DNA of 64,000 bases, from contig JAEUUJ010000015.1 of the NCBI GenBank assembly GCA_016786495.1, positions 1-64,000 on the forward strand, given 5' to 3'. Below are positions 1 through 64,000 of this stretch, in pieces; the stretch's first letter is position 1; the number at the start of each line of letters is the position of its first letter. The stretch comes from Cyclobacteriaceae bacterium (lineage in GTDB: Bacteria; Bacteroidota; Bacteroidia; Cytophagales; Cyclobacteriaceae). The notes beneath the pieces were generated by a model, which was not told the origin of the DNA, searched no databases, and saw nothing but the letters and a program-made list of their open reading frames with translations. Both the position numbers and the translations under genes were made by a program.

Positions 1-97
1 CTTTCTTCAAAACCTTCACGAATTTCTCGACAGTATCCTTCATCTGATCATCAGACAAAACGGGATTCAAAATGAATACTGTCTCGTAGTTTTTCAT
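1..97 (-). CDS. rpsF: 30S ribosomal protein bS6, N-terminal part (cut by window edge)
   Basis: The minus-strand reading from the ATG at 97 begins [20 protein letters not shown], the typical opening of ribosomal protein bS6 (first beta strand, then an acidic loop). Only 32 residues are inside the window; the gene continues to the left. bS6 is a small-subunit protein that binds 16S rRNA together with bS18. A well-formed Bacteroidota promoter lies just upstream (128-158), so this gene heads its transcription unit, probably followed by rpsR and rplI outside the window. The family call rests on the N-terminus alone. Confidence 0.85.
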
Positions 98-127
98 GGG
101 TTTAACAATTGTTTTTAAAATGAGGTG

Positions 128-158
128 CAAAAATAGGGAAATCGGGTGAAATCAGCAA
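128..158 (-). promoter_or_regulatory. Bacteroidota-type promoter for rpsF
   Basis: On the minus strand TTG (158-156), a 20-base spacer and TATTTTTG (135-128) match the TTG-N17-23-TAnnTTTG consensus of the Bacteroidota housekeeping sigma factor. Transcription would start near 122-124, leaving a leader of about 25 bases before the rpsF ATG at 97. Confidence 0.7.
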
Positions 159-347
159 CATTTTCCGAAATCAAACCTGAATGTCAATTCGCTGTAAGTC
201 AAGGCATTGCAAGGCTTAATGTTACCTTTTTGCTATTGCAGTGCATTTACCGGTAAAATAATGCTAACACGCAAAAAGCCGGAAATTGATTAATATTGGC
301 CTTTTAAAGGCGTAAAAACACGATCTGAACGACTCTAAACCACTACA

Positions 348-1403
348 ATGACCTACATTATCAGCGGAATCCAGCAGGTTGGAATCGGGGTTACCGATGC
401 GGAAAACGCCTGGACCTGGTACCGGAAGCATTTCGATATGGACGTGCCCGTTTTCAAGGACGCGGCCGAAGCCAAACTGATGACCCGGTATACTTCCGGG
501 AAAGTAGAGAGTCGGTACGCCATTCTCGCCCTCAACATGAGCGGGGGCGGTGGTTTTGAGATCTGGCAATACACCAGCAAGGTGCCGTTAAAAGCAGAGT
601 TCGATATTGTATTGGGCGACACCGGCATCTACGCGACAAAAATCAAATCCCGCGCGGTAGAAGAGAAGTACCATGAACTTAAAGCGAAAGGTGCCAACAT
701 CGTTAGCCCGCTCGCGCAAGCACCCGATGGCCGCAAGCATTTTTTCTTAACCGATCCGTATGGCAATCTGTTCGAGATTGTAGAAAGTACCAGTTGGTTT
801 AAGCTTGGTAAAAGCAAGAATGGCGGAGTCTCCGGTTGTGTGATGGGTGTTTCTGACATGGACAAAGCTATTCCGCTGTATCGCGATGTGCTGGGTTACA
901 CCGTTGTGTACGATACAACGGAAGTGTTCGCGGATTTCAAAGGCCTGCCGGGCGGTGAAGATAAATACAGACGCGTTCTCCTTCGCGGAACCAAAAGCGG
1001 GAAGGGAAACTTCGGTCGCCTGCTCGGAGCAACCGAAATTGAACTTGTTCAGGTTTTTGGACGCACGCCACGAAAAATATTTGGCCACCGTAACTGGGGT
1101 GATCTTGGGTTCATTCACCTGTGTTTCGATGTTAACGGAATGAAAGAACTCGCCAGGAAAGCTGAAGCTTCAGGTTTTCCGTTTACCGTTGATAGCAGCA
1201 CCTCGTTCGATATGGGAAAAGCCGCAGGGCAATTCACGTACATCGAAGACCCGGACGGGACATTGATTGAATTTGTTGAAACACACAAGATTCCAATCTT
1301 CGAGAAAATCGGCTGGTACCTGAGTCTCAAGAAACGCAACCCCGAGAAGCCACTTCCAAACTGGATGGTTGGTATGCTTTCGCTGAACCGGGTGAAGGAC
1401 TAA
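348..1403 (+). CDS. VOC (glyoxalase/dioxygenase superfamily) protein with two VOC modules
   Basis: 351 residues. The first half opens with ISGIQQVGIGVTDAENAWTW and ends with DPYGNLFEIVE; the second has VMGVSDMDKAIPLYRDVLGY and ends with DPDGTLIEFVE. These are the two metal-ligand-bearing VOC modules, as in two-domain extradiol dioxygenase or glyoxalase I relatives. VOC proteins bind a divalent metal through His/Glu residues and act on small organic substrates; the substrate cannot be read here. The C-terminal 40 residues are basic and lie outside the fold. It is a single gene, divergent from rpsF and convergent with the next gene. No perfect promoter was seen in 160-347. No signal peptide, so probably cytoplasmic. 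Confidence 0.75.
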   Translation: MTYIISGIQQVGIGVTDAENAWTWYRKHFDMDVPVFKDAAEAKLMTRYTSGKVESRYAILALNMSGGGGFEIWQYTSKVPLKAEFDIVLGDTGIYATKIKSRAVEEKYHELKAKGANIVSPLAQAPDGRKHFFLTDPYGNLFEIVESTSWFKLGKSKNGGVSGCVMGVSDMDKAIPLYRDVLGYTVVYDTTEVFADFKGLPGGEDKYRRVLLRGTKSGKGNFGRLLGATEIELVQVFGRTPRKIFGHRNWGDLGFIHLCFDVNGMKELARKAEASGFPFTVDSSTSFDMGKAAGQFTYIEDPDGTLIEFVETHKIPIFEKIGWYLSLKKRNPEKPLPNWMVGMLSLNRVKD

Positions 1404-1445
1404 GTCCGTTATCCCGGGAAACTGCCGGGCACTATCAACAGATAA

Positions 1446-2372
1446 CTACTTCACGTCAAACTTTCCGGAGCCGATCTTGTAGTCTTCGCAATAGATCTCA
1501 AGCACGTATGATCCTGAGGCATACTCAGAACCTTTTTCATACAAATAGGTGAGCTTTTGCTTCGTATTATCAAACAGGATTTCCTGCGATGCGGTATAAA
1601 ATTCTTCTTTGCCGTTGTAGATAAACGTGCCCGACCCGCGCGACACGTCAAACAGCACCTGGTTGTTCTGATCGATGATGCGGATCATGATCTTTTTCCC
1701 TTCGATCGGAGCAACGTTGTTTTCTGCCAGGTTGAATTCCACTTTAAGCTTCTCGAGCTGACGGTTTTTAAAAGGTGATTCGCGTTCCTTGCCTTTGTCG
1801 TTCACCGCTTTAATAGAGATGTTCTCCGCCTTAAGTTGCGATGCGATGCTCACTTTTGTAGCGAGTTCATCTTTGGTTTGAGCCAGGCGGTTAATGGAGT
1901 CACCGAGCTGATTTTTTTGTGTTTTCAGTGTGGTATTCTCAGAAAGCAGTTCTTTATTAACCGACTTTAACCGATCAAGTTCTTCGTCTTTCAGTTTTAA
2001 TAGTTGCTCATAGCCTTCCACGCGGTCTTTCAGTTCTTTAATCACCTGACCGTTGGCTCTGCGCGAACGTTTCAATTCTGATTCAATTTCTGCTTTAGCC
2101 TTCTGGAGTTCGGAAACATCTCCGCCCAACTTTTGGATCTCGGTGATTTTCTGGTCGAGTTCCACCTTAATGCTATTCAGTTGCTGAAGTGTGGAGGCAA
2201 GTTCCTGTTCGGTGGAGGCGATGGTGGTTTCTGCGGCCTGTTTGTCTTTATGATCCAGATACATCTTCACGAACTGAACCAGGATCACGATCGACAGAAT
2301 CGTAATAATGATAACGCTCTTATTATTCTTTTTGGGAGCCGGGGCGGCCGTGGGGGTTGTAGTTTCGCTCAT
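1446..2372 (-). CDS. Membrane-anchored coiled-coil protein of unknown function
   Basis: 308 residues. A short cytoplasmic, Ala/Pro/Thr-rich N-terminus is followed by one transmembrane helix (about residues 19-38, VIIITILSIVILVQFVKMYL). A long heptad-rich coiled coil then runs to about residue 185 (many E/K/L/Q). The C-terminal region of about 110 residues looks beta-rich (for example VLFDVSRGSGTFIYNGKEEF). I recognise no named family. The architecture suggests a protein reaching into the periplasm or lying along the inner membrane, possibly oligomeric. Its own promoter sits at 2392-2422, inside the end of the upstream methyltransferase gene, so it can be expressed independently. Confidence 0.7.
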   Translation of the reverse strand: MSETTTPTAAPAPKKNNKSVIIITILSIVILVQFVKMYLDHKDKQAAETTIASTEQELASTLQQLNSIKVELDQKITEIQKLGGDVSELQKAKAEIESELKRSRRANGQVIKELKDRVEGYEQLLKLKDEELDRLKSVNKELLSENTTLKTQKNQLGDSINRLAQTKDELATKVSIASQLKAENISIKAVNDKGKERESPFKNRQLEKLKVEFNLAENNVAPIEGKKIMIRIIDQNNQVLFDVSRGSGTFIYNGKEEFYTASQEILFDNTKQKLTYLYEKGSEYASGSYVLEIYCEDYKIGSGKFDVK

Positions 2373-2391
2373 ACCAGGTTTGCTAAAAATT

Positions 2392-2422
2392 CAAAATTAC
2401 GGGTTCCGGCTGCCTAATGCAA
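2392..2422 (-). promoter_or_regulatory. Promoter for the coiled-coil membrane protein
   Basis: Minus-strand TTG (2422-2420), 20-base spacer, TAATTTTG (2399-2392) fits TTG-N17-23-TAnnTTTG. The predicted start, near 2387, is about 15 bases before the ATG at 2372. The -33 box lies inside the last codons of the methyltransferase gene. Confidence 0.6.
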
Positions 2423-3202
2423 CACGTTAAACTGCAACACAACGTGTTGTTTGGTAAGTGATGGATCAAAAAATAAAATCCCGCACCGGTAAAGATCAAG
2501 GCTGGTATGGACCAGGCTGTGTGCACAGATTTCTTTCCAGGCACTGTCCATGCCTGGACTGGCGTGAATGTCGTCAATCACCATGATGCTTTTGTGGTGC
2601 ACCTTCATCAGTAATTCGTCAAAGTACTTTTTCGTGGCTTCGTATTGGTGATTGGCATCGATAAATGCAAAATCAATTTTGGGCAACCGGGAAAGCGTGG
2701 AGTAAAGTGTACTGTCGATATTACCCTTGATCAATTCAATATTTTTAGCGGAAGCAAAACGAAATGTGTCTTCCGCTACTTCCGCAATTGTGGCGGACCC
2801 TTCAAAAGTATACACGCGCGCGTTTTCGGTTCGTGCCAGATAAAGAGTGTTCAGTCCGAATGAGGTGCCGAGCTCGACAATTGTTTTCGCTTTGGTGTAT
2901 TCAGCCAGGCGGTTGTAAAGCGATGAAAACCGGATGTTGCTCAGACTTGTTTCCGCGATATCGCTGATTTTTCGTTTACCGTCCGAGAAGTGCTTTGATC
3001 CGGAGCCCAGTTCCTGCACCTCTATTTCGCGGTGTGTTTTTAACAGGTCTATACGAAGTTTTTCAATTTCCAGATCAGGCGTTGGTTCAACGTTGATCGT
3101 TTTGGTATACAAGTCGTACAAAAAAGGCGAGTGCAGCGAATGCTCGTTGACTGAATCAAGCCAGTAGTTGAGATACGTCTTTACCTGGAAGAAATCGGCC
3201 AC
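2414..3202 (-). CDS. Class I SAM-dependent methyltransferase
   Basis: 262 residues. The Rossmann core shows motif I as TIVELGTSFGLNTLYLA and the acidic strand-2 end as VYTFEGS. A later strand reads IDFAFIDANHQYEATKKYF, as in the O-methyltransferase/class I MTase group. The N-terminus contains NEHSLHSPFLYDLYTK, a stretch I associate with Bacteroidota members of this family. The substrate cannot be inferred. The gene is read leftward toward the coiled-coil gene and separated from apaG by 76 AT-rich bases with no clear terminator. Confidence 0.75.
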   Translation of the reverse strand: MADFFQVKTYLNYWLDSVNEHSLHSPFLYDLYTKTINVEPTPDLEIEKLRIDLLKTHREIEVQELGSGSKHFSDGKRKISDIAETSLSNIRFSSLYNRLAEYTKAKTIVELGTSFGLNTLYLARTENARVYTFEGSATIAEVAEDTFRFASAKNIELIKGNIDSTLYSTLSRLPKIDFAFIDANHQYEATKKYFDELLMKVHHKSIMVIDDIHASPGMDSAWKEICAHSLVHTSLDLYRCGILFFDPSLTKQHVVLQFNVLH

Positions 3203-3278
3203 AGCGTGAGGTTAGATTTACGATTTACGATTTTAGGGTTAAAATTTTTCTAAAATCTAAAAGTTAAAATCTAAACGA

Positions 3279-3665
3279 TTAGTTGAGCCGGAGAGGGGCA
3301 ATCATGGTGAATTCCGGAATGATTACCTGCAGGGGGGTACCGTCAATGATACGCTCCATCGTATACGTACCGGTCATTTTACCGATTCCGGATTTCAGGT
3401 TGCAACCCGAAACGTACTGGTGCGATTGCCCGGGTTCCAGCACAGGCTGTTGACCAACCACACCTTCGCCTTCTACCTCGCGCATTAAGAAACCGGCATC
3501 ATGGATATGCCAGTGCCTGCGCTTCAACTGAATCGTATATTCGCTTTGGTTTTCGATTGTGATTCGATACGTAAAGACAAAATGGTACTGGCTCGGGCTT
3601 GAATAAGCCGGCTGATATTCAGTCTCCACAGTCACTTTTACCCCTTGTGTTATCTCGGTTACCAT
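3279..3665 (-). CDS. apaG: ApaG domain protein
   Basis: 128 residues from the ATG at 3665, beginning MVTEITQGVKVTVETEYQPA. Family signatures are the FTYRITIENQSEYTIQLKRR strand pair, HWHIHDA, EVEGEGVVGQQPVLEPGQ and the Gly-rich turn FMREVEGEGV-like region. ApaG is a fibronectin-III-like beta sandwich linked in enterobacteria to Co2+ tolerance and Mg2+ efflux; its molecular role is not settled. An in-frame ATG at 3698 would add 11 residues, but those codons coincide with a good promoter, so 3665 is preferred. This implies a transcript with almost no leader. Confidence 0.88.
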   Translation of the reverse strand: MVTEITQGVKVTVETEYQPAYSSPSQYHFVFTYRITIENQSEYTIQLKRRHWHIHDAGFLMREVEGEGVVGQQPVLEPGQSHQYVSGCNLKSGIGKMTGTYTMERIIDGTPLQVIIPEFTMIAPLRLN

Positions 3666-3670
3666 CTGGC

Positions 3671-3699
3671 CAAAAATATTAAATTTTTGGAATTTCAAA
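3671..3699 (-). promoter_or_regulatory. Promoter abutting the apaG start codon
   Basis: Minus-strand TTTG (3699-3696), 17-base spacer, TATTTTTG (3678-3671) fits the Bacteroidota consensus. Only five bases separate the -7 box from the apaG ATG, so transcription should start at or within a few bases of the start codon. Confidence 0.6.
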
Positions 3700-3741
3700 C
3701 TTTAATTTAAAAGTCCTTTCTTACCCCAAAAAACAGCCTAA

Positions 3742-4404
3742 ATGGACGTAAAAATCGCGATTTCGTGGAAATCACAACTCGAAGAAGAATTTCAAAAGCC
3801 TTATTTTGAACAACTTATCGGGTTCGTGAAATCGGAGTACCAGGCCCACACCGTGTACCCACCGGGAAAGGAGATTTTCCGGGCTTTTGACGAATGTGAT
3901 TTTGCAAACGTTAAAGTGGTGATTCTGGGGCAGGACCCCTACCACGGCCCCGGGCAGGCAAACGGGCTGTGTTTCTCGGTACATGAGGGTGTGCGTGTGC
4001 CTCCCTCACTGGTGAACATTTTTAAGGAAATTAAAACCGACCTCGGAAAGCCAGTTCCGGCATCGGGCGAACTCGAACGCTGGGCGGAGCAGGGTGTGTT
4101 ACTGTTGAACGCCACGTTAACCGTTCGGGCTGCCTCACCGGGTTCACATCAAAACAAAGGCTGGGAAACATTTACCGATGCAATAATCAAGAAGATATCC
4201 GACGAAAAGCAGCATGTAGTGTTTCTGCTTTGGGGTGCGTATGCGCAGAAGAAGGGGGAGGTTATCGATCGTGCAAAACACCTGGTACTCATGTCGGCGC
4301 ACCCGTCACCCTTTTCAGCCGACCGGGGTTTTTTTGGATGCAAACATTTCAGCAAAGCAAATGCTTATCTGAAGAGCAAGGGTTTGAAAGAGATTGATTG
4401 GTAA
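3742..4404 (+). CDS. ung: Uracil-DNA glycosylase (family 1)
   Basis: 220 residues, normal for the family. The catalytic motif GQDPYHGPGQANGLCFSV carries the water-activating Asp65 and His68. The Leu-loop HPSPFSADRGFFGC carries His187 and the minor-groove probe region, and LLLNATLTV supplies the uracil-recognition Asn. The enzyme removes uracil from DNA after cytosine deamination or dUTP misincorporation and starts base excision repair in the cytoplasm. It is transcribed divergently from apaG with 76 bases between start codons, and is convergent with lepB. No unusual changes in the active site. Confidence 0.96.
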   Translation: MDVKIAISWKSQLEEEFQKPYFEQLIGFVKSEYQAHTVYPPGKEIFRAFDECDFANVKVVILGQDPYHGPGQANGLCFSVHEGVRVPPSLVNIFKEIKTDLGKPVPASGELERWAEQGVLLLNATLTVRAASPGSHQNKGWETFTDAIIKKISDEKQHVVFLLWGAYAQKKGEVIDRAKHLVLMSAHPSPFSADRGFFGCKHFSKANAYLKSKGLKEIDW

Positions 4405-4413
4405 AAACATGAG

Positions 4414-4458
4414 TCGTTATTAGCTAATCGTGTTACGCTTACGATCAACTAATAACGA
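4414..4458. other. Inverted repeat between convergent ung and lepB
   Basis: A 10-bp inverted repeat (TCGTTATTAG at 4414-4423 and CTAATAACGA at 4449-4458) encloses a second short repeat (ATCGT ... ACGAT). It sits exactly between the stop codons of two convergent genes but has no U-tract on either side. It may be a Rho-independent-like barrier or a folded RNA end. Confidence 0.45.
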
Positions 4459-4465
4459 GTAATTG

Positions 4466-5884
4466 TTAACGAATCAGATTAAAGAATCTGCTCCACCGGA
4501 TACCTCCGCGATCGCGATCAATCGAAAGCCAGATGAAGAATCCTTTTCCAACGATGTGATCTTCCGGTACGAAACCCCAGTAACGTGAATCGAGTGAATT
4601 GTGACGGTTATCACCCATCATGAAGTAGTAATTCTGACGGAAAGTATAGCTTGTAACCTCTTTGCCGTCAATGAATAGTTTTCCTCCTTTGATCGATGCG
4701 TCCTCATTATGATCGTGGTCGGTAATCGTGCTTCCGTAGAGTGCAAGTGTTGAATCGCTTAGCTGAATAGTCCAGCCCGCTTTCGGGATCGTTAACTTGC
4801 CAAAGTTATCGCCTGTCCATTTGAATAAAGGCGAGTGCGGGAACGTTTCACTTTCCTGCTTGATCAATTCGATGCTTACGATGTAGGGCAGCTTCCGCAT
4901 TTCGGATACCACGTCATCCGTAAGATACATCTGATACAAGGCATGGTTAGCTTTCGTTTTACTGAGCAGCTGTACATCATCACCTGCCAGGTCAAACTTG
5001 TCCAGGTTGCGTTCGTTAATTTCGTCTTTCGAAGTCACCAGGTAACTGTACTGCATGCCGGGATGATTTTCAACTATCTCTCCGCTGGCGTAAACCTGAC
5101 GGTCCCTAATTTCCAGTACATCGCCCGGTAAGCCTACACAGCGTTTGATGTAGTTTGTCTTGAGATCTGTAGGATATTCTTTTCCACCGTTCTCTGAAAC
5201 GCCCGGAACGTTGAACACCACAACGTCTCCGCGTTTTACTTCGCTGATGCCCGGCAAACGGTATTGTGGAAGCTGGATCCACTCAACATATGAAGGAATT
5301 TCGGTGAACCAGATTTTTTGATGCGTGAGTGGAATTTGCAACGGTGTCTTTGGAGTACGTGTTCCATAATGAAACTTGCTAACAAAAAGAAAGTCGCCCA
5401 CCAGTAAAGAGTTCTCCATGGAAGGGGTGGGGATCGTGTACGCCTCCATAATCAACCAGCGAATCAATGTCGCGGCAACCACGGCAAAAACAATGGCATC
5501 CGCCCACTCCTGAACGGCAGTGCGTTTTACCGGAGGGAGGCTATCCAATTTGCCCCGGTACTTGATGGTGCTGTTAAACCCTAGCACCGGAAGGTAAATC
5601 GGTGCGATGAAGATCATCAGGATCTGGCTCCAGATACTTTCTTTTCCGAAACAACGCAACACGTTGAACATCAATACATACCAGGCAAAAATATTTACCA
5701 CGGGGATGATCAGGTAAACGATCCACCAGGCCGGTTTGCCTACAATGTCGACCGCGATTAAATATTCCGAATAAAACGGTATCAGCGATTTCCAGCCGGC
5801 AATGCCTGCTTTTTCAAAGAGTTTCCAATATCCGATCGTAATGCCGATCCGGAACAGAAGGAACGTAATAAGGACTGAGTTCAC
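4466..5884 (-). CDS. lepB: Signal peptidase I with N-terminal membrane module
   Basis: 472 residues. Catalytic Ser155 sits in YTIPTPSMENSLLVGDFLFV and the general base Lys247 in TNYIKRCVGLPGD; the C-terminal box is MGDNRHNSLDSRYWGFVPED. These are boxes B to E of S26 signal peptidases, which cleave Sec and Tat signal peptides at the outer face of the inner membrane. The first ~105 residues form three or four hydrophobic segments (including WWIVYLIIPVVNIFAWYVLM) resembling the DUF5684-like module fused to lepB in many Bacteroidota. A large insert of about 130 residues lies between Lys247 and box E. It is the last gene of the parA-parB-DUF5683-dapB-lepB group. Confidence 0.93.
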   Translation of the reverse strand: MNSVLITFLLFRIGITIGYWKLFEKAGIAGWKSLIPFYSEYLIAVDIVGKPAWWIVYLIIPVVNIFAWYVLMFNVLRCFGKESIWSQILMIFIAPIYLPVLGFNSTIKYRGKLDSLPPVKRTAVQEWADAIVFAVVAATLIRWLIMEAYTIPTPSMENSLLVGDFLFVSKFHYGTRTPKTPLQIPLTHQKIWFTEIPSYVEWIQLPQYRLPGISEVKRGDVVVFNVPGVSENGGKEYPTDLKTNYIKRCVGLPGDVLEIRDRQVYASGEIVENHPGMQYSYLVTSKDEINERNLDKFDLAGDDVQLLSKTKANHALYQMYLTDDVVSEMRKLPYIVSIELIKQESETFPHSPLFKWTGDNFGKLTIPKAGWTIQLSDSTLALYGSTITDHDHNEDASIKGGKLFIDGKEVTSYTFRQNYYFMMGDNRHNSLDSRYWGFVPEDHIVGKGFFIWLSIDRDRGGIRWSRFFNLIR

Positions 5885-5924
5885 GTGTGTAGAAATTTAA
5901 AAGCCTGCAAATAAAGTGATTAAA

Positions 5925-6629
5925 TCAGAATTTCAGGAAGTCATCCATCCCTAAAACGCCTTTTTTGCCCGGCAGCCATTCCGCCACCATGACGGCACCC
6001 CGCGCAAAACCCTCGCGCGAATGCGCTATATGTCGGATTTCGAGATCGTCAATTACAGACGAGTACTTGACAATGTGAGTACCCGGAACCTCGTCAACCC
6101 GGAATGAATTAATTGCGATATCATCCTTGCTCTCGGTGGCCTGTTTTGTCCAGTTTTTGCCGATCCCTTCGGCAATAAGTCCTTCTGCAAGGGTAATGGC
6201 TGTACCGCTCGGGGCATCTTTCTTTTCGGTGTGATGCGTTTCGTCAATACTGACCCGGTACTCGTTAAACGTTTTCATCATCGCGGCTAATTGCCGGTTC
6301 AGTCTGAACAAGATGTTTACCCCAACGCTATAGTTGGAGGCATAAAAAAAAGTACCGTTGAATTTTTTGGTTAGCGCGTCAACTTCATTTTTTCGGTCGA
6401 GCCAGCCCGTGGTGCCGCACGCCACCGGGATGTTGTTTTCGAGGCATGCCTTGATGTTGTTGAATGCCGCTTCCGGTTGCGAGAATTCGATTGCTACATC
6501 AGCGTTCGATGACGCAATAGCAGTAAAATTTTCCGCGTCTATCGTTCCGGCAATTACGTGTCCGCGATCTAATGCGATTTTTTCTATGGCCTTGCCCATT
6601 TTGCCATAGCCAAGCAATAATATTCTCAT
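5925..6629 (-). CDS. dapB: 4-hydroxy-tetrahydrodipicolinate reductase
   Basis: 234 residues. The N-terminal nucleotide-binding fold is MRILLLGYGKMGKAIEKIAL; the hinge ACGTTGW and the catalytic/substrate motif DETHHTEKKDAPSGTAITLA are diagnostic for DapB. The enzyme reduces dihydrodipicolinate with NAD(P)H in lysine and diaminopimelate synthesis and acts in the cytoplasm. At 234 residues it is shorter than the ~270-residue enterobacterial enzyme, as usual in Bacteroidota. Three bases separate it from the upstream DUF5683 gene, and it precedes lepB in a conserved gene order. Confidence 0.95.
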   Translation of the reverse strand: MRILLLGYGKMGKAIEKIALDRGHVIAGTIDAENFTAIASSNADVAIEFSQPEAAFNNIKACLENNIPVACGTTGWLDRKNEVDALTKKFNGTFFYASNYSVGVNILFRLNRQLAAMMKTFNEYRVSIDETHHTEKKDAPSGTAITLAEGLIAEGIGKNWTKQATESKDDIAINSFRVDEVPGTHIVKYSSVIDDLEIRHIAHSREGFARGAVMVAEWLPGKKGVLGMDDFLKF

Positions 6630-6632
6630 GGA

Positions 6633-7220
6633 TTAAAATTTAACAATCAAAGATATACCGGTTGTTCGTCCGGTGAGCATATCATTGTTCATGGTCGGTT
6701 GAATTTTTACCTGCAGGTTTGGATTAAGATCGAATTCCTTCAGGTGTGCGTCAACATGGGCATCGATCATTTGAAGCAGGTACATTCCTGCTGACAGGAT
6801 GATAAAGAAATCGCGTTCACGCCTGTACCGATTAACCACTGTTCGCAACGATTGCTCGTTCCAGTCCTGATTCCTGACTTTGATGGTAGATTCGCCAGAC
6901 TCGAGCAAGTCGAACAGCGCTCCCTTAAATTCCTTGTACCCGCTCTGGTAAAAGCTCACGCCATATCCGAAGCCAGCAAAGCCGCCATACACCAACGGAA
7001 GTTTCCAGTATTTTTTGTTGTAGACTTGTCCGAGGCCCGGAAGAATTGCAGCAAAAAGCAGCGCTTTGCGCGGATCGTACCGGCTCGCATACGAGGCAAT
7101 GGTAGCCGTATCGGATTTCAGGAATACTGTGTCGGAATCAAGTTCGCTGCGAAGACTGTCCTGCCCGTAGGCGGTCATGGAAAATCCAATAATCAGGCTG
7201 GCCAGTACAATCTTCTTCAT
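6633..7220 (-). CDS. DUF5683 membrane protein
   Basis: 195 residues. It has an N-terminal signal peptide (MKKIVLASLIIGFSMTAYGQ). The body contains PRKALLFAAILPGLGQVYNKKYWKLPLVYGG, a glycine-rich hydrophobic hairpin typical of DUF5683. A further hydrophobic stretch is ERDFFIILSAGMYLLQMIDAHVDAHL. The C-terminus ends in beta-like strands. The function is unknown. Its place between parB and dapB is a recurring order in Bacteroidota, which supports the assignment. Probably an envelope protein. Confidence 0.8.
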   Translation of the reverse strand: MKKIVLASLIIGFSMTAYGQDSLRSELDSDTVFLKSDTATIASYASRYDPRKALLFAAILPGLGQVYNKKYWKLPLVYGGFAGFGYGVSFYQSGYKEFKGALFDLLESGESTIKVRNQDWNEQSLRTVVNRYRRERDFFIILSAGMYLLQMIDAHVDAHLKEFDLNPNLQVKIQPTMNNDMLTGRTTGISLIVKF

Positions 7221-7247
7221 TCACCAATAATCTTAAGCGCGTGAACC

Positions 7248-8162
7248 TTACTGTATCTTTAAGATGTCCAAGATACGATTAAGGTCTTCGACTGACAAAA
7301 ACGGGATTTTGATTTCGCCTTTTTTGCCATCGCTCTTAATAACAATGCGAGTGCCAAAATGTGAAGAAAGCTTCGATTGTAACTGATTTATTTCACGGTT
7401 TGCAGGTGCTGCCGTGGTTGAGGTGCCCTTATCGGTTTTCCTGGCCGAAGCAAGTTCACGTACCAGTTCTTCAACCTTTCGTACCGAAAGATCTTCCTCC
7501 AGCGTTTTTTTGAAGATATAGAGCTGCTGGTCAGGGTTTTCTACATTGATGATTGCACGTGCATGACCCATCGAAATCCGGTTGTCGCGTACCGCTATCT
7601 GAATATCAGGCGGAAGCTTGAGCAGGCGCAGGTAGTTTGTTACCGTTGCGCGATTTTTTCCCACGCGATCACCAAGAGCTTCCTGGTTCAGGTTACATTC
7701 TGTAATCAATCGCTGATAGGATAAGGCAACTTCAATTGCATTGAGGTTTTCGCGCTGAATGTTTTCGATCAACGCCATCTCCAGCATCTGCTGATCATCA
7801 GCCGAGCGGATGTACGCGGGAACGCTTTTCAGTCCGGCCAGCTTGGAAGCCTGAAAGCGTCTTTCACCAGAGATCAACTGATATTGATCCTGGGCCAGTC
7901 TTCTTACGGTTATCGGCTGAATAATGCCATGCACTTTGATCGAATCAGCCAGTTCCTGCAACGCCTGCTGATCGAAATGCGTTCGCGGCTGGAACGGGTT
8001 AACTTCAATCTGGCTTAACGGAATCTCAAGTGTGCTCCCTGAAGTTGTGGGAGGCGCTACCACCGGCTTGACAACGGGCGGATCAATCTCCAGCCGGTCT
8101 TCGGTGTTACTGTCGCTCAGCAGCGCATTCAATCCTCTTCCCAGTGCTTTCTTCTTGCTCAT
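7248..8162 (-). CDS. parB: Chromosome partitioning protein ParB (CTP-dependent DNA clamp)
   Basis: 304 residues. It starts MSKKKALGRGLNALL, the ParA-stimulating N-terminus. The ParB/Srx CTP-binding domain includes the YQLISGERRFQASKLAG box and the MLEMALIENIQRENLNAIE helix. A helix-turn-helix (NQEALGDRVGKNRATVTNYL) reads parS. The C-terminal part carries the dimerisation region. ParB spreads from parS and acts with ParA in origin segregation. Its ATG overlaps the parA stop by four bases, so the two are translationally coupled. No canonical parS was found in the window. Confidence 0.95.
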   Translation of the reverse strand: MSKKKALGRGLNALLSDSNTEDRLEIDPPVVKPVVAPPTTSGSTLEIPLSQIEVNPFQPRTHFDQQALQELADSIKVHGIIQPITVRRLAQDQYQLISGERRFQASKLAGLKSVPAYIRSADDQQMLEMALIENIQRENLNAIEVALSYQRLITECNLNQEALGDRVGKNRATVTNYLRLLKLPPDIQIAVRDNRISMGHARAIINVENPDQQLYIFKKTLEEDLSVRKVEELVRELASARKTDKGTSTTAAPANREINQLQSKLSSHFGTRIVIKSDGKKGEIKIPFLSVEDLNRILDILKIQ

Positions 8163-8935
8163 TTTGCTACAGTGTTTTTATCGAGTACTTCGTGCGCCAT
8201 GTTCAGGTAGCTGATGGCGCCTTTACTTTCCGCATCGTGCACAATCACCGGTAAGCCAAAGCTTGGTGATTCGCTCAACTTAACGTTGCGGGGGATGATA
8301 GTTTTGAAAGTCATTTTCTGGAAGTGTGTCCGCACTTCTTCCACAACCTGATTACCAAGACTGGTGCGGGAGTCGTAAAGTGTTAACAGAATGCCTTCGA
8401 TTTCGAGGTTCGGGTTCAAACGGGTTTGAATGATCTTAATGGTGTTCAACAACTTGCCCAATCCTTCCAGCGCGAAGTATTCGCATTGCACCGGAATGAT
8501 CACCGAGTCTGCCGCAGTTAATGCGTTGATGGTAATTAGGCCCAGTGACGGTGAACAGTCGATGATGATAAAATCATAATCGTCTTTTACTTTTCCCAGG
8601 GCATCACGCATTTTTTCTTCTCTGCGTTCGATGCTTACCATTTCTACTTCTGCACCCACAAGGTCGATGTGGGAGGGAAGGATGTCGAGGTATTTTAGTT
8701 GTTCGTTGGTAACGATGGCTTCACGAACCGGGGTGCCGTCGACCATACATTCATAAATGCTGGTTTCAACTTCTTTGGGGTTAATTCCCAGGCCTGAAGT
8801 TGAGTTGGCCTGCGGATCGGCATCGACCAGTAACGTTTTGCATTCCAGCACGGCCAGGCTTGCGGCCAGGTTGATCGCTGTTGTGGTTTTTCCTACACCG
8901 CCTTTTTGATTGGCAATCGCAATAATCTTTCCCAT
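8159..8935 (-). CDS. parA: Chromosome partitioning ATPase ParA/Soj
   Basis: 258 residues from the ATG at 8935. The deviant Walker A motif is IANQKGGVGKTTTAINLAAS, with the signature lysine; switch I is LLVDADPQANSTSGLG and Walker B is DFIIIDCSPSLGLITINAL. ParA dimerises on ATP, binds nucleoid DNA and is driven by ParB. The reading frame stays open 19 codons upstream of this ATG, but those codons cover the promoter and hairpin at 8941-8984. The 8935 start also matches the family, which begins at MGKIIAIANQKGG. Overlaps parB by four bases. Confidence 0.96.
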   Translation of the reverse strand: MGKIIAIANQKGGVGKTTTAINLAASLAVLECKTLLVDADPQANSTSGLGINPKEVETSIYECMVDGTPVREAIVTNEQLKYLDILPSHIDLVGAEVEMVSIERREEKMRDALGKVKDDYDFIIIDCSPSLGLITINALTAADSVIIPVQCEYFALEGLGKLLNTIKIIQTRLNPNLEIEGILLTLYDSRTSLGNQVVEEVRTHFQKMTFKTIIPRNVKLSESPSFGLPVIVHDAESKGAISYLNMAHEVLDKNTVAK

Positions 8936-8940
8936 GGGTA

Positions 8941-8975
8941 AAAATAAAAAGTCCTGACGGTTACCGTCAGGACTG
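8941..8975 (-). terminator. Perfect 11-bp hairpin plus U-tract just before parA
   Basis: AGTCCTGACGG (8951-8961) and its exact complement (8965-8975) enclose a 3-base loop. On the minus strand this is followed by TTTT-A-TTTTT. It has the form of an intrinsic terminator for the yidC transcript, yet it ends only a few bases from the parA ATG and downstream of a candidate parA promoter. Confidence 0.7.
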
Positions 8976-8976
8976 C

Positions 8977-8984
8977 AAATATAC
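8977..8984 (-). promoter_or_regulatory. Candidate parA -7 box
   Basis: TATATTTG on the minus strand matches TAnnTTTG exactly. No TTG lies at the usual -33 distance; that position is occupied by the GTTCCAC direct repeats (9002-9018). The predicted start falls at the base of the 8951-8975 hairpin. Confidence 0.5.
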
Positions 8985-9001
8985 CCGAACAAATCAGGGG
9001 C

Positions 9002-9018
9002 GTGGAACCTTGTGGAAC
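9002..9018. repeat. Two direct GTGGAAC copies with 10-bp period upstream of parA
   Basis: GTGGAAC occurs at 9002-9008 and 9012-9018, one helical turn apart. Each copy equals half of the known parS palindrome type (GTTCCAC/GTGGAAC), but the two are in the same orientation. A DnaA-box-like TTGTCCACA follows at 9023-9031. Confidence 0.5.
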
Positions 9019-9050
9019 GTATTTGTCCACAATCAATTCACATGCAAATG

Positions 9051-10862
9051 TTAGTTTTTCTTCTTTTTCTTCGTTTCCTCTGCCTGTTTGCGTGCTTCTT
9101 CACTTGCTTTCATTGCATCCTGCAAGCGCGTCATAAACTTGGATTTCTTACCGTCACCGGCTGCGTTCTTGCGTTTGTTCTCTTCCATGATCGCCCGGAT
9201 CTTACCATCGTCAACAAATCTTCTGATGATCGCCTGCTGACCAAACGTTGCAATGTTCGACATGAAGTAGTAGAAGCTCAATCCCGCAGGGAAGGTATTC
9301 AATACGAACAGGAAGATGATCGGCATCATGTACGACATGAACTTCATCGGCCCCTGTACGGTCGACATCTGGTTGTTCTGCCAGGTGTAAACCAGCGTTG
9401 AAATTGTCATCAATAACGTAAACAAGCTCACGTGGCTTCCATAGAATGGAATATTGAACGGTAGGTTCACGATTGAATCATACGTTGACAAGTCTTCTGC
9501 CCAAAGGAAGTGTTCCTGACGAAGCTCAATGGTGTTCGGGAAAAGGTAGAACATCGCGAACAGAATCGGCATCTGCAGCAACAACGGAATGCAACCACTG
9601 ATCGGGTTAACGCCAACCTGCTGATACAGTTTGAGTTGTTCCTGCTGCGTTTTGGTCATGTCGTCACCATACTTTTCCTTGATTTCGTCAAGCTCAGGCT
9701 TGAGTACTTTCATTTTTGCCATGCTCAGGAATGAACGGTAGGAGAGTGGCAATAGAATCAATCGGATCAGGATCACCAGGATGATAATGATCAAACCGAA
9801 GTTATGAATGAAGGTGGTGAGGAAATAGAATACCGGGAAGATGACAAACTTGTTGATCCAGTATACCGGTGGCCAGCCCAGGTAAACGTTTTGATTATAC
9901 TTTTCCGCAACGGTTCCGATTTTCCGGTATTCATTCGGGCCGAGGTAATATTTGAAGTCAGCCGTACCGTTGGCAAGCTTTTGCGTGTCGATAAAAACTT
10001 TGATACTTCCCTGTTTTACAACCGATGTATCGGCATTGTTCATCGAGGTTTCGATCTCTCCGCCTTTAAAACCATTGGCTGAAATGAATCCGGTAAGGAA
10101 GAATTTTTGTTTAAACGTTACCCATTTTAGATCGCTGCCGAATGTTTCTTTTTGAGGTTCGGTTGAGCGTTCGGTTAACCAATCGACTTTTCCGCCTTCG
10201 TTGTAGGTGATGGTTGTGTTGTTGCGGCTGTCGTTGATGTCCTTCTCGCGCGGACGCATCGCGTTACTCCACTGGTAGGTAAGTTGTTCCGAGAGTGATT
10301 TATCAAAGCCTGTGCTCGTGATGCTGTATTTGATCTCGTAACCATCTTCCGGAATCTTGTAGGTCTGAATGAGTTCAGCGCCATCTCCCGGTTTAACGGA
10401 GAACGTAACCACGGTGGTGTCACCCATCTTTACCGACGACACGTCATAGTACAACGAATACAGATCGAGGTTTTCACCTTTGTAACGGGTCGATAACGTG
10501 AAGTTGCTTGAACGCTCATCGATCAGCACGAGCGGTTTTCCGAAATACGTTTTAAAGTTTTTCAACTCGGCATACCGGATTACACCGCCCTTGTTGGTGA
10601 ACGTAAGGTTAAGCTTGTTTGTCTGAACGGCCGTTAACTTCTCTTCGCCCTTAAAAGCCGTAGCAATGCCGCCAAACGTTGCAGCGGCCAGGCTATCTTC
10701 TTTCGCGGTTTGTTGAGGAGCGGGCTTTCCTACCGAATCGATTGACAGTGAAGGTGTTAAGGCTGGTTTTTGCGGAGGTTCAGGCTTGGGGGCAAACCAA
10801 AAAAAATACACCACCAGCATGGCGCCAATAAGTGTGAGGCCAATGGCCGAGTTTCTATCCAT
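9051..10862 (-). CDS. yidC: Membrane protein insertase YidC
   Basis: 603 residues. It has an N-terminal transmembrane helix (IGLTLIGAMLVVYFFWFAP), a large periplasmic beta-sandwich domain (about residues 60-345), then the conserved YidC/Oxa1 membrane core with FVIFPVFYFLTTFIHNFGL, the loop SMAKMKVLKPELDEIKEKYG, and later helices including YFMSNIATFGQQAIIRRF. The C-terminal tail is Lys/Glu-rich (KQAEETKKKKKN), common in Bacteroidota. YidC inserts inner-membrane proteins alone or with SecYEG. It lies 16 bases after pyrG and is probably cotranscribed with it. Confidence 0.97.
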   Translation of the reverse strand: MDRNSAIGLTLIGAMLVVYFFWFAPKPEPPQKPALTPSLSIDSVGKPAPQQTAKEDSLAAATFGGIATAFKGEEKLTAVQTNKLNLTFTNKGGVIRYAELKNFKTYFGKPLVLIDERSSNFTLSTRYKGENLDLYSLYYDVSSVKMGDTTVVTFSVKPGDGAELIQTYKIPEDGYEIKYSITSTGFDKSLSEQLTYQWSNAMRPREKDINDSRNNTTITYNEGGKVDWLTERSTEPQKETFGSDLKWVTFKQKFFLTGFISANGFKGGEIETSMNNADTSVVKQGSIKVFIDTQKLANGTADFKYYLGPNEYRKIGTVAEKYNQNVYLGWPPVYWINKFVIFPVFYFLTTFIHNFGLIIIILVILIRLILLPLSYRSFLSMAKMKVLKPELDEIKEKYGDDMTKTQQEQLKLYQQVGVNPISGCIPLLLQMPILFAMFYLFPNTIELRQEHFLWAEDLSTYDSIVNLPFNIPFYGSHVSLFTLLMTISTLVYTWQNNQMSTVQGPMKFMSYMMPIIFLFVLNTFPAGLSFYYFMSNIATFGQQAIIRRFVDDGKIRAIMEENKRKNAAGDGKKSKFMTRLQDAMKASEEARKQAEETKKKKKN

Positions 10863-10878
10863 CTTTACTTTTTATAAA

Positions 10879-12498
10879 CTAATTAACAACTGTCTTTTTA
10901 TGCTCTACGGAAGCTGCAACGAACTTGACGAACAAAGGATGCGGGTTCATAACCGTGCTGCGCAACTCCGGATGGAATTGAACACCGATGAACCACGGGT
11001 GATCTTTTAATTCGACAATCTCAACCAGGTTTGATTCCGGATTGGTACCCACAGCCTTCAAGCCGGCTTCTTCGATGGCTTCGAGATACTTGTTGTTGAA
11101 CTCGTACCGGTGGCGATGACGCTCCTGAATGGTTGATTCTCCGTATATATGATGCGCTTTACTTCCCTTTTTAATCTTGCAGGTATAAGCACCCAAACGC
11201 ATCGTACCTCCCTTGGCGGTGATTTTCTTCTGTTCTTCCATGAGATCGATCACCGGATTTTTTGTTTTGGGATTCAATTCCGTTGAACTGGCTTCCAATC
11301 CGAGAACATTACGCGAGAACTCGATTACCGCACACTGCATGCCCAGGCAAATTCCGAAGAACGGAATTTTGTTTTCGCGGACGTATTTGATCGTTTCAAT
11401 CTTGCCTTCCATGCCGCGTTCACCAAACCCGGGTGCAACCAGCACACCGTCAAGTCCACCGATAACCGACTTCACAGAGTCTTTATTAACGTCTTCCGAA
11501 GAAATCCACTTCAGGTTTACGCGGCAATCGTTTTGTGCCCCTGCGTGTACAAACGCTTCCGCGATCGATTTATAGGCATCGGGCAACGATACATATTTTC
11601 CAACCAGGCCAATGTTAACTTCTTCGACCGGATTCTTGAGTTTGCCGAGGAAATCTTTCCATTGTTCGAGATCAGGCTCCTCTTTGCTGTGAACTTTGAG
11701 CTTCGACAGCACGCGTTCATCAAGTTTTTCCTTGCGCATCAGCAGCGGTACGTCATAAATCGTATCGGCATCGATCGCTTCGATAACGGAATTCAGTTGC
11801 ACGTTGCAGAACAGCGCAAGCTTTTTGCGAATCTCCATCGGCAGCGGATATTCGGTGCGGCAAACCAGGATGTCGGGCTGAATACCCTCCGCAAGTAGCT
11901 CTTTAACAGAGTGTTGTGTTGGTTTTGTTTTGAGTTCCTTGGCGGCTTTCAGGTACGGAATCAACGTCAGGTGAATAACCAGTGCGTTATTTGATCCGAG
12001 TTCCCACTTCACCTGGCGCACGGCTTCCACAAACGGAAGGGATTCGATGTCGCCAATGGATCCTCCGATCTCCGTGATAACGAAATCGTACTCACCGGAT
12101 TCTCCCAACAAAAAGAGATTACGCTTGATTTCATCGGTGATGTGCGGAACAACCTGAACGGTTTTTCCCAAATACTCACCCTGACGTTCTTTTGTGATAA
12201 CGTTGTTATAGATGCGACCGGTGGTGATGTTATTGGCTTTTGATGTTGGTACATTCAGAAAGCGTTCGTAGTGACCAAGATCGAGATCCGTTTCCGCGCC
12301 ATCGTTTGTCACGTAGCACTCGCCATGTTCGTAGGGATTAAGCGTACCGGGATCGATGTTGATGTAGGGATCGAACTTTTGAATGGTGACTTTAAAGCCC
12401 CGGGCCTGCAGCAATTTTCCTAATGAAGCTGAGATTATCCCTTTACCGAGTGAAGAAGTAACACCCCCCGTCACGAAAATGTATTTTGCTGCAGACAT
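10879..12498 (-). CDS. pyrG: CTP synthase
   Basis: 539 residues, normal length. The N-terminal amidoligase domain has [20 protein letters not shown] (P-loop) and [17 protein letters not shown]. The C-terminal glutamine amidotransferase domain has the nucleophile elbow [14 protein letters not shown] and the His-Glu pair in VQFHPELRS. The enzyme makes CTP from UTP, ATP and glutamine in the cytoplasm. A TATTTTTG box on the minus strand at 12518-12525 lies 20 bases before the ATG. All active-site motifs are intact. Confidence 0.97.
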
Positions 12499-12797
12499 AA
12501 TTAATCGTTACGGGGTGCAAAAATAGGATTTAATTCCGAAAGGCAGCAGGTCAAATCAGAATGTAAAACGCTAATTTCCACAACATGACGGGCGGATCGC
12601 GTCAACATGGAAAAACAGTAAAAAAGAATAATTAGTTGATATTTAGCTTTTAATGGTAGAAAAAACAGTAAAAACGGTTGTTTAAGGGGGCATTTTGTCG
12701 GAAATTTTGAAGATTTCCCATATTTTTAGCGGATTATTTAGGTTACAAATGCCCTTCACTTTGATATTAACACCCTGAAAACCTGAATTACGCCTTC
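12499..12797. other. Divergent intergenic region between pyrG and the giant adhesin gene
   Basis: 299 bases without a gene. It holds a pyrG -7 box (minus-strand TATTTTTG, 12518-12525) and two exact copies of AAAAACAGTAAAAA spaced 50 bases apart (12611-12624 and 12661-12674). The second copy runs into AGTAAAAACGGTT (12667-12679), which recurs before the second adhesin gene. No perfect TAnnTTTG box faces the adhesin gene, so its promoter may depend on another sigma factor or an activator. Confidence 0.6.
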
Positions 12798-15700
12798 ATG
12801 AGAGCTACACTAAAACTCTTCGCCTGTCTTGTTCTATTTTTTAGCATTCTACAATTCCCAAATGAAGCGAAAGCCCAGGGGTGTTTAGGGGCAGATGGCA
12901 CGGGTATTGGCGGTGGAGTGGCACGTATCCAGAATGGATTTGCCTGCGTAAATCAGGATAACGCGTTACCTGTGTCTTCAGCAAAGGGTGCAGTTCATGA
13001 GGTGACGGCGAGTAATGTTTTTGGAGCTGATGTTGTTGAGGCGCGGATTAACTGGAACGATGGTTCAGGTTTTACTGCATGGTTCCCCCTTACGGATATT
13101 GGCGGTGGCATAAGAAGGTCATCTGCTCCTAAGCACTTTTTTCCAGCTACCAACACTGCCTGTGAATACTCGCCTACGACTGAGTTAAGAGTGAATGGAG
13201 TGGTGTGTAGCACAAATTTCGGAACTCCTCCGGTATATTTCAGATGGAATATTGAAGGCACAGCCAATGCGCCTAGTTCAGTTTTGAGCGTGACCAACAC
13301 CGCAAATGCGGCTCAAACCACGATTGAAGTATGTGCGGGTGCTACAACAACGGTTTCCTTTACGGATCGCAGTAATCTTAACTGTAACACAAACCCGGGT
13401 GACGTTACAATTGCTGCAAGCTTGAATAACCGTAGAAGATGGCGTCAGTTTGTGTATGGGGGCGCGGGAATATTAAATTCGATAACAGGTGGTGTAACGG
13501 TCGGACCAACCAATATTGCGGTTCCAAATGGAACAGCATTTTCGGGAAATGTAGACACCTATACAATTACTTCCGGTGCGCCTGTTGGAATGCCGGGGGG
13601 TGATGACCAACCGTATTTCAATGCCGCCTACACCACACCACCGACACCAACACAGACACTCAACATAACCGTTCCAGCAACAGCGCAAGCAGGCGATCAG
13701 TTCATTGTAACAACTCGTTATTGGAATGGTTGTAACCGTTATGATTTGAACGAACTACCTGTTGAGTATAACCAAAGCCGCATTTTAGTTGTTGCTCAAC
13801 CTTCACCTCCCACCGCTACCAATCAGTCAGTGTGCCAGGGCACGGCTGTAAATCCTTTCACCATTACAGGAGTTCCCGCGGGCGCAACGGCTAGATTCTA
13901 CCTCAACGCCAACGGTGCTCCTAACTCTGCAGTTCTTCTCGGCACAGACAACACAAGTCCTTACCAGCTTCCGGTTGCCAGCTACGTAGCGGGTGCTGGC
14001 GATAGTATTGAGACGGGTACTCCTGGCATATATAAGGTCTGGGCAAGTTACATTCCAGCTGTAGTAGGTGCTACGAATTGCGAGTCGATTAAAATTCCGG
14101 TCACGATCATTATTCGCCCAACCATTACAACCCCGGCCGCGATCACTGGTCCAAATCAGGTATGTAATGACAATAGTACCCTATATGACTTTAGCGAGAG
14201 TTCAAACTCCCCGACAATGACACCCAACCCGGTATGGGCCCTGAATCTGGTCGGCGGCACAACTCAATACAACTGGAGTTGGAGCGACAATACCGGTATT
14301 TCAGCAATTGCGCCATCAGGCGCGACCAATAAAAATCTTGATGATGTAGTTTTTAATATTGCCGCTGGTTCATTTGGTGCGTCAGCTTCAATTACCCGAA
14401 CGCTTAATGTAAACTCGAGTTACACAAACGGGACACCAGCTTGTACTACTAATCCAAACACGACACTTGCTGTCACTGTGTTCCGGCAAACAGCTGCAGG
14501 CTCGGTCGCGCCTGTCTCCGGAACGATCTGCGCAGGTGTGACAACCGGAACGCTTACGTTGAGCGGTCATCGCGGAAGCATCGTCCGGTGGGAAAGAATT
14601 TACACTCCCCCGGCAGGTGTACCAGGGGCCCCGGAAGTGATTGCGAATACAACCACTACCTTCAGTGAAGTTCCACCGTATGGCGCGGGAACATATGAGT
14701 ACCGCGCAGTAGTAAGAAATGGAGTCTGTAACACGGTAAATAGTGGGTCCAGTATCATTACCGTAAATCCGGTCCCAGTAAAACCTACCATTTCTGAAGC
14801 TCCAACCAGTAATGGTTTGACAATTTGCTTTGGTCAGCAAACCGTTCTGCAATCTAACAACCCAGGAGGTCTGGCTTCGATTTACAGATGGTATAAAACC
14901 ACAGACCTGGTCACCCCTGTACAGGCAACGGCAAGTAATACATTAACGCTTACTACGGTTGCGCAAAGTGGGGACTATGTTGTTCAGGTAGTAGGCATTG
15001 CTCCTTCAAATTGTGCGAGCCCGTTGTCGGATCCGGTTACCGTTACGATCCGGGCGTTGCCAGCAGTTACTAACGTTACAGGAGGAGGTGCTGCCTGTGA
15101 TGGGAACCCGGCTCCAGACATCATCTTTACTTTCAGTGGCGGAGCGCCTTATGACTTTACGATTGATGTTCCCGTTGGCGCTGATATCGTGGTGACAGGT
15201 CACGCCTCTAACACATATACGCTTTCCGGGCAAACTGATCCTGGCAACTATCGGATTACTGCTCTGTCAAACGGCTGTGTTGCAACAGTACTAGGTGGGT
15301 CCGCAACAGTAACGAGTTCTGGAGGTTCTCCGGTATTTGATGCTCCGCGTGTGTTAACTCCTACTTCTGCGTGTAATGCGGGGGCGTCGACTACGGACCC
15401 GTCTCTTACATTCAGTATCCAAAATATAGCTGCCAGCGGCTACATTCTTACATACCGAATTGACGGGGGAGCAAATCGCACCAAGAATTTCAATACTGAT
15501 GCGGCAGGAACTCCCACAGCACCGTTAGTATTTACGGATACTGAACTCAACAATGTTGGCCCTCATACCATTCGACTTGTTTCGATCCAGTCGCCAACAG
15601 GCTGTTTGGGTGTGTTTAATGAAGATATTGCTTTTACCGTGAATGCACTTCCTGCGGCACCTGCAAGCGGTGGGAACGTAATCGCATGTTCGGATGTCAT

Positions 15701-18700
15701 CGGTACGGCTACGGTAAGTGCAACAGTAGCGGGTGGCCAGACTATCGATTGGTACACCGCTGCAAGTGGAGGTACGTTACTGCTTTCAGGAAATACAACA
15801 TTGAATCCGGCACCGGCCAATGAGCCAACGCCAGGTAATACCGTTACCTATTTTGCAGAAGCGAGAAATACTACCACAGGGTGTATAAGCGCAACGCGCA
15901 CAGGTGTAACATTGCGCTCGGACGCGCGGCCATCGGTACCAAATGCCGGTGTAGATTTTCAGGTTTGTGCACAGCCTTCCGGCCCGCATACAGCTACGTT
16001 AGCAGCTACTGCAGCTGATAACGGAGGTACCGGTACATGGACCGGTCCGGGGGGAGTTACGTTCGGGGCACCCAATAGTCCAACGTCTACGGTTTCCGGT
16101 CTTTCAATAGGGGCGAATACACTTACCTGGACGGTCAGAAGTGCGCAGTCTGGTAATGCCGGTGCCTGCGCGAATCAAGTTGACCAGGTTATTGTAACTG
16201 TCAACGCATTGCCTGTTTCAAATAACCCCGCGCCCGTGTTGTGCGAGACCGTTGCGGGAACGTTGATTGCTCTATCCACCGACCTTACGACCTACCATGA
16301 TGCTATAACCGGTATTGCCGGATCTACGAACCGCACTGTTGAGTGGTTTACACTTGCAAGTCGATCACCGTTTAATAAAATTTCGGATCCGACAGATGTG
16401 GATATTAGTACCCCGCTCACATTGTATACGATCGTGACAAATACCGTAACGGGATGTGTTAATCAGACGGGGATAGTAACCTTTACCGTTGTCTCTCAAC
16501 CAACCGCAAATGCGGTAACCTTCGATTTTTGTGAAGAATTTCCCGGGGGTTCAAATCAAGCATTGAATATTGACCTCACGTCAAATACCTACATTGATCA
16601 AGTAACAGGCATCGTGGGAAGTACGAACCGTTCCGTAACGTGGTTCCATACTTTGGCTGACGCGAATGCTAACGTGAATGCAATTTCTAACGCAAACAGT
16701 TATGATATATTATCCGGCAATGAGACGGTCTTTGCCCGTGTGGCAATAACAAGCGGGACACCTTGTGTAAATGTTGCCCAAGTTGATTTGGTAATAAAGC
16801 CTCGGCCTGCAGATCCTACTATTTTGGGCTCGGACAACCAATGCGTCGGAGCGATCGGTTTGTATAACGTACCTGTAGTAGCCGGTGCATCTTATTTCTG
16901 GGAAGTTGATGATGGCCCGGGTGAATTCTCCGTGTTGACGGGGGGGGGTACGAGCGACTTCATTACGGTAGTCCAATTTCCAAATGTTTATACAGGAGAT
17001 ATCAGTGTTACACTTGAAGTGAACGGATGTGCATCAAATAAAGTGACTAAGTCTGTTATTGTTAATGCGACTCCGCCTGCGGTAGTTATTACAGCTTCTT
17101 CAGACCCTGTCTGCGCGAATCAGACCGGAGTAACGTATACGGCTACGTCATTACCTCTGACTGATTATACTTGGGAGATACCAGTTATTGGCGGTGCAAC
17201 GGGAAGTAGTATAATTGGTGGACAGGGCTCAAATCAGGTAACCGTTAATGTTGGGGCGGTTTCAGGGAATATTCGTGTGACCCCCCAAACTAAGGGCGGA
17301 AATTGTCCTGGCTCACCTGCAACCTTCTTCATTGATGTCCGGCAACGCCCAACCATGGCGAATTACAGTGTGCCCGCCGCAACGGTTTGCAGCGACAGTC
17401 CCATTAATATTGATTTTACAGTTGCGGGAGGAAGCGTTCCTGCGCCAACTTTCCGAATCACCAACGTAACGGTACCGCCAGGGTTGAGCCCGTCGACGAG
17501 AGCCTTTAATCCTGCCACTCCGGTGTTGTCAACTGAAATTCACAATGATGCTTTTACGAATACAACTGGTGGTAACCTGGATGTTCGGTATACGGTAGTT
17601 CCGGTGAGTGCTGACGGATGTGAGGGAGCAGCGCGCGATATCTTTGCAAGGATTCGCCCTGAGCCGGTATTGGCGCCTAACTTAGTGGCAACGGTTTGTA
17701 GTGGTGATGCCAACGGCCTGGTGTTTACCGTAGCTAGCGGAAGTATACCTGCAGATCAATTTGAGATAACATCGATAGTTAACGCTGCCGGATTAACATC
17801 AACCGCAGGGGCACCAACAACAGGCTTTTTTGGCCCCAATGAAATCGCGGATGATGTTTGGATAAACACCACGGGTGTTCAACAGGAGATTCAATATTTT
17901 GTAAGACCGATTAACACCACCACAGGTTGTGTAGGTGATCCTGCCATCCCGGTTCGGGTGCTGGTTAACCCTCAACCGGTAGTTACTTCCGCACTCATAA
18001 ATGTAATATGTAGTGGAGAAGCACCTTCTCTCACCTTGACTTCTTCAATTGTAGGAAGCACCTTCCAGTGGACATTGAAGAGCACCACCGGTTTGATTAC
18101 CGGCGGGGGCAGTGGTACCGGGCCAACGATCACTAATATTTTGGTCAATGGTGGAGTAACGGCAGGTACCGCCACGTATGAAATTGTCGCGACCGGTCCT
18201 GTTGGTTCAGGTTCCTGCCCGGGAGATCCGGTAGATCTTGTAGTGACCGTTAACCCGGCTCCGCTTACCAACAATGTGGATCAAACAGTGTGTTCTACTT
18301 TACCAGGCGGAACAACGTATACTGAGAATTTGATAGCTCTTCAGCCGTCCATTAATCCCGATGGCACGTTAACCTTCAGCTGGCATACCAGCCCGGCGGA
18401 TGCGCTGGCGAATGTCAATGCGATGTCTGTTGCAACCGCCTCAGCATTCCCGCTCGCCAACGGTATTCCGGTTTTTGTTCGCGTGAGTAACGGAATTTGT
18501 GCACGAATACAAGCGGTAACCTATACGGTTAATCGTTCGCCTTCGGTGACGGCCGCTATTACATCGAACTATAATGGTGCACAACTGTCGTGTAACACAT
18601 CCAGCAATGGTATCATTACGGTGACACCTCCAACAAATGGAACAACTCCGTATTTGTATAGCATAGATGGTTCGAGTTTCTTCACAAGCACAACGTTTAA

Positions 18701-21700
18701 TGGTTTATCGGCATCGGGAAATCCGTATGTCGTTCGCGTCCGTGATGCAAAAGGCTGTATCGCAGATTCTCCTCCGTTGAATTTTGTTGCTCCAGTGGCT
18801 CTTACTGCGACTATTTCAATTACATCAAATTTCAATGGGCAGCATATCCAATGCCGCGGAGATAATAACGGTCAGATTACCGTGGTTCCTTCAGGCGGAA
18901 CAGGAACGAAGACGTTCTCTATTCTTGAATTACCCGGAAATATTACCGGAGTAAACTCGGGTACATTTACCGGATTAACAGCTGGGTCATACACCGTTGT
19001 TGTAAAAGATGCCAACAACTGTCAGTTCACGACTGCAACGGTTACCCTGATTGACCCTCCGGCCATTACGGCGACTGCGGTTTTAACGACTCCTGTCAGC
19101 TGTAACGGTTTGTCTGACGGTGTCATTACCGTAACGGCTTCTGGTGGTACCCTGATGGGACCAACGTATACCTATACGATTTTTCCGGGCGGTACTTCGA
19201 ACTCCACCGGTATATTCAGCGGGCTTGCTGCTAATACGTACACAGTAAACGTAACGGATGACAATACCTGTGTTAGAACGTCTAACAGCGTGACCGTAAC
19301 ACAGCCATCTGCACTTACAGCTTTTGCATCGGTTACCAGCAATTACAACGGAGCTAAGATTAGTTGTCCGGGTGCTAACGATGCGGTGATTACCGTAACT
19401 GCGAATGGAGGAAACGGAGGCTACAGCTACGTGTTGGTAGAAGCTCCCGGGAATACAACAGGTAACGCAACCGGTGTGTACACCGGCATAGGGCCCGGAA
19501 CGTACACCGTGAGTGTTACCGATTCGAAGACCTGTAACGTGGTTACGGTACCGGTTAATATTACCGAACCAACACCCGTTAATGCAACGGGTGTTGTGTC
19601 AAGTGTGATTAGCTGTAACGGAGGAAGCGATGGTGAGATCCGTATTTCTGCGACAGGCGGAACAGGTGCTTACACCTTTACGATGACAAGTCCGGCAGGT
19701 CCGTCAAACGCTACCGGTATTTTTTCCGGTTTAGCTCAGGGTACCTACGACTTCCAGGTGAGAGATCTCAATAACTGTTCGGATGTGGTTACGGTTATAT
19801 TAACCCAGCCGACTGCTGTGACTGCGAGTGCCACAGTAACGAGCAATTACAATGGTGCACAGATTAGTTGTAATGGTGCTAACGATGGCGTCATAACGGT
19901 AACAGGCAGTGGCGGCACGGGCGTTTTGACATATATCTTTAATGGACAGACCAATTCTACAGGTGCAACAACTGGTGTATTTACGGGAGTATCCGCAGGT
20001 ACGGGCTATACTTTTACGGTAACTGATATCAAGGGCTGCCCGACTGGCGGATTTGTAACAGCTCCCATTGATGTAGTACAACCGGTTGCAATAACTGCTA
20101 CTGCTGCGATAACCAGCAACTACAATGGTCAGCATATCCGCTGCGTGACTGCAACGGATGGAGAAATTACAGTAACCGCCAGCGGTGGAACCGGGACCTT
20201 ATCATACCGATTGGATCAGGTTCCGCTGAATCTTTCGGGAGCCGCATCGGGAATATTTACAGGAGTGGGAGCAGGTTTGTATACCGTCACCGTTCGTGAC
20301 TTGAACAGTTGCTTTGTGGTAACTGTACCGATTACCGTGGTGGCTCCCCCGGCGATTGTCGCGAGTGCTTCGGTAACGAGCAATTATAACGGCAGACAAA
20401 TCAGTTGTAATGGTGCGAGTGATGGAAGGATAGCCGTTACCGCAAGCGGTGGGGTTGGAGCTTTTAGCTATGTTTTGAGCCCTGCCGTAAACGCTTCAGG
20501 TGCTGCTTCAGGAGTCTTCACAGGCCTTCCTGCCGGTTCATATACCGTCATGGTTACCGATGGAAATGGTTGCCAGGTGACAACGGCTTCGGTCACTCTC
20601 AGCGAACCGACCGCTGTATCAGGTACAAGTTCGGTTACGAGCAGCTATCACGGTGCTCAGATCAGTTGCGTGGGTTCTACCGACGGAGTAATTCGAGTGA
20701 CAGCATCAGGCGGAACGGCACCTTATACCTTCATATCAGTAGAGGTCCCTGCGAACGTTTCGGGAGCAACAACTGGCATCTTTACCGGCTTAGCCGCAGG
20801 CAGTTACACGTTTACAGTACGCGATGCAAACAATTGTACGTTTTTAACACCAGCGGTGGTGATCAGCCCTCCGTCGGCTTTGAGCGCATCTGCCCTGGTT
20901 GCTACCCCATATAATGGATTCCAGGTCAGTTGTAATGGGGCATCAGATGGTTTGATTACAGTAAGCGGAGTCGGGGGCACCGGTGTTCTTAACTATACAT
21001 TTGTTCAAGATCCCGGCAATGTTTCAGGGGCTACTTCTGGTGTATTCACGGGAATCGGTGCAGGCGGACCCTATCAATTTACCGTTTCGGATGCAAACGG
21101 CTGTTCTGTCACGACATCAAATGTCACGGTTACAGAACCGACATCTATTATAGCTTCGGCTGCGGTTACTAGTAATTACAACGGACAACATATTACTTGT
21201 CCTGGCGTGTCAGACGGAGAGATTACCATCAGTGCCAGTGGAGGAACCGGCGTATTTACATATCGCCTTGATCAGGCACCACTTAATAATTCTGGTAATA
21301 CGGACGGTTCATACGCTGGTGTTGGGGCTGGAAATTACACTGTAACGGTGCGGGATCAGAACGGTTGCTTTGTTGTAACATCCATGATCGCCGTAGTTGC
21401 GCCAACCAGTGTTACTGCGACAGCGGTCGTTACAAGTAACTACAATGGCCGTCAGATAAGTTGTAATGGAGTAAGTGATGGACAAATCACTGTTACCGCT
21501 GGCGGTGGAGTAGGGGGATTTGCCTACGTTATAAACCCGGCCATCAATGTTTCAGGGGCTACGACTGGAATATTCACAGCACTCCCCGCGGGTACTTATA
21601 CAATTGCCGTGAGAGATCTTAATAACTGTCAGATCACTACTTCACCCACTACGATCAGTCAACCCGACCTGTTAGTTGCATCGGCAACGCTTTCGACCAG

Positions 21701-24700
21701 CCTATCTTGTTTTAATACAAGCGATGCGCAAGTCACTGCATCTGTCGTTGGGGGGACTGCTAATTATACGTTCTCGATCGACACATCGCCGGTTACTACA
21801 GCAACACTCGTTACTACTCCACATATATTTACAGGCATTGGGCCCAACGCAGGTTATATTGTAACTGTTGTAGATGTTAACGGATGTTCAGATACAACTG
21901 ATCCGGTAGCTGTAATAGCTCCTTCTCAACCTTTAATAACAGCGTCTGTGACGAGTAAGAATATTCCTGCGTACCATGGTCAGGATATTACATGTTATGA
22001 TGCAGACGATGCGATCATTACGGCAGTTCATACGGCAGGAACCGGTACGGGTTCATTAACTTTTGGTCTGGCAGGTAACTCTTCCGGACAATTTACGGGC
22101 ATATTTTCACAGGTTGGGCCGGGCGTTTCCACAATCACTGCTACCGATATCAACGGGTGCCCTGCGGTACCTGTAGATGTGCTTGTGGTGGAGCCACCTC
22201 AACTTACAGCAACCATCATTTCCGGACTTGACTACAACGGATTTGATATAAAGTGTTTTAATGAAGCGAATGGCAGAATTATACTGACCACGACGGGTGG
22301 AACAGGAAATCCTTTGAGTGTTGATTATAAATACAGTTTATTGCAGGATCCTGCGAAAGTTGCGGATTTAAGTAACGGAGACATTCGATTTAATGGGTTG
22401 CGGGCCAACGAATACGAGGCGAAGGTCACAGATTTGAATAACTGTACCGCTATATCGAACCTTATTGAACTTGAGCAGCCCGATGTGATCACGATGAGCA
22501 TCGACATCACGTCAAATTACGGAGTGGATGGTACGGATATTAGCTGTAATGGTGCAAGTGACGGCGTGGTAGGCGTTGCCATAACAATAGAGGGTGGTAC
22601 GGGCGTTACAGGCGGTGGCGCGGGCTCAGGTATTGCTGATTATAACTACATTCTCAATGATCGAAACGGCGTGCCGTTAACGGATAACACAAATCCGGGG
22701 TTTACGTCAGGAATATTCACCGGCCTTACCAATCAGCGATACACCGTAACAGCGATTGACGCCAACGCATGTACGCAAAGATCGTTTCCGGTTACATTAG
22801 TTCAACCCGCAGTTCTCCAGGCTGGATTTATCGGATCAGACCAGAGCATTTGTATTAACCAGGCAAGTCCTGCAGTTGCAATGTTTGAAGAAATTAGCGA
22901 GCCTTTTGGAGGTAATGGATCATATGTTTATCAATGGAAGTTTTCAACGTCGTCTTCCGGGCCGTTTACAAACGTGCCCGTTGGTGGAGCGTCTCCAGAC
23001 TATCTTCCCACTGTAACACCGACCGTTACCACGTACTACGTTCGTGAAGTCAGTTTGAGCGGTGCGGCAGCTTCTTGCCCTACCGTTGTTTCGAATCCCG
23101 TGGTTATTACAGTGAATGAACTACCGACAGCTAACATTACATTAAGCAAACCGGACCCTATTTGCGAAGGTGGCTCATTTATTGTGAATATGAATTTTCC
23201 TACGGGCGCGTTGCCATTCACTTACACCTATACCACGAGCGATACAGATGGTAATACAGGCGGGGATTCAGGCATTGGCGGAAACTCGTTGCCAATATTT
23301 GTTACGGACTATAGCGCTGAAACAACTTTTACACTTACCAGTTTGGTCGACCGTAATGGTTGCGTCGCGACTACGTTGCCGATTGATAGAACAGTGTCCA
23401 TTACCAAATTCAGTGCTGAATTCAGTGTTTTGGGCCCGAATCCTCAATGTTCTGGTGAGTTGTTTACGTTCGAACATCGAAATGATAACAACGTAACGTA
23501 TACGTTTTCATGGCCGGATGGAACAAGCCGAGTGGTGGCAGGCGATGGTTCTCCACAGCCCGATACGGTTCGAAGATCTTTTAAAGCGTTTGATCCTTCA
23601 CAAATCGCTGAATTGCCGGTATTGCTGAAAGCTGAAATTGCGGGATGCAACCCGAAAACAACTTCCGAAATTATTAAACTTTATCCTGCGATTTTGCCAA
23701 ACATCGTAGTGACGGAGGATCAACTTTGTAGCGGCAGTGCGGTTCAAATTACGAACAACACATTAGGGGGAAATATTCACCGATGGACAATTACCCGTAC
23801 AAATGACGGTGTCGTGGAATCTGGTTTCCCTGTGACCGACCTTTCGCCAGTCAATAAATCGTTTGTCATTGAGAATACCTCAATACACAACCCTGCAACA
23901 TACCTCATTTCGTATGATGTAAGCAATGACCCTGGCGTAGGAAATGGATCTTGTAATACGAGTAGATCCTTAATGGTTGATGTTTATCGCAAAGTGGAAG
24001 CCAAAATCGGAAGTCCGAAAAATCCTGCACAGCCGATTCAGGATTGGGGCGAAAATGATCCGGGTGATGCCGGAGTAATGGGGGTGGACGCAGGTAAGAA
24101 TTATATGGCTATTAACTTCGTTAATGCATCTACGCCTGCGCCTCCGCAGGATGCAAATGAGATTGAGTATAAGTGGGTATTTAGTAACAATAATATCAAT
24201 ACACCGCCGGAGACATTTATATCTCAAATAAACCCCATCGAGTATAGATTTAAGAACGCCGGAGTGGGCAAGAAGGCTGTCTTGACTGTTACGAATTTAA
24301 AGGCGAATGGTAACGTGCCTGGGGGATGCTCAAGTACAGATCAATTTATTTTTGAAATTAAAGTGCCTGATCCGGTTGTGGCGTTTACGTTGGACCCGTA
24401 CTACATTTGTTTACCTGACACGATTACAGCGACAAATCTTTCAACGCCGTTGTTCAATGTGTGGACTATTTCAAATGAAAGTAAGGGGGGGACAACATTA
24501 ACGTCAAATGACTTCAATCCTACATTTTTTGTTAATGAGCCGGGTCGTTACAGAATTACCTTAAAAGTGAGGGATCCGGACCTGCCGGATGAAGAAGTGT
24601 TTTACAAACACGCGCCAGATCAGTTTGTAGACGTTTATCTTCCTCCGGACGCATATTTCGTGGCTTCACCAGTGCCAAAGATTTTTATTGGTCAGGTGTT

Positions 24701-25280
24701 GCAGACCGATAACAGGAGCGTAACTGCTTTTGACGAAATATTGGAAGCGCCCGCACCAATTTCGTATCGATGGGATTTTGGAGACGGAACGATACTTGAA
24801 TCAGGTATTAACCCAGCAATATCTGACCCGAATTCTAATCATAGTCCGACTCACAAATATGAAAGTGAACAAAGAGGCGGCTTGGATATCGTACTAACCG
24901 CAATCAACGATTACGGCACAATCAAATGTACGAGCACTGATACCGTTTCTGTTACCCCGCTGAGCGGAGGTACTTCGAAGATTCCGAATGCCTTTACGCC
25001 AAATCCGGGTGGACCTAATGGCGGTATTGTAAATGAAGATGGAACAACCATCAATGACGTGTTCCTCCCCATCACAAAAGGCGTAAACGAATTTAAGATG
25101 CAAATTTTTGACAGGTGGGGTAACCTGGTATTTGAAAGCACAAATAAGAACCAAGGATGGGATGGATATGATCGGAATGGCAACTTAATGCCGGCCGGAG
25201 TCTATGTCTATAAACTTGTCTTGCGCATGACTAATGATCAGCGAACGACCCAGGTGGGAGATGTGACACTAATACGATAG
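12798..25280 (+). CDS. Giant SprB-like T9SS-secreted adhesin
   Basis: 4160 residues. The signal peptide spans about residues 1-27 (ends NEAKAQ). An N-terminal module (about 28-330) is shared with the 1267-residue protein downstream. Residues 330-1915 are tandem Ig/PKD-like units, many ending in V-x-V-N-x-x-P (VTVNALPV, ITVNPVPV). Residues 1917-3340 are 16 SprB-type repeats. More Ig-like units and a PKD domain with WDFGDGT (about 3992) follow. The last ~100 residues, from IPNAFTPNPGG to VGDVTLIR, form a T9SS type B (gliding-associated) sorting domain. SprB of Flavobacterium is the moving cell-surface adhesin of gliding, so a role in adhesion or gliding is inferred. A PorP/SprF gene follows after 8 bases. 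A nine-G tract at residue 1381 is a possible slippage site. Confidence 0.9.
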   Translation: MRATLKLFACLVLFFSILQFPNEAKAQGCLGADGTGIGGGVARIQNGFACVNQDNALPVSSAKGAVHEVTASNVFGADVVEARINWNDGSGFTAWFPLTDIGGGIRRSSAPKHFFPATNTACEYSPTTELRVNGVVCSTNFGTPPVYFRWNIEGTANAPSSVLSVTNTANAAQTTIEVCAGATTTVSFTDRSNLNCNTNPGDVTIAASLNNRRRWRQFVYGGAGILNSITGGVTVGPTNIAVPNGTAFSGNVDTYTITSGAPVGMPGGDDQPYFNAAYTTPPTPTQTLNITVPATAQAGDQFIVTTRYWNGCNRYDLNELPVEYNQSRILVVAQPSPPTATNQSVCQGTAVNPFTITGVPAGATARFYLNANGAPNSAVLLGTDNTSPYQLPVASYVAGAGDSIETGTPGIYKVWASYIPAVVGATNCESIKIPVTIIIRPTITTPAAITGPNQVCNDNSTLYDFSESSNSPTMTPNPVWALNLVGGTTQYNWSWSDNTGISAIAPSGATNKNLDDVVFNIAAGSFGASASITRTLNVNSSYTNGTPACTTNPNTTLAVTVFRQTAAGSVAPVSGTICAGVTTGTLTLSGHRGSIVRWERIYTPPAGVPGAPEVIANTTTTFSEVPPYGAGTYEYRAVVRNGVCNTVNSGSSIITVNPVPVKPTISEAPTSNGLTICFGQQTVLQSNNPGGLASIYRWYKTTDLVTPVQATASNTLTLTTVAQSGDYVVQVVGIAPSNCASPLSDPVTVTIRALPAVTNVTGGGAACDGNPAPDIIFTFSGGAPYDFTIDVPVGADIVVTGHASNTYTLSGQTDPGNYRITALSNGCVATVLGGSATVTSSGGSPVFDAPRVLTPTSACNAGASTTDPSLTFSIQNIAASGYILTYRIDGGANRTKNFNTDAAGTPTAPLVFTDTELNNVGPHTIRLVSIQSPTGCLGVFNEDIAFTVNALPAAPASGGNVIACSDVIGTATVSATVAGGQTIDWYTAASGGTLLLSGNTTLNPAPANEPTPGNTVTYFAEARNTTTGCISATRTGVTLRSDARPSVPNAGVDFQVCAQPSGPHTATLAATAADNGGTGTWTGPGGVTFGAPNSPTSTVSGLSIGANTLTWTVRSAQSGNAGACANQVDQVIVTVNALPVSNNPAPVLCETVAGTLIALSTDLTTYHDAITGIAGSTNRTVEWFTLASRSPFNKISDPTDVDISTPLTLYTIVTNTVTGCVNQTGIVTFTVVSQPTANAVTFDFCEEFPGGSNQALNIDLTSNTYIDQVTGIVGSTNRSVTWFHTLADANANVNAISNANSYDILSGNETVFARVAITSGTPCVNVAQVDLVIKPRPADPTILGSDNQCVGAIGLYNVPVVAGASYFWEVDDGPGEFSVLTGGGTSDFITVVQFPNVYTGDISVTLEVNGCASNKVTKSVIVNATPPAVVITASSDPVCANQTGVTYTATSLPLTDYTWEIPVIGGATGSSIIGGQGSNQVTVNVGAVSGNIRVTPQTKGGNCPGSPATFFIDVRQRPTMANYSVPAATVCSDSPINIDFTVAGGSVPAPTFRITNVTVPPGLSPSTRAFNPATPVLSTEIHNDAFTNTTGGNLDVRYTVVPVSADGCEGAARDIFARIRPEPVLAPNLVATVCSGDANGLVFTVASGSIPADQFEITSIVNAAGLTSTAGAPTTGFFGPNEIADDVWINTTGVQQEIQYFVRPINTTTGCVGDPAIPVRVLVNPQPVVTSALINVICSGEAPSLTLTSSIVGSTFQWTLKSTTGLITGGGSGTGPTITNILVNGGVTAGTATYEIVATGPVGSGSCPGDPVDLVVTVNPAPLTNNVDQTVCSTLPGGTTYTENLIALQPSINPDGTLTFSWHTSPADALANVNAMSVATASAFPLANGIPVFVRVSNGICARIQAVTYTVNRSPSVTAAITSNYNGAQLSCNTSSNGIITVTPPTNGTTPYLYSIDGSSFFTSTTFNGLSASGNPYVVRVRDAKGCIADSPPLNFVAPVALTATISITSNFNGQHIQCRGDNNGQITVVPSGGTGTKTFSILELPGNITGVNSGTFTGLTAGSYTVVVKDANNCQFTTATVTLIDPPAITATAVLTTPVSCNGLSDGVITVTASGGTLMGPTYTYTIFPGGTSNSTGIFSGLAANTYTVNVTDDNTCVRTSNSVTVTQPSALTAFASVTSNYNGAKISCPGANDAVITVTANGGNGGYSYVLVEAPGNTTGNATGVYTGIGPGTYTVSVTDSKTCNVVTVPVNITEPTPVNATGVVSSVISCNGGSDGEIRISATGGTGAYTFTMTSPAGPSNATGIFSGLAQGTYDFQVRDLNNCSDVVTVILTQPTAVTASATVTSNYNGAQISCNGANDGVITVTGSGGTGVLTYIFNGQTNSTGATTGVFTGVSAGTGYTFTVTDIKGCPTGGFVTAPIDVVQPVAITATAAITSNYNGQHIRCVTATDGEITVTASGGTGTLSYRLDQVPLNLSGAASGIFTGVGAGLYTVTVRDLNSCFVVTVPITVVAPPAIVASASVTSNYNGRQISCNGASDGRIAVTASGGVGAFSYVLSPAVNASGAASGVFTGLPAGSYTVMVTDGNGCQVTTASVTLSEPTAVSGTSSVTSSYHGAQISCVGSTDGVIRVTASGGTAPYTFISVEVPANVSGATTGIFTGLAAGSYTFTVRDANNCTFLTPAVVISPPSALSASALVATPYNGFQVSCNGASDGLITVSGVGGTGVLNYTFVQDPGNVSGATSGVFTGIGAGGPYQFTVSDANGCSVTTSNVTVTEPTSIIASAAVTSNYNGQHITCPGVSDGEITISASGGTGVFTYRLDQAPLNNSGNTDGSYAGVGAGNYTVTVRDQNGCFVVTSMIAVVAPTSVTATAVVTSNYNGRQISCNGVSDGQITVTAGGGVGGFAYVINPAINVSGATTGIFTALPAGTYTIAVRDLNNCQITTSPTTISQPDLLVASATLSTSLSCFNTSDAQVTASVVGGTANYTFSIDTSPVTTATLVTTPHIFTGIGPNAGYIVTVVDVNGCSDTTDPVAVIAPSQPLITASVTSKNIPAYHGQDITCYDADDAIITAVHTAGTGTGSLTFGLAGNSSGQFTGIFSQVGPGVSTITATDINGCPAVPVDVLVVEPPQLTATIISGLDYNGFDIKCFNEANGRIILTTTGGTGNPLSVDYKYSLLQDPAKVADLSNGDIRFNGLRANEYEAKVTDLNNCTAISNLIELEQPDVITMSIDITSNYGVDGTDISCNGASDGVVGVAITIEGGTGVTGGGAGSGIADYNYILNDRNGVPLTDNTNPGFTSGIFTGLTNQRYTVTAIDANACTQRSFPVTLVQPAVLQAGFIGSDQSICINQASPAVAMFEEISEPFGGNGSYVYQWKFSTSSSGPFTNVPVGGASPDYLPTVTPTVTTYYVREVSLSGAAASCPTVVSNPVVITVNELPTANITLSKPDPICEGGSFIVNMNFPTGALPFTYTYTTSDTDGNTGGDSGIGGNSLPIFVTDYSAETTFTLTSLVDRNGCVATTLPIDRTVSITKFSAEFSVLGPNPQCSGELFTFEHRNDNNVTYTFSWPDGTSRVVAGDGSPQPDTVRRSFKAFDPSQIAELPVLLKAEIAGCNPKTTSEIIKLYPAILPNIVVTEDQLCSGSAVQITNNTLGGNIHRWTITRTNDGVVESGFPVTDLSPVNKSFVIENTSIHNPATYLISYDVSNDPGVGNGSCNTSRSLMVDVYRKVEAKIGSPKNPAQPIQDWGENDPGDAGVMGVDAGKNYMAINFVNASTPAPPQDANEIEYKWVFSNNNINTPPETFISQINPIEYRFKNAGVGKKAVLTVTNLKANGNVPGGCSSTDQFIFEIKVPDPVVAFTLDPYYICLPDTITATNLSTPLFNVWTISNESKGGTTLTSNDFNPTFFVNEPGRYRITLKVRDPDLPDEEVFYKHAPDQFVDVYLPPDAYFVASPVPKIFIGQVLQTDNRSVTAFDEILEAPAPISYRWDFGDGTILESGINPAISDPNSNHSPTHKYESEQRGGLDIVLTAINDYGTIKCTSTDTVSVTPLSGGTSKIPNAFTPNPGGPNGGIVNEDGTTINDVFLPITKGVNEFKMQIFDRWGNLVFESTNKNQGWDGYDRNGNLMPAGVYVYKLVLRMTNDQRTTQVGDVTLIR
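16940..16948 (+). repeat. Homopolymeric G9 tract inside the adhesin gene
   Basis: Nine consecutive G bases encode part of LTGGGTSD near residue 1381. Tracts of this length are slippage-prone. A one-base change would truncate the protein before the SprB repeats and the sorting domain. A G7 tract also occurs at 24485-24491. Confidence 0.75.
18546..22817 (+). repeat. Array of 16 SprB-type repeats (coding)
   Basis: Repeat units start near residues 1917, 2003, 2091, 2174, 2262, 2342, 2433, 2521, 2608, 2696, 2785, 2873, 2960, 3047, 3137 and 3232, with lengths of 80-95 and a longer last one of 109. The unit pattern is TSNYNG-x(3)-C-x(4)-DG-x-I-x-V-x-(A/G)-GG-T-G, then FTG-(L/V/I)-x-(A/P)-G-x-Y-x-(V/F)-x-V-x-D-x-(N/K)-x-C, ending QP or APxxx. 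Units 6-8 resemble units 10-12, pointing to duplication of a four-unit block. DNA identity between these copies is modest, so the duplication is old. Confidence 0.85.
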
Positions 25281-25288
25281 GGCAGCTT

Positions 25289-26332
25289 ATGAGAAGATTT
25301 CTAGTACTCGGTGTTTTACTTTTGATTGGAAGTGTTGGGTTTGCCCAGGACTTTCAGTTTTCACAATACTATCAGGCGCCCCTGTATCTGAATCCCGGCT
25401 TTACCGGGATTACACAACAGCAGCGTGTGTCATTTAACCATCGGGTTCAATGGCCAAACCTGCCGAAGGCGTTTGCTACGTATGCGGCCTCGTACGACAT
25501 ATTTGTTGACGAGCTGCGCAGCGGTTTTGGTGTTCAGCTCACGGCCGATAAAATGGGAACGGCAGGCTGGCAAACTACCAATATCAACTTGTTATATTCG
25601 TTCAAAGTAAAGTTGACCGAGAAACTGGTGTTCTCACCCGGACTTGTATTCGGATACGGAACGAACGGTATCGACAGAAGTAAACTCAGGTTTGGTGACG
25701 GATTGAATTCGCCCAACGAAAACGTGTACTATTCAAATGACCCGGTTGAAGGTCGGTTGGGACGGCAGAATTACTTTGACGTTGGAACCGGTTTCTTGTT
25801 TTATAGCCGGAACATCTGGTTGGGTGCCGCGTTTCATCACCTGAACAGAGCGAACATTTCCGTTATGGGTAGTGAGAGCCGCCTTCCAATGAAAACCACA
25901 ATTCACGGGGGGATGCGTCTGAACCTGAATGGAGGAATTAAATCCCGGAGCGCACGCGTTTCGTACCTAACGCCTTCCTTTATCTATCGCATGCAAGGCC
26001 CGTCATTCTCACAGCTTGACGTGGGTGTGAATTATCATATCGACCCGGTTTCGGTTGGCGTGTGGTATCGCGGTAAGCCGTTCCAGAAGTCGGTGATCAA
26101 TTCACCTACACAGGATGCGATCATTCTTGCACTGGGAATGTATTTCAAGAATTTCACAATCGGTTACAGTTATGACTTTACAGTTTCTGAACTGGGAACA
26201 TCCTCCGGTGGAGCGCATGAGATATCGCTGATATACGAATTCTCGTCAAAGCCGGCCGGCCGGAACGTAAAGAAGAAGTACAAGCTCATACCGTGCCCGA
26301 CGTTCAACAGCAAGGAAGGATTCTGGAACTAA
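25289..26332 (+). CDS. PorP/SprF family outer-membrane protein, partner of the giant adhesin
   Basis: 347 residues. The signal peptide (MRRFLVLGVLLLIGSVGFAQ) is followed by the family opening FQFSQYYQAPLYLNPGFTG, then an outer-membrane beta-barrel pattern with alternating hydrophobic strands and aromatic girdle residues. Near the end is the family motif TIGYSYDFTVSELGTSSGGAHEISL. After the barrel, a basic stretch leads to KLIPCPTFNSKEGFWN. SprF is needed for secretion or assembly of SprB in Flavobacterium, and PorP/SprF genes commonly follow type B sorting-domain proteins; this one starts 8 bases after the adhesin stop. It is paralogous to the gene at 30338. A terminator follows at 26355. Confidence 0.9.
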   Translation: MRRFLVLGVLLLIGSVGFAQDFQFSQYYQAPLYLNPGFTGITQQQRVSFNHRVQWPNLPKAFATYAASYDIFVDELRSGFGVQLTADKMGTAGWQTTNINLLYSFKVKLTEKLVFSPGLVFGYGTNGIDRSKLRFGDGLNSPNENVYYSNDPVEGRLGRQNYFDVGTGFLFYSRNIWLGAAFHHLNRANISVMGSESRLPMKTTIHGGMRLNLNGGIKSRSARVSYLTPSFIYRMQGPSFSQLDVGVNYHIDPVSVGVWYRGKPFQKSVINSPTQDAIILALGMYFKNFTIGYSYDFTVSELGTSSGGAHEISLIYEFSSKPAGRNVKKKYKLIPCPTFNSKEGFWN

Positions 26333-26354
26333 CCTGAGCAGCTTATAAGTAGAA

Positions 26355-26383
26355 AGCCCTGCCATTCAGCGGGGCTTTTTTTT
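26355..26383 (+). terminator. Intrinsic terminator after the first adhesin-PorP pair
   Basis: An 8-bp stem (AGCCCTGC/GCGGGGCT, one G-U pair), a 6-base loop and a run of eight T. It separates the two adhesin cassettes into distinct transcription units. Confidence 0.85.
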
Positions 26384-26450
26384 ATTCATCGTCTTATAAT
26401 GTGATTCGTTTTGGTATACATCAGTCTGCCGATAAAACAGGATAAAATAG

Positions 26451-26464
26451 AGTAAAAACCGGTT
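26451..26464 (+). promoter_or_regulatory. Motif shared by the upstream regions of both adhesin genes
   Basis: AGTAAAAACCGGTT here, 87 bases before the start codon, nearly matches AGTAAAAACGGTT at 12667-12679, 131 bases before the giant adhesin. A TTTTTAGC element also follows in both regions (26468-26476 and 12723-12731). No TAnnTTTG box is visible in either, so a common regulator is possible. Confidence 0.4.
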
Positions 26465-26537
26465 CCCTTTTTTAGCTAAGTCCTATTAACTACGTCATAT
26501 AGTGCAGGCTTTGATCGGACTTTGAACCGGTTAATGA

Positions 26538-29500
26538 ATGATCCCCCGTTGCAGATTATTTTTCCTGATCCCGATTTTGATGCTGAGTGCTACCGCTTTG
26601 GTAAATGCTCAGTGTAATACCCTGCGCCCACAGATTAACATCAGTTTTAATACCGATCAGGACTGTGCTCCGGTAACAGTTACTCAGTTTACGATCACCT
26701 ATTTTTTTAACGCCTCGCAGAATCCTGCCGACATCGAAATCCGGTATGAGTGGAACGATCCCGCTAATACGGTCACTACCGTTGATTTAGGGACCGGGTT
26801 AATTGTCGGTAATCTTGGAACCGGCCCAAACAGTTCATTCACGGCCAATGCAACCTTCACATACTTCGACAATAATGGGCAGTGCTCCATCCGGCCGACC
26901 GCTTCGTTGCTCATCAACGGAGTACTTTGTCCATCATCGCAGGAAACGCAACTCGCTTTTTTTTGGGGAACAGATGAACAGGCAAACGCCAATGTTGCCA
27001 TGGCTCCTGCGAATTGGGATGTGTGTTTTAATAATCCAGTGGTGAATGCAGTATTTAATGACGCATCGGAGTTTAATTGTAACATCGGAGTTGAGCCTGA
27101 CAATCCTAACCGCTTTGCGCGCCATGTCCAGTTCGTATATGGAACTAATCATAATCCGGCGGCAACAATCCGTAACCTCACCCTGAATGACGGGGCAGTT
27201 GTAGGATTGACCAATGGAGCCGGTAATCTGGTTTCGTCAAGCACGCGCGGAACCGCTGGCTTGTTGGTGACGGGTGCCTACTTTGGACCAATAGATGCCA
27301 TACCGTTCCCGGCTGATGGTCCTACGTCTTCAACCTTTCCCATGAATGCGCCTGCGAACGCGGCTAACCTGATCGGGAATCGTTTTGAAATAACACTATT
27401 CAACTGGAACATCTGTAATCCCTGGAATGGCGATCCGGTAAATCCCAACTATGAAGATGCGGTAGTAACTACCGGCTATATTGTGATCGTGGCAGCGCCT
27501 GAGCCGGAGTATATCACCGAAGACAGTGGTGGTAATCCGACACGGGATTTTTGTATCGGTGAACCGATTTTCTTTAATAACGAAACGCCGAATCAGGGAT
27601 CGTACACGTATACGTACGAATTTTATGACGATGCCGCAGGTACGATCCTGCTAACCACGAGCAACCAGGCAAACCCCACATTCTCGTATGCCACCGGGGG
27701 AACCAAGTTGATCCGACTAATCGCATCCAACCCAACCGCGCAAGGAACGTGTGAAGAAGAATTTACGGATATTGTTAACATAACTCCGTCTGTTCAGGCT
27801 GTTATTGGCCTTACGGATTTTAGCAACAACCCGATTACGGGAGTTTTCTGCCAGGAGGCTGTCGCTCCGTTCACGAATTTTGAAGTTCGGTTTACCGACC
27901 TGTCTACCGGAGCGATCACACCTACAACCGAATGGCAATGGCAGTTCTTCGATCAGAACAACGTAATGATTGCGCAGTTTCCGGCAGTCGGATTCTCCTC
28001 CATACAACTCGGGCCGTTCGACCGGTTATTTACCACTCCGGGGATTTATCGTGCAATTCTTACCGTTCGTGACAACGTTACCGGATGCGCCAGCACGGAT
28101 GAAGTTCAGATTGAAGTGCTGAACAAACCGGTTCCGGAGTTTACGTTCAGTACCGTGTGTGAAGGGTCGCCAACGGCTTTTCAGGATGCATCCACGCTTG
28201 CCGCGATCAACGGCCAGCAGATTGTTTTGTGGGAATGGGATATGAGCTATGACGGGGTGACGTTCAATGCGGATGGCTCACTCACCAATCAGCAAACGTT
28301 CGATTATATTTTTCCGGCGGCAGGTACATACGATGTCGCCTTGCGCGTAACAACCGATGGTGGGGGGTGTTCTGCAATTATCGTTCATTCCGTTACCGTT
28401 GATGCGATTCCGAATGCACTATTTAGTTCAAGTACGACATCGGGTTGCAGTGTGTTATCGGTAACCTTTACCAATAACTCCATTGCCGGTCAGCCTGCTG
28501 TGATTGATCAGTATGTTTGGGAAGTTGATGAAGGCAGTGGCTTTGTCGTGGATTCTATCCAGCGACCTACTGACCCGGGTTTTGGAAACATCTATACCCG
28601 TGAATTTGAGAACTTTGGAGCAGTAAACCGAACGTTTGACGTGCGGCTTCGGGTAGTCACCCAAAACGGCTGTGAGTTTACTTCACCTGCACAAACCATT
28701 ACGGTGTTCCCCGGCCCGCGTTCGGGATTCATTGCTGCGAACTATTCGCCCTTTAATGACAACTGCTCGCCTCAAACCGTAAACTTTGTGGTGGATAACC
28801 AAACGCAGAGCCTTAATCCGGCCGATTATCGGTGGATCATCACGGATGCTTCCGGAACCCTGGCCGATCAAAGCACCGGCACCACACCCAATTTCAGCTT
28901 TCAATTCATCAACAGCACACAAGCTATTCGTGACTACCAGGTGACGTTGCGTACCACGTTGCCGACTTTGTGCGCGCGCGATTCCATAAAAGTGATTCGC
29001 ATAAGTCCGGTGCCTACTTCTGATTTCTCTGTTGACACGCTCGTGTTTGACTGTGATGTGATGAAGATGCAATTCGAAGCCGTTCAAAAAGGATTAGTGG
29101 AGTATGCCTGGACAATTAACGTGAATGGTGTGACCTTATTCACCCAGATTGGCCCGGAGGCGGTGCTGCCGTTTGATTTCAATCGTGCGGCCGCGCAACA
29201 AGATGTAGAAGTTGAGCTCCAAACGACCAACGGGTTTAATTGCGTAAGTACCGTCACAACCAAAACATTTACCGTTCCGCCTGACGATAACATATCGATT
29301 TCATTTACGGCTTCGCCCTTACTTCAGACACTGCCGAATTCTGTTGTCACGATCACCAACAACACTACACCCGGACCGTGGACGCAAGCGTGGGATTTTG
29401 GCGATGGAACAACGTTTACGGGCGCAAATCCCGGAAGTCATGATTACGGTACGTATGGCGAGTTTACAATCACGCTTACCGTAACGAACAATATTTGCGT

Positions 29501-30341
29501 GCTAACGCAAAGTGTTATGATTCGGATTGACCCGATTCCGCCGGTTCTCGACTTTTCATACGATCCGCCATCGGGTTGCGCACCGCTGCGGGTTACGTTT
29601 ACGAACCTGTCACAGTTTGCTGATCCGTCAACATATTACTGGCAATTCGGAACCAATGAAGGAGTTTCGCATGCCATCAATCCGGTTTATACCTATACGC
29701 GACCGGGCCTTTACTCGGTGTCATTGTCCGCAACCAACGTGCTGGGCGATACCGTGATGATCACCAAATCACAAATTATTGAAGTCTTCCCGAGTCCGCT
29801 TGCGCAATTCACCGCAAACCCCGACACCGTGTATGTTCCGGGCGGCAAGGTGTTTTTGAATAATCAGAGCATTGGCGGAACGGACTACGAATGGGATTTC
29901 GGTAACGGCAACGGATCGAGTCTTTTTGAACCGTCAGCGGTCGAATACCGAGTTGAAGCAGGCGATGAGGAGAATTTCACCATCTCACTCGCAGTTACCA
30001 ATTCATTCGGGTGTACCGACACGGCAACCGCTGTAATCCGCGCGATAAAAGGTCAGCAAATCCTTACGCCTAACGCTTTCACGCCAAGCAGAAGCGGACC
30101 AGGCAGTACCAATCCCAGCGATACGTTTCTGCCCATGGTGCGCGGGGTGAAGGAGTTTCATATGATGATCTTTAACCGCTGGGGACAACTCATGTTCGAA
30201 AGCCGAAGTGAAACACGGGGTTGGGATGGCTACTTTAATGGTAAACTCTGCCAGCAGGATGTTTACGTGTATAAGATCAAAGCCACGTACGATAATAATG
30301 TTGAAGTAACCCGGGTAGGGGATATACACCTGATACAATGA
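26538..30341 (+). CDS. PKD-rich T9SS-secreted surface protein, paralogue of the giant adhesin
   Basis: 1267 residues. Signal peptide about 1-25 (MLSATALVNAQ). Residues 26-330 align by eye with the N-terminal module of the 4160-residue protein: same order of WND, NGV-x-C, FVYG and W-N-x-CN. PKD-like domains follow, recognisable from WEWDMS (about 570), WDFGDGTTF (about 952), YYWQFGTN (about 1034) and YEWDFGNGNG (about 1116). The C-terminal ~95 residues, from LTPNAFTPSRSG to RVGDIHLIQ, are a T9SS type B sorting domain. It lacks SprB repeats. It overlaps the next PorP/SprF gene by four bases (ATGA), indicating translational coupling. Function is probably adhesive or structural on the cell surface. 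Confidence 0.88.
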   Translation: MIPRCRLFFLIPILMLSATALVNAQCNTLRPQINISFNTDQDCAPVTVTQFTITYFFNASQNPADIEIRYEWNDPANTVTTVDLGTGLIVGNLGTGPNSSFTANATFTYFDNNGQCSIRPTASLLINGVLCPSSQETQLAFFWGTDEQANANVAMAPANWDVCFNNPVVNAVFNDASEFNCNIGVEPDNPNRFARHVQFVYGTNHNPAATIRNLTLNDGAVVGLTNGAGNLVSSSTRGTAGLLVTGAYFGPIDAIPFPADGPTSSTFPMNAPANAANLIGNRFEITLFNWNICNPWNGDPVNPNYEDAVVTTGYIVIVAAPEPEYITEDSGGNPTRDFCIGEPIFFNNETPNQGSYTYTYEFYDDAAGTILLTTSNQANPTFSYATGGTKLIRLIASNPTAQGTCEEEFTDIVNITPSVQAVIGLTDFSNNPITGVFCQEAVAPFTNFEVRFTDLSTGAITPTTEWQWQFFDQNNVMIAQFPAVGFSSIQLGPFDRLFTTPGIYRAILTVRDNVTGCASTDEVQIEVLNKPVPEFTFSTVCEGSPTAFQDASTLAAINGQQIVLWEWDMSYDGVTFNADGSLTNQQTFDYIFPAAGTYDVALRVTTDGGGCSAIIVHSVTVDAIPNALFSSSTTSGCSVLSVTFTNNSIAGQPAVIDQYVWEVDEGSGFVVDSIQRPTDPGFGNIYTREFENFGAVNRTFDVRLRVVTQNGCEFTSPAQTITVFPGPRSGFIAANYSPFNDNCSPQTVNFVVDNQTQSLNPADYRWIITDASGTLADQSTGTTPNFSFQFINSTQAIRDYQVTLRTTLPTLCARDSIKVIRISPVPTSDFSVDTLVFDCDVMKMQFEAVQKGLVEYAWTINVNGVTLFTQIGPEAVLPFDFNRAAAQQDVEVELQTTNGFNCVSTVTTKTFTVPPDDNISISFTASPLLQTLPNSVVTITNNTTPGPWTQAWDFGDGTTFTGANPGSHDYGTYGEFTITLTVTNNICVLTQSVMIRIDPIPPVLDFSYDPPSGCAPLRVTFTNLSQFADPSTYYWQFGTNEGVSHAINPVYTYTRPGLYSVSLSATNVLGDTVMITKSQIIEVFPSPLAQFTANPDTVYVPGGKVFLNNQSIGGTDYEWDFGNGNGSSLFEPSAVEYRVEAGDEENFTISLAVTNSFGCTDTATAVIRAIKGQQILTPNAFTPSRSGPGSTNPSDTFLPMVRGVKEFHMMIFNRWGQLMFESRSETRGWDGYFNGKLCQQDVYVYKIKATYDNNVEVTRVGDIHLIQ

Positions 30342-31354
30342 GAGGATTTGCAATCATACTTTTCCTGACGTTATCATTCAGCTTGTTCGGGCAGGATCCG
30401 GAGTTCTCGCAATATTATTCCGCACCGTTGTATCTGAACCCCGGATTTGCAGGCACGGCCAGCGATCATCGATTCATTGCCAACTACCGAAATCAATGGC
30501 CATCCATCACGAATGGATTTGTGACGTATGCGTTTTCCTATGATTACAGTCTGCACGACTTAAACAGTGGCATTGGGGTGTTGCTCATGGTTGATAAGGC
30601 CGGTACTGCAGGCTTACGGTCAACGCAGGTGAATTTCCAATATGCATACAAAGTTCGTGTTGCGGATAAGTGGGTGATTTCACCCGGCTTAAACTTTGGC
30701 ATTGGTTCGCGCAATGTCGATATGGATAAATTGGTATTCTACGATCAATTGAATCCGGATGATCCAAACAATCCTAATCCTTCAAGTCCGAATTATCAGA
30801 ACATCAGCAGTAAAATGTATTTCGACTTTGGTTTCGGGGGACTGGCATACAGCCGGAAGATTTGGTTTGGTTTTTCGATGTCGCACCTGAATAAGCCGAA
30901 CCGATCGCTTAAAGAGGATCAATCCGTTATTCCTGTAAAAACAACCGTTCACGGCGGCATCCGGATTCCGTTGTATAATGGGTTGTTCAAACGCGATCGT
31001 GTGGCGGCCATCGCACCTTCGTTTGTGTATAAGAAGCAGGGCAACTTCGATCAGTTTGATATTGGTACGTACTTTTTGTATGAGCCGATTGTTATCGGAA
31101 TCTGGTACCGGGGAATTCCGATTATGCAGAATGTCGCGGACAACCTCAGTCAGGATGCTGTGGTGGTTATTCTTGGTTTTCAATTGGAGAAAATTGAATT
31201 CAGTTACAGCTATGATCTCACCGTGTCAGAGCTTGGTCCGTCCATCGGCGGAGCACACGAAGTGGCGCTGAAGTATATGCTTAATACTCCGCGCAGTGAG
31301 AAGAACAAAAAGAAAGAAAAGGTGATTCCCTGCCCTGCATTCTACCGTCACTAA
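30338..31354 (+). CDS. PorP/SprF family outer-membrane protein, partner of the PKD-rich protein
   Basis: 338 residues. Signal peptide MRGFAIILFLTLSFSLFGQ, then PEFSQYYSAPLYLNPGFAG, the family opening. The barrel-like body ends with FSYSYDLTVSELGPSIGGAH and a basic tail KKKEKVIPCPAFYRH. It is clearly paralogous to the gene at 25289, including the unusual IPCP-x-F tail. PorP/SprF proteins associate with T9SS cargo bearing type B sorting domains. The start codon overlaps the stop of the preceding gene, so stoichiometric synthesis is likely. No terminator is evident before the next gene, which has its own -7 box. Confidence 0.9.
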   Translation: MRGFAIILFLTLSFSLFGQDPEFSQYYSAPLYLNPGFAGTASDHRFIANYRNQWPSITNGFVTYAFSYDYSLHDLNSGIGVLLMVDKAGTAGLRSTQVNFQYAYKVRVADKWVISPGLNFGIGSRNVDMDKLVFYDQLNPDDPNNPNPSSPNYQNISSKMYFDFGFGGLAYSRKIWFGFSMSHLNKPNRSLKEDQSVIPVKTTVHGGIRIPLYNGLFKRDRVAAIAPSFVYKKQGNFDQFDIGTYFLYEPIVIGIWYRGIPIMQNVADNLSQDAVVVILGFQLEKIEFSYSYDLTVSELGPSIGGAHEVALKYMLNTPRSEKNKKKEKVIPCPAFYRH

Positions 31355-31370
31355 TCTCACGATAAAGCCT

Positions 31371-31378
31371 TACATTTG
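31371..31378 (+). promoter_or_regulatory. -7 box for the CCA-transferase-like gene
   Basis: TACATTTG matches TAnnTTTG and lies 17 bases before the ATG at 31396. No TTG was found at the usual -33 distance. Confidence 0.45.
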
Positions 31379-31395
31379 AGCTCTTTTTGGTGCTC

Positions 31396-32799
31396 ATGAA
31401 CCTGGCTTCGTCACTCGATCATTCCATCTTTAAAATTGTTGGCCGCGTGGCGGATGCTTCTGGCGTTCAGGCATTTGTAGTAGGCGGGTATGTGCGTGAC
31501 CTGCTGCTGACGCGCGAGTCGAAAGATATTGATTTTGTGTGTGTGGGGAGCGGCATTGAGCTGGCTGCAAAAGTGGCCGCTGCGCTCGGGCCGAAGGTTA
31601 AGGTAAACGTTTTCAAAAATTTTGGCACCGCACAAATCTCGATGGACGATCTTGACATCGAATTTGTAGGCGCGCGGAAAGAATCCTATCGGACTGAATC
31701 GCGGAAGCCGATCGTGGAAGACGGCACACTCGATGACGATCAAAAGCGCAGGGATTTTACCATTAATGCGATGGCGATATGCCTGAATGAAAAACAGTTT
31801 GGTGAACTGGTCGATCCATTCAACGGTCAGGCTGACCTGAAGAACAAGCTTATCAAAACTCCGCTGGATCCTGCGATCACGTTTTCCGATGATCCATTGC
31901 GGATGATGCGTGCCATCCGGTTTGCATCTCAATTGAATTTCGACATCGATGCTGATACTTTTCAGGCAATCACCGATCAGAAAGACCGGATAAAAATTGT
32001 TTCGCAGGAGCGGATCACCGATGAGTTGAATAAGATTATTTTGAGTCGGGTTCCTTCGTACGGATTCAAGCTGTTGTTTCAAAGCGGCTTGTTGAAAGAA
32101 TTTTTTCCGGAAATGGTCTTGCTTCAGGGTGTTGAATACGTGGGTGGTAATGCGCACAAGGACAATTTTTACCACACATTACAAGTGCTCGACAATGTGG
32201 CAAAAGTGTCGGACGACTTGTGGTTGAGATGGTCAGCCATCCTTCACGATATTGCCAAGCCTCAGACGAAACGCTACCATAAGGTTCATGGATTTACGTT
32301 CCATGGGCACGAAGACAAGGGGGCGCGGATGGTACCCGGTATTTTCAGAAGGTTGAAGTTACCGATGAACGACCGGATGGAATTCGTACAGAAGCTTGTA
32401 CGTATGCACCTGCGGCCCATTCCGTTGTCACGGGAAGTAACCGATTCTGCCATTCGCAGGTTGCTGTTTGAGGCCGGAAATGATATTGACGCGTTGATGA
32501 AGCTTTGCCGGGCCGACATCACGTCCAAGAATAATGACAAAGTAAATCGCTTCTTAAAAAATTTCGATCGGGTTGAAGAGAAGATGGCCGAGGTGGAATC
32601 GAAAGATCACATCCGCAATTTTCAGCCCCCGGTTACGGGCGATGAGATTATTGCCATGTTTAATATTCCCCCCGGACGGATGATTGGCGAGATTAAAGAG
32701 CGCATCAAGGAGGCAATCCTGGAAGGTGAAATCCGGAACGATCGCGAAGAAGCGCTCCAGCTTCTTCAAAAAATTGCAAAAGAGAAAGGCCTGGTCTAA
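31396..32799 (+). CDS. CCA tRNA nucleotidyltransferase / poly(A) polymerase family protein with HD domain
   Basis: 467 residues from the ATG at 31396; an upstream in-frame TTG is less likely. The nucleotidyltransferase head has AFVVGGYVRDLLLTRESKDIDFV, with the GG and metal-binding Asp pair, and RRDFTINAMAI. The RNA-binding neck has DDPLRMMRAIRFASQLNF. The C-terminal half has an HD domain (HTLQVLDNVAKVSDD and LHDIAKPQTK). In this family the enzyme adds or repairs the 3' CCA of tRNA; some relatives are poly(A) polymerases. As no other candidate is visible, CCA addition is inferred. A short intergenic region separates it from the sigma factor gene. Confidence 0.88.
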   Translation: MNLASSLDHSIFKIVGRVADASGVQAFVVGGYVRDLLLTRESKDIDFVCVGSGIELAAKVAAALGPKVKVNVFKNFGTAQISMDDLDIEFVGARKESYRTESRKPIVEDGTLDDDQKRRDFTINAMAICLNEKQFGELVDPFNGQADLKNKLIKTPLDPAITFSDDPLRMMRAIRFASQLNFDIDADTFQAITDQKDRIKIVSQERITDELNKIILSRVPSYGFKLLFQSGLLKEFFPEMVLLQGVEYVGGNAHKDNFYHTLQVLDNVAKVSDDLWLRWSAILHDIAKPQTKRYHKVHGFTFHGHEDKGARMVPGIFRRLKLPMNDRMEFVQKLVRMHLRPIPLSREVTDSAIRRLLFEAGNDIDALMKLCRADITSKNNDKVNRFLKNFDRVEEKMAEVESKDHIRNFQPPVTGDEIIAMFNIPPGRMIGEIKERIKEAILEGEIRNDREEALQLLQKIAKEKGLV

Positions 32800-32881
32800 C
32801 TCCGCAGCGCTAATCCGGCTACCCGGAAATGCAACCTTTTATTCCCTACCTTGTCTTTACCACCAGAAGCTGAAAATACGC

Positions 32882-33430
32882 TTGAACGAACAGGCTTTAG
32901 ACATTCATCAGGAACTTATCGACCGGTGCCGGGCTGGCGACCGCGAAGCGCATTTCAGGCTGTACAAGCTTTATTCGAGGGCAATGTACAACGTGGGTTT
33001 CCGCATTACGGGAAATGAAGAAGATGCCGAAGATGTGCTTCAGGAAGCGTTTGTGAGCGCCTTCAAAAGCCTCGACCATTACCGCGGAGATGCCACGTTT
33101 GGCGCGTGGCTCAAGCGCATTGTGGTGAACAAATCGATTAATGTAATCAAGAAGCGGAAAGAGAATGTGATTCCGCAGGATGACGAATTTGATGTTCCGG
33201 ATGAAGATGTTCCGGCAGACTATAAACCTGAACTGAGCGTTGAAAGAGTCAGGCAGTGCATGGAGATGCTTCCGGATGGATACCGGTCGGTACTGTCATT
33301 GTATTTGCTGGAAGGATATGACCACGAAGAGATAGCCGGGATCATGGGAATTACAGAGTCAACGTCAAAGTCGCAACTCAATCGCGCGAAGCGGAAATTG
33401 AAAGAACTGTTAATCAGAAAAACATCATGA
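32882..33430 (+). CDS. ECF-type RNA polymerase sigma factor
   Basis: 182 residues if started at the TTG at 32882 (LNEQALDIHQELIDRCRAGD). Region 2 contains YKLYSRAMYNVGFRITGNEE, then DVLQEAFVSAFKSLDHYRGD. Region 4 contains MEMLPDGYRSVLSLYLLEGY and HEEIAGIMGITESTSKSQL, the -35-binding helix-turn-helix. It is a sigma-70 family group 4 factor directing RNA polymerase to a specific regulon. No ATG fits: the only in-frame ATG (32684) lies inside the preceding gene, giving a long unrelated N-terminus. The next gene overlaps by four bases and has the form of its anti-sigma factor. Confidence 0.88.
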   Translation: MNEQALDIHQELIDRCRAGDREAHFRLYKLYSRAMYNVGFRITGNEEDAEDVLQEAFVSAFKSLDHYRGDATFGAWLKRIVVNKSINVIKKRKENVIPQDDEFDVPDEDVPADYKPELSVERVRQCMEMLPDGYRSVLSLYLLEGYDHEEIAGIMGITESTSKSQLNRAKRKLKELLIRKTS

Positions 33431-33948
33431 AAGATCAACTGGAGGATTTTATTCGTCAGAACCGGGCAGCGTTCGATGCGAAAGAGCCGTCTGACAAAAA
33501 CTGGGACCGAATCCAAAAAAAGCTTTTCGGAAGCACGAGCCTTTGGAACACTGTTGGGGTTTGGCGCGCGGCCGCAATAGTGTTGCTGGGGGCGTGTGTT
33601 TACCTGGCGATCCCGAAGATTCAGGATCGAAAGGAGAGTGCTATGGTGTTAAGCGAATTTAAGGACATTGAGACGTTTTACATCAGCCAGATTGCCAACA
33701 AGGTTGAACAAATCGAGGACTATCGCGGAGAAGAGGAGGGTTTGAACGGCTTTACGCACGACTTTGCGCAACTCGAAGCGATGTATCAGGTGCTGAAGGA
33801 AGAAATGAGAGTGCATCCGAGTCAGAAAGTCAAGGATGCACTGGTGTTAAATTTACTTGTTCGGATTGATTTGCTGAACCAGCAGTTGCACAAAATCGAA
33901 CAAAGCGAAGCAAGTGAGAAGGAAAAAGACCCGATGAGTAATACGTAG
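33427..33948 (+). CDS. Putative membrane anti-sigma factor
   Basis: 173 residues. The cytoplasmic N-terminus of about 45 residues (DQLEDFIRQNRAAFDAKEPS) is followed by one transmembrane helix (VWRAAAIVLLGACVYLAIP). The remainder is an outer, helical, strongly charged region with coiled-coil character. The ATGA overlap with the sigma gene and this topology support a role in holding the sigma factor at the membrane. There is no recognisable zinc-binding HxxxCxxC motif, so it is not a classic ZAS anti-sigma. The trigger is unknown. Confidence 0.65.
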   Translation: MKDQLEDFIRQNRAAFDAKEPSDKNWDRIQKKLFGSTSLWNTVGVWRAAAIVLLGACVYLAIPKIQDRKESAMVLSEFKDIETFYISQIANKVEQIEDYRGEEEGLNGFTHDFAQLEAMYQVLKEEMRVHPSQKVKDALVLNLLVRIDLLNQQLHKIEQSEASEKEKDPMSNT

Positions 33949-33959
33949 TCTCACGCGGC

Positions 33960-33987
33960 TTTCAGCCAGGGTAGGCTTGGGCTGAAA
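33960..33987. terminator. Terminator-like hairpin between convergent genes
   Basis: TTTCAGCC and GGCTGAAA form an 8-bp stem around a 12-base loop, between the anti-sigma stop and the SRPBCC stop. Plus-strand reading continues AATCTTAATTT, a weak U-tract. Confidence 0.5.
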
Positions 33988-33990
33988 ATC

Positions 33991-34416
33991 TTAATTTCCT
34001 TCGGTGTACTTTTTGAAGTTGTCCAGGATTGCCTGCCAGCCCCCGCGTTGCATCTCTTCCGGATTTTCTCCTTCAGGTTCAAATGTTTCGATCACCCTGG
34101 TTTGATTTCCTTCCGGTACAAAACTCACGTGTACTTTGCGGCCATCACCCAGCGTGTACGCAATCGTCTTGTGGTTGTCAACTTTTGTATAAACGCCTTC
34201 GAAGTCGAAGCTGAAGCTTCCGTCTTTTGCGGCCATGGTGGTGGAGAATGTTCCATCGACACGGAGGTCATTTTTTGCTTTCGGAGCATGCCAGTCGTCA
34301 GAAGCAAATGCCCAGCCCATAATGTGTTTGGGTTCGTTCCAGTACGTCCAGACTTTTTCTACCGGTGCGTTAATCGTTGCCTGAACAGTGATTGACTTTT
34401 CGGTCATAGTTTCCAT
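33991..34416 (-). CDS. SRPBCC / AHSA1-type protein
   Basis: 141 residues. The opening VQATINAPVEKVWTYWNEPK and the tail QRGGWQAILDNFKKYTEG are typical of the activator-of-Hsp90-ATPase-like SRPBCC group; the central strands include FEGVYTKVDNHKTIAYTLGD. This fold makes a hydrophobic pocket; bacterial members are mostly of unknown role and often occur near stress or resistance genes. A second ATG at 34407 (MTEKSI) is equally plausible as start. A candidate -7 box and a palindrome lie upstream. Confidence 0.78.
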   Translation of the reverse strand: METMTEKSITVQATINAPVEKVWTYWNEPKHIMGWAFASDDWHAPKAKNDLRVDGTFSTTMAAKDGSFSFDFEGVYTKVDNHKTIAYTLGDGRKVHVSFVPEGNQTRVIETFEPEGENPEEMQRGGWQAILDNFKKYTEGN

Positions 34417-34458
34417 GTTTATTGAGTTTTTAATCTACGATGCGGTATGATTACACCA

Positions 34459-34490
34459 CAAACATAACAGGTCGAATCGCTTTAAAAGCG
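34459..34490 (-). promoter_or_regulatory. Candidate promoter and operator for the SRPBCC gene
   Basis: Minus-strand TATGTTTG (34466-34459) matches TAnnTTTG. Where the -33 box should be lies a palindrome, CGCTTT-A-AAAGCG (34478-34490), which could be an operator; no TTG is present there. Confidence 0.35.
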
Positions 34491-34532
34491 GTGTAAACGC
34501 GACTTTAGGAGGGGGAAATCCGACAAGGATAT

Positions 34533-35240
34533 TTAGTACTCGGTGATGAGTTCGAACGGCTCTTTTGCTGAGTCAATCACGCGACCGTTTTCGCATTTCA
34601 GAATGCGGGCTGGAAATTTCTTAATCAGCGGATAATCGTGCGTGGCCATCAAAACGGCTGTACCACTTTTGTTGATCTGCTGAAACAGTTTCAAAATGCC
34701 GTGCGATACTTCGGGGTCGAGATTTCCGGTGGGTTCATCGGCAATCAGGATCAACGGCTCGTTTAATAATGCCCGTGCAATGACTACGCGTTGCTGTTCG
34801 CCGCCGGAGAGTTGATGCGGCATTTTCTTTTCCACCGAACCCAGTCCAACCTGCATGAGTACTTCCGATAAACGCCCGCGCATTTTTCCGTTGTCTTTCC
34901 AGCCGGTAGCTTTCAAAACAAACATCAGGTTATCGTCAACCGTGCGGTCGGGGAAGAGTTGAAAATCCTGGAAGATGATTCCGAGTTTTCTGCGAAGTTT
35001 TGGTACCTGGCTGTCGTTAATGCCGCGGATGTTAAACCCGGCAACATTGATATCGCCCAGTCGTAAATCCAGGTCTGCGTAAAGCGTTTTAAGCAAAGAA
35101 GATTTACCGGATCCGGTACGGCCTACAAGAAATACAAACTCACCTTTCTCGATATCGAAATTGATATCCCTCAGAACCGTGTTATTGTCCTGGAAGATGT
35201 GTGCATCGCTTACGCGGACTACCGGATCGGTTGAAAACAT
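34533..35240 (-). CDS. ABC transporter ATP-binding protein, FtsE-like
   Basis: 235 residues. Walker A is [16 protein letters not shown], the signature is [19 protein letters not shown], and Walker B is [17 protein letters not shown], with the switch His in [10 protein letters not shown]. The overall pattern is that of FtsE/LolD-type ATPases that work with FtsX-like permeases. FtsEX regulates peptidoglycan hydrolases at the septum. No ftsX gene is next to it, so its partner must be elsewhere. It follows the transaldolase-like gene with a one-base overlap (TAATG). Confidence 0.85.
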
Positions 35241-35896
35241 TAGCCGTTAACTTTCTTGTGATCCGCCAGGAATTTCGCAAGGCCGCTGTCGGTTAGCGGG
35301 TGATTGAGCAAACTGGTAATAACATTCAGCGGGCATGTAACCACATCCGAGCCGATCTCAGCGCACTGGATCAGGTGCATGGTATGGCGAACCGATGCGG
35401 AGAGAATTTCGGTATCGAACCCGTAATTGTCATAGATCTGGCGAATCTGCGCGATTAGTTCCAGGCCGTCTTGTGAAATATCATCCAAACGGCCGATGAA
35501 CGGGGAGACGTAGCTCGCGCCGGCTTTGGCCGCCAGAATTGCCTGTCCGGCAGAAAATACGAGTGTGCAGTTGGTGCGGATGCCTTCGCTTGAAAACTTC
35601 TTGATGGCTTTCACACCGTCTTTGATCATCGGCACTTTTACCACGATCTTATCATCGATTTTCGCCAGCTCTTTACCTTCCTTAATGATGTTTTCGAAGT
35701 CGGTGGCGATTACTTCCGCGCTCACGTTGTTGTCAACGATGTTACAGATTGCCTTATAGTGCGCGCGTACGTTTGCATCGCCTTTAATGCCTTCCTTGGC
35801 CATCAAAGAGGGGTTTGTAGTAACGCCATCCAGCACGCCCAGGTCGTAGGCTTCCTGTATTTCCTTGAGATTTGCGGTATCGATGAAAAATTTCAT
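35240..35896 (-). CDS. Transaldolase / fructose-6-phosphate aldolase family enzyme
   Basis: 218 residues, the short transaldolase (TalC/FSA) class. It opens MKFFIDTANLKEIQEAYDLG and has GVTTNPSLMAKEG, the Schiff-base Lys87 in DDKIVVKVPMI, TNCTLVFSAGQAILAAKAGA and SPFIGRLDDI. These enzymes move a dihydroxyacetone unit between sugar phosphates (pentose phosphate pathway) or cleave fructose 6-phosphate. Which activity dominates cannot be read with confidence. Translationally linked to the FtsE-like gene downstream. Confidence 0.88.
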   Translation of the reverse strand: MKFFIDTANLKEIQEAYDLGVLDGVTTNPSLMAKEGIKGDANVRAHYKAICNIVDNNVSAEVIATDFENIIKEGKELAKIDDKIVVKVPMIKDGVKAIKKFSSEGIRTNCTLVFSAGQAILAAKAGASYVSPFIGRLDDISQDGLELIAQIRQIYDNYGFDTEILSASVRHTMHLIQCAEIGSDVVTCPLNVITSLLNHPLTDSGLAKFLADHKKVNG

Positions 35897-35987
35897 GGTG
35901 AGATAGTGGTTTTAGACGGGTAAAAATAAAAAAAGTCCGGGAGGGTTTTTATCAAATTCCTGCGGACTGGCGGTTAAAAGGCAATAA

Positions 35988-36088
35988 AAAAAGTGGCAAA
36001 CCGAACATCGCACCGCTACAACCGCCTACCCTTGCTACCTTCCGGTCCTGGGGGAATTCAGCAGGAGCTGGTCGTGCCGGTTTACCGG
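35988..36088 (-). ncRNA. ffs: Small bacterial signal recognition particle RNA (4.5S type)
   Basis: On the minus strand the apical domain reads CCAGGACCGGAAGGTAGCAA (within 36032-36053), with the GGAA tetraloop and the AGCA internal loop that bind Ffh. The ends pair: GGTAAACCGG (near 36086-36077) with TCGGTTTGCC (36004-35995). Total length is about 100 nt, as for small SRP RNAs. A promoter at 36092-36121 predicts a start at about 36088. A run of seven T after GCCAC (35990-35984) should end transcription. Confidence 0.92.
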
Positions 36089-36091
36089 GTG

Positions 36092-36121
36092 CAAATATAG
36101 CAGGCAGGGCAGAATTATCAA
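36092..36121 (-). promoter_or_regulatory. Promoter of the SRP RNA gene
   Basis: Minus-strand TTG (36121-36119), 19-base spacer, TATATTTG (36099-36092): a perfect Bacteroidota promoter, placed so that the start coincides with the 5' end of the folded SRP RNA. Confidence 0.75.
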
Positions 36122-36127
36122 GAATGT

Positions 36128-36367
36128 TTAAGCCAGCCCGGAGAGATACAGGTTGAACTCCAGCGGGCTGCATACTTCAAAGGCATCCGCTTTCAGATCT
36201 TCGAAAATACCTTCATCAAATTGCAGGTCACGCACTTGCGGCTGCTGTCCGGGTTCGATGGTGATTTCCGTGCCGGTATAATGGATGGGGTTCACCTTAA
36301 CCAGAATAAGCAAATCATCGTGGTTCTTTTTGAAGTATTGGTGAACGATATTTTGGGTTTTAGCCAT
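36128..36367 (-). CDS. Small conserved-looking protein of unknown function
   Basis: 79 residues from the ATG at 36367 (MAKTQNIVHQYFKKNHDDLL). It is mixed alpha/beta, acidic in the second half (DLQFDEGIFEDLKADAFEVC), with no signal peptide or membrane segment. I recognise no family. The frame is open for three more codons upstream, but these would overlap the -7 box at 36374-36381. That box lies only six bases before the ATG, so the mRNA is probably leaderless or nearly so. It sits between SRP RNA and bTHX and is divergent from the latter. Confidence 0.6.
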   Translation of the reverse strand: MAKTQNIVHQYFKKNHDDLLILVKVNPIHYTGTEITIEPGQQPQVRDLQFDEGIFEDLKADAFEVCSPLEFNLYLSGLA

Positions 36368-36373
36368 TGGTCT

Positions 36374-36381
36374 CAAAAATA
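36374..36381 (-). promoter_or_regulatory. -7 box immediately before the small unknown gene
   Basis: Minus-strand TATTTTTG matches TAnnTTTG. It ends six bases before the ATG at 36367. No clear -33 TTG. Confidence 0.45.
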
Positions 36382-36418
36382 CAGAAAGCCGGTTGTACGA
36401 AAAATGCCCTGCGATATT

Positions 36419-36448
36419 TTGTGATCCCGAGCGGGTTTGCTATACTTG
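36419..36448 (+). promoter_or_regulatory. Promoter for bTHX (and possibly the trp operon)
   Basis: TTG (36419-36421), 19-base spacer and TATACTTG (36441-36448), one mismatch to TAnnTTTG. The start is predicted near 36453. No other promoter is visible before the trp leader peptide. Confidence 0.6.
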
Positions 36449-36470
36449 CCTCAATATTTCTTAAAAACCC

Positions 36471-36650
36471 ATGGGAAGAGGAGATAAAAAAAGCAAAAAA
36501 GGTAAGCGTACAATCGGCTCATTCGGCGTTAGCCGCAGCCGTGTGAAAATTAAGGCAAGGCTGAAACGCGTAGCTTCTAAAAAGAAGGCGACCGTAGCTG
36601 CAGGAGCTGCAAAACCGAAGCGCGCACCCCGTAAAAAAGCTGAAGCATAA
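36471..36650 (+). CDS. 30S ribosomal protein bTHX
   Basis: 59 residues, MGRGDKKSKKGKRTIGSFGV and a very basic, Ala/Lys/Arg-rich tail. The MGRGDKK-x-KKGK-x(2)-IGS-(F/Y)-GV pattern is characteristic of the bTHX (Thx) family, a small peptide lodged in the head of the 30S subunit in Thermus and found across Bacteroidota. Here the tail is longer than the ~25-residue Thermus peptide. It has its own promoter and ends only six bases before the trp leader-peptide start. The trp attenuator terminator is therefore also the first terminator downstream of this gene. Confidence 0.9.
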   Translation: MGRGDKKSKKGKRTIGSFGVSRSRVKIKARLKRVASKKKATVAAGAAKPKRAPRKKAEA

Positions 36651-36656
36651 GTTGAC

Positions 36657-36713
36657 ATGATCAGAGTTTCAAACATAGCATGGTGGTGGCATATATCTGA
36701 AACAGATATGTGA
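36657..36713 (+). CDS. trpL: trp operon leader peptide with three tandem Trp codons
   Basis: The 18-codon reading frame gives MIRVSNIAWWWHISETDM, with TGG TGG TGG at 36681-36689. Tryptophan is rare, so three in a row just before a mutually exclusive hairpin set and a complete trp operon is strong evidence for a regulatory leader peptide. It lies six bases after the bTHX stop. When charged tRNA-Trp is scarce, a ribosome would stall at these codons and cover the first strand of the 1:2 hairpin. Confidence 0.92.
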   Translation: MIRVSNIAWWWHISETDM

Positions 36714-36776
36714 ACAGCCTTGTTATAACTATACATTAGCCAGAGGCCCGCTGTTCACAGCGGGCTTCTTGTTTTT
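36690..36776 (+). promoter_or_regulatory. Transcription attenuator of the trp operon
   Basis: Three competing structures can be drawn. 1:2 hairpin: 36690-36699 with 36703-36712 (10 bp, one G-U). 2:3 antiterminator: 36709-36718 (TGTGAACAGC) with 36750-36759 (GCTGTTCACA), 10 bp perfect. 3:4 terminator: 36742-36753 with 36758-36769, then a T-rich tail. Segment 1 begins right after the Trp codons, so ribosome stalling would free segment 2 and favour read-through. This is the classical ribosome-mediated attenuation layout. Confidence 0.9.
36742..36776 (+). terminator. Attenuator terminator before trpE
   Basis: A 12-bp stem with core GCCCGCTG/CAGCGGGC, loop TTCA, followed by TGTTTTT. Its 5' arm overlaps the antiterminator strand. 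It also ends bTHX transcripts that do not continue into trpE. Confidence 0.9.
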
Positions 36777-36797
36777 ATACCCTTTGACGAAATTGAA

Positions 36798-38198
36798 ATG
36801 AACTACAAAATTCAAACACGATCGAAAAAGCTGCTGTCCGACACGCTCACCCCGGTAAACATCTACCTGAAATTGCGCGATGTTTTTGCCGGAAGCATCC
36901 TGCTGGAGAGCTCTGACTACCACGGCCAGGAGAACAGCTTGTCGATGATCTGCTGTGAACCGATCGCCACCGTTAAGGTGCAGCGAAACACAGCGGAACT
37001 TCGCTTTCCCGATGGAAAGATGGTTCGCGAAGAGCTTTCAGGTGCAAGCCTGATTCAAACGCTTGATGCATTCAGGGCTTCATTCGAAACAGAAAGTAAT
37101 CCGGGCAAGAATGGTTTTTCGGGCAGCGGTTTGTTCGGCTACATGGCGTACGATACCGTTAAGTTTTTTGAGGACGTCAATATTCAATCGCAGGAAGACG
37201 GCATTCCGGAAATGCAGTATGCACTTTACCGCTACGTGATCGTGGTAAACCACTTCACCAATGAACTTACGTTGTTTGAAAACACGGTAGCGGGAACTTC
37301 CGAAAGTGGTATCCACCGAATCGAGCAACTGATTTTCAGCAACCGATTCTCCACGTATGCTTTTCAATCGGTAAACGGAGAGACTTCCAATGTAACCGAT
37401 GCTGAGTACATCGACATGGTTAAACAGGGGATACGTCATTGCCAGCGCGGTGATGTATTTCAGATTGTGCTTTCCAGAAGGTTCTCCAGTCAGTTTAAGG
37501 GTGATGAGTTTAACGTGTATCGTGCGTTGCGGTCGATCAACCCTTCGCCATACCTGTTCTATTTTGATTACGGCAGCTTTAAACTGTTCGGATCATCACC
37601 CGAAGCCCAGTTACAGGTTCGCGGATCGCAGGCCAGTATTTACCCGATCGCGGGAACCTTCAGAAGAACGGGTAACGATCAGGAGGATGCTGAACTGGCC
37701 AGCAAGCTTGCGGCCGATGAAAAAGAAAATGCCGAGCACATCATGCTGGTGGATCTGGCTCGTAACGACATGAGCCGCCATGCCGAGCATGTAACGGTGG
37801 AGGTGTTTAAGGAAATCCAGTACTACTCGCACGTGATTCACCTCGTGTCGAAAGTTACCGGCAAACTCCCGGAAGGCACCTCTGCTGTGAAGATTGCTTC
37901 CGATACATTTCCTGCCGGAACACTGTCGGGTGCACCCAAGCATATGGCGATGACTTTGATCAACCAACTCGAAAACGTGAACCGCAGCTTTTACGGAGGC
38001 GCAATCGGTTATCTGGGATTTAATAACGACTTTAACCATGCCATCATGATCCGAACGTTCCTCAGCCGGAACAATCAACTATTTTACCAGGCAGGAGCAG
38101 GCGTTGTTTCCAAATCCGATCCGCAAAGCGAACTGCAGGAAGTAAATAACAAGCTTGGCGCGCTGCGCAAAGCAATTTTAATGGCTCAAACTATCTGA
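36798..38198 (+). CDS. trpE: Anthranilate synthase component I
   Basis: 466 residues. The N-terminal domain has GSILLESSDYHGQENSLS, containing the LLES element that in characterised TrpE forms the tryptophan feedback site. The C-terminal chorismate-binding domain has LFGSSPEAQLQV, YPIAGTFRRTG, DEKENAEHIMLVDLARNDM, FPAGTLSGAPKHMAM and GGAIGYLGFN, with the tail QAGAGVVSKSDPQSELQEV. The enzyme converts chorismate to anthranilate using ammonia from TrpG. Control is likely double: attenuation of the mRNA and feedback of the protein. First structural gene of trpEGDCFBA; one base separates it from trpG. Confidence 0.96.
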   Translation: MNYKIQTRSKKLLSDTLTPVNIYLKLRDVFAGSILLESSDYHGQENSLSMICCEPIATVKVQRNTAELRFPDGKMVREELSGASLIQTLDAFRASFETESNPGKNGFSGSGLFGYMAYDTVKFFEDVNIQSQEDGIPEMQYALYRYVIVVNHFTNELTLFENTVAGTSESGIHRIEQLIFSNRFSTYAFQSVNGETSNVTDAEYIDMVKQGIRHCQRGDVFQIVLSRRFSSQFKGDEFNVYRALRSINPSPYLFYFDYGSFKLFGSSPEAQLQVRGSQASIYPIAGTFRRTGNDQEDAELASKLAADEKENAEHIMLVDLARNDMSRHAEHVTVEVFKEIQYYSHVIHLVSKVTGKLPEGTSAVKIASDTFPAGTLSGAPKHMAMTLINQLENVNRSFYGGAIGYLGFNNDFNHAIMIRTFLSRNNQLFYQAGAGVVSKSDPQSELQEVNNKLGALRKAILMAQTI

Positions 38199-38199
38199 C

Positions 38200-38766
38200 A
38201 TGAAGATTTTAGTACTCGATAACTACGATTCGTTTACCTACAACCTGGTTCATATTATCCGGGAACGGAAGTATGACTATGAAGTGCATCGGAACAACAA
38301 GATTGCACTGGAGGAAGTAAAACGGTTTGATAAAATTCTTCTTTCACCCGGCCCGGGAATTCCGGATGAAGCCGGCATTATGAAGGATTTGATTAAAACA
38401 TATGGCGCTTCAAAAAGTATTCTGGGTGTTTGTCTCGGCCATCAGGGGATCGGGGAAGTTTATGGTGCTTCCTTGTTCAATATTCCGAAAGTGCTTCATG
38501 GAGTTACATCCATCGCGCATGTCACCGATCATGACGAAAAGCTCTTCAAGGGTATTCCGGAAGATTTCCAGGTAACGCATTATCATTCCTGGGCCATAAA
38601 AGCCGATACGATCAAGTCGCCCCTGAAAATTACGGCTACGAATGAAGAGGGGCTGGTAATGGCGGTGCGGCATGAAAAGTTTGATGTGTGTGGAGTACAA
38701 TTCCATCCGGAGTCGATCATGACTCCCGAAGGGCCGAAGATTATTGAAAATTGGTTGAAGGGCTAG
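38200..38766 (+). CDS. trpG: Anthranilate synthase component II (glutamine amidotransferase)
   Basis: 188 residues. It opens MKILVLDNYDSFTYNLVHII. The oxyanion/PGPG region is LLSPGPGIPDEAG, the nucleophile is Cys78 in LGVCLGHQGIGE, and the catalytic His169 and Glu171 are in VQFHPESIMTPEG. It supplies ammonia from glutamine to TrpE. In many bacteria the same subunit also serves aminodeoxychorismate synthase (PabA role); no separate pabA is visible here, so a shared role is possible. One base after trpE. Confidence 0.95.
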   Translation: MKILVLDNYDSFTYNLVHIIRERKYDYEVHRNNKIALEEVKRFDKILLSPGPGIPDEAGIMKDLIKTYGASKSILGVCLGHQGIGEVYGASLFNIPKVLHGVTSIAHVTDHDEKLFKGIPEDFQVTHYHSWAIKADTIKSPLKITATNEEGLVMAVRHEKFDVCGVQFHPESIMTPEGPKIIENWLKG

Positions 38767-38800
38767 TGTAAGGGGACGAACAATCAAGATTAAACAGCGT

Positions 38801-39787
38801 ATGAAAACAGTATTGAATGAATTAATTGATCACCAGTCGCTCACGAAGGAGGAGGCGCGGCAGGTTCTGATTGAACTTACATCGGGCAAGTACAACCCGA
38901 GCCAGACGGCTTCTTTCATAACCGTGTATATGATGCGCAACATCACGGTCGATGAGCTTCAGGGTTTTCGTGATGCGATGCTGGAGCTTTGTATTCCGGC
39001 CCGGTTCGATCAGCCGGTGATGGACGTGTGCGGAACCGGTGGTGACGGAAAGAACACGTTTAACATCTCAACGCTGTCTTCCTTTGTGGTGGCAGCAGCC
39101 GGACAGCCGGTTGCCAAGCACGGTAACTATGGGGTTTCGTCAGCCTGTGGGTCATCGAACGTGCTGGAATATTTCGGGTATACGTTTACAAACAACATCG
39201 ATGAACTGAAGCGCTCGCTCGACCGTGCCAACATTTGCTTCATGCATGCACCGTTGTTTCATCCTGCCTTGAAAAATGTTGCACCCATTCGTAAAGAACT
39301 TGGGGTTAAAACTTTTTTCAACATGCTTGGGCCGATGGTGAACCCGGCATTTCCGTCACGGCAACTGGTAGGCGTGTTCAGTCTCGAGCTCGCCAGAAAA
39401 TACGGATACCTGTATCAGCAGTCCGACAAGCAATTTGTTGTCCTTCATTCCCTTGATGGATATGATGAGATTTCGCTTACCGGGGCTTTCAAGTATTTTT
39501 ATAATAACGGTGAGCAACTGGCTGATGCTTCGGATTTAGGATTGCCGAAACTCACGTATGATCAGATTGGCGGAGGTGACTCTGTCGCGGATTCAGCAAA
39601 GATTTTCATGGATGTGCTGGAAGGGAAGGGCAGTACGGCACAAAACGCAGCGGTGATTGCCAATGCCGGCATGGCTTTATATTGTGCCGATCAAAAAGCA
39701 GGGTTGCTGAATGCGGTAGCCAAAGCCCGGGAGTCGCTCGAGTCCGGCAAAGCGCTTGAGTCATTCAAAAAACTGATTAATCGCTGA
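38801..39787 (+). CDS. trpD: Anthranilate phosphoribosyltransferase
   Basis: 328 residues. The PRPP-binding glycine loop is DVCGTGGDGKNTFNIST. KHGNYGVSSACGSSNVLEYF is the KHGN(R/Y) element, and the anthranilate-binding region is FMHAPLFHPALKNVAPIRKE followed by RTFFN-like KTFFNMLGPMVNPA. The enzyme transfers phosphoribose to anthranilate, the second step of tryptophan synthesis. It is separate from trpG, unlike the enteric fusion. Its stop overlaps the trpC start by one base (TGATG). Confidence 0.96.
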   Translation: MKTVLNELIDHQSLTKEEARQVLIELTSGKYNPSQTASFITVYMMRNITVDELQGFRDAMLELCIPARFDQPVMDVCGTGGDGKNTFNISTLSSFVVAAAGQPVAKHGNYGVSSACGSSNVLEYFGYTFTNNIDELKRSLDRANICFMHAPLFHPALKNVAPIRKELGVKTFFNMLGPMVNPAFPSRQLVGVFSLELARKYGYLYQQSDKQFVVLHSLDGYDEISLTGAFKYFYNNGEQLADASDLGLPKLTYDQIGGGDSVADSAKIFMDVLEGKGSTAQNAAVIANAGMALYCADQKAGLLNAVAKARESLESGKALESFKKLINR

Positions 39788-40584
39788 TGAATATTCTCGA
39801 TACCATCGTTGCGCATAAGCGGAAAGAAGTTGCGGCCAGAATGGAGTCTGCTCCAACTTCAATGCTGGAGAAGCGACCGTTATTTCAGCAGCCGGTCATC
39901 TCGTTGAAAAAGCGCTTGCTGGAAGAAAATTCCTCCGGCATCATTGCCGAGTTTAAAAGACAGTCGCCTTCCAAAGGCGTGATCAATTCAACTGCATTGG
40001 CGGACGCAACCACGCTTCAGTATGTTCAGGCGGGTGCCTCGGGATTATCGGTGTTGACCGATCGTCAGTTCTTTGGCGGAAGTGAGGAAGATTTTCTTTC
40101 GGCAAGACGCGCAAATGGGAATACACCGATGCTGCGAAAGGATTTCGTAGTGAGCGAATATCAGATTGTTGAGGCCAGGTCGATCGGTGCCGATGTGATC
40201 CTTTTAATTGCAGCTTGTCTTGATCCGGCTACGGTTACGGCACTTTCAGCATTTGCCCACAGGTTGGGCATGGAGGTATTGCTGGAGGTTCACAATGAAG
40301 AGGAGTTGTTGCAAAACCTTCGTTCGGACGCTGATATGGTTGGAGTGAATAACCGGAACCTGAAAACGTTTGAGGTGGATATTAATCTCTCCCGGAAATT
40401 ATTCCCGCTGATCCCGAAAGACGCAGTGAAGGTTTCTGAAAGCGGGATTGAAAAGGCTGAGACGATCCGGGAACTCCGCGAAACAGGATTTAGAGGGTTT
40501 TTAATGGGCCAGCGGTTCATGGAACAATCCAACCCCGGTCAGGCATGTCAGGCATTCATCGACACGTTACGCAACGGAAAATGA
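39787..40584 (+). CDS. trpC: Indole-3-glycerol phosphate synthase
   Basis: 265 residues, (beta/alpha)8 barrel. It opens MNILDTIVAHKRKEVAARME. The catalytic strand GIIAEFKRQSPSKGVI has the essential Glu and Lys, LRKDFVVSEYQIVEARSIGA a second Lys, and VGVNNRNLKTFEVD the Asn. The phosphate site is VSESGIEKAETIRELRETGF then GFLMGQRFM. It closes the indole ring from carboxyphenylamino-deoxyribulose phosphate. It is a single-function protein, with trpF a separate gene overlapping by four bases. Confidence 0.96.
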   Translation: MNILDTIVAHKRKEVAARMESAPTSMLEKRPLFQQPVISLKKRLLEENSSGIIAEFKRQSPSKGVINSTALADATTLQYVQAGASGLSVLTDRQFFGGSEEDFLSARRANGNTPMLRKDFVVSEYQIVEARSIGADVILLIAACLDPATVTALSAFAHRLGMEVLLEVHNEEELLQNLRSDADMVGVNNRNLKTFEVDINLSRKLFPLIPKDAVKVSESGIEKAETIRELRETGFRGFLMGQRFMEQSNPGQACQAFIDTLRNGK

Positions 40585-41204
40585 ATGTAAAGCTTAAAAT
40601 ATGCGGCATGCGTGACGCTGCCAACATTGCTGATGTGGCGGCATTGCAACCGGATTACCTGGGCTTTATCTTTTATGAGAAGTCACCCCGATTTGTCGGA
40701 GCTGATTTTAAAATGCCTGATTTACCGAATGGGGTGAAGCGGGTAGGTGTTTTTGTGAATGAAAAGACAGAGAATATTTTTCAGCGCATAGAACGATACA
40801 AACTCGACTTCGTGCAATTGCACGGGAACGAAACAGTGCGTGAATGTGACGTGCTGCATACAAAAGGGGTCAGGGTTATCAAAGCCTTCTCAGTCGATGA
40901 TGGTTTTGATTTTGACGTAACAAAGTCTTTCGAAACATATGTTCATTATTTTTTGTTCGATACGAAAGGAAAGTACTTTGGGGGTAATGCAAAAACGTTC
41001 GACTGGAGTTTACTGCGGAGATACAACCAGGCGGTTCCCTTCTTTTTGAGTGGCGGTATTTCACCTGAGAATATTTCCGCGGTGAGAGAGCTTCAGGGTT
41101 TGAATATTCATGCGATCGATGTGAACAGCGGGGTGGAAGACCACCCTGCGTTTAAGAATGTTAGTAAAGTTAAAGCGATTCAAGAGGTCATAAACGCATT
41201 ATAA
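40581..41204 (+). CDS. trpF: Phosphoribosylanthranilate isomerase
   Basis: 207 residues from the ATG at 40581, whose bases overlap the trpC stop (ATGA). It opens [20 protein letters not shown] with catalytic Cys in [22 protein letters not shown] and VQLHGNE are family motifs, and the general acid Asp lies in [21 protein letters not shown]. The phosphate-binding end is [11 protein letters not shown] and [19 protein letters not shown]. It performs the Amadori rearrangement between trpD and trpC. A longer reading from 40545 runs inside trpC and is rejected. Confidence 0.95.
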
Positions 41205-41206
41205 AT

Positions 41207-42388
41207 ATGAAGTACACGGTTAATGAGAAAGGTTTTTATGGGAAGTTTGGCGGAGCGTACATCCCTGAAATGCTCTACCCGAACGTGGAGGAGCTGCGAA
41301 CGAATTATCTATCGATCATCTACGAGCCGGAATTTCAACTGGAGTTCTCGAAGCTCTTGAAAGACTACGTGGGTCGGCCAACACCACTCTACCTGGCGCA
41401 TCGGTTGTCCGAGAAATACAATACCCGGATTTATCTGAAGCGTGAAGATTTATGTCATACCGGTGCGCATAAAATCAATAACACCATCGGGCAGATTCTG
41501 CTGGCAAAACGCCTGGGCAAGAATAAGATTATTGCAGAAACCGGGGCAGGTCAACATGGTGTTGCCACGGCAACGGTGTGCGCGCTCATGGGAATGGAGT
41601 GCACGGTTTACATGGGGCAACTCGATATTGAACGACAGCGGCCGAATGTTGAGCGCATGCGCATTCTCGGGGCTCAGGTGGTTCCTGCCCGCAGCGGCAA
41701 CATGACCCTGAAAGACGCGACCAATGAAGCGATGCGTCACTGGATCAACAACCCTTCCGACACGCATTATATTATCGGTTCGGTGGTGGGTCCGCATCCC
41801 TATCCCGATATGGTTACTCGCTTCCAGTCGGTTATTAGCGAAGAGATTAAGGCTCAGTTGCAGCAAGCGGAGGGTAATCCGTATCCCGATCATGTGATTG
41901 CCTGTGTGGGCGGTGGCAGCAATGCTGCAGGCGCGTTTTATCACTTCCTGGAAGATGAACACGTGAACCTGGTAGGGGCAGAGGCTGCTGGCAAAGGCGT
42001 TAACTCGGGCGAATCAGCCGCTACTACAGCACTTGGGAAAACAGGTGTGCTGCACGGAAGTAAAACGTTACTCATGCAAACGGAAGACGGGCAGGTTGTT
42101 GAGCCTTACTCAATTTCAGCCGGGCTGGATTATCCCGGCATCGGGCCGTTGCACGCACATTTATTCGACACGCAACGGGTTCAGTTTCTCAGCGCAACCG
42201 ATGATGAAGCCATGGAGGCCGGCATCGAATTGAGTCGCACGGAAGGAATTATTCCGGCCATTGAATCCGCGCATGCGATAGCTGTATTGAATCAACTAAA
42301 ACCTGATCCGGACGATGTGGTAGTGATTAACTTGTCTGGCAGAGGCGATAAAGATTTGGAAACCTATATCCGCTGGGGTAAATATTAA
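41207..42388 (+). CDS. trpB: Tryptophan synthase beta chain
   Basis: 393 residues. It opens with [20 protein letters not shown]. The PLP lysine is Lys89 in [36 protein letters not shown] and the phosphate-binding [14 protein letters not shown] are intact, and the C-terminus has [13 protein letters not shown] and LSGRGDKDL. The chain condenses indole with serine. It is the TrpB1 type that pairs with TrpA; two bases after trpF. Confidence 0.97.
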
Positions 42389-42405
42389 CCGTTGAATTAT
42401 TGACT

Positions 42406-43176
42406 ATGAGCAGACTCAAGAAACTGTTTCAGGAGAAGAAGCAAAATGTGTTGTCGGTTTTCTACACAGCCGGGTTTCCAAAACGCGATGATACCGTCTC
42501 GATTGCCCGCCATCTTCAGGCAGCGGGTGCTGACATCATTGAAATCGGAATTCCATTTTCTGATCCGGTAGCCGATGGTCCGACCATTCAGGCCAGCAAT
42601 AAAATTGCGCTTGATAACGGGATGACTGTGAAACTGCTGCTGGAGCAGGTAAAAGAAATCCGGAAGAGCGTAACCATGCCGGTCGTGTTAATGGGATATC
42701 TCAACCCGGTATTGCAGTATGGATTTGAGAAGTTTTGTAACGATGCAGCCGCGGCCGGTGTTGACGGATTGATTTTGCCTGATATGCCGCTGGACGAGTT
42801 TAACGAACACCGCGCCCTCACCACTTCGCTGGGTCTTGATGTGATTTTCCTGATTTCACCGACCACTTCACCGGAACGAATTGCGGTGATTGACGGGTTG
42901 TCGTCCGGATTTGTGTACGCTGTTTCGTCTTCCAGTACTACGGGTGCAAAGAAGGGCTTTACGTCAGAGCAGGAGGAGTATTTTAGGAAACTCAAAAATG
43001 CAGGACTAAAGAATCCATTCCTGATTGGTTTTGGCATTTCGGACCATCAAACCTTTAGCAAAGCCAGTCAATTCAGCTCGGGAGCGATCGTTGGCAGTGC
43101 GTTTATCAATCTTTTGAAAGAATCGAATAACTTTGAAAGCGATATCGCTCAATTTGTTCGAAGTCTGAAAGCGTAA
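42406..43176 (+). CDS. trpA: Tryptophan synthase alpha chain
   Basis: 256 residues from the ATG at 42406; a TTG six bases earlier is less likely. Catalytic Glu46 and Asp57 lie in ADIIEIGIPFSDPVADGPTI. Loop 6 is YAVSSSSTTGAKKGF, and the phosphate site is LIGFGISDHQTF and GAIVGSAFI. It cleaves indoleglycerol phosphate and passes indole to TrpB through the tunnel. It is the last gene of the operon; no strong terminator was seen in the 31 bases before the next gene. Confidence 0.96.
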   Translation: MSRLKKLFQEKKQNVLSVFYTAGFPKRDDTVSIARHLQAAGADIIEIGIPFSDPVADGPTIQASNKIALDNGMTVKLLLEQVKEIRKSVTMPVVLMGYLNPVLQYGFEKFCNDAAAAGVDGLILPDMPLDEFNEHRALTTSLGLDVIFLISPTTSPERIAVIDGLSSGFVYAVSSSSTTGAKKGFTSEQEEYFRKLKNAGLKNPFLIGFGISDHQTFSKASQFSSGAIVGSAFINLLKESNNFESDIAQFVRSLKA

Positions 43177-43207
43177 AGACAAAGGTCATACTCTAAAATT
43201 ATCAGCT

Positions 43208-43558
43208 ATGTATATCGTTTACGGAATCAAGAACTGCAATACGGTTAAGAATGCTCTCGATTGGTTGAAAAAGAATAAGATCGAATTTGAATTTCACGAT
43301 TATAAAGCAAAGGGTATTGATGCAACCAGACTTAAGAGCTGGAGCAGTCAGGTGGGGTGGGAGAAGCTCGTAAATAAAAAGGGCACCACCTGGCGTCAAT
43401 TGGATGAGAAGGTTCAAAGTAAAGTCACCACCGAAAAGGCTGCCATCGACCTGATGCAGGAAAAAACAAGCGTGATCAAGCGCCCGCTGATCGAGTTGAA
43501 GAACAAGGTTGTAACCCTCGGCTTTGACGAAGCGGAATTTAAAGCTGCTTACAAGTAA
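43208..43558 (+). CDS. ArsC/Spx-family thioredoxin-fold protein (YffB type)
   Basis: 116 residues. It opens MYIVYGIKNCNTVKNALDWL with a single Cys10 at the place of the ArsC catalytic cysteine, continues with FEFHDYKAKGID, and ends with SVIKRPLIELKNKVVTLGFD, the conserved RPL loop. It lacks the CxxC of Spx. The family includes arsenate reductases and YffB-like proteins that use glutathione or remain uncharacterised. No ars genes are nearby, so arsenate reduction is not supported by context. May be read through from the trp operon. Confidence 0.82.
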   Translation: MYIVYGIKNCNTVKNALDWLKKNKIEFEFHDYKAKGIDATRLKSWSSQVGWEKLVNKKGTTWRQLDEKVQSKVTTEKAAIDLMQEKTSVIKRPLIELKNKVVTLGFDEAEFKAAYK

Positions 43559-43578
43559 TTACGATTTCCGATTTCTGT

Positions 43579-43586
43579 TAGCTTTG
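43579..43586 (+). promoter_or_regulatory. -7 box for the MATE gene
   Basis: TAGCTTTG matches TAnnTTTG and ends 10 bases before the ATG at 43597, so the leader is at most a few bases. No -33 TTG is visible at the usual distance. Confidence 0.45.
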
Positions 43587-43596
43587 CGGGTCTTTT

Positions 43597-44934
43597 ATGG
43601 AACTGCAACTCAACACCGGATACCGCCAGATTCTGGGGATGGCCTTACCCATCTCGTTGGCTATGCTGGTGCCGCAGATCAACTTCATTACCAATAACAT
43701 CTTCCTGGGTGGGCTTGGCGAAAGCGAACTCGCCAGTGCCGGCATTACAGGAGTCTACTACCTCATTTTTGCGGTAATTGGTAACGGACTGAACAACGGC
43801 TTGCAGGCGTTAATTGCCCGCAGGGCCGGACAAGGTTTACCGAAAGAAATCGGCCGGTTGTTCTTTCACGGAGTGTGGGTTGCGTTGGTGATTGCGGGCT
43901 TCGGGATTGCCATTACCTACAGCTTTGCCCCGATGGTGCTCCGGTCCATCATTCACAACCCTGTCATTGCCGATCAGGTTGTCGATTTTCTGATGATCCG
44001 CATTTGGGGTCTGCCTTTCCTTTATCTCTACGTGATGCGCAACGCCTTGCTGGTGGGTGTTAACCAGACAAAATTTTTGGTTTGGGGAACATTGGCTGAA
44101 GCGCTCGTTAACGTTGTGTTCGATTATGGATTTATTTATGGAAAGTTCGGCTTGCCGGAAATCGGCTTTAACGGAGCTGCATATGCCTCCATCATTGCCG
44201 AAGCATCGGGGTTAATCGTGATCTATTCGATCATCCGGATTAAAGGACTGCACCGGATGTTTTCATTTTTTGAAAATGTAAAACTGGAGGGAGCGGTATT
44301 TAAATTGATTCTCATTCAATCGGCTCCCCTGATTGCCCAGTATGCGATCAGTATTGCAAGCTGGGAATACTTCTACCTGTTGATCGAGCATCACGGAGCG
44401 CGGGCGCTTGCCATTTCCAACACCATGCGGAATATTTTCGGGCTGTTCGGAATTTTTGCGTGGGCCTTTGCGGCCACCACGAATACCATGGTGAGTAACA
44501 TCATTGGGCAGGGGCGGCAGGATGAAGTAATCGGATTGATTAAACGGATTGCCGGTATCAGTTTCTCGATTTCGGCCGTGATCTTTGTTGTATTGAACGT
44601 GGTGCCGGAATTGTTCCTGAATTTTTATAGCCAGGGACCGGAGTTTATTGCAGAAGCAATCCCGGTGGTAAGAATTGTTTCCGTGGCGTTGTTGATGATG
44701 TCGGTAGGAACGGTTTGGCTGAATTCGGTGACGGGAACGGGCAACACAGTGGTTAACCTCACCATTGAATCGATCACGATTGTGGTGTATTGTGCATACG
44801 TGTACATCGTGCTGGAGTACTTCCATCTGCCGATTACCTGGGGCTGGGGTTCGGAATGGGTATACTGGCTTTCTATGTTCAGTATGGCGTATTTTTACAT
44901 GCGCTCCGGGCGTTGGAAAAATAAAGTCATCTGA
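43597..44934 (+). CDS. MATE family efflux transporter
   Basis: 445 residues with about twelve hydrophobic segments in two similar halves. The start, MELQLNTGYRQILGMALPIS, is followed by AMLVPQINFITNNIFLGGLGESELASAGI, resembling the first two helices of MATE exporters. The second half has IFGIFAWAFAATTNTMVSNIIGQG-like sequence. MATE proteins export cationic drugs, metabolites or lipids using Na+ or H+ gradients across the inner membrane. The substrate is unknown. It appears monocistronic. Confidence 0.88.
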   Translation: MELQLNTGYRQILGMALPISLAMLVPQINFITNNIFLGGLGESELASAGITGVYYLIFAVIGNGLNNGLQALIARRAGQGLPKEIGRLFFHGVWVALVIAGFGIAITYSFAPMVLRSIIHNPVIADQVVDFLMIRIWGLPFLYLYVMRNALLVGVNQTKFLVWGTLAEALVNVVFDYGFIYGKFGLPEIGFNGAAYASIIAEASGLIVIYSIIRIKGLHRMFSFFENVKLEGAVFKLILIQSAPLIAQYAISIASWEYFYLLIEHHGARALAISNTMRNIFGLFGIFAWAFAATTNTMVSNIIGQGRQDEVIGLIKRIAGISFSISAVIFVVLNVVPELFLNFYSQGPEFIAEAIPVVRIVSVALLMMSVGTVWLNSVTGTGNTVVNLTIESITIVVYCAYVYIVLEYFHLPITWGWGSEWVYWLSMFSMAYFYMRSGRWKNKVI

Positions 44935-44975
44935 GTACAACCATTTTCTGTCTTCTGTCGTATCAACAGGTTGCT

Positions 44976-45689
44976 ATGAAATTTGCATTTGTATTCCTCC
45001 TTACCGCGATGGCCGGATCGGCCTTCTCACAGGGTTTTATCGCTGCTATCGATTCCGATGACATAGGTGTTATTTTGAACAATCCTGCCACCATCGTTCT
45101 GGAAAATGGCGATACGTTAAAGGGAAAATTATCATCTGCTTCGCTGATCAACAGTTATCTCAAAAACGTGACGCTGAAACTTGCTGACGGTTCGAAGCGA
45201 AAACTGGACGCAGCCGAGATGAAGACGCTTACCGTAAAAGCATCGGCACTCGCGAAAATGGCGATGATGAATGAGTCGGCTAACTCCATCTTTCGCGCAA
45301 TCAAAACTGATTTCAACACAATCATCAACCGCGAGTACATCGTATTTGAACAGGCCCTTCGTGCAACGAAAAAGGATAAGCCTGCGATGATGCAATTACT
45401 CAACCCGGGATTTGATCACGCGATAAAAGTATATGCGGATCCGAATGCGAATGAGACCATGAAATTGCAGTCGGGTGATGTTACGCTAACGGGTGGTGCC
45501 GACAAATCGTATCTGTTTGTTAAAAATGGTGAAAAGGCCGTTATCGTGAAGAAAGGCAAGTACCGCAACAATTTCGATGAGCTTTACGCAGATTGCCCCG
45601 ACATGCTCACGGCATTTGAAGGCGACAAAGCAAAGTTTAAGGATATGGCCGGACACGTTTTTGTGTACGATCAGCTCTGCGCGAAGTAG
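44976..45689 (+). CDS. Secreted protein of unknown function
   Basis: 237 residues. A clear signal peptide (MKFAFVFLLTAMAGSAFSQG) is followed by a segment with paired beta strands (TIVLENGDTLKGKLSSASLI, then VTLKLADGSKRKLDAAEM) that looks like a small beta barrel or sandwich. A helical part and a second beta segment (KSYLFVKNGEKAVIVKKGKY) follow. The C-terminus has two cysteines (YADCPDM, YDQLCAK), which could form a disulfide. I recognise no family. Probably periplasmic. Confidence 0.65.
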   Translation: MKFAFVFLLTAMAGSAFSQGFIAAIDSDDIGVILNNPATIVLENGDTLKGKLSSASLINSYLKNVTLKLADGSKRKLDAAEMKTLTVKASALAKMAMMNESANSIFRAIKTDFNTIINREYIVFEQALRATKKDKPAMMQLLNPGFDHAIKVYADPNANETMKLQSGDVTLTGGADKSYLFVKNGEKAVIVKKGKYRNNFDELYADCPDMLTAFEGDKAKFKDMAGHVFVYDQLCAK

Positions 45690-45703
45690 GCCGCTTCAAA
45701 CGG

Positions 45704-45731
45704 TTGAAATAGGGTAAAATCTGTATCTTTA
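45704..45731 (+). promoter_or_regulatory. Promoter for the E1 dehydrogenase gene
   Basis: TTG (45704-45706), 17-base spacer, TATCTTTA (45724-45731), one mismatch to TAnnTTTG. It lies 22 bases before the ATG. Confidence 0.5.
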
Positions 45732-45753
45732 GACCTTATTTCTATCGTCCCAA

Positions 45754-47847
45754 ATGCCAGAAACGGTCAAGGAAAAGTCTAAGAAATCACCCGAATCGAA
45801 ACTTTCGCAAGACGTATTGCTCAAGGCGTACGAGCTCATGTGTACCGCCAGGCGCATGGCCGATTTGTACGATGAGAATCGCGAGGTTTGCAGTAAATAT
45901 GTTCACAGTACTTCATGGGGGCACGAGGCTATCCAGCTTGCTGCCGGCATGCAGTTGAAGTCGTTCGACTTCGCTTCACTGTACTATCGAGATGAGTCTA
46001 TGCTACTCGGCATCGGCATGCAACCGCATGAGTTGATGATGCAGTTGATGGCCAAGCGTGAAGATCCGTTTTCGGGGGGAAGAACGTACTACGGTCATCC
46101 GTCTTTGAAGCGTGAAGGGTTTCCATTAATCCCGCATCAGAGTTCCGCAACCGGAATGCAGGCAATCCCGGCCACGGGCATGGCGCATGGCATCGCTTAC
46201 CTGGAATCGCAAAAGTTATTAACGGGTAAGAATAACCCGATCGTTATTTGTTCGCTGGGCGATGGCTCAGTTACGGAAGGTGAGGTTGCAGAGGCATTTC
46301 AAATGGCCGTGCTGAAGAAACTTCCGATACTTTACCTCATTCAGGACAACGACTGGGGTATCTCGGCCACCGGCAGCGAGATGCGGGCGATGGATGCCTA
46401 TGAATACGCAGCCGGCTTTAAAGGTTTGGAGCGCATGCGTGTAGACGGTTCTGATTTCTCCGATTCGTATGAGGGACTAAGCAAGGCAATCGACTACGTA
46501 AGAAAGAAACGCGCACCCATTCTCGTTCACGCAAAATGTCCGTTGCTCGGACATCACACATCCGGTGTTCGCAAGGAGTGGTATCGCGGCGAAAATCTCG
46601 ACTTGCAACAGCAGGATGATCCGCTTGTAAAGCTTGAAAAGAAATTGCAGGAAGAGATCGATGAAGCGACACTCGCAACAATTCGCACGAAAGCAGCGGA
46701 GTTTGTTGAATCGGAATATAAAAAGGCATTAGATTCTCCTGATCCGGACGTTACTGATTTTGATTCGCACGAGTTTGCTCCCACACCGGTTACCGAAGAG
46801 AAGGGAACTCGTTCTCCAAAAGGCGGAGAGAAGGTAGTAATGGTAGACGCTGCCCTCCATGCGGTGGATGAAATCCTGAAGAGACATCCGGAGGCGTTGT
46901 TCTACGGTCAGGATGTTGGCCGGAGGCTCGGCGGGGTATTTCGCGAAGCGGCAACACTCGCGCAAAAGTATGGCGATGAACGCGTGTTCAATACACCCAT
47001 TCAGGAGGCTTACATTGTGGGCTCCACGGCAGGTATGTCAGCTGTGGGCGCAAAACCCATTGTAGAGATTCAGTTTGCGGACTATATCTGGCCGGGAATA
47101 AACCAGTTAGTGGAAGAGCTTTCCAAAAGTTGTTACTTGTCGAAAGGTCAGTTTCCGATTCAATCGCTTATCCGCGTGCCGATTGGTGCGTATGGCGGAG
47201 GCGGGCCGTATCATTCCGGCAGTGTGGAATCGGCTTTGGTTACGATCAACGGAATCAAGGTTGTGTATCCATCGAATGCTGCCGACATGAAAGGTTTGCT
47301 CAAAGCATCGTTCTATGATCCGAACCCGGTGGTGTTGCTGGAACACAAAGGACTATACTGGTCGAAAGTTCCGGGAACGACTGACGCAAAAACGATCGAA
47401 CCAGATGAGGATTACATCATCCCGCTTGGCAAAGCGAACATCGTTCAGAAAGCCGATGCAAAACTCATCGAAGCAGGAGAGAGTGCGGTAATTATTACCT
47501 ACGGCATGGGTGTTTACTGGGCGAAGGAGGCTTCGAAAAAATTCAAAGGCCGTGTTGAAATACTTGATTTACGAACACTCAATCCGTTAGACTGGAGCGC
47601 AGTTAAGGCGAGTGCTGAAACGCACGGCAGAGTTATGGTATTAACGGAAGAGCCTGTGCATAACTCATTCGCAGAGTCGCTGGCCGGAAGAATTTCGAAA
47701 GCGTGCTTTGCCTCTTTAGACGCTCCGGTGTGGACGGTGGGTGCGGTGAACCTCCCTGCAGTTCCACTCAATGTAGACCTTGAGAAGATGATGCTGCCCT
47801 CGGCTGATAAAGTGTTTACTGAGCTTAATGCGTTGCTGAGCTACTAG
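45754..47847 (+). CDS. 2-oxo acid dehydrogenase E1, fused alpha and beta subunits
   Basis: 697 residues. Residues 1 to about 340 are an E1 alpha subunit: ARRMADLYDENREVCSKYVH, the thiamine-diphosphate motif SLGDGSVTEGEVAEAFQMA to QDNDWGIS, and VHAKCPLLGHHTSG. From about residue 365 comes the E1 beta subunit: EALFYGQDVGRRLGGVFREA, TPIQEAYIVGSTAGMSAVG, EIQFADYIWPGINQLVEE, and GAYGGGGPYHSGSVES. The type resembles branched-chain or acetoin/pyruvate E1 with alpha and beta in one chain. It decarboxylates a 2-oxo acid and reductively acylates the E2 lipoyl group. E2 and E3 are not in the window. The stop overlaps that of tamL on the other strand. Confidence 0.88.
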   Translation: MPETVKEKSKKSPESKLSQDVLLKAYELMCTARRMADLYDENREVCSKYVHSTSWGHEAIQLAAGMQLKSFDFASLYYRDESMLLGIGMQPHELMMQLMAKREDPFSGGRTYYGHPSLKREGFPLIPHQSSATGMQAIPATGMAHGIAYLESQKLLTGKNNPIVICSLGDGSVTEGEVAEAFQMAVLKKLPILYLIQDNDWGISATGSEMRAMDAYEYAAGFKGLERMRVDGSDFSDSYEGLSKAIDYVRKKRAPILVHAKCPLLGHHTSGVRKEWYRGENLDLQQQDDPLVKLEKKLQEEIDEATLATIRTKAAEFVESEYKKALDSPDPDVTDFDSHEFAPTPVTEEKGTRSPKGGEKVVMVDAALHAVDEILKRHPEALFYGQDVGRRLGGVFREAATLAQKYGDERVFNTPIQEAYIVGSTAGMSAVGAKPIVEIQFADYIWPGINQLVEELSKSCYLSKGQFPIQSLIRVPIGAYGGGGPYHSGSVESALVTINGIKVVYPSNAADMKGLLKASFYDPNPVVLLEHKGLYWSKVPGTTDAKTIEPDEDYIIPLGKANIVQKADAKLIEAGESAVIITYGMGVYWAKEASKKFKGRVEILDLRTLNPLDWSAVKASAETHGRVMVLTEEPVHNSFAESLAGRISKACFASLDAPVWTVGAVNLPAVPLNVDLEKMMLPSADKVFTELNALLSY

Positions 47848-50327
47848 AACGAGTAGCCGATACCGATGTTGTAGATAACAGGTTCGTTATAACGCGTGTA
47901 CGGCCTTACAAATCGCAGCTTGGGAAGAACAAATTTTTCACCATCGTCACGCGCAGGGTCGTAGGCTTTGATCCCCACATCGAACCGCAGAATCAGGAAT
48001 GAGAAGTTGAATCGTAACCCGAAACCGGTTCCCACACCAATCTCCCGGTAAAAGCGGTTCAGGTTAAACTGCGAGTTTCCTTTATCCTCATTATTATCGT
48101 CCAGCGGTTTGAACGTCCAAACGTTTCCGGCATCTACGAACACGGCTCCTTCCACGAATCCGAACACCTTCTTGCGGATCTCCACACTGCCTTCCAGCAA
48201 GATGTCACCCGGCTTTTCGAACTGGTAGTTGAAGTACCCGTCCTGAGGAATGTCGCTGCTGACATCGGGTTTGAACGACCCCTGGCCGAGCCTTCGCGGT
48301 CGCCATGCGCGGATACTGTTGCTTCCTCCTGCAAAGAAGTACTTTTCGTAGGGAAGTGCCCGGGTGGTGTCGCCATAGGCGTAGGCCACACCACCGTTGA
48401 ACCGGTATGCCAGCATCGTGGTTTTGTCGAGTACTTTGGTTCTTCTGAAATCGACACTGGCCCGCAGGTATTTGAATTTTTGTAAACCTTCCGCAGAAAG
48501 GTCAATCAGGTTTTGAATCGTTCCGCCACTTTCGATGGCCCACCGGAAGAACGCTGAAGTTGTTCCCGGACTTCCATAGTTGTTGAAGTTCCAGGTCATG
48601 GCGAAAATCATGCTGCTTACGAACGATGAGTTAAACGAATACTTAAGCGGGTTTCCGTATTCGGTGAACTGTTCATTCAAGAAACTCTGAAAGTCCTGCG
48701 AGGTTGTTGAATTGATCACACTCAGGTTGACGATCGTGAAATCATACCGTCTGATCCGCTGATTATCCCAGCTGTACGTAAAGTTGGCAGACGTTGCTTT
48801 GCGCTGATACTCCGGACGGTTGGTATACGTGTATCCTACCTGCACTTTCGTTCGGGGGTTGACCCGGCCGAGCCGATAACGAACCTGGTCGGGCAACGGA
48901 AACAAAAACTGCGGGAATGAAACCGATGCGTTGATGCCGGCTTCGATACTTCGGTAAACACTGATGTTGCTCGATTGTGTGGCCGACAAAACGCCTTCGT
49001 ATCCGATCCGGCCGTTCATTTCGAAGTTCTCCAGACCGTTGAAGATGTTGCGCTTCATGAAGTTCACGCTGTAGAACGGGCCCGGAAATCCCTGGGTAAC
49101 ACTCATACCGATTTCATTCGACCACTGATACCGGTCGAGCGGACTGGTAAAAATGTTGGCGATGAACTTTCCTCCCGATGTGTCGTAATTCACGTTTACG
49201 AACTTGAAGTTGTTCAGGTTGGCGAGCTGGCGTTGCGTGTCGAAGGTTTTTGTCCGGCTATAGAATTGACCCGGCTTGAGGAACACCCGTTGTCCGAGCA
49301 TTTTTAAACTGTAACTGCGTTCGAAGTACTGGAAGTTAACGCCACGTGAGGCGCGTTTGGTACGAAATGCATCAGAAGAAGGAGGGGCAACCCCGGCATC
49401 TGTGGTAAAGTTAACCTCATCAATGATAAACTTCTTGTGATAGCCCCGCTTTGCGGGATCGTTAACAATTATCTGAACACCAACCCTGCGGTTCGGACGG
49501 TAGGTAGTATCGGTTTCGTATTCAATGTACTGCCGGCTAAAGTCGAAGTAACCGTTGTCTTTCAATAGTAAGTCGAGTCGCTCGCGCTCTTTTGAAAAGT
49601 TGTCTTGCCGGTAACGCTGACCTTTCACCAGAAAACTTTGTGCGCTGTTTTTAACCAGGAGGTTGTAGATAGCCGTGTCGGTCACCCGATAGAACACAGT
49701 ATCGATGCGGTAAGGCTTGCCTGCGCGGATCGTGTATTCGATTTGTACTTTTTTCCGGAACCGGGCTTTGTTGCGCTTCCGCTCGTTTCTGGGAACCAAC
49801 TCGCACGATGTGACCGTGTTGTTGAAGTAGCCGTTTGAAAACAGGTAATCCGAAAACTTGGCAACGGTCAGGTCAGTTGCCGAAGAGTCGTATACCGTAA
49901 TCGGGTCGACCCATTGCATCAGCAGGTTTCCGTTCTGGATACGATCGTTCAGCTTGTCGATTTTGCTCTGCTTGGTAAACAGCAGGTTGTTTGCCTTCTT
50001 GTCGGTCTTTGCCCGGGCAATTTTTGCGTTATACTTCTTTTCGGTCTTTTCGATCTTCTTTTCGTACGTCTTGGGGTCGAACTTTCTTCGGCCCAGGTAA
50101 TGTGCCCACCGGGGTGCTAACGCAAGACGCCCAAAAGCCTTTTGATTCTCTTTCTGGGTGTACAGATCTTTGAGTGTGCTTTCGCTGATGTCGGCTGGCT
50201 GGCCTTTGATTTTCTGGCGGTAGAGCAGCCGCTCGTTTTCCTTGAGATACCGGGTGCCGGTACAAGCCTGCAGCAGGATCAAAACTGAGAAAAGAAGGAA
50301 ATAATATCTATTTTTCGAGGGTATCAA
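47844..50327 (-). CDS. BamA/TamA-family outer-membrane lipoprotein (TamL type)
   Basis: 827 residues. The N-terminus MIPSKNRYYFLLFSVLILLQ is followed by the lipobox-like QACTG, suggesting a lipid anchor, then TRYLKENERLLYRQKIKG. POTRA-like regions follow (for example DNGYFDFSRQYIEYETDTTY). A long beta barrel has AGGSNSIRAWRPRRLG, the conserved xRGW-like loop of Omp85 proteins, and the C-terminal strand YNIGIGYSF ending in Phe. Bacteroidota have a lipoprotein TamA variant (TamL) that works with TamB in outer-membrane assembly. The start codon is TTG; no ATG is available before a stop at 50331-50333. The divergent methyltransferase starts 11 bases away. Confidence 0.85.
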   Translation of the reverse strand: MIPSKNRYYFLLFSVLILLQACTGTRYLKENERLLYRQKIKGQPADISESTLKDLYTQKENQKAFGRLALAPRWAHYLGRRKFDPKTYEKKIEKTEKKYNAKIARAKTDKKANNLLFTKQSKIDKLNDRIQNGNLLMQWVDPITVYDSSATDLTVAKFSDYLFSNGYFNNTVTSCELVPRNERKRNKARFRKKVQIEYTIRAGKPYRIDTVFYRVTDTAIYNLLVKNSAQSFLVKGQRYRQDNFSKERERLDLLLKDNGYFDFSRQYIEYETDTTYRPNRRVGVQIIVNDPAKRGYHKKFIIDEVNFTTDAGVAPPSSDAFRTKRASRGVNFQYFERSYSLKMLGQRVFLKPGQFYSRTKTFDTQRQLANLNNFKFVNVNYDTSGGKFIANIFTSPLDRYQWSNEIGMSVTQGFPGPFYSVNFMKRNIFNGLENFEMNGRIGYEGVLSATQSSNISVYRSIEAGINASVSFPQFLFPLPDQVRYRLGRVNPRTKVQVGYTYTNRPEYQRKATSANFTYSWDNQRIRRYDFTIVNLSVINSTTSQDFQSFLNEQFTEYGNPLKYSFNSSFVSSMIFAMTWNFNNYGSPGTTSAFFRWAIESGGTIQNLIDLSAEGLQKFKYLRASVDFRRTKVLDKTTMLAYRFNGGVAYAYGDTTRALPYEKYFFAGGSNSIRAWRPRRLGQGSFKPDVSSDIPQDGYFNYQFEKPGDILLEGSVEIRKKVFGFVEGAVFVDAGNVWTFKPLDDNNEDKGNSQFNLNRFYREIGVGTGFGLRFNFSFLILRFDVGIKAYDPARDDGEKFVLPKLRFVRPYTRYNEPVIYNIGIGYSF

Positions 50328-50337
50328 CGGTCAAAAA

Positions 50338-51078
50338 ATGCTGTCCAAAGCGCGGATCAAATTCATCAAATCTTTGCAATTAAAGAAATACCGAAAACAG
50401 GAACAATGTTTTACGGTGGAGGGTGAAAAAAGCGTACTGGAGGTTCTGACCTCTTCGTTAACCGTGAAGGAGGTATATGCCACAGCCGAATTCATCGAAC
50501 GCCAGAAGTCGGCTCTCAGCAGGTTTAAAGGTCCGGTAGTGGAAGTATCAGAGAAAGAGCTGGCATCGGTAGGTGAGTATGCATCCAACAATGCAGCGCT
50601 GGCGGTGGTGGCCATTCCGGAAAACACACGGCCGAAACTCACATCGCAGGAATTTGTGTTGATGCTGGACGACATCCGCGACCCGGGTAACCTGGGTACG
50701 ATTATCCGGACGGCCGATTGGTATGGGATCAAGAACATCATCGCCTCAGAAGAAACTGCGGATGTTTATAACGGAAAAGTGGTGCAGGCAAGTATGGGTT
50801 CGTTTGTTCGAACGAACGTGTTTTACACAAATCTGGTGGAATTCTTAACCGGCAACACGCTACCGGTGTTAGGGACCTTCCTGAACGGAGCAGATGCTCA
50901 TTCCTTTAATTACGGACAGGGTGGAATCATTGTGATCGGCAATGAAGCAAACGGAATCTCGGACGCGGTAGCTTCGTTTGTCACGCAAAAAATTACCATC
51001 CCGCGGTACGGGCACGCTGAGTCGTTAAATGCAGGAATCGCGACCGCTGTAATCCTGGACAATATCCGCAGGCGTTAA
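50338..51078 (+). CDS. SpoU/TrmH-family RNA 2'-O-methyltransferase
   Basis: 246 residues. The N-terminal substrate-binding domain opens MLSKARIKFIKSLQLKKYRK and contains FTVEGEKSVLEVL. The SPOUT catalytic domain has LDDIRDPGNLGTIIRTADWY (motif 1), IVIGNEANGIS (motif 2) and IPRYGHAESLNAGIATAVIL (motif 3), forming the trefoil knot for SAM. Family members methylate ribose 2'-OH in rRNA or tRNA; the target cannot be told. It is divergent from tamL with only ten bases between start codons, so its promoter must lie inside tamL; TATTTTTC at 50309-50316 is a candidate. Confidence 0.88.
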   Translation: MLSKARIKFIKSLQLKKYRKQEQCFTVEGEKSVLEVLTSSLTVKEVYATAEFIERQKSALSRFKGPVVEVSEKELASVGEYASNNAALAVVAIPENTRPKLTSQEFVLMLDDIRDPGNLGTIIRTADWYGIKNIIASEETADVYNGKVVQASMGSFVRTNVFYTNLVEFLTGNTLPVLGTFLNGADAHSFNYGQGGIIVIGNEANGISDAVASFVTQKITIPRYGHAESLNAGIATAVILDNIRRR

Positions 51079-51854
51079 AAGAAGCCCTTGCTGTTTTCAG
51101 TCGCTTCCGCGGAAATTTTTTCTGCGTGTTCTTTTCCCAGGTAGTTGTCAATAATCGAGTGACCGAGGTAAATGAGCGGAGTGAGCGCAATCGCTACAAT
51201 GAACTTGTAGATGTAGTTCGTGATCCCGATCGCTACAATTTGGGAAGTGGTGAACACGCCCGAAAAGGCAATGAACAGCACCACAAAACTGTCGATGAAT
51301 TGCGACACCAGGGTTGAACCGGTAGAGCGTAGCCAGAGGTACTTGTTTCCGGTAACTTTTTTTAGTTTTTGAAATACAAACACATCGGTGAGCTGGCCAA
51401 TGATGAACGCGGTGAGTGAGCCGATGATAATTCGCTGCCCCTGTCCAAAAATTTTGTTGAAGGCAATATCCATGTCTACCGTACTTCCATCAGGGCCTTT
51501 CGTGTAATGCCAGAAGTCGGCAGGGGAGAGCAGCATGGTTAAAAAGATCACCACGAACGCGTAGGCGATCAGTCCGGCGGTCAGGTAGCTGATTCGCTTG
51601 ACGCCTGGTTTTCCAAAGTATTCGTTGATTAAATCGGTGGTGATGAACACAACGGGCCAGATAACAACGCCCGCAGTTAAGTTAAAGTCCATCGTGAATC
51701 CAAGAATGTTCAGATTCGCGGGGTTCATGCCGAGGGTTTGTTCGAACGAAAAGATTTTGACACCGATCATTTCGGCCAGAAGCGCATTCGTGATGAAGAT
51801 GCCTGACAGAACCAGGAACAGGCGATGTTTCTTTTGCTCGAGTGTTGGCTGCAT
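51075..51854 (-). CDS. Queuosine precursor transporter (YhhQ/VUT family)
   Basis: 259 residues with about six or seven membrane helices. Family features are GIFITNALLAEMIGVKIFSF, TAGVVIWPVVFITTDLINEYFG, the YF-G motif, and SLTAFIIGQLTDVFVFQKLK, followed by FIDSFVVLFIAFSG. YhhQ relatives take up preQ0 or preQ1 for queuosine tRNA modification in the inner membrane. It lies three bases after rnz and the two are likely cotranscribed. Its stop overlaps the stop of the convergent methyltransferase gene by four bases. Confidence 0.85.
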   Translation of the reverse strand: MQPTLEQKKHRLFLVLSGIFITNALLAEMIGVKIFSFEQTLGMNPANLNILGFTMDFNLTAGVVIWPVVFITTDLINEYFGKPGVKRISYLTAGLIAYAFVVIFLTMLLSPADFWHYTKGPDGSTVDMDIAFNKIFGQGQRIIIGSLTAFIIGQLTDVFVFQKLKKVTGNKYLWLRSTGSTLVSQFIDSFVVLFIAFSGVFTTSQIVAIGITNYIYKFIVAIALTPLIYLGHSIIDNYLGKEHAEKISAEATENSKGFF

Positions 51855-51857
51855 ACG

Positions 51858-52775
51858 TTAGTCTTCGATGGTAAAGGTTTCGCCTTCCAAAGCAAGATAG
51901 GTGTTTTGGAATACGCGCTTGGCTTCGTCAATTACGGGAAGCAAGTCTTTATATCGGGCCGAAAAATGCCCGATCAGCAGGCGCACGGGTTGAGCTTTCA
52001 GGGCAATCGTGGCCGCCTGCTTTACGGTACTGTGCCGGGTCTCCAGTGCTTTGTCTGCGTCTTCTTCCATAAACGTTGCTTCATGGTAGAGAACATCCAC
52101 TTCCCGGATTTGTTCTACGATCGCTTCAAAATATTGCGTGTCGGAGCAGTAGGCGTAACTTCTCGATTTTCGTGGCGAAAGGGTAAGCGCTTCGTTTTTA
52201 TAAACGATGTTCCCTTCGTCATCCACAATGTCTTCACCCCACTTTAACTTATTCAATTGCAGGATTGATAGATTTTGGGGCAATACCTCTTTGTCGATTC
52301 GTCTTGGCTTTGGTTTTTCGCGAATCAGAAAGCCTGAGCAATCAAGCTTGTGCAGCAACGGAATGGTCTCGACCGTAACAAACTTGTTTTCGAAGATGAT
52401 TTCCTTTTTACCCGGTGTCAGCAGGTGGAAGACGATTTTGTAGTTGAGGGAGGATTTTGAATACTTGAGCTGCAGGGTAATGATCTCGTCAAGCCCTTTA
52501 TGGCTATAGATGTGTAAATCGGATTTTCGTTTGTTCAGGTGCAGCGTGAAGATCAGGCCCATGAGGCCCAGATAATGATCACCATGCAGGTGTGAGATAA
52601 AGATGTGATCGATACGGTGCATATTCAACTCATACTTCATGAGTTGCAGTTGGGCACCTTCTGCGCAATCGATCAGAAAGTAATTGTTTTCTACTTCCAG
52701 GAATTGGGCAGACGGCATGCGTCCGTACGCCGGAACGGCACCACTTGAACCGAGTATCGTTATTTTAAACGCCAC
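51858..52775 (-). CDS. rnz: Ribonuclease Z
   Basis: 305 residues, short-form RNase Z. It opens FKITILGSSGAVPAYGRMPS. The zinc motif is IFISHLHGDHYLGLMGLI (HxHxDH), VLYHEATF supplies a further ligand, and LLIGHFSARYKD carries the last His. The enzyme cleaves 3' trailers of pre-tRNAs. The start codon is GTG; no ATG fits the conserved N-terminus. It precedes yhhQ by three bases. A link to tRNA maturation and queuosine modification in one operon is possible but may be incidental. Confidence 0.93.
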   Translation of the reverse strand: MAFKITILGSSGAVPAYGRMPSAQFLEVENNYFLIDCAEGAQLQLMKYELNMHRIDHIFISHLHGDHYLGLMGLIFTLHLNKRKSDLHIYSHKGLDEIITLQLKYSKSSLNYKIVFHLLTPGKKEIIFENKFVTVETIPLLHKLDCSGFLIREKPKPRRIDKEVLPQNLSILQLNKLKWGEDIVDDEGNIVYKNEALTLSPRKSRSYAYCSDTQYFEAIVEQIREVDVLYHEATFMEEDADKALETRHSTVKQAATIALKAQPVRLLIGHFSARYKDLLPVIDEAKRVFQNTYLALEGETFTIED

Positions 52776-52852
52776 AACCTTGCTTCGCAGTAAGTTCTGA
52801 ATTTATTTCTGTTCACGAAAGTGAATCCGGCTGGTTTCAGAGCGTTGTGTCT

Positions 52853-52891
52853 GTAAAAACAAAGACCAAAATCAGTAACGACTTTGGTCTT
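52853..52891 (-). terminator. Terminator after the STAS gene
   Basis: A 9-bp stem, AAGACCAAA (52862-52870) with TTTGGTCTT (52883-52891), 12-base loop. On the minus strand TTTGTTTTT follows. It separates purC-STAS from rnz. Confidence 0.8.
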
Positions 52892-52917
52892 CATCATGGT
52901 ATGCGATCGTTTCGATC

Positions 52918-53298
52918 TTACCGGTTGTCCCGGTCTTTTAAATCTTTTTCAATTTCGTGCATGAATACGGCATCAATTGCTTCTTCTGCGGTGTTGGTGA
53001 TGTTCAGTACGCTGTCAAGCTGAGAGATTTTGATCAGCTTCACGGTGTGCTCCGACAGAGCAGCGAGCACGAAAATTCCGCCTTCTTCCTGGAAGATACG
53101 ATTGCCTACCAGCAATGCGCTCAAACCTGATGAATCGGTGTACTTTACGTCCGAAAGATCAAGGATAATATTCTTAACGCCTTCTGCATGAAGGGTGATG
53201 AGTTCTGATTTAAGATTGGGAGCTACGCTGCTATCCATCTTCTCCTCATGCAGGCGCAGCAAACTGTATTTCTCCTGCTTGTCGATCGTGTATTTCAT
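52918..53298 (-). CDS. STAS-domain protein (anti-anti-sigma type)
   Basis: 126 residues. The STAS fold shows IILDLSDVKYTDSSGLSALL, with Ser57 at the phosphorylated position of SpoIIAA-type antagonists, and FVLAALSEHTVKLIKISQLD. Such proteins take part in partner-switching with a kinase and target, but neither is in the window. The C-terminus is acidic and helical. It follows purC by 15 bases and is probably cotranscribed with it, then terminated at 52853-52891. Confidence 0.85.
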   Translation of the reverse strand: MKYTIDKQEKYSLLRLHEEKMDSSVAPNLKSELITLHAEGVKNIILDLSDVKYTDSSGLSALLVGNRIFQEEGGIFVLAALSEHTVKLIKISQLDSVLNITNTAEEAIDAVFMHEIEKDLKDRDNR

Positions 53299-53313
53299 GT
53301 TCTTGGGTACTGT

Positions 53314-54276
53314 TTAGCTCTTGCGAGCCTCAAAATTAACGGAATTTACCGAATTAATGATACTATCGTGGATTCTTTGAAGGAGGTCGGTTGTGCCCGT
53401 TTCCGACAGTTTCTCACCGGTAAAATGGTGATACAATTCGCGGTAACGCTCTGATATTGAGTTCACAATTTGCGGTGTCATTTCGGGTACCTGCTGGCCG
53501 TCTTTGCCCTGAAATCCGTTTTCGATCAGCCACTGGCGTACAAATTCCTTCGAAAGCTGCTTTTGCGGCTCACCCTTTTGCTGGCGTCCCGTATACCCTT
53601 CTGCATAAAAGTAACGTGACGAGTCGGGTGTGTGAACCTCGTCAATCAGGTAAATCGTATCGTTTTGTTTACCGAATTCATACTTCGTGTCTACTAAAAT
53701 CAATCCGCGTGCAGCGGCCATCTCGGTGCCTTTGGCAAACAACGTAAGTGTATACCTCTCTAATGTCTCGTAGTCTTCTCTGGAAACCAGCCCACGGCTC
53801 AGAATTTCCTCGCGTGAGATGTCTTCATCGTGCCCCACTTTCGCTTTGGTGGTGGGTGTGATAATCGGGGTTGGAAACTTATCGTTCTCTTTCAGTCCTT
53901 CCGGAAGCGTAACGCCGCACAGCGTTCGTTTGCCGGCTTTGTATTCGCGCCAGGCGTGACCTGCCAGGTATCCGCGCACAACCATTTCAACCGGAAAGGG
54001 CTCGCATTTAAAGCCCACGGTTACGTTTGGATCGGGCGTGCTGATCACCCAGTTGGGAACGAGTTCCTTTGTTGCCTTTAAGTTGATGGCTGCAATCTGA
54101 TTGAGTACACGGCCCTTGTCGGGGATGGCTTTCGGCAGCACCACATCGAATGCCGAGATGCGGTCGGTTGCGACCATCGCCATGATGGAACCAAAATAGT
54201 ATACATCACGGACCTTGCCGCGATAAAAACCTGTCTGACCCTGAAACTGGAAATTGGTTTCCTTAATTGCGTTCAT
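53314..54276 (-). CDS. purC: Phosphoribosylaminoimidazole-succinocarboxamide synthase
   Basis: 320 residues. It shows [58 protein letters not shown] and [11 protein letters not shown], all SAICAR synthase motifs for ATP, CAIR and aspartate binding. It performs the eighth step of purine synthesis. The length is that of the longer class rather than the ~240-residue class found in E. coli. The upstream 59 bases show only a one-mismatch -7 box (AATCTTTG). Confidence 0.94.
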
Positions 54277-54335
54277 AGAAAAAACTGAAGCGCAAAGATT
54301 GGAAATGTGCGGCAGAAATTCGCCTGCGGGTTTAA

Positions 54336-55646
54336 TTAATTCTTGGGCTCTACCAGCAGTCCGGCCTTGAAAACATAGGTTTTCACCACGTTTCCCTGCT
54401 CGTCATATTCCTTCCACTCTTTGTGTTTGCGGTCGGCAATGTATTCGCCCTGCTCTTTGATCTTTCCGTTGGGATGATAGGCCGTAAACAATCCATGCCT
54501 GCGGTTCGACCGAAGTTCGCCTTCGGCTTCCACACCGCCCGAAGGGTAGTAGGTTTTGTATGGCCCGGTGAGCAGATTGAATTTGTACGTTTCTTCCTTG
54601 GCGAGCTTTCCGTTGTCGAAATATTCGTAGCGTACGCCCGACAGTTTTCCGTTCTCGTAGTTCTCTTTCACACGTTCGGTTTTTCCATCCGCATAGTAAA
54701 ACACCCACGTACCGTTCGGATGCTTGTTCTTATAGCGTTTCACTGACATCAGTTTTTCCAGGTCAGAGTATTCTTCCACAATCCATTCCTGGCCGGTGAG
54801 CGATGGCTGCTCTTTGATTTTCAACTTGCCATTCGGATGGTAGGAGAGTGCGGTGCCCACCTTGGTTCCCTCTTCGTATGTGTACCGGTGCTTGACCGTT
54901 CCATCGGCATAGTAGCCAACATTGTCGCCATGCAACCGGCCGTTCATAAAGCTTCCTTCGAGCAGCAGGTGGCCTTCGCGATCGTAGTTCTTGAACTCAC
55001 CGTTTTTAGAACCTTCTTTCATGGTCGATACGGTTTCCATCTGCCCGTTGTCGTAGAAGGTTTTGTAGAATCCGCTCATGATTCCGTTTTTGTAATTGCA
55101 CTCCGTTTCTACTTTTCCATTTTCATAGAAGCTGCGGGTAATTCCGTTGGGTTTGCCATTTGCGTACATGATTTCTTTCTTCATGTTGCCGGCAGGATAA
55201 TACTCGCGCACCACGCCTTCGGGTTTTCCTTTTTTGAAAACCGTTTCGCTTTTAACAATGCCGTTATCGTAAAACGATTGAACGCTGTCGACCAGCAGAT
55301 CGTTTTGATAGTACGCCTTTTGAACAAACTTGCCAGTCTCGTCATACACTTCCACCGCGCCATGGCGAAGCCCGTTTACATACACCATTTTCCGCGAAAG
55401 CGTGCCGGTAGGATTATACTCTGTAAACACGCCTGATTTTTTTCCTTTGTTGAAGTTGCCTTCCACCGCCACCTTGCCATTGGGGTGAAACTTTTTGTAC
55501 GACCCGATCAGCATCTCGTCATCATCCGATGCCACTGCATAAACTTCCTGCGGAAACCGTTTGGCTGCATCGTAATACGTTTTGATTTCGCGCTGGGCGA
55601 AACCAACAGCCGGTAACAGGATCAGAAGAAATAGAATGATTCGCAT
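54336..55646 (-). CDS. MORN-repeat / YwqK-type secreted protein
   Basis: 436 residues. Signal peptide [18 protein letters not shown]. The rest is a run of about fifteen ~23-residue repeats of the form Y-x-(N/D)-G-K-x(3)-E-x-x-Y-x-(N/D)-G-x-x-x-G (for example [20 protein letters not shown]). This is the pattern of MORN repeats and of the YwqK antitoxin-like family. Such proteins are beta-hairpin stacks; the function in Bacteroidota is not known. The toxin-antitoxin label attached to this family is not supported here, as no toxin gene is near. Probably periplasmic or outer-membrane. Confidence 0.82.
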
Positions 55647-55666
55647 GCTTTTTTGGGGATTCAGAC

Positions 55667-55701
55667 GAAAATAAAACAGCCCTGCAAATAACGCAAGGCT
55701 G
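55667..55701 (-). terminator. Terminator after the thiolase gene
   Basis: CAGCCCTGC (55677-55685) pairs with GCAAGGCTG (55693-55701; one G-U), 7-base loop. On the minus strand TTTTATTTTC follows. Confidence 0.75.
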
Positions 55702-55735
55702 ATTCGTTTGTTGTGCGGAACGTTCCGTTGAACGT

Positions 55736-56914
55736 CTACAGATTCTCGATCACAATGGCTGATGCGCCACCGCCACCGTTACAGATTCCGGCTACGCCAA
55801 TGCCTGCCTTGTTCTGTTTCAGGATGTTGATGAGGGTAGTGGTGATGCGTGAACCCGATGATCCCAGCGGATGGCCGAGTGCAACGGCACCGCCATTGAC
55901 GTTTACTTTTTCAGGATCGAGTTCCAGTTTGATATTATTAGCAATCGCCACTGCCGAGAACGCTTCGTTAATTTCGTAGTACGAAACATCTTTCGGTGTA
56001 ACACCCGCCAGTTTCATAGCCTTTGGAATAGCCAACGCAGGGGCCGTAGTAAACCACATCGGATCCTGGGCTGCATCAGCAAAGCCCCGGATTTTCGCAA
56101 TCGGCTTCAGGCCAAGTTCGTTTGCTTTTTCTTTGCTCATTAACAACAGGGCTGAAGCTCCGTCATTCAGTGTTGAGGCGTTGGCGGCAGTAACGGTACC
56201 GTCTTTGGTGAATACAGGTTTCAGGGAAGGTACTTTTTCGAAGTTTACATTCTTGTATTCTTCGTCTTCCGCGAACAGAGTCTTGTTGCCTTTCTTGTCT
56301 GTTAACTCAACGCCCACAATTTCATCTTTAAACTTGCCGGCTGCCCACGCAGCGGCTGAGCGCTTGTACGAATTGATGGCATAGGTATCCTGGTCCTGAC
56401 GTGAAATGTTCATTTCCTTTGCTGTATTGTCGGCACATACACCCATCGCGCAGTGGTTGTACACATCGGTGAGCCCGTCATACGTTAAGCCATCGATCAA
56501 TTCACCGTTTCCGAATTTGTATCCTGTTCGTGCTTTCAGCAGGTAGTAGGGGATGTTGCTCATGCTTTCCATACCGCCCGCGAGCACCACATCGTTCTGC
56601 CCGAGCATGATCGACTGTGCGCCAACCATAACAGCTTTCATTCCCGAGGCGCATACTTTATTGATGATGGTACACGGAATATTATATCCTAATCCCGCAC
56701 CAACGGCTACCTGCGTTGCAGGAGCCTGCTTGAGGCCGGCAGAAATTACATTTCCGACAAAAACTTCCTGAACCACTTTTGGATCTACACCTGCTTTTTG
56801 AAGTGCGCCTTTGAATGCTACCGCGCCAAGTTCAACTGCGGTTAATGCGCTGAGGCTTCCACCAAAACTGCCAATGGGCGTACGGACTGCCGAAATGATA
56901 TAGACTTCTTTCAT
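55736..56914 (-). CDS. Acetyl-CoA C-acetyltransferase (thiolase)
   Basis: 392 residues from the ATG at 56914 (MKEVYIISAVRTPIGSFGGS); an ATG two codons earlier is also possible. The nucleophilic Cys lies in TIINKVCASGMKAVMVGAQS, the His in NVNGGAVALGHPLGSSGSRI, and the second Cys in GVAGICNGGGGASAIVIENL. It condenses two acetyl-CoA or cleaves 3-ketoacyl-CoA. Size and motifs suit the biosynthetic/degradative AtoB-PhaA group; the direction in the cell is not known. A -7 box lies at 56934-56941. Confidence 0.93.
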   Translation of the reverse strand: MKEVYIISAVRTPIGSFGGSLSALTAVELGAVAFKGALQKAGVDPKVVQEVFVGNVISAGLKQAPATQVAVGAGLGYNIPCTIINKVCASGMKAVMVGAQSIMLGQNDVVLAGGMESMSNIPYYLLKARTGYKFGNGELIDGLTYDGLTDVYNHCAMGVCADNTAKEMNISRQDQDTYAINSYKRSAAAWAAGKFKDEIVGVELTDKKGNKTLFAEDEEYKNVNFEKVPSLKPVFTKDGTVTAANASTLNDGASALLLMSKEKANELGLKPIAKIRGFADAAQDPMWFTTAPALAIPKAMKLAGVTPKDVSYYEINEAFSAVAIANNIKLELDPEKVNVNGGAVALGHPLGSSGSRITTTLINILKQNKAGIGVAGICNGGGGASAIVIENL

Positions 56915-56933
56915 ATGCATGGGTTAACAGGGT

Positions 56934-56941
56934 CAAAATTA
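56934..56941 (-). promoter_or_regulatory. -7 box for the thiolase gene
   Basis: Minus-strand TAATTTTG matches TAnnTTTG, 19 bases before the ATG at 56914. No -33 TTG at the expected distance. Confidence 0.45.
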
Positions 56942-56962
56942 GGATAAATACCGATAGAAAGG

Positions 56963-57562
56963 CTACCAGTCTGGCTTGCCTTTTTCTTTAGGTTTTGTGG
57001 CTTTACGCTTGTTTTGCTGAAGGTACTGTTTCTCCTGGTTGCGCATGGCTTCCAGAAGCATCTCGGCTTTCTCCGGACTGATTTTCATCTGCTCCAGTTT
57101 TTCCCGAACGGAGGGGGGCATCTTCTTCTCCTCGTCTTTCTTCTGTTTTTCTTCCTGATCTTTCTTCTCCTGCTCCTTCTTTTCCTGGTCTTTCTTGTCC
57201 TGATCTTTCTTCTCCTGGTCTTGCTTTTGTTTCTCTTCCTGCTCTTTCTTCTCTTTTTCCTTCTGCTCTTGTTCTTTCTTCTGTTGCTCCTCTTTTTCTT
57301 TTTTCTCCTGTTCTTCTTTCTTTTGTTCTTCCTGCTCTTTCTTTTCCTGCTCCTGTTTTTCTTTCTCCATCTTTTCCTTCAACGCCTGAAGTTTCGGATC
57401 GGAAGGATATCGGCTCAGGCCATCGTTAACGGACTGTAGCGCCTCCTTATCGCGCTTGGCAACATAGTGATTGGCAGAGGTATTAAAGTATGCCTGGGCA
57501 CTTTGCGAAAAGCATGCTCCGCTGACCAGACAAAAGAAAAGTATTATGAGTATGCGCATCAT
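56963..57562 (-). CDS. Secreted K/E/Q-rich protein in the Bat cluster
   Basis: 199 residues. Signal peptide about 1-21 (ILIILFFCLVSGACFSQ). A short TPR-like segment (AYFNTSANHYVAKRDKEALQ) follows. A stretch of about 85 residues consists almost only of K, E, Q and D, in short KKEQE, EKKDQ and EEKQK units, predicting a long charged helix. The C-terminal part is PPSVREKLEQMKISPEKAEM and a basic tail. The matching DNA is a degenerate pyrimidine-rich repeat on the plus strand. It overlaps batC by four bases. A periplasmic spacer or scaffold is a guess. Confidence 0.7.
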   Translation of the reverse strand: MMRILIILFFCLVSGACFSQSAQAYFNTSANHYVAKRDKEALQSVNDGLSRYPSDPKLQALKEKMEKEKQEQEKKEQEEQKKEEQEKKEKEEQQKKEQEQKEKEKKEQEEKQKQDQEKKDQDKKDQEKKEQEKKDQEEKQKKDEEKKMPPSVREKLEQMKISPEKAEMLLEAMRNQEKQYLQQNKRKATKPKEKGKPDW

Positions 57563-58221
57563 CGTCCTCCGTTAATTTCAACAACTTCACCCAGACGGTC
57601 CATCATGTCTTTATAATTCGGCTCAACGGTATCGTCCTGTTTTGCTCCATCCTGCAACACGCGAAGCGCGTCTGCGAATCGGTATTGCGAAGCAAGCTGA
57701 TCCGCCTGAGCCTTGATTCGCAATGCAAATTCGGTAGGCTTCGGCTTTTTGTTGTCTGCGTTGTTCTTGTTTTTCTGATCCTTCTTTTTCTTCTCCTCTA
57801 TTTTTTTCTTGATCAGCTCGTAGTTGTATCGTGCGTCCTGGTTGGATAGATCACTTTTAATCGCTTCTTTAAAATAGTTCAAGGCTTCCTGTTGCTTGCC
57901 CTGCTGATCGGCAATTACACCCAGTTGTTGCTGGGCTTTCGACCGCACTTCGTTCTTCGAACTCGCGGTGAGCGACTGGTACTGACTCACAGCATTCGCG
58001 GTGTCTTTCAGGTTGTAGTACGCACTGGCAAGGTTCATCAGTACCTCGTCTTCCTTTACGTTCATCGAATCAATCAGGTACCGGTATTTGGCAATAGCAG
58101 TTTTAAAATCGTTCTTGAGGTATGCTTTTTTTGCTTCGGCCTTGAGCGTGTTAATCTTGCTGATCCGGGTGGGATCGGTAAGAGTTACCAGGAGTAGTAA
58201 AACAGTTGCCAACACCTTCAT
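57559..58221 (-). CDS. BatC-like tetratricopeptide protein
   Basis: 220 residues. A signal-like N-terminus (MKVLATVLLLLVTLTD) precedes three or so TPR motifs: AYLKNDFKTAIAKYRYLIDS, MNLASAYYNLKDTANAVSQY and VIADQQGKQQEALNYFKEAI. A lysine-rich linker (KKKIEEKKKKDQKNKNN) and a helical C-terminus follow. Its position directly after a VWA protein and its form match BatC of the Bat (Bacteroides aerotolerance) operon. The overlap with batB is four bases (ATGA), and so is that with the next gene. Confidence 0.78.
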   Translation of the reverse strand: MKVLATVLLLLVTLTDPTRISKINTLKAEAKKAYLKNDFKTAIAKYRYLIDSMNVKEDEVLMNLASAYYNLKDTANAVSQYQSLTASSKNEVRSKAQQQLGVIADQQGKQQEALNYFKEAIKSDLSNQDARYNYELIKKKIEEKKKKDQKNKNNADNKKPKPTEFALRIKAQADQLASQYRFADALRVLQDGAKQDDTVEPNYKDMMDRLGEVVEINGGR

Positions 58222-59183
58222 ATCCGCACAGTTTTCACATTCAGCAATACATCCAGCACGAGCAGCGCGAGCGCAGCGGCCAGGAAGTAGAAGTACCGGT
58301 TTGCAGTTACATCCATTACCCGCGCATCCATCAGTTCGCCTTCAATTTTGCCTATTGTATTGATTAACCGTGAAACATCATTTCTGGTTTCATTGATCTC
58401 GAAATACTTGCCCCCGGTGCGTGACGCCAGCGCCATCAGGGATGTCGGATTCAGCTTGCTCACCACCACGTTTCCGCTTTTGTCGGTTTTATAGCCCGAG
58501 CCCGAACGAATCTGGCCGCCCTTTTCGGTACCAATGCCGAGGGTGAAAAGTTTGATGCCTTCATCTTCAATTTCCTGCGCTACATCGGCCGTTTCTTCTC
58601 CAAAATCTTCCCCGTCACTGATCAGGATAATGATTTTGGATTTGGTGTCGGAACGCGTTCCTTCATCCTGCATTTTCTGAACGGCCATTTCAAGCGGTGG
58701 ACCAAAGTCGGTGCCCGAAGAAGGCACAAGGTTGGTATTCATCGACTCGATAAAAAGGTTGAGTGCATTCTGGTCGTAGGTGAGGGGGCATTGCATGAAA
58801 GCTTCCGATGAGAAGATGATTACGCCAATGCGGTCGGAGTTGAATGCATCCACGATCTTCTTCATTTCAAACTTGACTTTCTCGAGCCGCGTGGGCTGGA
58901 TGTCGAACGCGTCCATCGATTTCGAGAGGTCCACGCAAATCATGATGTCTTTGCCGATCGACTTAACTTCCTGTTTAGACGACCCGAAAGAGGGCCCGAG
59001 CAGGGCAATAATCAGCAGCGCAAACATGACCGTGCGCAGTCCGAGTTTAATAAAGATGGATGAAAATGAGCTTTTCAGCGACCGGGCGATGGTAATCACC
59101 CGCACGATATAAAGAACGTACAGCGCCAGAAACAGCGCAATGAAGATAATTTCTGTAACTCCTATTCCTCGATACCAGGCCAC
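58218..59183 (-). CDS. BatB-like von Willebrand factor A membrane protein
   Basis: 321 residues. Two N-terminal transmembrane segments (IIFIALFLALYVLYIVRVIT and LGLRTVMFALLIIALLGPSF) precede a VWA domain with intact MIDAS: DLSKS (Asp85, Ser87, Ser89), the Thr in PSSGTDFGPPLEMAV, and ILISDGEDFGEE. A C-terminal membrane helix follows (FYFLAAALALLVLDVLLNV). This architecture is that of BatA/BatB. Bat proteins were named for aerotolerance in Bacteroides; their biochemical role is unresolved. No moxR, DUF58 or batA gene lies upstream within the window, so this is a reduced cluster. Confidence 0.85.
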   Translation of the reverse strand: MAWYRGIGVTEIIFIALFLALYVLYIVRVITIARSLKSSFSSIFIKLGLRTVMFALLIIALLGPSFGSSKQEVKSIGKDIMICVDLSKSMDAFDIQPTRLEKVKFEMKKIVDAFNSDRIGVIIFSSEAFMQCPLTYDQNALNLFIESMNTNLVPSSGTDFGPPLEMAVQKMQDEGTRSDTKSKIIILISDGEDFGEETADVAQEIEDEGIKLFTLGIGTEKGGQIRSGSGYKTDKSGNVVVSKLNPTSLMALASRTGGKYFEINETRNDVSRLINTIGKIEGELMDARVMDVTANRYFYFLAAALALLVLDVLLNVKTVRI

Positions 59184-59310
59184 CGGATTGCTGCTAACTC
59201 AATATTATCCCCGCAAGTAACAATTAATCGGCACACCGGGCAATACCACTGGTGGAACGGGTTGGGGGTGATTTCCTGCATGATAACGCGGAGAACCAAT
59301 TGGATTCGGC

Positions 59311-59342
59311 AAAAAAATAGCCCAATGTCTCGTTGGGCTATT
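59311..59342 (-). terminator. Terminator after the DUF4397 gene
   Basis: AATAGCCCAA (59316-59325) and TTGGGCTATT (59333-59342) form a perfect 10-bp stem with a 7-base loop. Five more T follow on the minus strand. Confidence 0.88.
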
Positions 59343-59360
59343 CACTGATTTTAATCTGTC

Positions 59361-60080
59361 TTAATTCACGACAACCTGCGCGGCCAATACGTTCGAATTG
59401 CCTCCCGGCGGCGTTTCAAAACCCCGGATGATGATGGTATAGAAGTACCGCGGCTGAAGCTGAATGTCAGGCACGGTCAGCAGCAAATCGTCATTCGCAG
59501 AGGAGCGCACCTGGAAATCGTATTCGGCTGCGTCTACCTCGGTAAACTCAGACGACTCTTTGAAGGCCAGGTCGGCCGACCAGGTGTCATCGCCATTGGC
59601 AATCAAATCAATATCGCCTGCATCGGGCGACAGATTGATAACCCTGATTTTTGCCTTGCCCTTCGCAGGCGTGTCGGAATTATCGTGCGTAACTACGACG
59701 CCGGCATCTTCAAACTCATCTACCACAAACACAGAATACAGCTGATTGGCTTCGAAGTCAACGGTGGTGTCGATGTCGATACTACTCGATGCGTACGGTC
59801 CGAACCGCAAATTCCGTTCGCCTGTATAAAATCGGAGGTAGCCGGTAAAATCCGTGTACTCAAACGGATAAGCGTTGATTTGCCGGCCATCAACTTCAAT
59901 GTCGAGATCGGGTGCATCGGGCGAACCATGGTATAACGACACGTAGGCAACCGGAACATTTTCCAGGTTCGAGTCATCGTCATCCAAACAACTGGTAAAC
60001 GCGAGCAGTGAGCCACACAGCAAGGCTCCCAGGGCTATTCGTTTGCTAAAAATCTTCTTCACACTATTCATACGCTTCAT
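59361..60080 (-). CDS. DUF4397 lipoprotein
   Basis: About 239 residues if started at the ATG at 60080; ATGs at 60095 and 60071 are also possible. The lipobox is LLAFTSC, followed by an acidic DDDDSN stretch that in Bacteroidota often goes with outer-membrane or surface export. The body has VPVAYVSLYHGSPDAPDLDI, YSVFVVDEF and KIRVINLSPDAGDIDL, the two beta-sandwich halves of DUF4397, which resembles cell-surface or adhesion domains. The function is unknown. It is monocistronic with a strong terminator. Confidence 0.82.
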   Translation of the reverse strand: MKRMNSVKKIFSKRIALGALLCGSLLAFTSCLDDDDSNLENVPVAYVSLYHGSPDAPDLDIEVDGRQINAYPFEYTDFTGYLRFYTGERNLRFGPYASSSIDIDTTVDFEANQLYSVFVVDEFEDAGVVVTHDNSDTPAKGKAKIRVINLSPDAGDIDLIANGDDTWSADLAFKESSEFTEVDAAEYDFQVRSSANDDLLLTVPDIQLQPRYFYTIIIRGFETPPGGNSNVLAAQVVVN

Positions 60081-60221
60081 TTTTAAATTCATCAACCTGT
60101 ATAACGTCAGATTTCTGGTTTAGTATGATACAATGTTGTGCCACCTTGCGGTATATGTCAGGCGATGTTTTTTGCGGAAGCGTGTGCCGGCTGCCCGCGC
60201 GGTTTGGGTTTGTTTGGGGAA

Positions 60222-60255
60222 TTGACTCTACAATGGACGAATTTTTATACTTTTG
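60222..60255 (+). promoter_or_regulatory. Promoter for the small gene at 60274
   Basis: TTG (60222-60224), 23-base spacer, TACTTTTG (60248-60255), a match to the consensus at its longest spacing. The predicted start, about 60260, lies after the ATG at 60256 and before the ATG at 60274, which supports the latter start. Confidence 0.5.
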
Positions 60256-60273
60256 ATGCTTAACAAAGCAACT

Positions 60274-60549
60274 ATGACACCGGTAAAATTCAACGAAAAG
60301 GAAGTGCGCGAGATTAACGAGATCATCGCTGAGATTTCAAAAGTGATCAAACCGAAAAGTGAAATAGGGGCGAGGAATCGCGCCACACTGTCAGGGTTAC
60401 TGGCGTCAACGAAAACAACCAAGAAGCCGCACTACTTCAAATGTAAGCGCGAATACTCCGATGCCATTGTAAGTTTCTTCACCAAAGAGAAAGGCGTGAC
60501 GAAGAGTCGCTTTACGGCCACGGCCCAGGATACGATTTTCGTGCTCTGA
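60274..60549 (+). CDS. Small basic protein of unknown function
   Basis: 91 residues from the ATG at 60274 (MTPVKFNEKEVREINEIIAE). It is Lys/Arg-rich and mostly helical, with a single Cys in HYFKCKREYSDAIVSFFTKE. There is no signal peptide or membrane segment. I recognise no family; it could bind nucleic acid from its charge, but nothing in the sequence proves that. It has its own promoter. An ATG at 60256 would add six residues. Confidence 0.6.
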   Translation: MTPVKFNEKEVREINEIIAEISKVIKPKSEIGARNRATLSGLLASTKTTKKPHYFKCKREYSDAIVSFFTKEKGVTKSRFTATAQDTIFVL

Positions 60550-60621
60550 TCGGAGTTGAAAATCCGGGACCGGTAAAACCTTTGCGCAGTTTTTCCGTAT
60601 CCCTGTAAAAATCCGTTTTCG

Positions 60622-60825
60622 ATGAGAAAAATTGATATTCTGAACTTCATCACCGATTTCCGCAAGGCGCCAAACGATATTAAAACCTACACGCAGTTGC
60701 TTAGCCACCTGGGTACAACGCACGAGCAAGCCATCAACCAAATGCTTGCAGAGTTGCAGGCCGCTAAAGTTATCCGTCAGACGGAACTCGAAGGGCAACG
60801 CGCGTATCAGGTTATCGCACGATAG
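60622..60825 (+). CDS. Small winged-helix-like protein
   Basis: 67 residues. The pattern MRKIDILNFITDFRKAPNDI, then TYTQLLSHLGTTHEQAINQM, then LQAAKVIRQTELEGQRAYQV, with two helices, a recognition-like helix and a final beta hairpin, resembles a minimal winged helix-turn-helix. It lacks any further domain. It may be a DNA-binding protein. It is followed after 24 bases by a clear terminator. Confidence 0.55.
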   Translation: MRKIDILNFITDFRKAPNDIKTYTQLLSHLGTTHEQAINQMLAELQAAKVIRQTELEGQRAYQVIAR

Positions 60826-60849
60826 AAGGAATTTTAATCGATTGATAAT

Positions 60850-60876
60850 GAGCCTCTTTTCAGAGGCTTTTTTATT
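60850..60876 (+). terminator. Terminator after the small winged-helix-like gene
   Basis: AGCCTCT (60851-60857) and AGAGGCT (60862-60868) form a 7-bp stem with loop TTTC, then TTTTTATT. Confidence 0.82.
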
Positions 60877-60881
60877 GCCCC

Positions 60882-60913
60882 AATATTTGTTACTAAAAAG
60901 TAGAACAAATATT
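60882..60913. promoter_or_regulatory. Long palindrome upstream of the PadR genes (candidate operator)
   Basis: AATATTTGTT (60882-60891) and AACAAATATT (60904-60913) are exact inverted 10-mers around a 12-base AT-rich centre. It lies 38 bases before the PadR start codon and follows a terminator. A dimeric PadR regulator binding its own operator would give this pattern. Confidence 0.55.
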
Positions 60914-60951
60914 AAGAACACCCGTATGTTTCCTATACAATCTAGTATCAA

Positions 60952-61299
60952 ATGATCGAAACACGATTAGGAGAGTTTGAAGAAGTAATCCTCCTGCTCA
61001 CGGGAATTCTGGGGGAAGAAGCGTATTCATTTAAGATCGCGGAAGAGTTTGAAACCCAAACCAAACGTTCGGTGTCGATTGGCGCGGTTCACTCCACGCT
61101 GAACCGCCTGGAGGAAAAAGGTTTCCTAACGTCAAAGGTGGGAAACGCCACGGCTGAACGGGGTGGAAGGCGAAAGCGTATCTACACCATTACCGCGTAT
61201 GGCAAGCGTGCATTGGAAAGCGCGCGCGACCTGCGCATGTCGCTGTACAATCAATTCCCGGCTTTTGCAGGTAAGATGGATTTCGGATTTAGCGTATAA
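60952..61299 (+). CDS. PadR family transcriptional regulator
   Basis: 115 residues. The winged helix shows LGEFEEVILLLTGILGEEAY, FKIAEEFE, the recognition helix SIGAVHSTLNRLEEKGFLTS, and the wing RGGRRKRIYTITAYGKRALE. PadR proteins are dimeric repressors, often of adjacent ABC or MFS exporters. Here a second PadR-like gene and a MacB/FtsX-type permease follow directly, so regulation of the permease is likely. The palindrome at 60882 is a candidate binding site. Confidence 0.9.
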   Translation: MIETRLGEFEEVILLLTGILGEEAYSFKIAEEFETQTKRSVSIGAVHSTLNRLEEKGFLTSKVGNATAERGGRRKRIYTITAYGKRALESARDLRMSLYNQFPAFAGKMDFGFSV

Positions 61300-61308
61300 G
61301 CGGTGATC

Positions 61309-61602
61309 ATGAATAAACGCCTCATGACCGATCTTGAAGAGGAGGTATTGTTTCAGCTAAGCAGGCAGGAGCGTGAACTGTCGGTAATAGCACTGGCAGA
61401 GAGGTTGTCGCTAGGGATGAAGAGTTTGATTCTGCTTGCTACACTTTACCAAACACTCTTTCAGTTGGAAGAAAGGGCTCTGATTGGGGTGAGTTACGTT
61501 CATGCGAAAAAGCGTTACCGGATAACGAATCAGGGTGTCGCTGCATGGCAGCGCGATTGGAAGTTTTATCGCGAACACGTAAACGAATATGCGAGAGGGT
61601 AA
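61309..61602 (+). CDS. Divergent PadR-like winged-helix protein
   Basis: 97 residues from the ATG at 61309. It aligns by eye with the preceding PadR: LEEEVLFQLSRQERELSVIA for the first helices, LATLYQTLFQLEERALIGVS for the recognition helix and the following turn, and KKRYRITNQGVAAWQRDWKF for the wing. The Gly-rich wing tip is shortened. It starts ten bases after the first PadR and overlaps the permease start by 14 bases, so all three form one operon. It may dimerise with the first PadR or be a degenerate copy. Confidence 0.7.
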   Translation: MNKRLMTDLEEEVLFQLSRQERELSVIALAERLSLGMKSLILLATLYQTLFQLEERALIGVSYVHAKKRYRITNQGVAAWQRDWKFYREHVNEYARG

Positions 61603-64000
61603 TCAACATCCACCGCGATCGGCGCAGCGATTCCTTCACCTTTTTCTGAGGCGTGATTTGGCAGAAGAAGTTTCGGGCGACCTGGACGAACGGTTCAGCA
61701 AACTTGTTCGCACCCGATCCGCGATCCGGGCAAAGATTGACTACTGGATTCAAGTCATCAATTATCTAAGACCTTTTGCGCTCCGGAAGGGGCGTTTACA
61801 AAAAATAATCTATTACAGTATGGTTGGAAGTTACGTTAAGATTGGCTGGCGGAACATCGTCAAGTACAAAGCATTCTCTGCGATCAATGTGTTCGGGCTC
61901 GCACTGGCGATGTCGGTGTGCATGCTGATTATTCTCATGCTGGCAGACCAGCGGAGGTATGACGATTTCCATGCGAAGGCCGACCGGATTTACCGGATGA
62001 CGCTTTCGAGTAACTACGCCACAACTCCTCAGCCGTTGGCGGCAGCCATTAAAAACAACTATACCGTTGCAGAAGAAACAACTGTATTGGTTCCGGGCCC
62101 GGCCGGTGATGCCGTGTATCAAACGAAACTTGCCGACATGCGGGGGTATTTTGCTGAACCCTCATTCTTCTCACTATTCAGTTTTGCATTAGAGAAAGGC
62201 GATGCCGCCACAGCCTTGCAACAACCGTATACGGCTGTCATCTCACAGCAACTGGCTGTTAAATTATATGGCAACGATGATCCGATCGGGAAGACGTTCG
62301 ATTTTTCGGATCGACAGTTGTCGTTCCCGCAGCGGTTTGACGGAGTAGGGGCACCTGCCGTTTCGTGGGGCACCTTCACGGTGACTGGAGTGATGGATGA
62401 GTCGAAATATAAATCGCATCTCACGTTTGACGTTTTGATGTCGGCGGCAACCCAGCCCTCTTTAATCACGGCAAAGAAAATTGAAGACCGCATGAATGCG
62501 TGGGATTGGTTCTACCGACCCTACACATTTGTGCTGCTGAAAGAAAATAAAAGCGTAGCTGAACTTCAAACGGCCCTTGACGATCTGGCGACCCGAACAT
62601 ACACCGATAAAAAGAATGAACAAACCAAAGACCTCCGGTTTATCCCGCAAAAGCTCAGCGAGATTCAATTGAACTTACGCGGAAATGATACGAACAACCG
62701 CATGCCCAAAGTGGGATATCAGTTTCTGATTATCCTGGCCTCTGTGATCATGCTCACAGCGTGCTTCAACTATACCAACCTGTCGGTGGCGCGGGCGTTA
62801 ACCCGGGCGAAGGAGATCGGGGTGCGGAAGGTTACAGGCGCGCAACGCGGCTCCATTATATTTCAATTCCTGAGCGAATCGGTTGTTACTTCACTGATTG
62901 CGCTGTTGCTCGCGGCCGGTTTTCTGCTGTTGCTCGCACCGGCTTTCAAAGGCCTTTGGCTGAACAAGTTTCTGCAGTTTGAGTTACCGGCAACGCCCGG
63001 AGTGTACGGTGCCTTTGTGGCGTTTGCCGTGCTCATCGGATTGATTGCGGGAATTTATCCTGCCTTTTATCTCTCGAAGTACAACCCGGTTAAAACACTG
63101 CGAAAGCAGCTTGGTTCGCAGCGCGGTAAACTCGGACTCCGCAAAACGCTGAGCGTTTCACAGTTTGTGATTTCACTGTTCTTCATTACCACAGCCATTC
63201 TGGTATACCGGCAGTTCAGCTACTTCATGAAGTTCGACTACGGATTTAAAACGGCAAACATTGTGAACGTGGAATTGCAGGGGATGGATTTTGAAAAGTT
63301 TAAAAACGAACTGAGTGCTGTACCCGAAGTAACGGGCATCTCGGCAACCGATATCATTCCGGCTACCGGAACCAACAATGGTATCGATATTAAGAAGCCG
63401 GGTACGCAAGACGAGTACATCCAGACTACGGTGCTGCAAACCGATGAAAATTTCCTGAACAACCTGGACGTGAAAATACTTGCCGGCAAAAATCTTCCGC
63501 CCCGTGCGGAGGCTCCGAATGCAATTTTGGTGAGCAAAAAAGCACTTGAAAAGCTGGGCTTCGTTAATGCTCATGACGCGATCGGGCAAACTGTGGAAGC
63601 ACGCTGGAGCAATGAACAGCTTGTGATTGCCGGTGTGTTTGAAGACTTTACCTACCGGGTGTTGCTGAATACCCGCGAAGCAAGTCCGATTGTGCTGCGC
63701 AATCAACCGGCCGCATTTCAATATGCAAATGTGAAAATTGCTACCAACGATCCCATGGCAACCGTTAAGAAACTGGAAGCGCAATGGAAGAAGATTGATG
63801 TAATTCATCCGTTTAAATATGAGTTCTTCGACCAGCAACTCGCTTCGATGCAGCAAGGCGTTTTGGACCTGGTGAAGGTGCTCGGTTTTATTGCCTTTCT
63901 GGCGATTGCTATTTCCTGCCTCGGCTTGCTCGGAATGGCCACGTACACCACCGAGCGAAGAACGAAAGAAATCGGTATCCGCAAAGTGTTAGGTGCTGAG
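61589..64000 (+). CDS. ABC transporter permease, MacB/FtsX type with permease-prefix domain (truncated by window edge)
   Basis: 804 residues are visible, with no stop before the end. Residues 1-85 (HPPRSAQRFLHLFLRRDLAEEVSGDLDERF) match the prefix domain of PadR-linked permeases in Bacteroidota. A transmembrane helix (FSAINVFGLALAMSVCMLII) then leads to a MacB-like periplasmic domain. FtsX-type membrane parts follow, with the motif KEIGVRKVTGA after the first set and TERRTKEIGIRKVLGAE at the window edge, showing a duplicated permease. No ATPase is in the same frame. It probably exports a substrate or transmits a signal across the inner membrane. It overlaps the second PadR gene. Confidence 0.88.
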   Translation, partial: MREGNQHPPRSAQRFLHLFLRRDLAEEVSGDLDERFSKLVRTRSAIRAKIDYWIQVINYLRPFALRKGRLQKIIYYSMVGSYVKIGWRNIVKYKAFSAINVFGLALAMSVCMLIILMLADQRRYDDFHAKADRIYRMTLSSNYATTPQPLAAAIKNNYTVAEETTVLVPGPAGDAVYQTKLADMRGYFAEPSFFSLFSFALEKGDAATALQQPYTAVISQQLAVKLYGNDDPIGKTFDFSDRQLSFPQRFDGVGAPAVSWGTFTVTGVMDESKYKSHLTFDVLMSAATQPSLITAKKIEDRMNAWDWFYRPYTFVLLKENKSVAELQTALDDLATRTYTDKKNEQTKDLRFIPQKLSEIQLNLRGNDTNNRMPKVGYQFLIILASVIMLTACFNYTNLSVARALTRAKEIGVRKVTGAQRGSIIFQFLSESVVTSLIALLLAAGFLLLLAPAFKGLWLNKFLQFELPATPGVYGAFVAFAVLIGLIAGIYPAFYLSKYNPVKTLRKQLGSQRGKLGLRKTLSVSQFVISLFFITTAILVYRQFSYFMKFDYGFKTANIVNVELQGMDFEKFKNELSAVPEVTGISATDIIPATGTNNGIDIKKPGTQDEYIQTTVLQTDENFLNNLDVKILAGKNLPPRAEAPNAILVSKKALEKLGFVNAHDAIGQTVEARWSNEQLVIAGVFEDFTYRVLLNTREASPIVLRNQPAAFQYANVKIATNDPMATVKKLEAQWKKIDVIHPFKYEFFDQQLASMQQGVLDLVKVLGFIAFLAIAISCLGLLGMATYTTERRTKEIGIRKVLGAE

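Follow-up and report, generated by a model that had tools for sequence, protein, structure and literature searches.

The window, i.e. the whole stretch of 64,000 nucleotides of Cyclobacteriaceae DNA analysed here, carries on its + strand the tryptophan biosynthesis genes trpE, trpG, trpD, trpC, trpF, trpB and trpA, in this order (36798..43176, assigned through Pfam matches), and upstream of them a short leader peptide ORF, trpL, with the sequence MIRVSNIAWWWHISETDM. The ORF (36657..36713) is composed of 18 codons, from the ATG at 36657 to the TGA at 36711-36713, and includes three consecutive Trp codons, TGG TGG TGG (36681..36689), which form the predicted stall site. Directly after them begins hairpin 1:2 (36690..36712), recognised from folding and alignment, in which 36690-36699 pairs with 36703-36712 through 10 pairs, one of them G-U. 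Pairing energy and pair counts define the two arms of an antiterminator, region 2 (36709..36718) and region 3 (36750..36759), which match in 10 of 10 Watson-Crick pairs; the region 3 arm overlaps the 5' arm, the loop and the beginning of the 3' arm of the terminator. The latter, hairpin 3:4 (36742..36769; 36742-36753 with 36758-36769), was identified by terminator scan, energy and alignment; it has 12 pairs, including one G-U, at about -22 kcal/mol, and is followed by the T-rich tail TGTTTTTA (36770..36777). An initial annotation made from the DNA letters had described the 18-codon leader with its TGG triplets, a 10-bp hairpin right after the Trp codons, an exact 10-bp antiterminator, a 12-bp terminator with a T-tail and the downstream order trpEGDCFBA; the four leader elements are present at the bases it gave, and the gene order was borne out by the Pfam matches.

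Just outside the coordinates of that annotation lies the most unusual feature of the locus, namely the joining of the trp leader to thx, the gene of the 30S ribosomal protein bTHX. This ORF of 59 amino acids (36471..36650, + strand), the first gene of the proposed unit, matches TIGR04560 with an E-value of 1.6e-9 and 37.6 bits, against a cut-off of 26, and its stop is separated from the leader ATG by a gap of just 6 nt (36651..36656). As it is the single thx match in its own genome at E 0.1 or better, a transcript ending at the terminator would be the sole source of thx. A predicted promoter of the whole unit (36418..36448), read from the sequence and from the comparison of related loci, consists of TTTG (36418-36421), 19 nt and TATACTTG (36441-36448), and it is near the Bacteroidota consensus of -33 TTTG and -7 TANNTTTG given in parts of PMC6847099 and PMC7366714. 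Taking the last G of the box as position -5, transcription is predicted to start at about 36453. On the opposite strand a 79-codon ORF begins at 36367 and a small SRP RNA (RF04183) lies beside thx (35991-36093, minus strand), so that thx would be the first gene in its unit. The same RNA was also found upstream of trpE, on the minus strand, in L003, L004, L011, L014, L018 and L026.

The folding energy of the RNA from 36657 to 36776 is -46.3 kcal/mol, compared with -26.9 +/- 3.5 in 200 dinucleotide shuffles (z -5.6), none of which folded equally well. Pairing of region 2 with region 3 reaches -16.8 kcal/mol, a value matched by 0 of 500 mononucleotide shuffles of region 2; in four other loci the same test returned 0, 1, 1 and 9 of 500 equally good. 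A scan of the + strand between 36300 and 37100 found no terminator-like site other than hairpin 3:4. Just past it, the sequence TATACCCTTTG (36777-36787) resembles the -7 box plus one extra base and could conceivably act as a weak promoter of trpE itself.

The behaviour of the three helices was followed in growing RNA under a mask standing for the ribosome, assumed to extend 12 nt beyond the first base of the A-site codon. When the ribosome sits on the Trp codons and the RNA has grown to 36758-36762, helix 2:3 is paired at 0.83-0.92 and 3:4 at 0, compared with 0-0.01 for 2:3 when the ribosome is at the stop codon or there is none. The antiterminator already yields when the RNA is at 36764 (0.36 and 0.18), and once 36769 is reached the terminator dominates in every ribosome state (0.98). 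As at equilibrium the full terminator beats the antiterminator whatever the position of the ribosome, the switch must work kinetically.

The conservation of the leader was assessed on 141 loci in which TrpE could be read over at least 430 aa and was non-identical across residues 11-400. They derive from TrpE homologues on named contigs (80 kept of 508), from further genomes (TrpE match at E 0.001 or better in 57 of 59 relatives, in some of which this is only a distant paralogue) and from genomes of the family (match at E 1e-90 or better in 111 of 118), and are therefore relatives of the TrpE of the window, the nearest named ones belonging to the Cyclobacteriaceae, and no random sample of the phylum. 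Among the 140 loci having at least 100 nt upstream, 133 carry a leader with the run WW before trpE, against 3 in shuffled sequence and 2 on the reverse strand, while WWW was found in 119 and in none of either control. Trp codons are thus kept in the relatives, a point on which the initial annotation had made its reading depend. The eight loci of the 141 which lack a WW leader include L051, with just 32 nt upstream.

Based on the distance between thx and the leader, the 141 loci were divided into 40 coupled, 13 adjacent, 80 apart and the 8 without a WW leader. In the coupled class the distance from thx stop to leader ATG, measurable in 38 of 40 loci, ranges from -4 to +15 nt; in adjacent loci thx lies 39 to 239 nt from the leader, and in apart loci no thx was recognised in the upstream stretch examined, though the genome may still carry one. 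WWW is present in 38 of the 40 coupled and in 70 of the 80 apart loci. In all 40 coupled leaders the Trp run comes after 8-10 codons, and 17 have a second in-frame ATG ahead of it; group B (e.g. L004) has a longer leader, whose stop is beyond region 2. Searches run without a shuffled control found a terminator in 33 of 33 leaders linked to thx and in 92 of 93 non-coupled loci, the one miss being L057, which has a run of N.

Two WWW leaders stand in series in Fulvivirga lutimaris (L019; -268 and -136 from trpE) and in Flammeovirgaceae bacterium UBA1842 (L020; -402 and -177), in both cases with a hairpin and T-tail also after the first one, which may represent stacked attenuators before trpE. 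In Gelidibacter L058 and L063 the leader is found at -564 and -563 from trpE, about 400 nt farther than in other Gelidibacter loci, as if an insertion had occurred between the leader and trpE.

Covariation of the stems in relatives, which the initial annotation had proposed as a check, was evaluated by swapping arms between species in the 33 leaders linked to thx, and cognate pairs proved better for all three helices. The counts consider only species pairs with both arms under 75% identical, and these are not independent of each other; cognate arms were better in 754 of 796 for stem 1:2, in 586 of 598 for 2:3 and in 638 of 698 for 3:4, the last being favoured partly by construction, since each sequence contributed as its 3:4 arms those of its own detected hairpin. 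In the 18-row alignment of the group of the window (A3), 88.3% of the cells of 1:2 are paired, a value reached by 0 of 500 shuffles, and at 6 of the 10 pairs at least one sequence has both bases changed; for 3:4 in the same group, 99.5% of cells are paired and 4 of 12 pairs changed on both sides. Helix 2:3 is nearly invariant in these 18 rows and displays no covariation, and four versions of its core exist across groups: GTGAACAGC/GCTGTTCAC, GAATCGG/CCGATTC, GGATCG/CGATCC and GGTTCGG/CCGAATC. The evidence for the antiterminator consequently rests mainly on the comparison between groups. The 13 distinct rows of groups B-D contain a single double-changed pair in 1:2, a single one in 2:3, which shifts from A-U to G-C in 4 rows, and none in 3:4. 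Since the register of the antiterminator differs between group A and groups B-D, no single covariation count can be given for it, and two alignments together with arm swapping were used instead. The alignments comprise 32 of the 33 linked leaders, L013 being outside A1 and A3 because of one extra base in its terminator; in A2 the terminator is 85.5% paired, the figure being reduced by L088 and L091, in which its end is shifted.

Taken as a whole, these features make attenuation at the trp operon well supported on comparative grounds. The E. coli-like logic attributed to the locus stands as regards the leader, the swapped stems and the terminators, and is less general as regards hairpin 1:2, which is at or below a z of -2 in 33 of the 40 loci of the coupled class versus 12 of 93 outside the coupled clade, where it is weak (median z -0.78). 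Helix 2:3 reaches -2 or lower against shuffled sequence in 65 of 92 loci outside that clade.

The gap between thx and the leader is narrow throughout the coupled class. Its values in the 38 measurable loci include 3 nt (12 loci), -1 (7 loci) and 6 nt (6 loci), and in the seven loci at -1 the thx stop and the leader start overlap by one base (TAATG); if the last in-frame ATG before the Trp run is taken instead, the range becomes -1 to +25 nt. The 17 genomes of the same genus that were searched, that of the window among them, are all coupled, and 8 genera are represented among the 20 coupled loci that bear a genus code.

The motif TAnnTTT[GA] occurs within 30 nt before the leader in 66 of 80 apart, 4 of 13 adjacent and 0 of 40 coupled loci; its rate in shuffled sequence is 10.9% for apart and 0.3% for coupled loci, so that its absence from the latter is no depletion. 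A weaker match, TAAGGTTG, precedes the leader in one of the 40 (L099). Before thx, the box TAT[AT][ACT]TTG, a pattern written after viewing these loci, lies within 45 nt in 38 of 38 readable coupled loci (1.7% in shuffled sequence) and stands 16-25 nt from the thx ATG; TTTG is found 17-23 nt upstream of it in 34 of the 38 (0.26% in shuffled sequence). Adjacent loci have a box before thx in 4 of 13 and before the leader in 4 of 13, few enough to indicate that promoters are poorly recognised there. Where an adjacent or apart locus has more than one WW ORF, the one closest to trpE was scored, and as the earlier leader of L019 and L020 has its own box, the counts of these classes are slightly low.

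A tree of TrpE, comprising 106 of the 141 loci (all coupled and adjacent ones, 43 apart and 10 Flavobacteriia), places the coupled loci in one clade with an SH-aLRT of 100, for which a single change is needed; it was obtained with a quick method and has long branches (L071, L197, L210 and others). In the three nearest neighbours of the clade thx is located 39-57 nt upstream of the leader, and a box precedes the leader in L110 and L198 and not in L201; the fork joining them to the clade has a support of only 84. The simplest history would be that thx and trpL first became neighbours, and that the leader's own promoter was then lost.

We consider it probable that the locus is a ribosome-mediated trp attenuator that functions in the same way as Bacteroid-trp, and which has lost its own promoter and is joined to thx in the coupled clade. 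The promoter boxes are most economically explained if thx and the genes after it are transcribed together from the thx promoter, and thx-trpL-trpEGDCFBA is most likely a single transcription unit. RNA polymerase would start upstream of thx, at about 36453, and transcribe thx and then trpL, while a ribosome finishing thx would restart at the adjoining leader ATG, or make room for another. When Trp-tRNA is scarce, the ribosome would halt on the three Trp codons and cover region 1, so that region 2 would pair with region 3 before region 4 exists, allowing read-through into trpEGDCFBA. When Trp-tRNA is plentiful, the ribosome would get to the leader stop inside region 2, or depart so that 1:2 forms; 3:4 would then form, and transcription would stop after a short thx-trpL RNA. 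Thx would be made in both states, and the terminator would serve thx and trpL alike.

The narrow gap between thx and the leader, with its seven one-base overlaps, suggests that ribosomes are handed over from thx to trpL. In the stricter form of this proposal, trpL would have no start of its own and would depend on ribosomes terminating on thx, making the attenuator part of a ribosomal protein operon, which we hold to be quite possible although somewhat short of probable. If true, thx would put a ribosome directly behind the polymerase, timing the switch with no need of a Shine-Dalgarno site, and the trp genes would depend for their transcription on two supplies, that of ribosomal protein mRNA and that of Trp-tRNA. 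The attenuator and the shared promoter could also be real while the leader initiates alone, the closeness to thx reflecting only the loss of old promoter DNA. Coupled leader starts are A-rich and open, with a mean unpaired probability of 0.59 (0.62 for thx and 0.64 for apart leaders), so independent starting without thx is possible, and similar leaders precede trpE without thx in 80 loci. The gap, however, stays between -4 and +15 nt in 38 loci (8 genera among the 20 with codes), though the sequence of the antiterminator has changed, and we regard independent initiation as a tentative alternative.

Whether the leader could be transcribed from a non-consensus promoter of its own inside thx is a different matter, and this appears unlikely. 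A TTGACA-18-TAGCAT arrangement spans the leader start (36652-36681), as one of 5 sigma-70-like pairs in 36300-37100 on both strands, compared with 1.0 expected in shuffles. These hexamers, however, differ from the consensus of the phylum as reported in part of PMC6847099, and the stretch from the thx start to the leader is free of both TAnnTTTG and TAT[AT][ACT]TTG in each of the 38 readable coupled loci. The candidate at 36652-36681 was rejected because it has no counterpart in L002 and L003, the nearest two relatives, where TTGACA is absent.

That the hairpin, the sole terminator-like site on its strand around the locus, merely ends thx transcription next to a relic Trp-rich ORF is very improbable, given that the Trp run, its position (in 40 of 40 coupled loci) and the antiterminator pairing are all kept, and that trpE is preceded by a Trp-run leader and a terminator also in loci with no thx upstream. 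A regulator other than the translating ribosome, such as a T-box, a TRAP-like protein or a riboswitch, hardly needs to be reckoned with, as what is conserved is an ORF containing Trp codons, and the best of the sub-threshold Rfam matches of the leader is the Trp operon leader, at 33.3 bits. At the gathering threshold no Rfam family was found in the leader, and an E-value search of 36600-36830 up to E 10 returned sub-threshold matches only, of which Trp_leader, Thr_leader and Bacteroid-trp suit the biology and the others look like chance. The T-box model had no match in the window at the gathering threshold and none in 36600-36830 up to E 10.

Attenuation depends on a ribosome being present on the leader in time, though Bacteroidota, according to portions of PMC6847099 and PMC9976891, do not use Shine-Dalgarno pairing. 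The loci compared here offer a possible answer: in 66 of the 80 leaders without thx the ORF starts 4-22 nt after a box, and coupled leaders start at the end of thx. This suggests two routes by which a ribosome is brought to the trp leader, i.e. an ORF near the 5' end of the transcript, or joining to the stop of a ribosomal protein gene. Of the 66 boxed apart loci, examples of which are L032, L057 and L108, 39 have the box at most 13 nt from the ATG, which predicts a 5' UTR under 10 nt, and Trp leaders in boxed apart loci may be near leaderless; in Bacteroides thetaiotaomicron about 3.7% of 5' UTRs are under 10 nt, as stated in a section of PMC7366714. If the joining to thx does supply the ribosome, the clade would constitute a natural test of transcription-translation coupling in the phylum, and amino-acid synthesis would be tied to ribosome production via one promoter.

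Other putative attenuators were encountered in the same genome. On the minus strand of C88 (L217, about 2201-2272), a His leader, MRTTTNIHLHHHHVLHTMRGRFMF, followed by a terminator lies about 80 nt before the ATG of hisG (1258-2118, minus strand) and is likely a second attenuator. On C12 (L218), a leader ORF from 296 with the run SVIIILL is preceded by a TAAATTTG box and followed by a terminator, an ORF (488-1390) which looks like an aminotransferase, and ilvD (1393-3072); it is likely a branched-chain attenuator.

Switches of this kind have precedents in the phylum. Bacteroid-trp was given as a cis-regulatory RNA of Bacteroidetes in 2010 (Weinberg et al., PMC2864571), its structure in Flavobacterium psychrophilum is described in a passage of PMC6414381 as similar to the E. 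coli leader, and excerpts of PMC9723704, on the transcriptome of that species, report strong indications that operons for amino acids are preceded by leader-peptide attenuators. The main text of that paper has no occurrence of trp or tryptophan. Leader-peptide attenuation of trp in Bacteroidota is, as a prediction, already on record. The Bacteroidota setting, to which the initial annotation had drawn attention, is therefore no novelty, and the interest which that annotation attached to coupling in Bacteroidota is weaker than stated, as the kind is known.

The Bacteroid-trp family (RF01692) shares with the locus the phylum, the position before trpE and a leader with UGGUGGUGG, and its model stops at the start of the terminator. 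It differs in that the window reaches 20.2 bits against a cut-off of 49, and is not a member by Rfam's rule. Among the 20 loci scanned (19 relatives and that of the window), the model was at cut-off in seven, six from Flavobacteriia and one from Fulvivirga, at their WWW leaders; none of the six coupled loci scanned reaches it, and none of the seven matching loci is coupled to thx, which in L022 is 63 nt upstream.

The E. coli trp leader (RF00513), like the present one, has Trp codons followed by the alternative stems 1:2, 2:3 and 3:4 and, ahead of trpE, a T-tail; the match of the locus spans the whole model with the 33.3 bits given above, less than the cut-off of 41. In E. coli, this leader contains two Trp codons and is served by a promoter of its own and a Shine-Dalgarno site. 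A further parallel in gene arrangement is offered by rplT-pheM-pheST of E. coli, where a leader-peptide attenuator also lies downstream of a ribosomal protein gene, responding to Phe and not to Trp. In that operon rplT is separated from pheM, and an additional promoter serves pheST. An intergenic pheM-rplT site is mentioned in part of PMC5371410, where pheM is termed an attenuator. The open-licence literature searched yielded no description of a thx-trp fusion and no paper combining 'ribosomal protein THX' with 'Bacteroidetes'. In comparison with these systems, the kind of switch is one already predicted in the phylum, and what appears to be new here is the close joining of the trp leader to thx.
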